A DNA stretch of 64,000 bases, taken from Medicago truncatula. Its lineage: Eukaryota; Streptophyta; Magnoliopsida; Fabales; Fabaceae. The notes beneath the pieces are model-generated. The model did not search any database. It saw only the letters and a list, made by a program, of their open reading frames with translations, and was not told the DNA's origin. Positions 1-64,000 of the stretch are shown here, piece by piece. Both the position numbers and the translations under genes were made by a program. Within the stretch, counting starts at the first letter, position 1. Each line of letters begins with the position of its first letter. The stretch lies in assembly GCF_003473485.1 (NCBI RefSeq), contig NC_053045.1, positions 60,244,494 through 60,308,493 on the forward strand, given 5' to 3'.

Positions 1-58
1 TAAATAAACAAATAATAGATTAATGTACATTAGCATATTCGATTTATTATTTAATTAA

Positions 59-584
59 GTGTAAAATAAGTTTTTGGTCCTTTAAAATTTTCAAATTTCA
101 CTCTTAATCCTCTATAAAAATTCTTCAATTTTTGGTCCTAAACATATTTTTCGTCACCACTTTTCGTCATTGCTTTTAAGCAAGGTCACGTATATCTTTC
201 ACGTTTTGTAATTAGTTTTTTCATAAATGTTTAGAATATTATAAGAATTTCTGAAAAAAAAAATATAAGAATTGTTTCCTAAAACATGAATTAAATAATA
301 ATTTTAAGCGGAAAAAACATAAAAATTTATATTTAATTCATTTTTTCTTAAGAAATTCTAAACTTTTGCAAAAGAGAATTATGTAATGTAATAAACATGA
401 ATGAAAAATAAAAATCAATATTTCAAACGAAGCACATGAGTTGGCATAAAAGTAGGGACTAAAAGAGGTGCGGAAAATATTTTGGACCAAAAATTGAAGA
501 ATTTTTTTGGAGGAACTAAAATCAAAATTTAAAAATTTTATAGGGATCAATTTTTTTTTTAAGGGATCAAAAACTTATTTAACC
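59..584. mobile_element. Mutator-type MITE with long terminal inverted repeats
   Basis: The first and last ~90 bases are imperfect inverted complements. The left end reads AAATAAGTTTTTGGTCC and the right end GGGATCAAAAACTTATTT, followed inward on both sides by matching 'ttcaatttttggtcc' arms. TTTAATTAA occurs just outside both ends and fits a 9-bp target duplication, although it is low-complexity sequence. No transposase is visible. The interior is AT-rich and no coding frame is convincing. Confidence 0.6.
240..273 (+). repeat. Possible tiny A-tailed insertion
   Basis: The direct repeat TATAAGAATT (240-249 and 264-273) flanks a 14-base insert, TCTG followed by ten A. It lies inside the MITE at 59-584. 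The repeat is short and AT-rich, so this is the weakest member of the tiny-insertion set. Confidence 0.3.
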
Positions 585-895
585 ATTTAATTAATTAAGG
601 ATTGACAATAATAACCTATTAGGAATTTTAATTATAATTAATATAAATTACTGTCTATTTTTTATTAAACACTGATTATTGATGAGTTTTTTTAGAAACA
701 TGGCATTGAACGCTGATTATTGATGAGTTATTTGATTGAGCATTGCTTCTGAATGAACCGTGATTCCATCAACCTATCATGGCAAGTACCGTGATGGAAG
801 CACAATCCCTAGTCTTGATCGTTTAATTACTTAAACATTATTCCATTAAACGGTTAAGTTTACAGCGAAAGTTTAACCTAAAAATCAAGACTAAA

Positions 896-1842
896 AGGTA
901 TGTATTAGATTTAGATTTTAAAGTATTTTAAAAGACTTTTTTGTTTTATAAAAATCTTGTGGTATTCAATCAAGATTTTTAAGGAATGTAAAACATTCTT
1001 GTGGTATTCAATTAGGATTTTCATGATTTTTTAATGAGTCCAATGAAATCCAATGGTATTCAATTGAGATTTTGCATAACTTAAAAATTGTATACCGATA
1101 TTCAAAACTCTACGGATTTTAATGGATTGTTGTGAGTAATGGATTTTGTGAGATTGTTTAATGTAAAATGTACCTACTAACAATCCCACACCTAGCCTTG
1201 AGACTTTTCTGTCTCCCACACATAACCTTGAGATTTGTTTAGTTTTTATATTATTGTTCTAAAAAAATGTTATCTTGTATCCAGTCAAGAAAAAAAAAAT
1301 GGTGTCCACTTTACATACTAAAAACCATCGCCGTCGTTCTCTCAAAAAAAAAAAATCATCGTTGTCGTGTCGAGATCGAATGTACCTTGTTTATGTGAAG
1401 CATTTCATCTTATATTTCACTATTGCAGTTTCATAAGTGTAATTTTTTTAAGTCAATTTGTTTTTCTAATTTATAATAATTATTTGATTTTTAGCATATA
1501 ATTTTTGTTGACAACGTTATGTTATTTTGTTGTTAACCAACAATTATTAGTATTATTTTATCATCAGTCAATTTCATAAAAAAAAATCATTCACTATGCT
1601 AATATTGAATTTTTCTTAAGAATCATACAAACTTTTCAAATCTTTAAAATCTCATAAAATCCTTTGAAATCTTAAAGTTTATGTTACAAATCCATTCAAA
1701 TCTTGATTTGAAATTCCTAATTGTGAAATAAAATCTTTTAAAATCTCAAAAAATCAATACAATCGCACAAAATCTTTTAAAATCTTTAAGATTTTTTTGC
1801 CAAAACAATCGTTCAAAATCTCAATTCAATACACCCCGTAGT
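896..1842. mobile_element. Terminal-inverted-repeat element, family unresolved
   Basis: The left end 'aggtatgtattagattta' pairs with the complement of the right end 'aattcaatacacccc'. The interior repeats variants of 'gtattcaattgagatttt' and its complement near both ends, as subterminal repeats of a non-autonomous DNA transposon do. I could not fix a target duplication. The interior has no coding frame that I recognise. Confidence 0.45.
1325..1368 (+). repeat. Tiny A-tailed insertion with target duplication
   Basis: CCATCGCCGTCGT (1325-1337) and TCATCGTTGTCGT (1356-1368) match at 10 of 13 positions and flank an 18-base insert, TCTCTC plus twelve A. The layout is target repeat, short core, A-run, target repeat. 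It suggests target-primed reverse transcription with almost complete 5' truncation. The insert lies inside the TIR element at 896-1842 and so is younger than it. Confidence 0.5.
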
Positions 1843-4800
1843 CATTATATGATCTTTTATCCAGGGATTGTTGTATCTATGATCTATGGCCTTATTGTTA
1901 AGTTCTACAATGTTCAATTCCTAACAAGTGTGTCTAACTCACACAAGAAATCTCGGTGTTATTGATTAAATTAGAAAATGACACATTTTGTGTCTCATAT
2001 CATTTTCATTAGAATTTAAGAGTTAAATCTTTGAATCATATGAAACGATCCCCTTAATAACATAAACTCCATGTTACGGAATATAAAAAATAATAGTAAC
2101 AACACTCACATTTAGTGGAATACTTGTTCGCACCAACAAGCATTTCTCCTAATTATGCATTCAAGCATACATATGCTATATTATCATAATTGTTGATTCT
2201 TGCGCCCGGTTCTTTCCATGGCCTTTTGGTTTTCATTGATATATAATGGATTTGGATAATCTCAATGCATTTTAATGATGAGATCATATAGATGACCTCT
2301 AAAAATAAATATTCACAATTGGGAGATCCAAATCTTCATACTACACTACACCAGTTTACATCCCTCATCAGTGTCACACAACCGATCTTCATTATCTCTT
2401 CTCTGTCTCATTTAACTTTTTTTTTTAGTTTTTTAAATTCGATATATATCATCCAAGGCCTGCCCTTGCTTTAGGCCGATTCAAAATAATTCATCTTCAT
2501 CCTCTCTCCAAAATCTCTCTATCTAATTGTTTAAGAACTGATCATGCTGGCGAGTCTGACTTTGAATACGATCTGGTACTTGCCAGGGAGGTGAACTCGA
2601 AGTTAGGGGTGCAGGTTTTGAATATTAAATTGATTCTGAATAGCCAGTGGCATGAGATGTGCCACATTTTGATTTCCCATGTCGTTTGTGCTCGCTACTC
2701 GTCTCAACTTCTTGTTCCTACACTTATCAAATTTATTTGTATTTTAATTATTGTAATTATGATTCAATATATCATGTGATGTTTGACATATGATTGTGAA
2801 TATGAGTTTCTATGCTAACTTTAAATTCTGTAGAATTGCAATCTGGTAGAAATTCATATCGTAATTATATTTACCTTGTTGAGTTGATGTTGCAGCATTG
2901 TCTTTGTGGCAATTGTATGCAAGCCAATGGCATCACCACGACCTAATTTAGTCATAACAACCAAAATGTTATCGCGGTATATGATTTCAATCAGAAACTG
3001 CTCTTGGATTTGTCGAGGTTGATACAATTTTGAATGATTACGATAGATTTTTTAAACTGTTTATCTTTCTTCTTGAAGCAAAACTTAGCCTCATTTTGTA
3101 TTATTGACTATGATACTTAGAAAGCCATAAATATTTTGATCAATTTTCAATCTTGTTCATTTAGTATGAATTGCAATCATTGATGACTCACAAAATAGAA
3201 GAAAATTCATGTCACTTGGGTCAACAAAATAGTTAAAAAAAAAAAAAAAGGACTTGTGTGACTTGATCCAATAATTTAAGAAATAAAGATGATTGAAAAT
3301 ATTCTTTGAACCTTCTATAAAAGGGAGCAATGATTGCCAATGATTGGTGCGACACAATATTTTAGAGTAATGGTCTGAAGCACTTGTACCTTTTCTTCTA
3401 TCTTCTAGCACTATTTCCCCTTTCCAAGGGATGAGGATTCTCTCATGTTGAAATCAACATGAGGAAATAATGTGAGAGACCATGACCCTTGAAATATAAA
3501 GAAGGGAGGGTTTTGGAAATTGAAAAAGAAAAAGAAAAAGGAGAAAAGTTAGTTAAGGGTATGGATTTAAAACATGGTACTGTAAAACACAAGAGAATTT
3601 TTTTTTTTTAGAGGATCCTTTTTCCTTTCCAAGAAATGAATGCTATTCATACTAGATCACACTGCAAATATCTGTTTCCTGTTGTACTGTTACATTAGAG
3701 ATTGCAATTCCTTCTACGTTGTTTGCTTTACTCATTACATAAAGCCAACCATATTATTGATTAGCAAAGTTATTGAAGTGTTTGTATTAGTATTAAACTA
3801 TGCACATGTTGAAGAAGAAACCTAGCCTCATCAATGGATTTTACAACAAAATTAATTTTTGATTAAACTGCTTGCATTGGTGATTGTAGTAGCATTGGTG
3901 TGAAATAAAACGCATATTGTGTGCAGTGTGCTCAACAACCTATTGCGAAGTCGTTGGAAATCCAAATTCATTTGTGGAATATGATTTACCAACTCAAGAG
4001 ACATTGCTTGATAACAATACACATTTTTTTCCAGGCCGAACGGTAATCATCTTCCAGCATAAAATGCAAGTTGTAATATGCATAATTTCCAGCCAACTGT
4101 TCAATCTCAACACGAGTGCCCACGCTCTACAAAGGCCATGGTGAAGCCCTTGAAACCCCCAACACACTATTACAATTGCAGCTTTAAATCTTTATCAAGG
4201 TCTGTGCATAATAAAAGCAAGGATAACTGCTAGGGGATTTGCGTTCATACAAGAATGCTCGAGGAGATGGGAAGGTGAAATGCGAGCGATTTGCTTTAAC
4301 TCAATTGTTGCTCATGTGATGCAATTGAGATCCGTGGAATTTATTTGATATCCAAAGGTAACTTAAAACCATTTGAAAAATGAATGAGTATTTTTTTAGG
4401 ATTTGACATCAACCGTTGAGCTTTTCCTCAATGAAGATGGTTCAATAAATAAAATAAAACAGTTATTCTTTAAGCTTACTAGTACATAGAAAATGTTGGC
4501 ACAACAACTCCATCCTTGATGTTATTGTGGTTGTGACATGCATCCATGAACCCTTCAGAATTATAAAATTTTATAGGAAGTAATTGTATGTTGGTTTCTC
4601 CCACTACTATAAGAGTACAATTTAACACAGAATTAATGATTAATCGTTGTGAATTACCTTGTCATCTGTATGCCCCCACCAAAACTAAGGTTTAGTATTG
4701 ATTCATGTTAAGTAAATTCTGACAAGGAATTGTTTCACGAGAAATATCGTGAACTATTCGTCCTAGCTAGGGCCCAATTAATTACTTGGTTGATTCATGT

Positions 4801-5043
4801 TCTATATTTATCTTGTATGTAGAGTTTTTAATTAGGTTACATGAAAAAATAAACAATATATTTTCTATGATGCGCCAAATATATTAAGAATAGGGAAAGC
4901 TAATGCATGGTCAAGAGTCACATATTACACACAACAAAAGAGTTGATTGATTACTGAAAAATAACAGAGTTATACAGACAGATATATAAGATAAGATGAT
5001 GAGAGAAATATTAAAATACCCCACTGGGCCTGAAAATAATTCA
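1843..5043. other. Intergenic, no gene recognised
   Basis: Short open frames occur here (for example 2292-2474 plus and 3917-4144 plus), but none shows a domain I recognise and splice signals do not join them into a gene. The GC content around 2540-2760 and 3920-4330 is somewhat above that of the flanks, so degraded coding sequence is possible. The A-run near 3237-3250 has no visible flanking duplication. The 3' untranslated region of psbX probably ends a little below 5043. Confidence 0.4.
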
Positions 5044-5570
<527 letters not shown>

Positions 5571-5627
5571 TTTTTTGTCCAATCAATTCGCAGGAATAAT
5601 CTGATGTCTAGATTGGGTTTGTTTTTA

Positions 5628-5940
5628 GGCTTAATTACACTTTTTGATCCCTATCTTTTCAAAAGATGCGGTTATAGACCTCTAACTAATTTAAATACAA
5701 AACAGCCCCCTATGTTTTGATTCTTTGGCAGTTTTGGACCCCTAGTCCATTGTTGACTCGGTCAACGCTGACGTGGCACCCTAAGTGAGGTGCCACGTGT
5801 CAATTTTTTAATTTTTTTTTGTCTTGGGGTCCAAAACTGCCAAAGAATCAAAACATAGGGGGCTGTTTTGTATTTAAATTAGTTAGGGGTCCATAACCGC
5901 AACTTTTGGAAAGATAGGGATCCAAAAGTGCAATTAAGCC
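5628..5940. mobile_element. Mutator-type MITE with a perfect 9-bp target duplication
   Basis: The 313-base element is almost one large palindrome. It starts GGCTTAATT and ends AATTAAGCC, with arms of more than 100 bases pairing along their length. TTGTTTTTA occurs immediately outside both ends (5619-5627 and 5941-5949), the 9-bp duplication typical of the Mutator superfamily. It sits about 230 bases upstream of psbX. Its loop carries a perfect CACGTG (5794-5799) and a TGACGTGGCA (5769-5778). No coding content. Confidence 0.85.
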
Positions 5941-5949
5941 TTGTTTTTA

Positions 5950-7398
5950 CTATAATCTTGGGGAGATTGTTCAATAATCCCCTCAAATTGTTTAACCGGT
6001 GGGTTGTAATTCCTCGACTTTTTTGTGTGTAAATTTCTATTGAGTCGTAATTCTCAATCAACTTTTTTCAAAACACTTGGCAATTTGGAAATGTCTATTG
6101 AATAACCTTTTAATGTTCGAAGATTGTTGTTCCCATATCAAAGGGTGTTAGGAAACACCAGAAAAATACCAATATAACTTCATCGACAACAGTTAGCTGT
6201 CGATAGATTTTAACCGACGGTAGTTAACTGCCGATGGAATTCGGAGTTAAAGTTGTTATTTATTTTAGTATTGTTTGGAGTGTAGGCAGCCATCTTCTTA
6301 ATGTTCTAGTCTTCTTGGGCTGAAATTCAGGTTTCCCTTGCCTACAAGTATTTGGGCTCACTTGATAACTATTTATGCAACCCAAAAATATTAGGGATAG
6401 TGACCAAAGACACCCTCTTATTTTGTCTTACTCAATTTTTCGTGCGTCCTATGTAGTTCCGACTATAAAATTTGAAAGGAGAAAAAAATTCATAAAACCC
6501 CTCCAAAAACACGTTTAACGTTTTGAATTTTATAATTCAAACAGAATGTGCAAGAAACTTATAGGACGGGAAAAGTAAGTGTCGTGACCAAAATACTAGT
6601 ACGTTTTCATGGTATAGCCTTGCATATGTACCTTGTAGTATTGTTGCATGGGTGTTGAACTGTTGATGGATACGAGTTAACCTGATTAACTTAATCACTC
6701 GGCTCAACCTAATCACATGCGAACCAATTCGGTTAAATTTGAATTGGCTTGATTTGAGTCACAAGTTTATGATTTTATCAAATTCATAATCCCTAAAACT
6801 TAAATCGTTAAACTTTAACTATGAATTGATTGTGGATATAATTTAAGACTCTTAATTGTTGAATCTATAAGTTTTGAATCTATAAATGTTTTAATTTGAT
6901 TCATGATAGAAAACTAAAACCTATCACTAAGTAAAACTATGATAAACTAGAAGAAACTATGGTTCTAAACTAAAAGAAGAAGAGAATAAAAACTATCTAA
7001 GAGAAATAAAATAAAATTTTCATTCATTTTGTTTGATTGTTTGCTAATAGGACAATACAATGTTTATATAAGTTGATGCATACACATGATAAGATAACTA
7101 TATCAACTTCACAATAACAATAATATCAAATAATTAGTCATAAAACAATACTATCAAACAAACTAATAGAATGTGGTTAAAAGATCTCCTTCTAGAGCAA
7201 ACTAGAAGATTCATTATTTTAGTCTCCATGATCCTATCAATTCAAGTGGTAAAAACTAAAATATGGGAGGGTTTGGCCAACTAGTATCTTAGGACACGAA
7301 TTAACATTTTATTTATTTTCAATTAAACAGTCAAATCCTTCTTTCTCCTATAGATATTGCTTCTTTTCATTCTTTTTTAATGAACCTGGAATTTGTTC
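5950..7398. other. Intergenic, repeat-derived, no gene
   Basis: No coding region is supported. A weak inverted-repeat element may lie at about 6390-6590. Its ends carry 'gtgaccaaa' and complementary 'cttact...cgtcctat' blocks, but its borders are unclear. A small palindromic patch at 6180-6245 has 'cgacaacagttagctgtcg' and 'cgacggtagttaactgccg'. The rest is AT-rich sequence with no feature I can name. Confidence 0.35.
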
Positions 7399-8310
7399 TT
7401 TTTTTTTTTTTGAAATAACATATTCAATTAATAAGCCAAGCACAAAATCCAGGTTCATTAAAAGAGTAAGTGTACATGCAGCCCAACTTACCAATAGGCG
7501 CAAGCTTACCATCATAAGAAGGAAAAAACAATGACAGGAAGCTTAACATAAAAGCCTATGCTGCCTAAAAACCAAATGACAGAAACAGAAACCAAAGAAG
7601 CCGTGGCACTTATTATAGCCAAACCAAAGCCAATCAACAGTGGCCAAACGCCGTCACTTCCGTCTAATGCATTCTCTCGGATTCCAACACCATTCATAGA
7701 AGAGACAAGAAGCTATCATCAATCTACTCAAGGACCCACACCAAGACACCACCTTAATGTCTTCAACCACGTCATCAAAATTCTTGAAAATCCTTGCGTT
7801 TCTTTCCTTCCAAATCATCCAAATAGAGGCAAGCCAAATTAACAAAAACGTTTTCTGAAGCTTCCGAGAGTTCACCTCACCATTCCAACAAGTAAAATGT
7901 AAAAGCAAATTTTGGGGAGTGATAAAATTAATATCTAACCAATTGAGCACCTTACGCCAAATTAACAACGTCACCTCACAATGCAAAAAGAGATGAGACG
8001 TTGTCTCCTCCATATCACCACAAAGAATACAAACACAAGGTTCCCCGGGGGCCAAAACACTCTAGTGCCCAAGGTTAGCCCTTGTCGGAATACGGTCCAT
8101 CAAAGATTGACTAACACCTCCTCCTCTAGGACGCTCAACCCTTCTTGGTGGAGAACACCCTCCTCCAAAACCTTATAAGAGGAACGCACCGTATACTTAT
8201 CACCCTCCTCCGGCAACCAAACCCAACTATCCTATTCTCTACCCAAATTGACTCCTCCAATGAGAGCTAGTAAGTTATCGATAAGATTTCTCTCCCAAGA
8301 ATATAGTGAT
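7399..8310 (-). mobile_element. 5'-truncated L1-type LINE, 3' end with zinc-binding domain and poly-A
   Basis: On the minus strand, the frame from about 8055 to 7654 encodes the zf-RVT domain that follows reverse transcriptase in plant L1 elements. It shows a Cys-rich CVCILCGDMEE stretch, then HLFLHC, then WLASIWMIWKERNARIF. Upstream, near 8150-8240, other frames read VWLPEEGDKYTVRSSYK, the usual segment just before this domain, so frameshifts and stops are present. The minus-strand 3' end closes in TTTC plus about 12 A (poly-T at 7399-7411). Reverse transcriptase and endonuclease are absent. It is a dead, 5'-truncated copy. Confidence 0.8.
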
Positions 8311-11270
8311 ATGTCGATCGTCACAAAGAATATAGTTAGAATGTTTTGCACCATGATGTTTATGTGCCATGATTAATTGATTAATGTTCTCAGAATGACA
8401 CATTTCTCATGTATAATTTAATTTTTTTAATTGTTTTTTAGAAAAGGAGATGCTTTTTTTGAAAAGATGATACTCATAGTGTCAGAATCAAATAAACTAA
8501 AATCGATTTCCTTTGCTTTCTTACGCTGCAAGCATTAATCGACAGATGACATATTCATAGAATCATATCACATGGGCCTGGGCAGCTGTTATCGCAATCC
8601 ATTGATTTGGGCTAGAAAATAACCCACAGTATTTCAGAGATTTTTTCTTTATACCTCTGCATTTATACCTATACCACCCAAAACACATGAACTATCGAAA
8701 ACACCCACCATTTTACTCCTTTAAATATCAAAGATCATAAAAAGTGATTTCTTCTATCAAATTTCCTGGTCTTTCTAAAAACAAAATATCTGATATGAAT
8801 ATTCATGCCAAAAGTTTTACTTTTGGAAAGATCCGGTAAAAAAGAATTGAAAAAGATAGACTTCTAATAATTGACGAAATCGATAACTAGAAGTCAATGT
8901 CTTGATAATTCGGAGTGCAATTGGGTATGTAAAGTTTGAACAAAATGTGTTTCATCCAAAAATTGAACTTCAGTTCTCCTCAAAGATTTATCTTGGTTGA
9001 GTAATTTGATTAATTGTGTGAGTTAGTTTGTTTCCTTTTATTTTTGCGACTTAATTTATTTTTCATTTTTCATATTTACTTTTATTTTCAGTGAGTTAGT
9101 GTATTTATTTTTATTTTTGTGAGATGGTTTGTAGCATTTGAGTGATAAAATGCAAGAGTGCTACTTAAAAAAAGTCAATACGAGAGAAACAAGAGTGAAG
9201 AAAAAAAAACTATTGAGAGAAACAATAATTTTTGTTCAATGCTTAAAATAAAACCAATATGAAAGAAGAAAGAATGAAGAAAAAAAAATTATTGAGGGAA
9301 ACACATGAGTGGATTAATATTTTTTTCACTTTGGTTTCTCTCAGATTGTTTTTTTTAGCAATCTTGTTTTTTACTACTCAGGTACTCTCTAATTCTTCAA
9401 AGAAATCAATTTCTAATCACACAAGTAAAAAAATTAATTTTCCAATTGTCAAACAAACACACAAGATTTAAGAAAGAAACAGAAAACTAACTCACTCACT
9501 AAAGAAAAAAGGAATGTGAGAAATGAAATAGATTAACTCACAAAAATAAAAGGTTAAAATTGAATAAAAAAAATTATATAATTTCAGAAAGATCTTAGTA
9601 ACTTTTTATTTTATTTATATTTTTATATTTTAAAACTAATTATATTTAATAATATTATAAACTTCAATAAACACAGCCTAAGACTTAGTTAGACTACACA
9701 GCTAAGGTACCCGCTGTACGTACCAACCAATTATCAAGTTAATTATTTATGGCTAAATTCGAATTGCATGGAATTCTTGCATACTTGATCCATTATTATT
9801 TCAATAATTTCCACATTCCAAACTAATAATTATTATATATAAATTCGTAGAGCATGCGTATGTCAAGTTGTTTAAGTGTGGACCTGTCTTTGATGTACAA
9901 AATACCAAAGGAACCATACACATATACATGTATGTTAATGCATGCATAATTAGCTGGTGTTGTGGTCCTTGGCTTAAGCTATAATGTGATGCTGTTTCCA
10001 CATGAACTTGCAATGCATTTATAATCGTATAGTACATGTCACAGGTTGTGCTTGGTTGGTGAGAAACATCCCTATGCTGCCACTGCTAGTATGTGTTGTG
10101 TACATATATAATTGAATGGTTTCTTTAATTTAACTTATCATTAATTAACCTAACATATTTTGAAAATTTGTAGGTATTTCTGTGAAAGTATGTAAACTTC
10201 TTAACAAAGACCAATGATCCCGCATATATGACTTAAATTTCCTTAAAAAGATCGGTGTTTTGGTCAACCATGGTGTCTCATATTTTTCTCCTATGGTGTG
10301 AAAAAGTAAGTTTGTTTGGATTTAAGCTATTATACTTGATCATGTCGTATCATATCTTGTACTACCATATATATGTTGACTTCTCCAATTCCACATCAAA
10401 GGCCCTACTATGTCTGCTATATATATGTACAATATATGTCTATTTTGATCATTTAGCTTCAATTTTGGCTTTACAACCAACAATAATATCAGTTCAAAAT
10501 CACACTGTAATTGCAAAGTTCAAACGAGCAAAAAAGTCGTGAGTTGTAATCATTTATTTAAATCTTCTATGACCTAAAGTGGGGGAGATTTTTACTATGT
10601 CGCACGAGGCCATGTGCTAAGCCAGTGAAAAAGTATGAGCTTTTTTAACTTTTCAATTTTTATCGGGTAGAAAATGAAAATTAGAATCTACTTTTTCTTT
10701 TCTCTTTTCAGTTTGTCTTTGAAAAATTGTGCAAGTAAATGTGAGAGGCTTCCCACTTCATTGCTTCTACCCTATCCATCTCTCTCTTTAAACTTGGATC
10801 TATTTTATGCTTTTTTTTAAAACTGCGGCAGCTTCATCAAAATCGCGGTGAAATACCATGTTGAAGTAGAAACTTGAATTTGGAGCTTCTATAAAGTTGT
10901 GGTGGAACAAACTTTGATCGCGAGTATGAAAATCCTAACCTAAATCCAATCACATACTCTCTCTCTCTCTCTCTTTCTAATTAGACAAATTTTTGAAGTC
11001 ATCGTCTCATGTTTGCACTTTCATTACATCAACGGCAATTAAATCATATTAAAGAATGTAAAATTTGTATGTTTATTAACTATATATACTCAAAATTCAA
11101 TTACTTAAGTACACGTATGTTGTAAGGAGAAAAAGTGAGTGATTCATTTTGTGAGTAAATTGAACTGTAAATAAACAAAATAATAGTTGAAATTATATGC
11201 ACATAATAAATCATAAATAATTAAAATATCAACCTTTAATTTTTTTTTCTTCTTATTTTACTGTTAACTC
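8311..11270. other. Intergenic, no gene recognised
   Basis: I see no supported gene. Blocks at about 9010-9130 and 9480-9560 are loosely inverted copies of each other ('gtgagttagtttg' against 'aactaactcac'; 'ccttttattttt' against 'aaaaataaaagg') and could be the ends of an old transposon. Between them, a roughly 50-base A-rich segment near 9176 recurs near 9250. A CT dinucleotide run lies at about 10957-10972. Short open frames at 9801-10037 and 10255-10542 have no recognisable domain. Confidence 0.35.
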
Positions 11271-11337
11271 AATTGATATGAGGCAAACTCATTCTCTCAA
11301 AAAAAATAAAAAAAAAATTGATATGAGGCAAACTCAT
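11271..11337 (+). repeat. Tiny A-tailed insertion with a perfect 22-bp target duplication
   Basis: Positions 11271-11292 and 11316-11337 are identical over 22 bases (core TTGATATGAGGCAAACTCAT). Between them lie 23 bases: TCTCTC, eight A, T, eight A. A perfect 22-bp flanking duplication around an A-tailed insert is the hallmark of LINE-type target-primed integration. Here the insert itself is almost nothing but tail. It sits about 200 bases past the BIG GRAIN-like stop codon and could be in that gene's 3' flank. Confidence 0.65.
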
Positions 11338-11531
11338 GTTAGTTGCATTCAATTCAACACAAAATTTGTGAAACAAAAAATGAACACTTCTACTAGCATG
11401 CATAAAAGCCTATGACACAATCTAATCTAAATAATGAAAATGAAGGATTAAGGTAACTTGAAAAATAGAACAATGAATTGAATCCCCGAAAACTTAATGA
11501 AAATAATTACAATTGATTTATTGTAACAAAA

Positions 11532-12608
11532 CTACAAATTAACACACAAACCATTAGCAATGGCCTTATTGATTTCTAAATTGGTAGTTTCATAAACTGG
11601 AAGCTCTTCTTGATACCTTCCACCTCCAACAAGATGATCAAGCTCAAACAAATCCGAACTCGAACAACTCAAAGCATCATCATCTTCATCTTCATCGTCA
11701 TCTTCACCGTTATCATAAAATCTTTCTTTAGCCATAACAACCTTGTTAATATTCTTCAGCTCATTAACCGAAGAATTTCTCGTAATCTTTCGAATAGTAC
11801 TAGGTTGATGTTGTTGTTCAGAATCCTCACCTAGGATTACGCTAACAGGATAGAATCTAACCGATCTTTTAACACCATTGTTGGACTTTGAAGTTGTTTT
11901 ACTCATGCAAGACCTTCTAGAATATGAAGAAACTGAGGAAGAAAAACAAGGTGATTTTGATTTGTGATCAAAACTAACATCTTCAACAGCACCAACGTAA
12001 CACATTTTAGCTTTCTTCACATTGTGAGAATTGAAAATGGAGCTAAGAAATGTAGCTATTCTACTACCAGGTGAAATGGGTTGTTTCACTTTTTGATTCA
12101 ATTCACCATAGATTTTCAAAGCTCTCAACTTTGTTCTTGTAAAACCATCTTCCCAAACTTGTTGCTTCTTCTTCTGTTGTTTCTCTGAATTGCTATGATG
12201 AATTGGATTCATATGTTTCTGGGGTGGATTGTATTTGGTTCTTGATCTTTGTCTGTTGTAAGATGAATCTGTGTCTGAGGATGAAAATATTCCACCAGAG
12301 CTACATTCTGAGGAGCTTGAACTCGAGTTTTTCTCCATCCAATCTTCTATCATCACAGCTTGACGAAGATTCATCCTCTGCTTGGAATTGACACATTTTT
12401 CATTGAATTTGACATGTTTTATGGGTTGATTGTAGAGACATGGTTGGTTGTTTACATCATCAACAAAATCGGTTTTGGATTGGTCGATAGAATGATCAAT
12501 GGTGTCAAGAAGAATGGAGGAGAAAGAAGGAGTTCTTCTCCTTTGTGGATAAGATCTCTCTCTAGTATGCATTTTAGGGTGTTTGCAATGTTTATGTGAG
12601 AAATGCAA
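11532..12608 (-). CDS. BIG GRAIN 1-like protein
   Basis: A single-exon protein of 358 residues. It carries the family's N-terminal signature after a basic stretch (PSFSSILLDTIDHSID, residues 27-42). The middle is Ser-rich and disordered. A block around 'TRTKLRALKIYGELNQKVKQPISPGSRIA' follows (key residues TKLRALKIYG, then PISPGSRIA), then an acidic run of Glu and Asp. The conserved C-terminal end is LPVYETTNLEINKAIANGL. Rice BIG GRAIN 1 is a plasma-membrane protein that promotes auxin response and grain size, and dicot relatives are largely uncharacterised, so the auxin role is inferred. No catalytic domain or membrane helix is visible. The ATG at 12608 gives the longest frame and is followed by His-rich residues. 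It could be a divergent paralogue, since the basic family start differs between members. Confidence 0.85.
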   Translation of the reverse strand: MHFSHKHCKHPKMHTRERSYPQRRRTPSFSSILLDTIDHSIDQSKTDFVDDVNNQPCLYNQPIKHVKFNEKCVNSKQRMNLRQAVMIEDWMEKNSSSSSSECSSGGIFSSSDTDSSYNRQRSRTKYNPPQKHMNPIHHSNSEKQQKKKQQVWEDGFTRTKLRALKIYGELNQKVKQPISPGSRIATFLSSIFNSHNVKKAKMCYVGAVEDVSFDHKSKSPCFSSSVSSYSRRSCMSKTTSKSNNGVKRSVRFYPVSVILGEDSEQQHQPSTIRKITRNSSVNELKNINKVVMAKERFYDNGEDDDEDEDDDALSCSSSDLFELDHLVGGGRYQEELPVYETTNLEINKAIANGLCVNL

Positions 12609-13681
12609 ATTTATATAATAAGGGAAATAAAAAAGAAGAATAATTGAGAAAGTGTGTGTGCGTGTGAGTGTGTAATGAAAGATGAGAACAATGAAATTTA
12701 GTTTAAGGTGGTAAATTAAAAAGCTGTGGTAATGTCTGCTATGAGAGTATCAAGTTTAATTAAAAAAGAATGCAAGTTGATCGTGTGAGAAACAGAGGAA
12801 GATGCGTGAGATTTGAGTGTGTGAGAGAAGAAATAGAGAAAGGAGAATTTTAATAAGAGGTGAGTGACAGAGTTGGTTGGGATTATGTCTTCATGTGTTT
12901 GTATTTGCATCAACATGTATAGTTGTTTCTAGTATTAATGAACAGCTTTCGGTCAACATTTTAAAACATAGTAATTAACAAGTGTGTGATCAAAACGCAC
13001 TCTAATTTGTTTTAAAAAAAAAACACACACAATCTAACATATATAACACTCACTCTTTTATTTGACCGTAAAAATTATGTCCATCCTACAGTTTTACTTA
13101 GAACTCACTTCTAAAATAACGAGACCTTAAATACTTTTCTGTGTTCTAAACGTACATGTTAAAGAATCCGAAAGTAACAATTTTACATTGATAAAACCAT
13201 GTCTTAACTTTAAAATAAATTAAATGTACAGCTTTAAGACGTATATTTTTATGCTGAGTTTATTATCAAGTATTCTTGCGACACAAGTTAGCATTTGCAC
13301 AAAATTAATAATGTGAAATTAAAAAGGTAAATGAGATTAAGAATAAGGTAAAGGATATTGATGTAATGTAAATGAGTATAAGAAGAGTATGACATGCTTG
13401 AATTTGAAGTATAATGCATGCGAGTATTAAAAATTTATAAAAGACGACGCACTCACTGTCACTGGATGTGTAACTACCGCGCGTGCGGGTGTTCTTTTCA
13501 GAATGCAGATTTCAGATCACACTCACCCCACACCACACCACACATTTATACATCAATTATTACATTCACTAGCTTTATACTATCACGTGAATTCACTCCC
13601 TTTTGCCTTCAATATAAACATTGAAGTTGTTAAATGGAATGACTCAGTAAGCCAGCACATATAAGTGTATTGGATTGGAGC
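12609..13681. other. Intergenic, upstream of the BIG GRAIN-like gene
   Basis: This stretch holds the 5' flank of the minus-strand gene. A TATA-like TTATATAA lies only about 10 bases from the ATG, so it is more likely leader than promoter. TG-rich simple sequence occurs near 12650-12675. Open frames at 12716-12916 and 13418-13624 show no domain. The last eight bases (13674-13681, ATTGGAGC) are the target duplication of the next element. Confidence 0.4.
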
Positions 13682-14484
13682 CTGTGAAGCCCGGATACGA
13701 GATACGATACGGATACGATACTGCACCGATACGCCGATACGGAAAAATTTCAAAAATCAAGATACGATACGGCTGAGATACGTTAATAAAAAAAATTATA
13801 CAATTAAATGTACAATATAATTATAACCATTTTTTTAATATGCAAATATATTAACAAGATACAAATCAGCTTCCTAATCCGGTTCATTCAAAGACAACTA
13901 TGCTAACTCAATTCCAACACCATCAAGCGGTTCATGCGCATCTCCACCAATGTCCCACATTCTCGATTGTCCTTTCTTATATCCATCTTCTTTCCTTGAC
14001 AAGAGTCGAAGATTAATATGCACATAAACCAAATCTTCTACCCTTTTTGGATCCATTTTGTTTCTTTTCAAAGAATGGATAAAAGAGAAAGTACCCCAAT
14101 TTCTCTCACAACATGAGGAAGAACAAGGTTGCACAAGAAGCTTTAAACCCTAATTTCTCGACGGTGGCCAAAGTGTGGTGTGGTGTGGGTCGTACTAGCA
14201 CCAAAAAAAGATAAAGGAAATGTATATATATTATAGTAATATAATGTTTTTATTCTGATTTTTTACAAAAAAAAAAAAAACAGAAATCAAAATAATATAA
14301 AGAACACAAGTATCCGTGCGTATCGAGACGTATCGGAAAGTATCAGATAATTATTTTTTAAAAAAATAAAATTTAATATTTGGATACTCTCCGGATACGT
14401 ATCGGGAAGTATCGGGCAGGTATCGGTGCAGGATACGCAGGGGATACAGTACGTCATCCATTTTGAAGTATCGGGGCTTCACAG
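13682..14484 (-). mobile_element. hAT-type transposon with a transposase remnant and 8-bp target duplication
   Basis: The 803-base element starts CTGTGAAGCCC and ends GGGCTTCACAG, flanked on both sides by ATTGGAGC (13674-13681 and 14485-14492). An 8-bp duplication is the hAT hallmark. Many GATACG/CGTATC motifs crowd both ends, like subterminal transposase-binding repeats. On the minus strand, 13898-14134 encodes ERNWGTFSFIHSLKRN and DLVYVHINLRLLSR, matching the C-terminal dimerisation region of hAT transposases. Most of the transposase is missing, so the copy is non-autonomous. Confidence 0.88.
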
Positions 14485-14492
14485 ATTGGAGC

Positions 14493-15354
14493 TAATTAAT
14501 ATCATATGACTCTATTACTCTTCTCACTTTCATTCATTTTTGTTCTAAAACATCCCAAATTTACCAAATTACTCCTCAACGGCAGTTGACTAATTTACGC
14601 TTAAGGTAATTTGATATTTTTTTAGGTGTTTTAGAGCAAACATAAATGAAAGTGAGAAGAGTAATAACCATGTTAAATTGAGCCAAACCCAAACATGAAT
14701 GGTATATCCACTCCCATGTGAACATTTTATATTGAAAATTGCATTAATTTATTTCTCAAAAGTTGAATATTTCATGTGAATTAATTATTTTCAATAAATA
14801 CTTACTATTTTTAGAATCTATAACATGTGCTCTAAAGACATAAGTTAGCAAAACCCTTAAAAATATATTTATTGTACACCAAAATTAATCTTTCACATGT
14901 TAAGTTTGTAACCAAGAAACCACATTTTCTCCGCTCTTCCACTCTCGTTAATGACCTAATAGCACTTTCAAGCATCATATATGGCATTATACACATCCAA
15001 CTTCAACAAACCACCTCCTACGTTAACAATTTAAACTCTAGTTATATTCCTTCAAATTAAACTAAATTATTTTTTGGGTGAAATATGTTTTAAATAAATT
15101 CCTACAAAGTTATAAGCTTTTAAGTTTAGTCTCTAGAGAAAATTGATTCACTTTTAATATCTATTTGTATTTTATAGAGACTATTTTGGAGGACTAAAAG
15201 TATCCATATTTTGTATCTTTAATTGTTAAGATTATGATTTTCATGTTTTTGCATTTCTAATTGACTTTTTTTTTTTTTTTTTGAAGGATAATGCCACCTT
15301 CTATTGGTAAGTAAGGTTATGAGTTTCATGTTTTGTTTGTTGCTATAATTGACG
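14493..15354. other. Intergenic with a Mutator-like repeat scrap
   Basis: No gene is supported. Around 15075-15200 there is a degenerate copy of the 'aaataa.ttcctacaaa...' type of terminal repeat also seen at 59-584 and 23572-23850. Around 15225-15335, similar sequences ('attatgattttcatgttttt' and 'ggttatgagtttcatgtttt') flank a stretch with about 17 T followed by GAAGGATAATGCC. This could be a small A-tailed retro-insertion on the minus strand with a decayed duplication. Confidence 0.35.
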
Positions 15355-16247
15355 GAATTCTATCAAAGGTAGAAACCTTGCGAACACGTCTAATTGTGAT
15401 ATCTTGACAGAGTATCATGACATGGGTGTCGAGGGTAGTAGATTACAAAGCTTACGCAACTGATTCAATTTTAGATTTTGCTTACTTTTATTGCCTCCAA
15501 GATGATGAAACATGGAGGTGGTCATTTTTCTTATGGGATTGCTGATAATTTGAACGATCCAAAATACAAATATTGGTCTAATTCATTTATTTCAATTTTT
15601 TTATGTATATATTTTGGTTCAATTCTCGGGGTCTGTTATTTATATTTCCTTCAAATAAGCCTTTCTTACTATTTATTGTTTTATGAAAATATTGACATCA
15701 ATCTAATTTGAGTAAGTGGTGGGAAAGGAAAAGAATCATATTCTTTGTCTAGGATGATTTAACGAATAATATATGATGATTTGATATGATATGATTAAAA
15801 TACTTTTTGGACTGGTATAACTAATGTATAGTTTCTTATTTTATTGATATTATCTACAATTTCCTATCATGCTATATTTGAAATACATTAATTGTTTCTA
15901 TTATTTTTGCTTTTAGACTATGTATTATTTTTAATTTAATGATCATGATATTGCAGATTACCAAATGCTCCAGATATAGATATGGGGGGTTGGGATTCCT
16001 ACAGAAAGAGCTTATGTATATAAGTTTACCACTCAATCGAAGGGGTGGTGTTTATAGTTCTGATGGTGATGTAATCGTTCCCGTTTTAAGCGTTGGTTTC
16101 ATGTGTGCAAAAGCTTGGCGTGGAAGAAGACGCTTCAATCCTTCAGGAATTTGTGCATACATTAGAGGTGATAATCTTCTAAAGGTAGGGGATAGAGTGC
16201 ACTCTGATATTTTCAAATTTTATGAAAACATCAAATTAAAGCTCTAG
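15355..16247 (+). pseudogene. PDAT-like (phospholipid:diacylglycerol acyltransferase) pseudogene, 3' part
   Basis: PDAT moves an acyl chain from phospholipid to diacylglycerol to make triacylglycerol in the ER. Two exon-like blocks remain. At about 15440-15575 the reading is ASKMMKHGGGHFSYGIADNL followed by NDPKYKYWSN. From 15956, after a preserved TTGCAG acceptor, it is LPNAPDIDM, then GGVYSSDGDVIVPVLSVGFM, CAKAWRGRRRFNPSGI, and VHSDIFKFYENIKLKL with a stop at 16247. An extra G after PNAPDIDM shifts the frame. The stretch between AYIRGD and VHSDIF, which in intact enzymes holds the SGAHVDIMGN segment with the catalytic His, is missing. More frame damage lies upstream of 15478. The retained intron shows a DNA-level duplicate, not a processed copy. 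The N-terminal half is absent. Confidence 0.85.
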
Positions 16248-16499
16248 ATTCACACAGTAAACCTAACTCTTTAAACTCATGACATTAATTTTGCATCAGT
16301 CTTTGTATAAAATAACTTTATTCTTGTATTGCCGCATCTAATATTTCATACACAAATTTTGTGTTCCATTTTAATTGTCCATAAGGTTTCAACCAAAGTA
16401 TTAAGATTGATTTGGTCAAGGTTCAATTGGATCAAATTTTTAACTTTGTGGTTGAACTAATGTTAAACTGTGGTTAAGTGTTTGTTTGGATACACGTTT
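16248..16499. other. Spacer between the PDAT pseudogene and a LINE fragment
   Basis: AT-rich sequence with no coding frame. Around 16395-16480 short stretches about 'ggttgaactaatgttaaac' repeat loosely. The exact 3' border of the neighbouring LINE was not found. Confidence 0.3.
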
Positions 16500-18430
16500 C
16501 TTCCTTTTTTCCCTCACGTCCCAAGGTAATATTGTCGTGATTTTATAACTCTAAAATTCCTAACTTCTTACTTTTCGTGCATTTGGAAATTGTTTCATCA
16601 ATGAATATGACATGTTCATGTTAGGATATCTCCTCATAGTATAATTCCATGGGCATGAAAAATATGCGGTTCTATCAAATCCCATATTTTGAGTTATTTT
16701 CAAGTATCTATAGCAATACGACAAGTAACAAAAAGATGCCAAGAATTTTCACCATAAGAACCACAACAAATGCAATTTTAAGGACAAAGTGCCTTTTTTT
16801 GTGACAAGCTAGCTTAGCTCTAGTTAGCAAGCAATCTCCGAATGAAATTATTTACCACCAATGGTGCCTCCAAATTCCGGACTAAAGACCAATCACCAAA
16901 TGCATGTAAGCTAGATCTATCAAACAAGTTATTTACGACTTATTTGTTAGCAGATTTGACAGTGAACATACCTCTTGCATCTGACCACCAATGTAGATTA
17001 TCTTCTTTTATTGAGTCTAACAAAGGAGTTGGCAAAACTTTTTCAGCATTCTCGTGAAACATATTGCAGCCTCATCCCAACTTTTGGTGCCTTCCCAAAT
17101 TAGATCATGTACCATGAGATGTGTATATACTAGGAAAGTGAGAGGAGTAATATTACTAAACTATCATTCATATTACGACGAAGTGCATATATTTCTCTAA
17201 GTAAAATTCATATTATTACCAATTCTCACCTCCGCATAAAATATTTGATTTTGAGAACTAAGTCACCAAAGAGTGAGGATTGGTAATAACTTTTCAAGCT
17301 TGCTTAACTAACATAGATAGATTAAAAATAAACTATCAGTCATATTACGACCAAGTGCATACGTTTCTCTAACTAAAATTCATATTATCACCAATTCTCG
17401 CCTGCGCAGAAAATATTTGGCTTTGAGAACTTAAGTCACCAAAGAGCGAGGATTGGCAAAAACTTTTCAAGCTTGCTTGACTAACATAGATAGATTAAAA
17501 ATAAACTATCAGTCATATTACGACGAAGTGCATATGTTTCTCTAACTAAAATTCATATTATTACCAATTCTCGCGTGCGCAGAAAATATTTGGCTTTGAG
17601 AACTTAAGTCACCAAAGAGTGAGGATTGGCAGTAACTTTTCAAGCTTGCTTGACTAACATAGATAGATTAAAAATAAACTATCAGTCTTATTACGACGAA
17701 GTGCATATGTTTCTCTAACTAAAATTCATATTATTACGAATTCTCGCCTGCGCAGAAAATATATGGCTTTGAGAACTTAAGTCACCAAAGAGTGAGGATT
17801 GACAATAACTTTTCAAGCTTGCTTGACTAACATAGATGGATTAAAAATAAACTATTAGTCTTATTACGACGAAGTGCATATGTTTCTCTAACTAAAATTC
17901 ATATTATCACCAATTCTCGCCTGCGCAGAAAATATATGGCTTTGAGAACTTAAGTCACCAAAGAGTGAGGATTGACAATAACTTTTCAAGCTTGCTTGAC
18001 TAACATAGATAGATTAAAAACATATAAATTTCTAAATCTCATACCTCCATATTGCTTCAATATAAAGAGTTTGCCCAATGATAACTAATGAATACCATGG
18101 TTGTTGCCTCAATTTGAACCCCACTAAAAGGAGTTCATCATCTTTTGAGTGTCATCAACAAGAGATTGAGGGATTGGAAAAATGCTCATCATATAAGTTG
18201 AAATTGATTGAACCATAAAATTTATGAGATCTTCTCTACTAGCGCGAGACAAAGCTTTACTCTTCCAAGAAGTTATTTTTTGCCAAACCTTATCCTTGAT
18301 GAAATCGAAGACCGATTTTTTGTTCCTTCCAATCATGGATGACAACCCCAAATACTTTCCGATGCCAAAAGTAATGTTGACATCCAAGACACTAGCAACA
18401 CCATTTTTCAGTTGGTGACGTTCTGACTAA
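16500..18430 (-). mobile_element. L1-type LINE fragment interrupted by its own tandem array
   Basis: Minus strand. 18418 to 18120 reads FGIGKYLGLSSMIGRNKKSV, then WKSKALSRASREDLINFMVQ and QKMMNSF, the segment at the C-terminal edge of plant LINE reverse transcriptase. About 17080 to 16680 reads NCICCGSYGENSWHLFVTC, the Cys/His core of the zf-RVT domain. Between them lies a 173-bp tandem array (17157-18021) whose unit also comes from LINE coding sequence. Several stops and shifts are present. The 5' part (endonuclease and most of the RT) is missing. Borders are approximate and no clear poly-A or target duplication was found. Confidence 0.78.
17157..18021 (-). repeat. Five-copy 173-bp tandem repeat derived from LINE coding sequence
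   Basis: The landmark AAGTGCAT recurs at 17181, 17353, 17526, 17699 and 17872, giving spacings of 172, 173, 173 and 173. Copies 2-5 are nearly identical, and copy 1 is the most diverged (TTTGATTTTGAG instead of TTTGGCTTTGAG, for example). On the minus strand each unit reads FNLSMLVKQA, stop, KVIANPHSLVT, stop, VLKAKYF. This matches the LINE segment between reverse transcriptase and the zinc domain (usual pattern FNLAML.KQGWR....NP.SL....LKAKYFP). The array therefore grew from a piece of the LINE in which it sits. Confidence 0.85.
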
Positions 18431-18465
18431 AGAAAACTTCGAATTTCTAAAAATTAATCACTCCA

Positions 18466-18600
18466 TCCGTCCTTAGGTATAAGACTTTTTTATAAACTGT
18501 CTCTAAACATAAAATCCTCTACCAATTTCAAGAGTCATTTATTGATTTTGTTAAAATAATTTTTTATGTGAATTAATTATTTCTGTATTTATGTGCAATT
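18466..18600 (+). mobile_element. Single end of a Stowaway-like MITE
   Basis: CTCCATCCGTCCTTAGGTATAAG is a variant of the CTCCCTCCGTCC...TATAAG terminus common to plant Tc1/mariner MITEs. No matching right end occurs before the WAV2 leader, so the copy appears truncated. The right limit given is arbitrary. Confidence 0.4.
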
Positions 18601-18839
18601 AAAAGATTAATCCTTTGAGTCGGTTATTTCTGCAAGAAAGAAAAGAAAATGAGTGAAAGGAAGGAAGCAACACAACACAGCCAGTCCCACATCTTGACTT
18701 TTGGTACTATAATCTCACCCGATTCGTATTCATGAAACAATCTCATTATTTCGGTGTTTCCCAAGAAACCCTCCAATTCATTTCAATTTCCGCTTAATCC
18801 AAACGCGCTTAATTCTTCTTCGAATCTCTGCACAAACAA

Positions 18840-21025
18840 ATGGTTTCGTACATGAACATTCTACTCTACGGCGTCGGAGGCTTAGTCGTCGCCGGCATGG
18901 CATTGCTCGTCGCGTTTCAGGAGAAGCTTGTTTACGTTCCGGTCTTACCAGGTCTCACCAAATCCTACGCTATCACTCCTTCTCGTCTCAGACTCACCTA
19001 TGAAGATATCTGGCTTTCTTCTTCTGATGGTGTTCGTCTTCATGCTTGGTTCATCAAGCTTTTTCCTGATACCAGAGGTTTATTTTCGTTTTCAATTTTC
19101 GTCAATTTTGGTTATTTGAGTTTTCATTTCTATGAATTGTTTAGATCGAAAGTGAATAGGGTATTATATTTTGTGGATTCAATAATTTAAGCACTATCAT
19201 GGTTGAATTGAGGTTTGTTCATTCAAGAGTGTGAAATAGTATGTGTGAGGGGTTCTTTCTATAGTACCTAAATTGAAATTTGAATTGAGTCAAAAAAAAA
19301 TTGAAATTTGAAATTCCAAAAAAAATGTCTTTTTTAGGAACCCAATAATTGAATTGAAAAGAATCAACAATTTTATTGAAAAAACTCTCCTCAAGGGTTT
19401 CCCTAGGCTTCTGTTAATAATTTTGTGGACTAAACTGAGTAATTAAATTAAATTAACGCACATTTGAGGACTAAACTAGTAAACATGATAGACATTCATA
19501 GATGTTTTTGCAATTTTGATAGATTTAGAGACTACAGTGACAACACCAGCCTCACACATTTAAGGACGAAAATGGTTGTTTACTCGAGTAAATATTAGTT
19601 GGTGTTGCTGATTTGCTATGAATATGCACATACTCTTTGAACTCTATAATGTAATTCATGTATGTATACGTGTGCTGTTCTAATGCAGTTCTTCTTTCTT
19701 ATTTTGTATTTGCAGGTCCAACCATTTTGTTTTTCCAAGAAAATGCTGGAAGTATCCTGGTTGTTGTAGATATTACAACGTTAGGGGTTAGGTTGTGATT
19801 GTTATTTCATTTTATCTATCTTTACTTGATCAGGTTCAATTTCTTTTGAAGGCCTTGACTACTAACTTTTAGATATTGCCCATCGCCTAGAAATGGTTCG
19901 TATAATGTTGCAGCAGTTACAATGCAATGTTTTCATGCTTTCTTACAGAGGGTATGTATCTTCCTTGACACCTTAAGCTTTTGATTTTTCATGCATTTGA
20001 ATGAAATCCACATGTCACCTTATGACTGAGTTGGCTTTAAGGCATCCTCATTTGATTTTACAGTTACGGAGCAAGTGAGGGCTCTCCTTCTCAGAAGGGA
20101 ATTACTAAGGATGCTCAGGTATGCTGTTTGATTCATATCCTTGTGTGTTATTGGTCTTTAGACCTCTTTATTGAAATTTCTTCAATTTTATTACCTCATT
20201 GTGCCCAGGCTGCATTGGATCATCTTTCGCAGAGGTCTGATATTGATACATCTAGAATAGTTGTATTTGGACGGTCACTTGGGGGTGCAGTTGGAGCTGT
20301 ACTAACAAGAAATAACCCTGAAAAGGTACCTCTGGTATACTATGTATATTGGTTTTCATGCTGTGCTTGGAGAAAATTAAATTGATAGTTTTTTGAATTT
20401 AAGTTGTCTCCCTGGTTTATAGTATGAAGATATATATTCCTTCAGAATGTCAATACTATATGAATTAATACCGCATGCATTATAGGTAGCTAGGTTCTTA
20501 AGTGAAGGCATATAGCAAGGCTGTATAATGTAGCTCCAAATTTCTAGTTTTCTAAGGTTTCTCTTGTCGTAAATAGATAACTCAATTAATGATTCTAAAC
20601 ATGATGAGAGAAAAGAATTTTGGACTTGTTGAATCAATCTTATTTTAGATTATTGAGTGTGCCAATTTTATGGCTCTCCCCCTGGTACACATGCCTTAAA
20701 AAATATGTTCCTATTAGGATTGTAGATTTGTTTGTGTAGCTTTGATTTTAAAGCAAATCCACGCTATCAATCAATTCCTTGAATAATAGCATGGAAAGAA
20801 ATTTACAAGCTTTTGTTCATTGCTCTTAAGTGTTGGAAAATTATATAGGAATCCCTTCCTTGAGCAAATTTTCTTTGTTATGTTATACTTATATCGTGAA
20901 GCATTTTACTTACTAGCATTATTCTCTTGGGCTTCCATATAGCATAAATAAGATTCTTTGCACAGGTTCTAAAGGGCCAATTTTGTATGCTGGTTTTGGA
21001 GAAGTATCAGCATGGTTTTCTATAC

Positions 21026-21061
<36 letters not shown>

Positions 21062-22641
21062 GTAAAATCAAAGAGCTATGTAAATAGGGTGGATTCTAAG
21101 GTGAGGGTTCAATTAAGTCCCTCACTGGTGGAGCTGAAAATATGCACCTCTAGATTTAATCAACGGTCTAATTTTATTAAAAAAAAAAAAATAGAACATT
21201 TACACATTCTCACACTCAATCTTACCGCTACCATCATCACGAAAAACACAAGTGCAATTTCTGCATAAAAAAATGCAGAGCATTCAATTTGACGGACATT
21301 GTCATCATCGTAAGTGTTGGAAAATTTTTTGATCTAGCAAATTATATTCAAATTTCAGAACATTGAACTCGAGAGTTTGTGGTAACTGTCGTTATTGTTG
21401 TTGTTCCAATAACTTATGCTCTTTAATGCCCAATTCCCACCAAGTGCTTTACATGAAGAAATTTCTCTGAAGACACATGGATTTTCTTTTGCAGAACAGA
21501 ACATGAAGATTGTTATTGACATTACTGTTAATTTTTGTAAAAAAAAAAATAAAAAATTATTGTCAATACTAATTTTCTCATGTTATGAATCACCTCTTTC
21601 AACAACGTATGATTTAATTTTTGTGTATCTTGCTTTCTTGTCTTGGACAATAGCCGAAACTGCAACGAATTGATTCCGTGAATCAAAATCTTTTCCTTGG
21701 ATTCTCTCATAAGGACAAGTTTGTGTGCGAGAGTGCATTGATGTTCTATTTTTGTTTTTAATTAATCTGGATCACCGATTAAATTTGACGGTATATTTTT
21801 CCTGCTCACTTTAGAAGCCTCACCTTAGAAGCCACCTGAAAATAGACTCCAATATTTTGTTTTCAAAATAATTCCAGATTATTTTCCTTGCTTTGGTATG
21901 GAATGTTCTCATTGATCGCCTTGATGTGTATTTAATGAAGTGAGACTTCAAGCAGAGGCTTTTACCTGTAAGGTGTTCCAAGCTTTCTTATTTTGACAAC
22001 TTTTTTACATAACCTTTCTGCATTTTAGGTTGCTGGACTGATACTTGAAAACACTTTTACGTCTATATTGGATATGGCTGGAGTTTTGTTACCCTTTTTG
22101 AAGTGGTTTATTGGAGGTAGCGGTACAAAAGGTCCTAAGCTACTCAATTGTGTTGTACGTTCTCCATGGAGTACTATTGATGTTGTTGGAGAGGTGAGGG
22201 ATGATGGATACTCTTACCAAATTCTGCCCTTTATTTTTCTGCTCCTCTGATTAGGATTACGTCACTTGGGCATAATGAATTCGATTTTATATATTCAATG
22301 GATAGATAATTGACTTTTAAGTATATTAATTTTAATCTTTTAATATATTTTGTCTCTAGAAAGGAAGTATGCAGTGTCTGACCATTAGCTTTTTATTACT
22401 GGTTTAATTGCAGATTAAGCAGCCTATCCTTTTTCTTTCTGGATTGCAAGATGAGATGGTCCCCGCATCACATATGCAAATGCTATATGCTAAGGCAGCT
22501 GCTCGTAATAATCGGTGTCTCTTTGTTGAGTTTCCCACTGGCATGCATATGGATACTTGGCTAGCTGGTGGTGATCAGTACTGGAGAACAATTCAACAGT
22601 TTCTTGAACAACATGCTCCAGAGAGAAATGGTAATTTATAA
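18840..22641 (+). CDS. WAV2: WAV2-type alpha/beta hydrolase (BEM46/ABHD13 family)
   Basis: Seven exons: 18840-19077, 19716-19751, 19873-19951, 20064-20118, 20209-20325, 22029-22193, 22414-22641. They join in frame at GT/AG sites into 305 residues, close to Arabidopsis WAV2. An N-terminal membrane anchor (about residues 8-26) is followed by FQEKLVYVPVLPG. The hydrolase fold then shows the oxyanion-region FFQENAGN (86-92), the nucleophile elbow FGRSLGGA with Ser159, the acid loop GLQDEMVP with Asp243, and GMHMDTW with His275. The triad is complete. Arabidopsis WAV2 is a membrane-associated protein that restrains root bending and waving, and its substrate is unknown. Intron 5 (20326-22028) is long and holds a GT run. 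The alternative name ABHD13-like is equally valid. Confidence 0.95.
19271..19312 (+). repeat. Tiny A-tailed insertion in WAV2 intron 1
   Basis: AATTGAAATTTGAA (19271-19284 and 19299-19312) flanks the 14-base insert TTGAGTC plus seven A. The 14-bp duplication is perfect. The layout is the same as at 11271-11337 and 55535-55581. Confidence 0.5.
21031..21058 (+). repeat. (GT)14 microsatellite in WAV2 intron 5
   Basis: Fourteen uninterrupted GT units. It is intronic and a likely polymorphic marker. Confidence 0.95.
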
Positions 22642-23571
22642 TTTATTCAAGCTGCATTTCAAAACTGAAATGGATGGGTTAAGAAAGTGGAGTAGCTTCT
22701 GCTTAATTAATTGCATACATTTTATACAACTTTTGTATTTTTCGGTGTGGTTTTCTTTCTTTTTAGTCCGTTCATTTTCTTATAGGACTCTGCCTTTGTG
22801 ATTTGTCCATTGCATCATTAATTCTCACAAACTTCATCTAGCCATTGTTGTGATAGTTTCTTGTCCCCTTTTTAGTTCTATCTGCTGACAATCTCCTTTG
22901 ATGCTCTTGCTCATTTCTTAATTGATGTTTTAATAATGCTGCCAGATGCTGGTGCAAGGTGATTGGCTGACATTAGATTATTGCAATGATACTAATTGGC
23001 TAACTAAGGATTCAAACAGTTGCAGCCCGTAAGAGCCCTCTGTGAAAAGATGCTTCCTGCTGGGACATGCCGCGCCACTGCAGGCTATTTCATTGGACAA
23101 TTTTGGTTGGATTGGTTTTCAGAACTTGAAAGATGCCTAGACAATTTGTGATTCCTTTTGCTATACTGTACATCTACATTCTGGATGCCTAATCAAATTT
23201 GACAAGTGTCTTGTAGAATAATAATTCATTAATGCCATATATACATGTGTATGTACTGTTATTTATGCTGTTATTAAAGAATGGGTTCTTTTCTTTCCTA
23301 CTAATTCAAGCCGAGACAGTGATATCGATTTCTGTCTGTTGATTTCAAATTTCTTGTTACTTTTTTTTTCTTCAATTCTCTATATAGAAAATTTGAATGC
23401 CAGACTTGATGCATTATATTTTGTGGTGAGGACTTGAACTGCTATGTCAATGTCATTGACATATCTGAGTTAGCATCGTGTTAACTTGTGCTGTAGACAA
23501 GTTTAAGTTTTCTGGAAAGTATTGGCCTTTAATAAAAAAATCGCTGAAGATTGGTGAGAAATTAATTAATA
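22642..23571. other. 3' flank of WAV2
   Basis: No further coding frame. The sequence to about 23280 is likely 3' untranslated and downstream DNA of WAV2. Nothing else is recognised. Confidence 0.4.
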
Positions 23572-23850
23572 TAGGGTTAAATAAGTTATCCGTCCCTACA
23601 AATATAACGAATTTTGATTTTAGTCCATAAAAAATTAAAATGAATGTTTTCATCCTCACAAAAATTTATTTTGTTTTTGGTCCTTAATAGTCACTTTATG
23701 TTCATGTGAATGTCAAAATTATAACTTTTTTATGTTCAAATTGTATCTGTTATGTCCATTTATTATGTTCAATATTTATATATTCATATTATATTAAAAA
23801 AATGTAAAAATTATATCCATTAGAGACCAAAAATAAAACAAAAAAAATTG
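23572..23850. mobile_element. Degenerate Mutator-type MITE
   Basis: The left end 'gggttaaataagttatccgt' followed by 'tttttggtcctt' resembles the element at 59-584. The right side has the complementary 'gagaccaaaaataaaac' but lacks the outer terminus. It is decayed or truncated and no duplication was found. Confidence 0.45.
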
Positions 23851-23949
23851 TGAATATATGTATCAACTCATGAACCAAGTCTAGAACTTCAGAAAATATG
23901 GCTACATATCACAGTTGAATCCAACCAAGCAGCTTCTTCAAACACTAAA

Positions 23950-24040
23950 TCTTTTTTGCTAGTAGCCGGGGTTCGAACCACAGACCTTGCATATATTATG
24001 CATTGTCCAAACCAACTGAGCTATGCTCACGAGGATTTCA
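23950..24040 (-). mobile_element. tRNA-derived SINE fragment
   Basis: On the minus strand, CATAGCTCAGTTGG (A-box-like) is followed about 40 bases later by GGTTCGAACCCCGG (B-box-like), then AGCAAAAAAG. The spacing and order fit a pol III promoter. No acceptor-stem fold of a real tRNA is seen, so I call it a SINE and not a tRNA gene. Confidence 0.55.
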
Positions 24041-24111
24041 AACACTACATCTCATAAGGATAGACCCTTTTCTTGATAAAAAAGAAAAGAAAAAGAACCT
24101 ACATTCACTAG

Positions 24112-27100
24112 TCAACGTATTCTTATAGTTTCATTTGGTATAATGATATCGGGATTTCTTATATGAGGATTTAGTGCTCCCAATTCCTTCCATTTTGTAA
24201 CAGTGCCATAAATACGAGATGACATGCTCCACAATGTATCTCTAGGTTGTACCTTTGTGGTGGTGACTTCACCAAATTTAGAAGCAACCTTAGACTTCAT
24301 CAATGGATTCGTATTGCTCTTGCTCATTCCATTAGCAATCAACCAACGAGAACCAGACTGTTGCTTACTTGATGCACCCCAAAGCTTCTTTTTGTGTGAC
24401 TTAATCTTAAGACCTGCAACATGAACTTCTGTAATTCTGAATTGAGCAATGTCACTTTCTTTACCACTTCTCTCCTCTTTGTTGTCTTTCATCTCTACCT
24501 TTTCTTGTATTTCACACTCATCATCCTCATCACTATTGTTCCCTACCTGAGATACATTCGAGCAAATCTTTTGCTTTGGCGGGACTAACACTCTCTCGAC
24601 TTGTATAAGAGATAGCATTCGTGTTCCAACAGGCTCATAATTTCTCAGAGGATCACGAAGTTGCACCATTAACGCCACTGTGAAATTATTTCCCAGCAAA
24701 CCACATTTCCTGCCATGACTTTTACCTTGTTTCTTCCTTCCCTTTGAACTCTCACGGATTACGTCGAAAGAGTTGGCATGATGGGCAGCAAGAAGTTTGC
24801 AAGTATGCTCACTGATATCATCTATATCATCAATTTCACCTGAATCCAGTCTCATCCAATCATCAAGAGTTAATGATAATCCCATTATCTCATCAACTTC
24901 ATCGCTACTATCTTTGATATCCAACAACGGCAGAGCAGCAGCTCCATCTAGGCCAAGAGAACCTCCAATGTTAACCCCCTTGGCTTGGAGACCAGAAAGA
25001 TCTCTGAAGGATTGTCCAATGATGTCTGACGGCACATCTTCCTCCGACATCCCAGATTGAATTTTTAAACCCTCCACTGAAAGTGCTTCAATTTTATCCA
25101 TAGCCAAAGGAGCAAGATCTTCCAATGAACAAAAACTCGAACCTCCCTGGTTGCCAATTGAACTTGAAGTAAATTCATCAGACTTCAGTTCGGATGATGA
25201 TCCTTTCAAGCCCCTTTGCACGCAAGTAGAGCCTTTCCGTGTCACCAAATCATGCTGCAAATGGCATTGCCTATATAACGCCATGTATATTTGATCAGTC
25301 AGGGAAAAAAATTAAAGGAATAACTATTCAAAATCCAACAAAGTTTACTGATAAAAAAGCATAGACAAACCTGTTTTTTCCCTCTAAGCTTGGCATAGCT
25401 TCCCATAATATTTGATGCATTGTCTTCCCTGTGATATCTTCCAGAGGCATAAACTTGTTTGCCTGCATTGTAAGCTTTTCAACTCCGACTGATGCCAAAT
25501 ATTGCAAAGTCTCCATTAACCCTGAACCCATATCTGCAGGCATAACAACGGGGTTGGAAACCTGCATGATTAAGTTTCCACCACTTTTAGCATTCATAAA
25601 AAGTGAGGGATTCATAGACCTTAGAAATCCCCCATCTTTTGTTTGGATGAAAGGACCAAACCCTTCTGCCAGAGGAGGTAATCTAGGAGGCTCTTCAGGT
25701 AGTTCATGTATTGGACTTCCAAAACCAACAAAGCCTTTTGTTGGAGAATACTGAAAAGCCTCCTCATTCAAACCCCATTCGTGCATTAAGGCTTCTGTTT
25801 CCGAGTCTTCTAGTATATGACCCTTTGGTTTGCTCTTCACATCCTCATCCTCAAATTCAAGCCCTTCCTGCAGATCATGCGACAACGATGGTGGCTTAAT
25901 ACCTGTAGAGAACTTCCACTGCTCAGGTCCAAAAGAAGCACCATAATCACAATCTTCTTCTTCTTCACCAACATAACATGTGTCAGTATCAAATAAAGAG
26001 AAGCCCTCAGAATCCATTTCCTTCTCAAATTGTCTTAAAAGGCGCTCTCTCGGAGACTCAGGCTCACTTTCAGAACTAAAGCCTATTGGACTATCGTCTA
26101 AACCTAGCACACTCAAGAATTCACTGGTAACTGATTCGGTGAAATCATCCATGCTTTGTGACTTTCTAAACATACTTTCAGATGCGACTTCCATAATTAT
26201 AGGAGATTCCATTGCCAGTATCTCCAACTCTGAGACACTATTTAAAACTGATTCTATTTCTTGCAGGAGAAGCTCTTTGGTATATAAATCATCCTTATTG
26301 TTAGAAACTTCATGTACCGCAATGCTTTCCTTAGAACTGTCAACATTAGCTTCTACAATGGATTCCTCCAGTTTAACATGTTCATTTGATGAAAATTCAA
26401 CACCCTGATCAACAGCAGCAAATTCAACACATTCACATTCATCATAATTCTCTTTTACAGACACGGGTGTAAAAAAAACATTTGGCTCAACTGTCTCCAA
26501 GTTTTCTTGAAATACATCAAATTTGATCGGCTCCAGACTCTCTTTTAGCACAAGTTCATCTTTCTTGTGTGGGGGACTACATGTGTTTTCATCATCAGAT
26601 TTCTTATTCAACACATCTGTTGAACTAGGCACTGCAGATTTTGTTGATGTCAGTACCTCATGAAGATCCTTCACCTCATCTATAACCCGAGATGAATACT
26701 GACACGGATTTACATCCGTTTCACTCAATGCCAAACAATTTTGCCTTGAAGTCAACACATTAGGCGCAAAAGTATTGTTATCACCAACCACCATATACCC
26801 AAAACTCACATTCATTACAGCCCCTTTAGCCTTTCCTGATAATCTAAAAATCGTACTCCATTTCCCCGAATTCTTCTCCTCTTCAAGATCATCCAACGAA
26901 AGCGGAAGCAACCGTGTAATATCCAAACGGTGATTCCCTAAATCAAGTTCAGGAACACCAAGCACAGAAGCATAAAGCGAAAAATGCTTAGCCTCATACT
27001 TTGCAGAATTATGTGATCCACTTTTAGTTCCAACAATTGAACAAGTACAATTCAAAATATCTTGAAACTTAGCAACCCCTTGAATCACTTTGGCCGGAGG

Positions 27101-27445
27101 GGTAACCAAATGTTCATCACGCAGTTTCCAATGTACACAAAGGGTAGAATCATTGAAACTCAAAGGTAACCCTTCAATGAGATGAACTTGAAGAGAAAAA
27201 CAAAATTTGAATTTCTTATTCTTTGAAAGGGAAAGTGCCCTCAATGGCTTCTTCCAATTCCATTTGGATTTTTTATCCTTTTTCAAATTATTACCTTCTT
27301 TTTCAGGTTTTGGATCATAGTTCTTGGATTTTGATGATGATGTTGAATTCACAGAAAAGCTTTTTTCCAGGTATAGATTTTTTCTTATAATTTCAACATC
27401 TTTTAACAAATATTCTTCACCATCACCTTTAACTTTGCGCAACAT
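24112..27445 (-). CDS. PMIR1: PLASTID MOVEMENT IMPAIRED 1-RELATED protein (NT-C2 domain)
   Basis: Coding exons 25371-27445 and 24112-25270 join in phase 2 (…EGKNR/QCHLQHD) into 1077 residues. An N-terminal basic region leads into an NT-C2 domain at about 78-220 (FSLQVHLIEGLPLS, then a KYEAKHFSLYASV block and FGYMVV). A long acidic, Ser-rich middle follows, then the family core with PPRLPPLAEGFGPFIQTKDG, SNPVVMPADMGSG, PLEDITGKTMHQILWEA and LEDLAPLAMDKIEALSVEGL. Arabidopsis PMI1 and its relatives act in blue-light relocation of chloroplasts and nuclei through actin. They are cytosolic or plasma-membrane associated. The last ~46 residues look like a LysM fold (see findings). A 5' UTR intron probably spans 27449-27581 (ACG/GTAATTC to AAATAG). 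The neighbour order with WAV2 and XI-K matches Arabidopsis chromosome 5. Confidence 0.93.
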
Positions 27446-27448
27446 TAT

Positions 27449-27581
27449 CTATTTCGAAGGATTCAAATCAAACAAAACAGAACAGAAAAAACAAAACATC
27501 ATTAAACAATAAAATATAGCATGTTATATATATATATATATGAATAAAATTGTATTAAGGAAGAAGGAGAGGATGAATTAC
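27449..27581 (-). other. Predicted 5' UTR intron of the PMIR1-like gene
   Basis: On the minus strand a CTACACG/GTAATTC donor and a pyrimidine-rich CGAAATAG acceptor lie just upstream of the ATG (27445). It carries a TA run near 27530-27540. Inferred from splice signals only. Confidence 0.5.
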
Positions 27582-27754
27582 CGTGTAGAGTTGGAAAACA
27601 TGAGAAGAATGAAGAAGATTCAAAATTGAAACTCTGAAACCGAAATGATGATAAATGATAAACAACGAAACCGTAATAAGGAGTTATGAGATTATAGTTC
27701 GTTAATTGTTGTTATTAATTAAGGAATAAAAAAATAAAAAAAAAATAAAAAAGT

Positions 27755-27779
27755 TTGTTGTTGTTGTTGTTGTTGTTGT
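27755..27779 (+). repeat. TTG trinucleotide microsatellite
   Basis: About eight TTG units, upstream of the PMIR1-like gene and probably in its promoter or leader. A CT run follows near 27793-27805. Confidence 0.85.
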
Positions 27780-27805
27780 CTGTTCCCCCAATCTCTCTCT
27801 CTCTC

Positions 27806-28204
27806 ATTTGAATTTCTTTCTAACGGGCAACATTTTTGTTTCAATTTTATTTATTACCATTTTTAGTTTTTTATTTTATTACAGGGAGGTGGAAACCCTT
27901 ATCTACCGCTTTAATTAATTTTTTTAATCAGATTTTTATTAATCTTTTGAGTCGGTAAGATTACAATGAATGATTTTTAAAAAAATTTAATATTATTGTA
28001 TTTTTAAAGCTTAAAGTTACGTATGTTATACCAAATCATACATACAAATTTGAATAAAAGTATGCAACCCAACAATTTCAATATTTTCCTTCAAATAAAA
28101 TTTCAATATTATAAGTTGAACATAATGTATAAAATATGCAAGGTGCAAGGTTTAAACCCGGACCACTACCAAAAAAAAAACTTTACAAACATTATTATAA
28201 TTTA
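27806..28204. other. AT-rich spacer
   Basis: No coding frame with support and no repeat ends that I recognise. Confidence 0.3.
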
Positions 28205-28335
28205 TTTATTTATGATCGGGTAGCCTAGTTGCTAGAATTCATTATAAGGTGAATGAGTGAGGTATCCGGGGTTCGAATCCCAACCCCAGCATATAATAAT
28301 GCATTGTCTAATCAACTGAGCTATGCTCACGTGAC
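28205..28335 (-). mobile_element. tRNA-derived SINE or related repeat
   Basis: The minus strand reads GAGCATAGCTCAGTTGATTAG (key box TAGCTCAGTTG), then GGGATTCGAACCCCGG. The plus strand also shows TAGCCTAGTTGC and GGTTCGAATCC, so the orientation is not certain. It shares 'tgcattgtc...caact-gagctatgctcacg' with the copy at 23950-24040, so they belong to one family. Confidence 0.5.
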
Positions 28336-28366
28336 TTATAATTATTTTATTATCATAAAAATATTA

Positions 28367-28513
28367 CTCCCTCCGGTCCTTATTATAAGAAAAAATTAAC
28401 TTTTTAGGTTCATTGTGTAAGTGATGTATTTAGTCTATATTTATAACAAGATACATTAATTATTCTATGAACTAAAAAAATCAATTGTTTCTTATAATAA
28501 GGACATGAGGGAA
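28367..28513. mobile_element. Stowaway (Tc1/mariner) MITE
   Basis: A 147-base element. The left end CTCCCTCCGGTCCTTATTATAAG pairs with the right end CTTATAATAAGGAC...GAGGGA, and TA lies outside each end. There is no coding capacity. Confidence 0.8.
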
Positions 28514-29090
28514 TACTTAAGACTCAAGGTTTATCTTCCGTGAAAATTCCATATTCTTTTCGTGCCTCTTAGCATTAATTAAGAATTTCAGATTTTAAAC
28601 TTCATTGGCCTTTGTAATACTTTTAAGTCATTTTGATTATCAGATAAGCTCGTAAAAACTTCCTTTTTATATACGAAAATGTTGAATTTTTTCTTGAAGA
28701 AAAATGTATTATTAATTAATGAACAATAATCGATCATTAGGTACAACTACAACCGGTGCCGGTGATCAAATACAACTACAATCCAAAATAAAGAGTATAA
28801 AATTTATCAATACGATGTTGTGAGAGTTTTTTACAATACAAATGTTGGAAGAGTTGACAATAAGACCTTTCCTTGTAAAAATAAAATCGAATTTGATTTT
28901 TGAAAATGTCTATTTAGGAGATAATACTAGAAAGTAAAAATTAGATTTGGGTGGTTTGAACATCTAAAGAGAGGATTTGTAATAAGTGAGTAAATCAAAA
29001 GGAAGGGAACTCAAATCACTAGAAGTAAGGAAAGAAAAAATTATAAAATTAATGAGTTGAAGAAATACATGTTTTTAATAGAATATTATA

Positions 29091-30579
29091 GGCTTAATTG
29101 GATATTTGGTCCTCTAAATAATTATGTGTTTACATTTTGGTCCCATAAATTGTAAAACCAACATTTTGGTCCTCTTGGTTTTACTCCGTCGGTCAAATTC
29201 ATCATCTCCGTTAGTTTTTCAATGTCTAAATTTTTTGATATGATTTTAACCGTTTGATTGCATGTCCATTATACTTATAGTGAACCGTCAGCAGCTAATT
29301 TTTTTTCATTTTTCATCATCTTCTCTCTTCTTCTTCCTCAATCTATAAACATTTTTCCATAATTATTTTTCTTCCAAAATACAAATTCAAAGAAACACAA
29401 CATAACACACAAATTACAACAACCTTCAAGAAAAATTCACCACCATCATCTCATCACTGCACATAAACAACAACCTTCATCACCAACATCATCTCATCAC
29501 TAACTCCAACAAAATCAAAAGGAAACTTTTTCAAAATCAAACTGAAACAAACAACAAGAAAATAAAATTCATCACAAAAACAACATTTCTTTAACAAAGC
29601 ATGAAATGTTGATGAAGAGAGCCAGCGCCCAGAAAACATAATGAAAAAAAAAAAAAAAAAAAAAAAACCTTAAACGTCTGCAAATAAAGAGATGAACGCG
29701 ACTGGATACGCGGCGGCGTCGATGGTTGAACATGACCCATATGTCAAGGCTGGTTTAATGTACATCATTAAGTGTCATATCCATTTTCATCATTTAATTT
29801 TCTGTTAATTTAAAGTAATGTTGAAGCATACCCATATGTTTGTTTTCTTCAAACTCATACCCATTTGGTTTGTTGTTTGTTGGAGTTTTTATGGTACAGT
29901 AGTAAGAATGGGAGGTTACATGTTTTTTGGTTGAAATTGGAACTTGGTTTTGATTGATTTTTCAGTTTTTGGAATGTGATTTGAATTAAGTGTTTTTATA
30001 TTTTGTGACTTTGTGTTTGTTGTTGATGTACGAACACAGGGAGATGTTAGATCTGCGGGAGTAAGGGAAATTAAATTGAAGTGAAAAATCATAGAAAAAG
30101 CTGGATTTTTGTTCCGTTGATGATGTTTGTTGATGTTGAATGTTGTGGAATTGTTGCAGAATTGTTGTTGTTTTGATTTTGAAAATGGTGTTGAATTGGT
30201 GTAGAATTGATTTTTTATTTTATTCTATAAATGTTAGTGAAAATGGTATGAAGATGAAGAAGAGTGAAGAAGAAGATGAAGAAAAGAAGAATTAATTAGT
30301 TGTTATTGACTCACCGTAAGATAAAATACACATGCGTAATCCAATAACCCTCCTTTTAAAAAAAAAAATCAAACGGTTTAAATTAGAATAATTAATAGGA
30401 TCTATGGTGGACCATTCTTAAAGTTGGTCTACCATAGAGACATTTAGGGGTTAAAGTTAACAGTCAGGACTTTTTTGACCAACGGAGCAAAACCAAGAGG
30501 ACCAAAATGGGGTCTTACAATTTATGTGATCAAAATATAAACGCATAATTATTTAGAGGATCAAATGTCGAATTAAGCC
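29091..30579. mobile_element. Mutator-type element, 1489 bp, 9-bp target duplication, possible gene capture
   Basis: It starts GGCTTAATTGGATATTTGGTC and ends with GAATTAAGCC. The terminal arms pair for roughly 130 bases (left CCTCTTGGTTTTACTCCG, right CGGAGCAAAACCAAGAGG). AATATTATA is repeated perfectly just outside both ends (29082-29090 and 30580-30588). The interior lacks transposase. It holds a GC-richer segment, 29692-29752, with an open frame reading MNATGYAAASMVEHDPYVKA up to a GT donor-like site. A pure A-run of about 26 lies at 29642-29667. The arms share the GGCTTAATT terminus with the MITE at 5628-5940. Confidence 0.85.
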
Positions 30580-30866
30580 AATATTATAATATAGTTTAAT
30601 TCATATAATTGACTCCATTTAATGAAATAAGTCTTGTTGTTGTCGTCATCTATTCCGAAGAAGTCTAACCTTAGTTAAAATAAATTAGATGTTTGTTGAT
30701 GATGACTCAATGGTTAATCCTATAGTGAATTCAAATGGTTAAAGTCGATGAGATACTTATTTATTTATACAGTATATACATGTTTAAATTTTATCATAAT
30801 TCAGTAAGCAATAAAGCTTTTATTAATAAAATCATTACTACATTATAGTTTTTTTAGCAATACTAT

Positions 30867-31835
30867 GGTCCCGTTTGGATTGGCTTATTTTGAACTTATG
30901 TGGGTTTATCTATTTCTATAAGTCTTTTTAAAGGTGTTTGGGTAAATAAATAAAAATAGCTTATCATAGTTTCATAAGCTGCTTATGCCATATTTTAATA
31001 AGCCTAAATTTTCAGCTTACCATCCGGCTTAACAAGAAGCTTATGAATTTATGTAACCTCCTTCGATTCTCTGGATACACTTTTTCAAAACATATTTTTA
31101 TTTTTTATTTTTGTTTTTAGAAAAAAACATATATTTTAATTATAATGTTAGTTATATTTGGTTGTGCATGAGTAACAAAATTGTTATATACTTATCTTAC
31201 TAAAGTAACACACGTAACTAAGATTTTTTTTTAAGGATGATTTTTATTATTTTTTTGTTACGTAACAAAATGAAACTGAATAAAAAAAACAAACTTAACT
31301 TGTCTTTTTTTTTTTGTAACAAACTGTACATTAATATCTATATATATGGTAAGTTTACAATCATAATTTCTCAAGTATATATTTATATTATTATACTTTT
31401 TTTTAAAAGAAAGCTTATCATATATTATTATACTTATGTATAATGATGTTTAGACTATTTATTTACACCTCGAATGTTAATTTTGTCTTATATGAATATT
31501 GATATTTTTTTAAGGACGAATATTGATTATACTATATATATAATTATAATTAATATATTATAATATTGTTTTTTACATCTTGATTAATTTTATAAAAAAA
31601 ATCTTGATAATTGTGGTTCGATTCTTTGATTTTTTTGTTAAATTAAAAATATTTAAAATTTCGATAATTGCTTATATAATGTCACATCCAAACACTTCAA
31701 TTTATGTAAGTATTTTCTAGTGTACATATCCAAACATAAATAGCTTATCAAGTATAAGAGCTTATGATGTAAGCTCTAATGTTATAAGACCTAATGCTAT
31801 AAGCATCTATATAAGTTGTTTATCCAAACGGGGCC
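30867..31835. mobile_element. Tourist-like (PIF/Harbinger-type) element
   Basis: The left end GGTCCCGTTTGGAT and right end ATCCAAACGGGGCC are inverted complements, with TAT on both outer sides (a 3-bp duplication fits this superfamily). Matching 'gcttat...aagct' motifs recur inside both ends, as in the shorter relative at 61596-61835. The interior is very AT-rich and has no transposase. A smaller repeat pair at 31494-31527 lies inside. Confidence 0.65.
31494..31527 (-). repeat. Tiny A-tailed insertion (minus strand)
   Basis: GAATATTGAT (31494-31503 and 31518-31527) flanks 14 bases that read GTCCTTAAAAAAAT on the minus strand. The repeat is short but perfect. The core TCCTTA differs from the TCTC or TTGTC cores elsewhere. 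Confidence 0.35.
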
Positions 31836-32796
31836 TATTACAATAGTTGATATGCTTATCAAGGTGACTTTAAATTTTCAATATAATATCAATTAGTTTT
31901 TTAAATTATACGATCAAATTAATATTATGTACATATTTTTTTATGAAAAGGTGCTTGTAACATTTCATTAGACATTAAATTGGTAATACAACGTAGAATC
32001 TCAATATAATTTTTGAAGCTAACTCAATATGTGGCTACCCACGCTAAAGCATGAACGACCTTATTTATTTATCTTCTAATATACTCGACACTAGAGTTTG
32101 TTAAAATTATATGCATAATTTATAAATTCATCATAATTCACTTTTCATTTATGATTATAGTGACAACATTGCTGCATGTTTAATAAAGTTAATTTGGTTC
32201 TATCCAAAAATAATAATAAAGATAATTTGATAAAATTATTTTTTATTATACTTTTTAAGCATTTCGAATGGGTCTCTAAATTAAAAAATTATAATTGTAT
32301 TAACATTTTTTTTATAATTGTCTTTTTTTTGTTAAGTAATTTAGTGACCGAACTCTAAATATGGAGAAGTAATTGAAGAATATGAGATACGGATTTCGGT
32401 ACCTACATATTATTATTATTTTTATAAGTGAATAATATGAGGTTCAAACTTCGTTCCTTACATAACAATATCTTAAACTTATTAGTCGCACTTTTCTATA
32501 TAAGTGACACATTTATGGAAAAAGAAATTGCTCAAAATAAACGTCTCGAATTAAGGGGAGAAATAACTAACTGGAATGACAAATTAAGGAAAAAAATAAC
32601 TAACTAGAAAAGTAATTAAGAAAGAAAATAGATGGGACGTGATAATAAGTATAAAAGATACTCCTACTAATAATTATGAACCATCCAAAAAGTTTCCATG
32701 CAAAAAGTACCTTTGATGCTTCCATAACACTGATATATGTATAACACATGCATTTGTATTTTTGCGGTAACACACTCAACTAACTGTGTAGTAACA
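31836..32796. other. Spacer upstream of the GPCAT-like gene
   Basis: AT-rich, no gene recognised. It should include the promoter and leader of the gene starting at 32797. Confidence 0.35.
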
Positions 32797-34748
32797 ATGA
32801 AATCAAACAGTGATGATAACACAGAATCCAAGGTAAGTAGGTAACTAAAAACTGTATTTAACATTCATTTTCATTTGAATGATATCAAGTAACTCATGCA
32901 TGAATATGATAATGCAGAAGCCTAGTTCAGCAATGAAGGAATTGATTTCCAAACAAGTTGTGCAAACCAAGCAAATGATTTCCAAACAAGCCGTTAAAAT
33001 CGTGAAACGAGCAGAAGAACACGAAAAGCTCATCGCCAAGGTTTCTTTTCAGTTCTTGCTTACAATTAATATCATTCTTTTTTTTTTTCTTTTCAGAATA
33101 AACAACATTCTTATGCTGATTTGTTGATTTTATAACAAATCTTTTTCAGGTCACTCATCTTGTGGGGGTTCTTGGTTATGGTAGCTTCTGCTTTCTCTTG
33201 GGAGCAAGTAAGTGTTAATCTCTTTCAATGTTTTTCTTTGGAATCGATTAATTCATATATAGTTTCTTTTTTCACTCTCTTTGAATGTTCAGGACCCCAA
33301 GACATTCCCTATGTGTATTGTTTGTTCTACGTCTTCTTTGTTCCTCTTCGTTGGATTTACTATAAGTTCAAGAAATGGCATTACTACTTACTGGTAATAA
33401 TTCCCAATGCAAGCACAGCAACATATCTCATATTTCTACTTTTTAATAATGTACTATGTTATTGTTGATTAAATGCTTCCAATTGTTTCAGGATTTTTGC
33501 TACTATGCAAATACAATTTTCTTGGTTGATCTTCTTTTCTATCCGAGGAACGAAAAGCTTTTCATGGTTTGCTTTTCTTTTGCCGAGGGGCCATTAGCTT
33601 GGGCGTTGATTGTATGGCGATGTAGCTTGGTTTTTAGTTCTTTTGATAAAATTGTCGGTGTTCTTCTCCATCTCTTGCCTGGTAAATAAACTGATTGAAC
33701 CTTCCTTTTTACAGTTTCTATTTTTGTTCCAGCAAGCAAGAAAATGAATTTTGCAAAACTGTATACTTCTGCTGTGATAACTGTCAGTTTTTAACTTCAA
33801 TGATCAAAGTTTGGATATTAGGTATATCAGCTTTTTATGCAGAGTAGTATATATGTTTTAATGTGCATATGATGTGTTGGTTTCCATGAAATGGTACGTT
33901 GTAATGTACAAAATCCTGGTAAAAAAATATTATTCTAGTTTTGTGTACAAACTTTATTATGTAGATGATTTTTCCAATTTCTGCTTTTTTATACCTTAAA
34001 ACCGAATAGTTCTTTTGAAATTCTACATAAATATCACATTGTCAAAGATTATGCAACAATTTGAATGGACTTGTTATAGATATGCCAACCTTCTGTTCAT
34101 TATTGGTTCCGTTTTGGTTTTTATTATGGCTTTAATGCTATTGTTCTTTCCAGGAATTGTTATCTTTACCATTAGATGGTGGAATCCTGCTACTTTTGAA
34201 GCTATGCATCCAGAGGGATCTCTTCAAAGAGTTACATGGCCTTATGTTGAAGATAAATCCTATCTTTGGACATGGCTGTTTCTGGTTCCCTTAGTAGCTT
34301 ACATTCTGTGGCAGGTTCTATACTTCCTCATTGTCAATGTCTTACGCCGACAAAGGCTTTTAAGAGATCCTGAAGTCATGACATCCTACAGGTAATTAAA
34401 GATGTTACTGAAGAGGTTTAAAATTTCAAATTACACACTTCATTTTCCTGCTCACTGTTGACTTCAATCTTTCACAGGGAACTCTCAAAAAAAGCTAAGA
34501 AAGCAAACAATATATGGTGGCGCCTAAGTGGGCTATTTGGGGATCAAAATCGCATGCTAATGTACATTTTTCTACAAGGCATATTTACCATTGCAACCAT
34601 GGCACTGGCTGTCCCCATATTCCTGTCATATGAATTGCATGTAATCTTCCAAATACTTAAGGTTTCTGCTTCAGTATGGAACGGTGGAAGTTTCCTGTTG
34701 GAACAAAAATATACAGCAGGAAGTATACAGTTTTGCAAGGTCAAGTAA
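32797..34748 (+). CDS. Glycerophosphocholine acyltransferase-like membrane protein (DUF2838 family)
   Basis: Seven exons: 32797-32832, 32918-33040, 33150-33207, 33293-33393, 33492-33681, 34154-34391, 34478-34748. They join in frame into 338 residues. The family (yeast GPC1, plant GPCAT) acylates glycerophosphocholine to lyso-phosphatidylcholine in the ER and has about eight membrane helices. Signatures seen are [97 protein letters not shown] and [20 protein letters not shown]. Helices cover most of residues 55-310. The N-terminus is shorter than in Arabidopsis At5g35460 (about 381 residues, from memory). After GGSFLLE the usual VMPRQV-type tail is replaced by [14 protein letters not shown] and a stop. 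The first exon has only 12 codons and is the least certain. It may be a diverging paralogue. Confidence 0.82.
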
Positions 34749-36001
34749 CGGAGAGCTCAACAATGCTGTTCTTGGGAGATCTAATTGACTTACTCAGCAG
34801 AAATACTTAATGTTGTATTTGCTTGAACTAATCCATGGTGCTAAGAGTTCAAATTTGGCAGGTGGAGTTGTAAATGGATATTTCTTTTTTTCTTTTCTTT
34901 TTTTCATGTAAGCACTCCTTAAAATGGATACTTTTAATACAATTGTTGATACTTTGAAAATATTTTACATGTTTGCTACAGTTGTTTTTAATCTGGTTAT
35001 CCTTTAGGCTTTGAACGTTTGTGGCAGTTATTCAATAGGGGTCCAAATCAAGTTTTAGAGACCATGAGTTTATATATTTTAAAAGTTGATGAACATGTAG
35101 AAAAATTATCATAATCTATCTACTCATCATCACTATATGAAAGCACAACCTTTCAAATATTATGCATTGCAATGAAGTCACTGAACTAAATACTTGGTAA
35201 TTAGAAAACAAGCCTCCGCTTTCAGCTGTAACTAAATTTAACTGTAATGATAATGCTTATATTCATTTAATTGTGCATACCTTATCGCTACAAACTGCTA
35301 GCATCAATTACTTATATTTACCTCGAGTACATTGTGTCAAAGAAAAGTACAGTGACTACAATAAATCGGCAACATCCAGTAGTAACATGCAATTATTTTA
35401 GTAATCCAAATAATATCGTACCAAGTGGCTTTCAAGATGATAATATTAAGAGATACAGTTAAAAAAAATATAAATGAAATTCAAATAAATGATCACACGT
35501 CTGTACAGGTGCACTGAGTCATCTCATTATAACTCAGCTGTTCAAAAAAACTAACTTAGGTTTAATAAAAAAATTGCACAAGCAAATACAAATAGCAACC
35601 ACATCAAATAAATATGCACTATTAGATACATGGAGTAACTAATTGCACCCACGTATAAGACTCGCAAACCTAAAATGAAAAGAAAAAACAAAACCTTGAG
35701 CAGGTGTGACAACAACAATGACTGGACAACAACCTGTATGGCTGTACCTATGATCGCCATTTGTCACGTGCCTTGCGACATGGCTTCTTAACAAAACCCC
35801 TCGTGTTGATGAAACTTGACGGGTAATAATGAATTAACCCAGGCAACTCACCAATAATAGAAGCCTGAGTTAGCAAAAATATACTATACACGTGAGGACA
35901 ATAAAATTATATGCACAACTTGGCACCTGCATCTTTGTGCAGTGACCCGGGGATACCCGTAAGATGGAGCGATAGAGGCATAATCAACGATTATTTGTGT
36001 A
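34749..36001. other. Tail-to-tail spacer between the GPCAT-like gene and myosin XI-K
   Basis: It holds the 3' ends of both genes. No further coding frame is supported, and short frames at 35271-35462 and 35551-35760 look random. No named repeat was found. Confidence 0.4.
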
Positions 36002-50064
<14,063 letters not shown>

Positions 50065-51167
50065 GGCGATTAATGGGGAGCGATCGTATAGACTAACTCA
50101 TCCAAGTGGAGCGGAAAAGTGGACTCGGTGAGTCAGATCGGAGAGAGTTTTGAAATTTGAAAGAGAGGTTAGAGAAAGAAGAAGCTAAAATTAGAAGATG
50201 AAGAAAACAAGAAGAAAACAAAAGGTATGAAGCTAGCGAAATAGTTGTGTTGTGTTTTGTTGTTGTGTCTGGTTTTTCTCTTTCTTTTCAAAGTCTTTTT
50301 TGTTTTTGAAGAAAGAAAGAAAATGAGGTAATAAAAAGGTTTTATTTTCATTTCAGCTGCTTTTTTTTTTCTTTCTATCTGGAGAGCCTTGCAATATTTT
50401 TCTCTTTCTTCTTTTTATAATTATTTATTTAATAATTAATTGTTAATTAATGAATTGAAATTTATTTTTTTAAAATGAGGTTTCTTTGTGTTGCTGCTGA
50501 GTGATGATGAGGTGGGTGGGGTCGGAGAGAAGGAGATCAATGCGATTGGCTGGCGTTTTAACGTTTTCGTGGTGTGCACAACATAAACATAACGCTGTTT
50601 GCTCTTTTCTTTTCTTTTCTTTTTTATTTTTTTGGCTCAAAATCCAATTTTGCACGCATAATTAAAAGAGAAATGGACGACAAAATTATGAATTTAGATT
50701 TCTCCTCCCACTTTAAGCCACACATTTTATCATATTTTCGAAACCGCCATTCTTCGGTTTTTTTTTTTTTTTTTGCTGTTGCTCAAACTTTTTGAATTTA
50801 ACCTCCTGCAAAAATGCGAAGTTCTCCTCATTGGAGGTGGCTCTTACATACCCGATCTTAAATGGTTTTGGATTTAGAGTTTAGTTTTTTCTAAGAGTAA
50901 ATTATATTTTCCTCACTTAAGATAAATTTGAATTACAATTCTTATCTCTTTTGTCATATAATATACATTATCATTCGTTAAAAGGAAAAACTTAAAATAA
51001 ATTATATTCTCTTCTTCTAAGAGATGTTGGGATAATAATTCTCTCAATTCTTTGTATAATACATTTTAATTCATTTTTAGATAAATAAATATCTTAATGA
51101 TATCTATAGATTTTGATTCACCATTAAAAAAATAATTTATTTTATTTTTAATTTAAATGTTGATGAT
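50065..51167. other. Upstream region of XI-K and spacer
   Basis: 50065-50250 is probably the XI-K 5' leader, with GA-rich sequence on the minus strand. Further away come a long T-run at 50759-50774 and AT-rich sequence. No gene is recognised. Confidence 0.4.
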
Positions 51168-51210
51168 AACAACAATTTGATTTTGTCAAAAAAGGAACAA
51201 CGATTTGATT
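51168..51210 (+). repeat. Tiny A-tailed insertion with a 15-bp target duplication
   Basis: AACAACAATTTGATT (51168-51182) and AACAACGATTTGATT (51196-51210) match at 14 of 15 positions and flank 13 bases: TTGTC, six A, GG. Confidence 0.5.
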
Positions 51211-53723
51211 ATTTTATTATTAAATAAATGATTTAGAATATAAAATACATTTTTATTAAGAAAAACTTTGACTTGAACGTTGTAATGTTTGCAAGTACAC
51301 CACTTCCTCTAGAGAATATGAAAATTATTGATTGAAAGACGGCGGTTCAAAGACATCTCCATCTTTCAGACCACATATCTCAAGTTCGCATGGATCAAGA
51401 GTCATACTCTACACGACAAACCAAAGTACACTTTCGTGAATTGAAGCTCATGTCCAATTTTGTTAATTAAGTTCATGTAGGCACAAATACATGGAAATTG
51501 AAGATGCACGGGTTAAATTTACGTTAATGAATTCATTTTAAGCAGGTGTATGTGAATTCAATTCATTTTTAATGGTTGACAAATTTAAAAGAAATCCACG
51601 TTGAAACATATTTTGTCAATGAAAAATATATTTTCAATGCACGTTTGGTGAATTATCTAGTGCATACTTCGTGTTATGGTTGGTTTTTAGATATATAAGT
51701 TATACTTTCTCTCCATCTTTTCTTTCTTTTCATCATTCATGAAAAAAGGGTGATTTTGGGTTTCGTATATCAGGTTCTCCTTTCATATTTTTGTTGTGAT
51801 TTTCGGTTTCGATGTAGCATGTTTTATTTGTCGTCTTTGCGTGACGATATTTGATTTCCCATCTTAGTACGGTATTTGTTTGTTTCAAACTGACAAATTA
51901 ACCTCGATCAATTGTATACTAAATCAATGACTAGGTCACCAACATTGTAGATCCAAAGATATGTGTATTTTGATCATTTTATATTACAATATTTATAGAC
52001 ATCTTGTTGTTTATGTTATTAACTTTGATGCTGTGAGCTTATTCACAAACTCGCTATTTTTTCATTTTTAGTTATGTTGGGTGTGTGTTTGTTTATGATC
52101 CACTGTACTAGTTTGAACAAGGGATGGACAAAAATGTTGTGTCCGACTGAAGCCGGACAATCCAGCCCACTGAAAATCGAATCGGGTGGATTATTCAAAT
52201 GGGTGGGTGGGTCTCATGAGTTAATTTTTTTGGATTGAGGTGGATAGGAATGGGTTGGTTTAGTTCCAATTTAGTGGCCCGTCGGTACCCTAAACTAACC
52301 GCCCTAAACGTGCATATATTTACAATTATATATATATTAGTGTTAATTTTACATATAGAGCCCAAACCTCGCTTAGCTCATACTAAAAGAAACCAAATTT
52401 AGTCCAAGCCTAACCCTGATAAACAAAAGGGTTAACAACCTAATCCTAGATTCTTTCGGTTCTCTCTAGTATATCGTTTCTGATTCTCCCCCTCCTTATT
52501 TGTTTCCTTCATTAATAGCTTAACCTAAACCGCCATCACAACTCACAATCTCAATTCTCAACCTAGATCAATTTCCTTCATTAACTTGCTACTCTTCTAT
52601 CTCAAATTCTTAATTGACGGTCGTAGTTGCAATATGTTATATTTTTTATCCTCTCTTCCCTTCCTATAGTAGTGTGGAGCTCTTTCTCAATCACTTATTT
52701 TATCAGTGATTCGTGTTTTTTTTTATCTCATCATACTATTCGCCATTCTCCATCCAATCTAATTATTTTCCATGATTATCTTGCTTTTTTTGTGTTATTG
52801 AATCACTGGACCATTAAATTTCTATGTATAACCATACAATCCTTCACTACGACGTTCTATCTTGCTAATTTGTTGATTTTTTTAGAGAATGTTAATCTGA
52901 CTCAACTCATCACACCCATCCGACAAACCAAATAAATTGAAACTGATCAATCCAACGATACCAACGGACGGAGATAGGTGACTATCCTTGCCCATGGTAA
53001 GCTTAATATTGGAATTTTTCACCCGAAAATCGACTGAATATTGTTTCCATTCCTACAACAAAAAAAATAATATTTGATTTGCCTAAATCTCGGCGTGCAA
53101 TTTCAATAAATACATGGTGATAACCAACATTCACTTACTCTATCTGAAAAAGTAATTTTATAACGACAAACACCAACGTGTATCGTGAGTTTTATATGCT
53201 GTGATTTTATTTTATTTTCACATTACAACAATATCATTGTGCGTGCTCTTTCAAAAAAATAAATATCATTGCGCGTTTGAATAACGATTTTTTTAGGTAA
53301 AATAACTTGACATGGTAATTCAAATTATTCTATGTAAATGTTTGGATGATAATCTTTTTCTAAAGATAACTAATTAGTTATTCTAAACATTTTGTTCTAC
53401 TAAAATTGCACTGTGGGGGTGTCTCCCTCTCACTATATTACTGTCAACGTTCATTAAAGAAATACCTTGAAAAGAAAAGTTAGTTAAAAGTTTATTTAAT
53501 CAAGGTTAAAATATTAAAATAAAAATGTTTTTAGGGGAAAATAGAAGTTGTTACTGATACTCGTTTCAGGTTCATTTCTACCTAATTAACTATTACAATA
53601 ATTTTATTTCATAAAAAAAAACTATCCAATTAATTCTAAAATATAAACTGAATTATCAACTTTTGGTCAAATATATGAGAAAAGAAGTTGTTAGCGATAC
53701 GCTCGTTTTGAATCCATTTCGTA
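51211..53723. other. Intergenic, no gene
   Basis: No supported coding region. At 52125-52330 GC-richer text with 'gggtgggtgggt' and 'ccgactgaagccgg' looks like part of a dispersed repeat, similar in style to 55590-55740. The plus frame at 52627-52935 has no recognisable domain. Confidence 0.35.
53230..53276 (+). repeat. Tiny A-tailed insertion with a 15-bp target duplication
   Basis: AATATCATTGTGCGT (53230-53244) and AATATCATTGCGCGT (53262-53276) match at 14 of 15 positions and flank 17 bases: GCTCTTTC, seven A, TA. Confidence 0.5.
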
Positions 53724-54008
53724 CTCTTTTTGTTTTAAAATTAGTGTTGTTTTAGCCAAAAAAATATATATATTTTAAAATGAATGTCACTTTCAATTTT
53801 CAACGCAATAATAATTTTTTTTTGAATTATACCCTTCAATTAATACTAAATACACTAGTTCCAAAGTATTATTTTTTCTTTAATGAAAAACAAACCAATA
53901 TTTGATTAAGATAATTTGGTAAAATAACATCTCTAGTTCTTTTAACTAATGCATTTCTTAATATACGCGTAAAAGCATAAAATGACATTCATTTTAAAAC
54001 GGAGGGAA
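53724..54008. mobile_element. Stowaway-like MITE
   Basis: The left end CTCTTTTTGTTTTAAAATTAG and right end ATTTTAAAACGGAGGGAA pair imperfectly, with TA outside both ends. About 285 bases with no coding capacity. Confidence 0.7.
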
Positions 54009-54384
54009 TACTTTTCAGAGAACAAGTTTTATAAAGTTTTATAAAGATTTTTATTAATCATTATGATTGATAAAATATAGATTTTTCAAATAATGATCAA
54101 TAAAATAAATTTTGACGACAACTTCGTCTTTTTTTTAATAAATCAAGATATTTTTGTGATAAATTGTAGAGAGTGGGCTTACGTCCCTCAAAGAAAAACT
54201 AGAAAATTTAATTAGGATTAGACAATCTAATGAGAATTACTTTTCTCCATTTTGTTTTTACTCATTTACGTGCTACTTGAGTGAACTTATGTTGAAAAAT
54301 ACACATATGCGTGTTAACTCACATTCGTCTTTTTTAGGGAAATGAACAATTCTAAATGGGAGAAGAGCAACTCTCTAATCCAAT
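54009..54384. other. AT-rich spacer
   Basis: Nothing recognised apart from the target duplication AATCCAAT at 54377-54384, which belongs to the next element. Confidence 0.4.
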
Positions 54385-55035
54385 CAATGTTTTAAAGCCC
54401 AGATCGATTCGGTTGGTCGGATCGGTCAGACTGGGAACCGGAGGGTGCAGCGGTTCGGGCAGGCTACAGGACCAGATATGCAATTAGCCGCTGAAATCCG
54501 GTGTGACCCAGCCGGGTCAGTGGGCAGACCGTTGACCCAGTTTAACCCGCTCTAATTAGTCGACTATGTCTAGAACTTACTTCAGTTTGTAATTCTATTA
54601 TTTTTTGTTGAATATGTTCATAACTTACTTGGGTTTGTAAGTCTGTTATATTTTGATTTCCAACAATGTTTAGAACATACTATGTTTTAACTTTTAAAGA
54701 TGGAATCTGAATTAGAACTTATTTGTGAGATTTTTTATGCAGTACTATTGTTTAATGTATGAGTTAATTTGAATTTGGATTGGAATTAGCTTGAAATTGA
54801 ATTGTGTTGTAGTTAAGAAATTAACTTGCAGCTGTTAATATAAATTTTTTAATGTACGAACTTTAAATAGAAAAAAATATGACAAGATTTTTTTTATCAA
54901 AATTTCGTTCATAATGTAAATTTTGGTCATAAATATTTGTATATAGACCAGATCAATAGTCATGTGATCTGACCAATGAACTAGTAACCCAGTGCCTTGA
55001 CCGTGTCGATCACCGGTCCGGGTTTTAAAACATTG
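54385..55035. mobile_element. Non-autonomous hAT element with a perfect 8-bp target duplication
   Basis: 651 bases. The ends CAATGTTTTAAAG and GGTTTTAAAACATTG are inverted complements, and AATCCAAT lies outside both (54377-54384 and 55036-55043). GC-rich subterminal blocks carry repeated CCGG, GGTC and GACC motifs, in contrast to the AT-rich middle. No transposase frame. Confidence 0.85.
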
Positions 55036-55043
55036 AATCCAAT

Positions 55044-55534
55044 ACATCAGCAAGCAGATGTGTCAAATCGGCTGTCTGATCCAGTCCGATCAGACCCGGG
55101 AGGACCAACAACACAAATGGGTCAGTTCAGCCCATTTACAATTGAGCCACTCATTCTAGAGTCTGGTCTAAACCATGTGGGCCATGACTCAATCCGACCC
55201 ACTTTAGTTTTCTTATTATTTTATTTATTCACTCTTTTTTATGTATTTTGATATATTAGTTACTCACATCTATCTTTTGTTTTTGTAAAAAAAAATATTT
55301 TTTTGCTAAAATGTGATTGGATTGACATTTATGTGTAATTAATTTTTACATTAACATTAAATATTAATTAAACTCTTGATATATTACTTCAAATTAATAT
55401 TTTATAAACTTCAGAATTTTAAAACTTTTAGCTAGATTTATCTATTTTAAGTACGTTTATTCATTTAAATTTTTTTAATAATAAATTTTAAATTAGTTGA
55501 TTTTTTTTTAAATATAATTTATTTTCACAAAAAT
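55044..55534. other. Repeat-derived spacer
   Basis: 55055-55205 has GC-richer 'gatccagtccgatcagacccgg' type text, probably part of another old repeat related in style to the hAT ends. The rest is AT-rich with no gene. Confidence 0.3.
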
Positions 55535-55581
55535 ATAATTGAAGTATTGATCTTGTCAAAAAAAATAATTGAAGTATTGAT
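55535..55581 (+). repeat. Tiny A-tailed insertion with a perfect 17-bp target duplication
   Basis: ATAATTGAAGTATTGAT (55535-55551 and 55565-55581) flanks 13 bases, CTTGTC plus seven A. This is the cleanest of the TTGTC-type copies. Confidence 0.6.
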
Positions 55582-55877
55582 AGCGGACCGATCTGAAGCC
55601 CGATAGGCTAACCCAGCCCAACCTAATTTGTACATGGGCTAAATGAGCTAGGGCCAAAAAAGCTCAGGTATATTTTATGTGAGCTTTTTGAGACCCGATT
55701 CGGTCTAAAATGTGGGCTAATGAACCAGATCATTTTTTACCGCTCTATAAACAAGTGGCTAAATTACGTTGGATACGACTAAAAAAACAATAAATAAACT
55801 TGCTCAGGCTCCTATTAGAACGACTGCATCTCTTGTAAAGTTGTAAATTATGGTAGAAGTGATTCACATTAAACACG

Positions 55878-56024
55878 TACTCAATTCATTGTCAATTATA
55901 AGCTAATTTTGATTTTGTAGGCTCATTCAATTAATGATGTATATTATTACAGACCACATACATCATTAATCGAACGAACCTAAAAAAAATTAAAATTTGC
56001 TTATAATTGATAACGGAAAAAGTA
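55878..56024. mobile_element. Small MITE, relative of 56196-56363
   Basis: The ends TCAATTATAAGC and GCTTATAATTGA are inverted complements. The inner arms AATGATGTAT and ATACATCATTAA pair as well. The inner sequence is shared with the next MITE, so they are one family. Confidence 0.6.
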
Positions 56025-56195
56025 TAGATTAAAGGAAGGTCACAGGTTCTATTGTCAAAAAAACTTACGGGGAAAAATATTCAAAAGTAGGAATAAGTTG
56101 GGGAAAAATAAGAAAATATTATTCTTTTAAAAAAAAATTAAAGAGTTCGGGCATTAGATAGAAGGATAATAATAGAAATATTGTATTGAAAAATA

Positions 56196-56363
56196 GTATC
56201 CCGTTTTTAAATATAAGCAAAATTGACCTTTTAGGTTCATTCATTTAATGATGTATGTGGTCCATATTATTAAATAAATAAACCTAAAGATTATGGACCA
56301 CATACATCATTAAATGAATGAAATTAAAAATTTAATTTTCCTTATATTTAAAAACGGATGGAA
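56196..56363. mobile_element. Stowaway-like MITE near threonine synthase
   Basis: The ends CCCGTTTTTAAATATAAG and CTTATATTTAAAAACGG pair almost perfectly. Inside, GATGTATGTGGTCCAT pairs with ATGGACCACATACATC. It lies about 370 bases upstream of the threonine synthase ATG. Confidence 0.7.
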
Positions 56364-56720
56364 TAAGAGTTGATAAATTTTAATTTTTAAAAGTCAAAAC
56401 ATGTTCTTTTAATTTTTTAACAACGCGTTAGCATAACCAGAAAAGATTAAGCGAGGTGAATTATTATTATTTTTTTTTTTAAGGATTATGTGAGGTTTAT
56501 TTAGACCGGAGGGATTAATGTAATGAATTGACGGAGATTTGACTGCATAATTGCATTAGTTTCGTGATTTGAACGTGTTGTCTAAAAACAACGTGCATAA
56601 TTTGGTCCCTTAACGAGAATATTCACTCACCCTCTCCATCAAAACGCATAAATAACACACCACCACCCGTTACTTTAGTCTCATCATAACAATCTTCTCA
56701 AAAACAAAAATAATAAATAA

Positions 56721-58256
<1,536 letters not shown>

Positions 58257-60232
58257 TTTGTAGTAGGTTAATTTGGAGTTGTCGTTTTCACTTTTTCAGT
58301 TGTCCCTATAGTACATGTCACTCTAGTTATACTTTCTTGACTTGACAAGTTTGTGTTGACTTTTCATGTACAATTTTGTTCAAGTATTAGAGGGTTTGAG
58401 TTTATGAATGAACACATTTTACTTGTCAAATTTGGCTCTCTTGAGAACTACTTACACATTAAGTTGACTCCTGTTAAAAATTTGGGGCACTTGTTAGTTG
58501 TACTTTGATTGAGTTCTTCAAGGACAAGAACGAAGTAAGAGACAAATCCAGTGTCAACCATTTTGTGTAATTAGAAAAATTAGTTACACTCGTACGTTAT
58601 ACTTTGATTGAGTTTAAAACATCAAGAAAATACCAAACTTACATAAACAAGCTCTTTGAGCTGGTTTTTTTTTATTGTTTTTTTTAGTGTAATAATGATC
58701 TTATATTTCATGAAATAAACGTTGAGTTACTGTAGCTTAGAAATATATGAAAGGAACCCCAGCCACCCTGGCCCCTCAAAAAAATTGAATCATGTATTGT
58801 TTTTTATTAAAAACGAAAGTGGGATGGATTTTGAGGTTATCTCTTTGTGTCACATGATTACGCTGTTAGTTTGACCATGAATTTTGTAAGATAATCATGC
58901 GTAACAGTAGCGGGTTGCCTGGTTAGTTTGCACAAGTAATAATATTTACATGTCAAATGAACCTTTGATAATTTTCATTTTTCTCAGTTAAAGTTGGATG
59001 AGTTGAATCATGAAACTCAGCGTGGTAGGCCTCAGGACTCAATATAAGTATTATTTTTAAGACCACGTGATTGGCTGCTGTGGTTGACGGTAAAGTTTCA
59101 CAATAATTGGAAGGTGGAAAATGAATGATACTACAACAGTAATAGACTTCGAATAGCATCGGAACCTAACTTCCATCTAAGGGTTATTTTAGAAAAATCG
59201 GGGAACTTGTAAGCAATATAAGAGACCTAAACAATAGTTTTTAGTTACACGTTACCTAAAAGAGAATCGTGTCATCTTATTTAAACACTTTCAGTTTACT
59301 ATGTTTAGTCTGTTGTTATTGATTAGTTTCAGTTTTGAGTTTTTTCCGCCAATTTTTTTTTTTTTTTTTAGAGTTTGTTAACACTCAATAGCTGAATTGT
59401 GTCAAGTATAAAGTACTTTACTGAATCTAATCATGCTTTTCTAAAATCTAATGCCTAACACATGCTAGCTTGAGTAAAAAAACGAACATACTATGGTTTG
59501 AGATATTCATTTCATGCTTTTTCCGATAAGCTCTTGAGGTAATCACCGTCTGCAGTCTGCACGTCTATAAAATATTCTCAACGTTTTTAACATTGGACAA
59601 ATGTGTAGACTCGACTTTTTATTTTCAGAATGACAATGTAAGCATGTTAAATGTTACATTAGTATTTTCTTCTTTGTTAGAATTCAAACTATACAACATT
59701 GAACTCCTTTAATCCCTTAGCTCAATCAAGTGAGCTATCCAGCCCCATTTGTGTAGTTATATTTTGGTTATTACAATTTAATTTGTATACAATGTCAGTG
59801 TATTTTTCTTTTTTTACACTTTTTTACATTGCAGTCAATCGTAAACATCCAATCATAAAAACAATTTGATTTTGATTATGATTACTTCCTAAATCATACA
59901 TATAAACAGTTGTTATTTGTTGGCAATGTACAGAAAATGTACCGAAAATGTGTGATTACCCAATGTCTAGAATCAAGATAAACTTTGGTAAATATCAATT
60001 AAGGATCACGTCCATTTTAACAGTTTTGTCCAACAGAAGCATGATCCATAAATAGTTCGATTTTTAAATGCAATGACTAGGAAGAATTCATTAATGAACA
60101 AGAAAACAGAATCAAAATACCCATACAGCCTGTCAAAGTCCAGCCAAACATTTCCTTCAAATCAATTAGTAGAGAAAGCATTAACAAGTTAATATCACTC
60201 AACAAAAAAGTACAGATACAGAGATATCTAAA
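58257..60232. other. Tail-to-tail spacer between threonine synthase and VIP3
   Basis: It holds both 3' flanks. A T-run lies near 59349-59369. No gene is supported, and the minus frame at 58953-59159 shows no domain. No transposon ends are recognised. Confidence 0.4.
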
Positions 60233-62852
60233 TCAGGAATAATCATACAGCGATATGCTCTTATCATCTGATACACTAGCAAGCCGACCGCTTCGCACAT
60301 CATTTCCTCCAGGTGGTCTAAATGCCACTCCCCACACTTGGTCCGTGTGGTTGCTCATCGTCTGCACAGACGCCCTCATGTTAAGATCCCATAGCCTAAC
60401 AGTTCTATCACTTGAACCTGTGGCAATAGCTGCCCCATCTGGGCTCACATCCACACATAAAACCCAACTAGCATGTCCTGACATGGTCCCAACTAAGGCT
60501 TTTCCCTCAGCATCATACATGTGAACATTACCATCATCTGAAGCTGAAAACAGTAGCCTTGGATCATAAGGAGAATAAACAAGAGAACGCACAGGCATGA
60601 AGTGGCCTTCAAGGTGATGCAAAAATTTGGCTCGTTGCACATCAAAAACAGAAATGGTGCCATCCATTGAGCCACAAGCAAGTCGTTTTCCATCAGGGCT
60701 CCATGCAACAGATAGGACAAATTTCTTGCTGCCACTTTTGTCGCTGGGTTTGGGTCCTTCTACACGAGGAATTGATAGGGTGACAACAAGTTCCCACGTA
60801 GAAGTGTCCCAAAGATTGACTGATGCACTACCTCCACCAGCAACTGCTAGAATGGCACCCTGAAGGTTGAGAACTTTTAATGATTAAACAACTACTGTGT
60901 AGCCAAAAATATTATCGATTCTGGAAGAAATTCTCGTTATATACAACTGTCAAAAGGCATTGAATGACATCTCCTATGAATAGATAGTGGACCATGTATG
61001 GTTCACATAAAAGGGCACATATTAACAGTGAATCAATGGTCCAAGGAATTAAATGGTTCTAGCAGCTTTCAGTATAAGAAGAACTGAGGAATTGAACAAG
61101 CCCCTGTAAGCAATAATGGGCTATTCCGAGACTTGTTACATGCTTAAATTAGTTGGATACATTCTTAACATAAAGTGGGTAATATATGTTTTAATCAAGA
61201 TAACTGACGTATAGGAAATCCGAGAATTAACCAATCAACTTCATAAGATATAGGTTTAAAACACGTGAAATTTAAACAAGTGAAATTGCCAACTGCAAAC
61301 ACACCAGTGCAGGACCAAAAAAAAGAAAATTTCAATATGCATGCTACAAATGTGAAATCGTGAGTGTCACAAGAAAATATTGGCAAAAATGCTTTTACTT
61401 TAGGGCAGTTAGCCGGTTACTACTTGTTTTTGTGTCGTTAAGCCCATCCCAACAATGATGTTAAAAAGTGGCAGGATTGAAAGCAAAATACTTTCTCCAA
61501 AAAACAGATGCATTTATATGAGAATGAAAGTATTAGCTGTTGATTCATAACATAAGAATTTATGTATGTTTGGATTGAAGATTCTGGAGGGCTAAGGACT
61601 TGTTTGGATTGACTTATTTGAGTTTATCTATTTACATAAGCACTTGTGGTGGGACTGTTTAAGAGAATTTATGAACACAACTTATACATGTTCATAAGTT
61701 GTATGGATACAGCTTATAACTTATATGAATACAATTTAACTTTATTTTATCATGAGTAATAAAAATAGCTTATTCATAGGCATATAAGTGCTCATGGCAT
61801 AAGCTGCAAATTGAACTAATTACCCAAACAAGGCCTAAGTCAATATTTTGATATATATTTGAGATTTTAAACGAATTGAAAGAATAACAGTGAAAGATGA
61901 TCATATTACATTTCAAATCACACCTGATTAATTTTTGTGAACATTTTATACCTTCCTTAATTTAGAAAGGAAAGATACATCCTCTCCTCCCCTCTCCTCC
62001 AAAACTTACCATCAAAACATACCCTTAGAAGAGTTAAGTCCTGATTTAGCCAACAGATATTTTCCCTGGATAACTTAGACAAAACATAATAAAAGACACA
62101 GTTTTGTTCTTATTTATCTTTTCCATTCTACTTTTCTAGTAGAATCAAACTGTACTACATTTTTACCTCATTTTCAATTCAATTCTAAAAATAGACCTAA
62201 CACTTAAAAGAAAATACATGGTTCAGTTCCATTCTAATTTCTAACATGTCAATCAAATACTATCTTAAGTTCACAAAAAATGCACCATCAATCTAACAAT
62301 TTTTTTTTTTTTGCAACAACGCTACTAATTCTCAAGGATCTTCAACACTAGAACGAATAGTTTTCATGATGTAAACTAGGTTTTAGCACCAAAAAAAACT
62401 AATAGAGATTTTGATAATGCAACAAAAATGATAGAATTCTCAGAAATTTGAAAAGCAAGACATGTAGTTTATTGATTGTATAAATTTGAAGCAAATTGAG
62501 AGAATTGAATTACCTTGGGATCGAAACGCATTTGCCAGACTTCAGAAGGAGGAGCTTCAAGAGTAGCGATAGTGGCATTAGAATCAACATCAAAGACACG
62601 AACAAAGCTATCAAGAGAAGAAGAAGCGGCAATTGAGCCGAGAGGGTGAGCAGCGACGGAAGCGACGCCGAGACAGTGGCCGGTGTTGGTGCGTTCGAGA
62701 ACAAGGTCATCGGATTTCCATAGGCGTACCGTTTCGTCGAGGGAGCCGGTGAGAAGGAGAGGTGGTCGGGTGGCGGTTGCCGGTGCCCATGTGACTGCCC
62801 AAACGGAGTCGTCGTGAGCGTTGTCTATCGATTTGATTCCGGCGAGTTTCAT
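60233..62852 (-). CDS. VIP3: VIP3/SKI8 WD40 protein
   Basis: Two coding exons, 62514-62852 and 60233-60859, joined in phase 0 (…MRFDPK/GAILAV), give 321 residues, equal in length to Arabidopsis VIP3. It has seven WD40 repeats filling the whole protein, with clear WD-type ends such as LLTGSLDETVRLWKSDD, AGGGSASVNLWD, ACGSMDGTISVFDV, SASDDGNVHMYDAE, ATGSSDRTVRLWD and ASVSDDKSISLYDYS. VIP3 is shared by the Paf1 complex (transcription elongation and H3K4/K36 methylation at FLC-type genes) and the SKI complex with the cytosolic RNA exosome. The N-terminal ANAHDDSVWAVTWAP-type opening (key residues DNAHDDSVWAVTW) sets it apart from PEX7 and other WD40 proteins. The single intron (60860-62513) holds a Tourist-type MITE. 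Confidence 0.95.
61596..61835. mobile_element. Tourist-type (PIF/Harbinger) MITE in the VIP3 intron
   Basis: The left end GGACTTGTTTGGATT and right end ACCCAAACAAGGCC are inverted complements, with TAA on both outer sides (61593-61595 and 61836-61838). 240 bases. It shares TTTATCTATTT and ATAAGC.. motifs with the larger element at 30867-31835, so both belong to one family. Confidence 0.8.
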
Positions 62853-62938
62853 TGCAACTGTTGTAAATTCTTTGCTCTTTTGCTCTCTACTACACAGTGA
62901 GTGAAGTGATGCAGCTTTTCAACTCTACTTCACTTCGT

Positions 62939-62968
62939 TGGGCCTCTCTCTATTAGTTGCCAAGCCCA
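62939..62968 (-). promoter_or_regulatory. Site II (TGGGCC/TGGGCT) motifs upstream of VIP3
   Basis: TGGGCC at 62939-62944 and AGCCCA at 62963-62968 lie about 90-115 bases upstream of the VIP3 ATG. Such paired elements are common in promoters of plant housekeeping and growth genes. No clear TATA box is seen at the expected place. Confidence 0.4.
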
Positions 62969-63360
62969 TTCACATATTTCTTGTGTTTTTTTAGTCATAT
63001 AAAGTTGTTACATTTTTTTTCTTAGAAAATTGCTTTTTTGTTATTATAAATATAAGGAAGCATTCCTTTGAATCCTTGCACAACGATCTTCCATTGAAAA
63101 ATAGAAAATATAAGAGAGAGAACATTGATTATTATTAATTAATTAAAAAATTGTAGTTGGTGGTCGAACAAGTGGCCATGTGTGTGAATTGTAAACTGAA
63201 AAGCAATTTTTCAGCTGTTGTTGGTTTGCAGAACGGTAGTTAACTATGTTAAGAGCTTTTTAGTAAATTATATGTGTCATTGTGATGTTATCAATGTCAG
63301 AAAAGCAATTTTCTTTTTCTTATGCTAAATTGTATTTTTTTAATGTTTATTTATGCTTCA
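62969..63360. other. Spacer upstream of VIP3
   Basis: AT-rich, no gene recognised. Confidence 0.4.
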
Positions 63361-63410
63361 AAAAATGAAGATAAAATATTTTTTGAGAGGAAAAATGAAG
63401 ATAAAATATT
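63361..63410 (-). repeat. Tiny A-tailed insertion (minus strand) with a perfect 20-bp target duplication
   Basis: Positions 63361-63380 and 63391-63410 are identical over 20 bases (core ATGAAGATAAAATATT) and flank just ten bases, which read CCTCTCAAAA on the minus strand. The core CTCTC plus A-run matches the copies at 1325-1368 and 11271-11337. Confidence 0.6.
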
Positions 63411-63544
63411 ATTTTGCTGTATAAATTTTTGAAGCTAATAAGAATATACGACCAATCTTGTAAAAAAAAAAAGTGACCAAAGTAGTTGGGTTAATGATTA
63501 ATGTTTCGAGACATTTGAGCTTTTGTATTCAATTAATTTTTGTG

Positions 63545-63630
63545 TCAATTAATACAGTCAGCTCACACATTCGAACCCTGACCTCTACATATAGTATGTA
63601 TTATCTTTAATAACTAAGCTAAGTTCACGA
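63545..63630 (-). mobile_element. tRNA-derived SINE fragment
   Basis: The minus strand has CTTAGCTTAGTTAT (A-box-like) and then GGGTTCGAATG (B-box-like), with a TATATG-rich stretch between, as in the copy at 23950-24040. Confidence 0.45.
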
Positions 63631-63654
63631 GACGTGTTAATTTTTTTTTGGTCT

Positions 63655-63785
63655 TAAATAAAGTGGTAATCCACTGAAATTAAACTCACACACAATTGTG
63701 AGGTTCTAGGTTCAAACCCGAATCACGACGTCTGGCCTTACAATTTTGACATTTGCCAATTGAGCTTGGACTAGACACAATTAAT
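63655..63785. repeat. Possible SINE-like block
   Basis: It contains GGTTCAAACCC (B-box-like) and TTGCCAATTGAGCTTGG. It may be another tRNA-derived scrap. Ends and orientation are unclear. Confidence 0.3.
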
Positions 63786-64000
63786 TTTTACTTGAGTAAA
63801 TATTGCCCAAAACAATATACTGTAGATGATTTATTCAAGTAAAAATTAAAGGGCAAGTGGGCAAAAATCAAACGTTTGTTAGCTCCCCGTGGTAAATTGG
63901 TAGAGTAAACGATAAAGGGGAAGGAAAACCCTAGCATAGCAGCATAGCTTGGCACCCCCAATCAGGTTAACGCCAGTCGCATTGAAACCAAACCAAGCCA
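63786..64000. other. Right end of the window
   Basis: No gene is recognised in the remaining bases. Confidence 0.3.

Follow-up and report, generated by a model that had tools for sequence, protein, structure and literature searches.

LINE copies that were made by target-primed reverse transcription (TPRT) and truncated at their 5′ end carry a 3′ poly(A), are flanked by a target-site duplication (TSD) of about 15 bp, share their 3′ end with a longer element and correspond to a single-copy empty site. These features recur in the insertions described here. The difference lies in the length copied, which is just 5–9 nt with few copies of about 12–60 nt, and in the proportions, as ultra-short copies of one family (core TCCTTC) seem more numerous than long ones. 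Human L1 insertions identified by outgroup comparison have a TSD peak at 14–16 bp, and microhomology and extra nucleotides at their 5′ junctions were studied in the same work (PMC2912911). The TSD size is alike, whereas an ultra-short class would be missing from that screen because only insertions of 50–10,000 bp were taken. A conserved 3′ stem-loop is described for the plant L1 lineage, and its recognition is discussed for grass SINEs and for a single lineage of monocot LINEs (Ohshima review, PMC3747384). Some LINE families here likewise have a small stem near the A-tail, but it is short and not general, and the passages of PMC3747384 on the stem-loop do not treat ultra-short insertions. A literature search at title and abstract level, with subscription journals outside it, found no paper on such insertions, which is weak support for novelty. 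The new part is the sharp size and the high number; the class is real and TPRT is its best supported mechanism.

Nine such sites had been proposed from the letters of the window, i.e., the whole 64-kb stretch of DNA that was analysed, and direct reading found all nine present in the sequence (Table 1). A common layout, in which a TSD is followed by a short core with TC at its end, then an A-run and the second TSD, holds for seven of them (51168, 53230, 55535, 1325, 11271, 19271 and 63361) but not for 31494 and 240, which have no final C and 10-bp repeats, and which individually may be chance repeats. The sequence-only reading had reduced the cores to a single formula. Several cores are found instead, and two of the nine sites lack the core. 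The LINE fragment of the window had also been said to end in the same last bases as the cores, yet its end TTATTTC has only 2–4 final bases in common with the other cores of the window. It was rejected as the origin of the common cores after comparison of core and LINE 3′ ends.

Table 1. Ultra-short insertions, weaker candidates and LINE fragment in the 64-kb window.
Feature	Position	Strand	TSD	Core	A-tail	Remarks
Ultra-short insertion	51168..51210	+	AACAACAATTTGATT	TTGTC	A6GG	second TSD AACAACGATTTGATT
Ultra-short insertion	53230..53276	+	AATATCATTGTGCGT	GCTCTTTC	A7TA	second TSD with 1 mismatch
Ultra-short insertion	55535..55581	+	(A)TAATTGAAGTATTGAT	CTTGTC	A8	second TSD identical; absent from 20/20 fetched paralogs
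Older ultra-short insertion	1325..1368	+	decayed, 3 differences in 13	TCTCTC	A12	read by eye, under detector threshold
Ultra-short insertion	11271..11337	+	22 bp, no mismatch	TCTCTC	A8TA10	
Ultra-short insertion	19271..19312	+	low complexity	TTGAGTC	A8-9	
Ultra-short insertion	63361..63410	-	18-20 bp, no mismatch	CCTCTC	A6	
Weaker candidate	31494..31527	-	10 bp	GTCCTT	A7	
Weak candidate	240..273	+	10 bp	TCTG	A10	
LINE fragment	7399..8310	-				3′ end GTTATTTC-A13 on minus strand; relatives at other genome loci

Candidates with cores of at most 10 nt were collected by an A-run-anchored detector in the window together with another 29 loci (164 kb); reversed (uncomplemented) sequence and 10 dinucleotide shuffles served as controls. 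For runs of at least five A the detector gave 24 candidates, and the reversed control 9; the corresponding figures were 18 and 8 for at least six A, and 15 and 2 for at least seven. Each shuffle gave 0 or 1 candidate and all gave 0 at the last threshold. When 14 loci were added (209,672 bp in total; at least six A, core of 3–12 nt) there were 21 candidates and 6 in the mirror control, with the A-tail abutting the second repeat and the polarity fixed. The base preceding the A-run is C in 12 of the 21 candidates versus one of the 6 mirror cases. One candidate, L004:473, is a false positive whose homologous copy carries the identical stretch ungapped. The excess of 15 per 210 kb corresponds, as a rough figure, to the order of 10^4 copies per genome, for loci picked around LINE fragments, with some false candidates included and old copies such as the one at 1325 missed. 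The TSDs of 57 candidates, some of them false, are 9–25 bp long with a median of 14 (16 counting leading A's); LINE insertions made by TPRT have TSDs of roughly 7–20 bp. At the first nick, where TT/AAAA would be the endonuclease site of a LINE, the preceding base is T or C in 44 of the 57 and the following one A in 45, a context that is partly definitional since leading A's are absorbed into the TSD. By itself the locus sample gives a modest excess; it is the targeted sites with their mismatched-pair control that are decisive.

The genome of 430 Mb, with eight large contigs, was scanned for the cores. TCCTTC followed by A9 occurs 2298 times versus 41 for the reversed pattern; the permuted core CTTTCC with A9 is found 172 times and its reverse 55 times. 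TTGTC followed by A10 gives 2886 occurrences against 263 reversed, and C followed by A12 gives 34,044 against 26,820 for A12 followed by C. TSDs were searched at sites of contig C1: the first 40 places listed for TCCTTC+A9; 20 of the first 25 for TTGTC+A10 (the other five overlapped loci already sampled, among them L086, a match of the C+A12 set); and, for C+A12, 40 of the first 43 (two omitted places lie within a sampled stretch and one is L032, a TCCTTC match). A TSD was called at a repeat score of at least 9 with a core of 3–12 nt, and chance was estimated by pairing left and right flanks of different sites. TSDs with a short core were found at 26 of 40 TCCTTC sites (4 of 1560 mismatched pairs), at 13 of 20 TTGTC sites (0 of 380) and at 6 of 40 C+A12 sites (0 of 1560). 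The tiny A-tailed insertions noted in the window are real and extend beyond it.

The cores are short and narrowly distributed. Their lengths at the 26 TCCTTC sites are 5 (nine sites), 6 (eight), 7 (six), 8, 10 and 11 nt (one each), counted with a pattern blind to cores below 5 nt. The 13 TTGTC sites have cores of 5 (two), 6 (six), 7 (three), 8 and 9 nt (one each), and the six C+A12 sites of 6 (four), 7 and 10 nt (one each). With cores allowed up to 120 nt, the TCCTTC sites yielded no additional copy of 12–120 nt save an ambiguous register at L051, and the C+A12 sites yielded three tRNA-like copies of 75–89 nt, a single 29-nt copy and a few weak candidates; two doubtful copies of 17 and 107 nt appeared at the TTGTC sites when longer cores were allowed there. 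The tRNA-like copies were set apart by eye as a different class. A continuous spread of 5′ truncation lengths was not seen: cores of 12–60 nt are few, with scattered longer ones outside the TCCTTC set. Nor do the inserts, a few nucleotides plus A's, have the Pol III promoter boxes of a SINE. Among the sites without a short-core TSD (14 TCCTTC and 7 TTGTC), TTGTC sites L147 and L157 are long homologous ends, and TCCTTC sites L041 and L059 are copies of one repeat. Among 27 insertions whose core ends in CTTC (one of them non-TCCTTC), the repeats are perfect in 23 and differ at 6 positions in 379 bp, so these insertions look young, as read with a detector that favours young copies.

Paralogs were searched genome-wide for two insertions, and a single-copy empty site was found in both cases. 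The insertion at 55535 sits inside a dispersed repeat, and all 20 fetched paralogs have a single target copy; at an identity of 69–82% and with an A-rich junction, they do not place the insert boundary to the exact base. At L025:3214-3259 the order is TSD, TCCTTC, A8 and TSD, while L165, the one spanning paralog among those listed, has a single ATAACTAACCATGATTT, a clean difference of 30 bp.

The two commonest cores equal the ends of longer families. LINE 3′ ends were gathered beside zf-RVT domains (PF13966) and along the LINE family of the window, and many finish with TC, TTC, ATC, ACC or TT ahead of the A-tail. A search with AATGAAN{4,34}TCCTTCA7 gave 176 matches versus 1 in the reversed control; 15 of them, chosen by eye among 100 of the 176 matches listed, share AATGAAATGCTATAAGCAT(C/G/A)TTTCCTTC or near variants. 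These long ends, taken with about 450 nt upstream, all match LINE locus L176 (15/15) and nearly all L182 (14/15), the long end L187 matching over 81 nt only; L176 and L182 are loci taken downstream of zf-RVT domains. A stop codon lies 13–15 nt ahead of the A-tail in all 15, the frame upstream of it being open for just 5–22 codons in L187, L188, L194 and L199. The frame of L198, the only one tested for this family, matches Pfam RVT_3 (3.3e-18). By the L176 and L182 matches, the RVT_3 frame and the position of the stop, TCCTTC is the 3′ terminus of a LINE family whose 3′ UTR is unusually short and which we classify as L1-type. Two other sources were considered for this core. A search for TCCTTC directly after the LINE tail signature TTGTGCNNGG had 0 matches, and a CTTC-repeat source, TTCCTTCCTTC, had 53 against 0 in the control and accounts for a minor form only.

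For TTGTC, the pattern AATGAAN{4,34}TTGTCA8 gave 830 rows, some places being double-counted, versus 28 in the control. All five fetched copies of the long family are homologous over about 330–470 nt, and no Pfam match was found in the single frame tested. We call this second family LINE-like. In 7 of 13 insertions TTGTC is preceded by C, A or G, at a position where the long family has T. In the comparison with collected LINE and SINE ends, 2 of the 28 cores of an unbiased list matched over their full length, CTTGTTC (LINE L006) and ATCTACC (SINE-like L090). Adding the TCCTTC and TTGTC families brings the cores with a source to 7 of 28. The remaining 21 have no match among the ends collected.

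The ultra-short insertions are very probably LINE retrotransposition events by TPRT that ended within about ten nucleotides. A LINE endonuclease would nick the target DNA, and the T-rich 3′ end at the nick would prime on the poly(A) tail of a LINE (or co-opted) RNA. The reverse transcriptase would copy the A-tail and only 5–9 nt more before stopping, and the short cDNA would be joined to the opposite side, giving a normal target duplication of about 12–18 bp. The proposal that TPRT was halted almost at once is supported by the TSDs, the A-tail, the single-copy empty sites and the identity of cores with longer families. Several facts speak against it: most cores of the unbiased list are sourceless, the base 5′ of TTGTC differs from the long family in 7 of 13 copies, cores of 12–60 nt are few, unlike in random 5′ truncation, the endonuclease shows only a weak site preference (Y before A), and the TTGTC family has no Pfam match in the frame tested. 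An early stop of synthesis is likely; it may come from intrinsic early release, hairpin arrest or run-off on trimmed RNA.

Hairpin arrest concerns the stop alone and is a tentative explanation: a stem-loop upstream of the tail, perhaps the recognition element of the enzyme, would block synthesis so that the core is the single-stranded tail. The TCCTTC LINEs carry a 4-bp stem, A[T/G/A]GC-TATAA-GC[A/C/T]T, at a distance of 9–11 nt from the A-tail. Its second pair varies among the copies between T-A, G-C and A-T; one partner belongs to the penultimate sense codon, and its mate lies past the stop codon. All four pairs are kept in 12 of 16 sequences of the family (4 of 7 distinct ones), but at least one is broken in the remaining 4 (3 of 7). 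In the 9-nt form, cores of 5–7 nt end 2–4 nt short of the stem. Stems end 8–9 nt from the tail in L118, L123, L174 and L180 (z of −1.7, −3.6, −4.6 and −4.3), yet the mean over 35 ends is z = −0.6 against mononucleotide shuffles and many ends have no such stem. Stems of the TTGTC family are inconsistent, while its core length resembles that of the TCCTTC family.

Run-off on trimmed templates, again a variant on the stop only, appears unlikely. Here 5′–3′ decay would leave RNA shielded by reverse transcriptase or tail proteins, the whole remnant of 15–25 nt would be copied, and the 5–9 nt would be a footprint. A narrow and similar core length in two families with differing 3′ ends agrees with this, as does the lack of an inverse relation between core and A-run length (r = 0.23, 29 insertions with cores ending CTTC); the additional 5′ bases of TTGTC copies would suit run-off addition. 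Against it, trimmed RNA is here a supposition. Two further ideas on the stop were rejected. A limit on total cDNA length disagrees with the same r value, and a terminating ribosome, suggested by the stop codon 13–15 nt from the tail, is not general because the TTGTC family shows no domain there in the frame tested; in addition, TPRT is generally regarded as a nuclear process.

Break repair or replication slippage, in which small tandem duplications with filler would be followed by A-run growth, is very improbable as the origin of the class. Filler between tandem copies occurs in break repair. Small tandem duplications at DNA breaks are known, but filler would not repeat one hexamer thousands of times with an A-run 3′ of it adjoining the second repeat, and L165 holds one clean copy. 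Chance direct repeats flanking A-runs in AT-rich DNA explain some single matches such as L004:473, in line with the 6 mirror cases per 210 kb, and may stand for single weak sites, but for the class they are refuted by the genome-wide counts of both cores and the TSDs at their sampled sites.

Under TPRT ended early, the footprints of the TCCTTC core would amount to some 1,500 ultra-short copies (a share of 26/40 among the 2298 places with A9 tails) versus a few tens of long ends, the latter undercounted from 15 among 100 of the 176 matches listed with a pattern that demands exact AATGAA; for TTGTC, 13 ultra-short and 2 long copies are found among 20 sites. The chances seem even that some LINE families in this plant lose most of their integration attempts within the first ten nucleotides, that these footprints are one of the main ways in which A-mononucleotide runs arise and mark endonuclease cuts whatever the fate of the copy, and that a fixed step of the enzyme (an initiation-to-elongation switch or its footprint) underlies the constant 5–9 nt. 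If true, many A-runs and indels of roughly 30 bp would stem from retrotransposition (6 of 40 C+A12 runs), and thousands of target sites would become available to measure LINE cutting. The sharp stop would raise a testable question on TPRT, namely what follows directly once the enzyme has moved past the poly(A) tail. Plant LINE activity would moreover be undercounted, because repeat finders are blind to a 6-nt element.

In the LINE family that ends in TCCTTC (copies L185-L199), the stop codon of the reading frame lies 13-15 nt upstream of the poly(A) tail, and the frame contains an RVT_3 domain in the one copy tested. The 3′ UTR is nearly missing in this family. At four other LINE 3′ ends (L118, L123, L174 and L180) a stem ends 8-9 nt upstream of the A-tail; its sequence differs among the four, and three of the stems have z-scores of -3.6 to -4.6 versus mononucleotide shuffles.

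Two loci elsewhere in the genome, L041 and L059, are not ultra-short insertions; they are copies of a dispersed repeat whose flanks are similar on both sides and in which ...ACTTTGA..AGTCCTTC-A is internal. Several matches of AATGAAN{4,34}TCCTTCA7, among the 100 of 176 listed, are perhaps this same repeat. Other repeats found within the window are compiled below; L099 and L105 hold copies that resemble its tRNA-like one.

Other repeats within the window
Feature	Position	Strand	Remarks
tRNA-like SINE or retropseudogene copy, ~79 nt	23937-24051	minus	A6 tail, 15-bp TSD
Inverted repeat AATGAACCTGGA..TTTGTTC / ..TCCAGGTTCATT	7370-7470		spans 3′ end of LINE fragment; by eye
173-bp unit, five in tandem	17157-18020		95% matches

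The base 5′ of TTGTC is C (five cases), A or G in 7 of the 13 TTGTC-type insertions (L145-L163), unlike in the long TTGTC family, where T directly precedes this core. The seven insertions may carry added junction bases or the end of a different source family.
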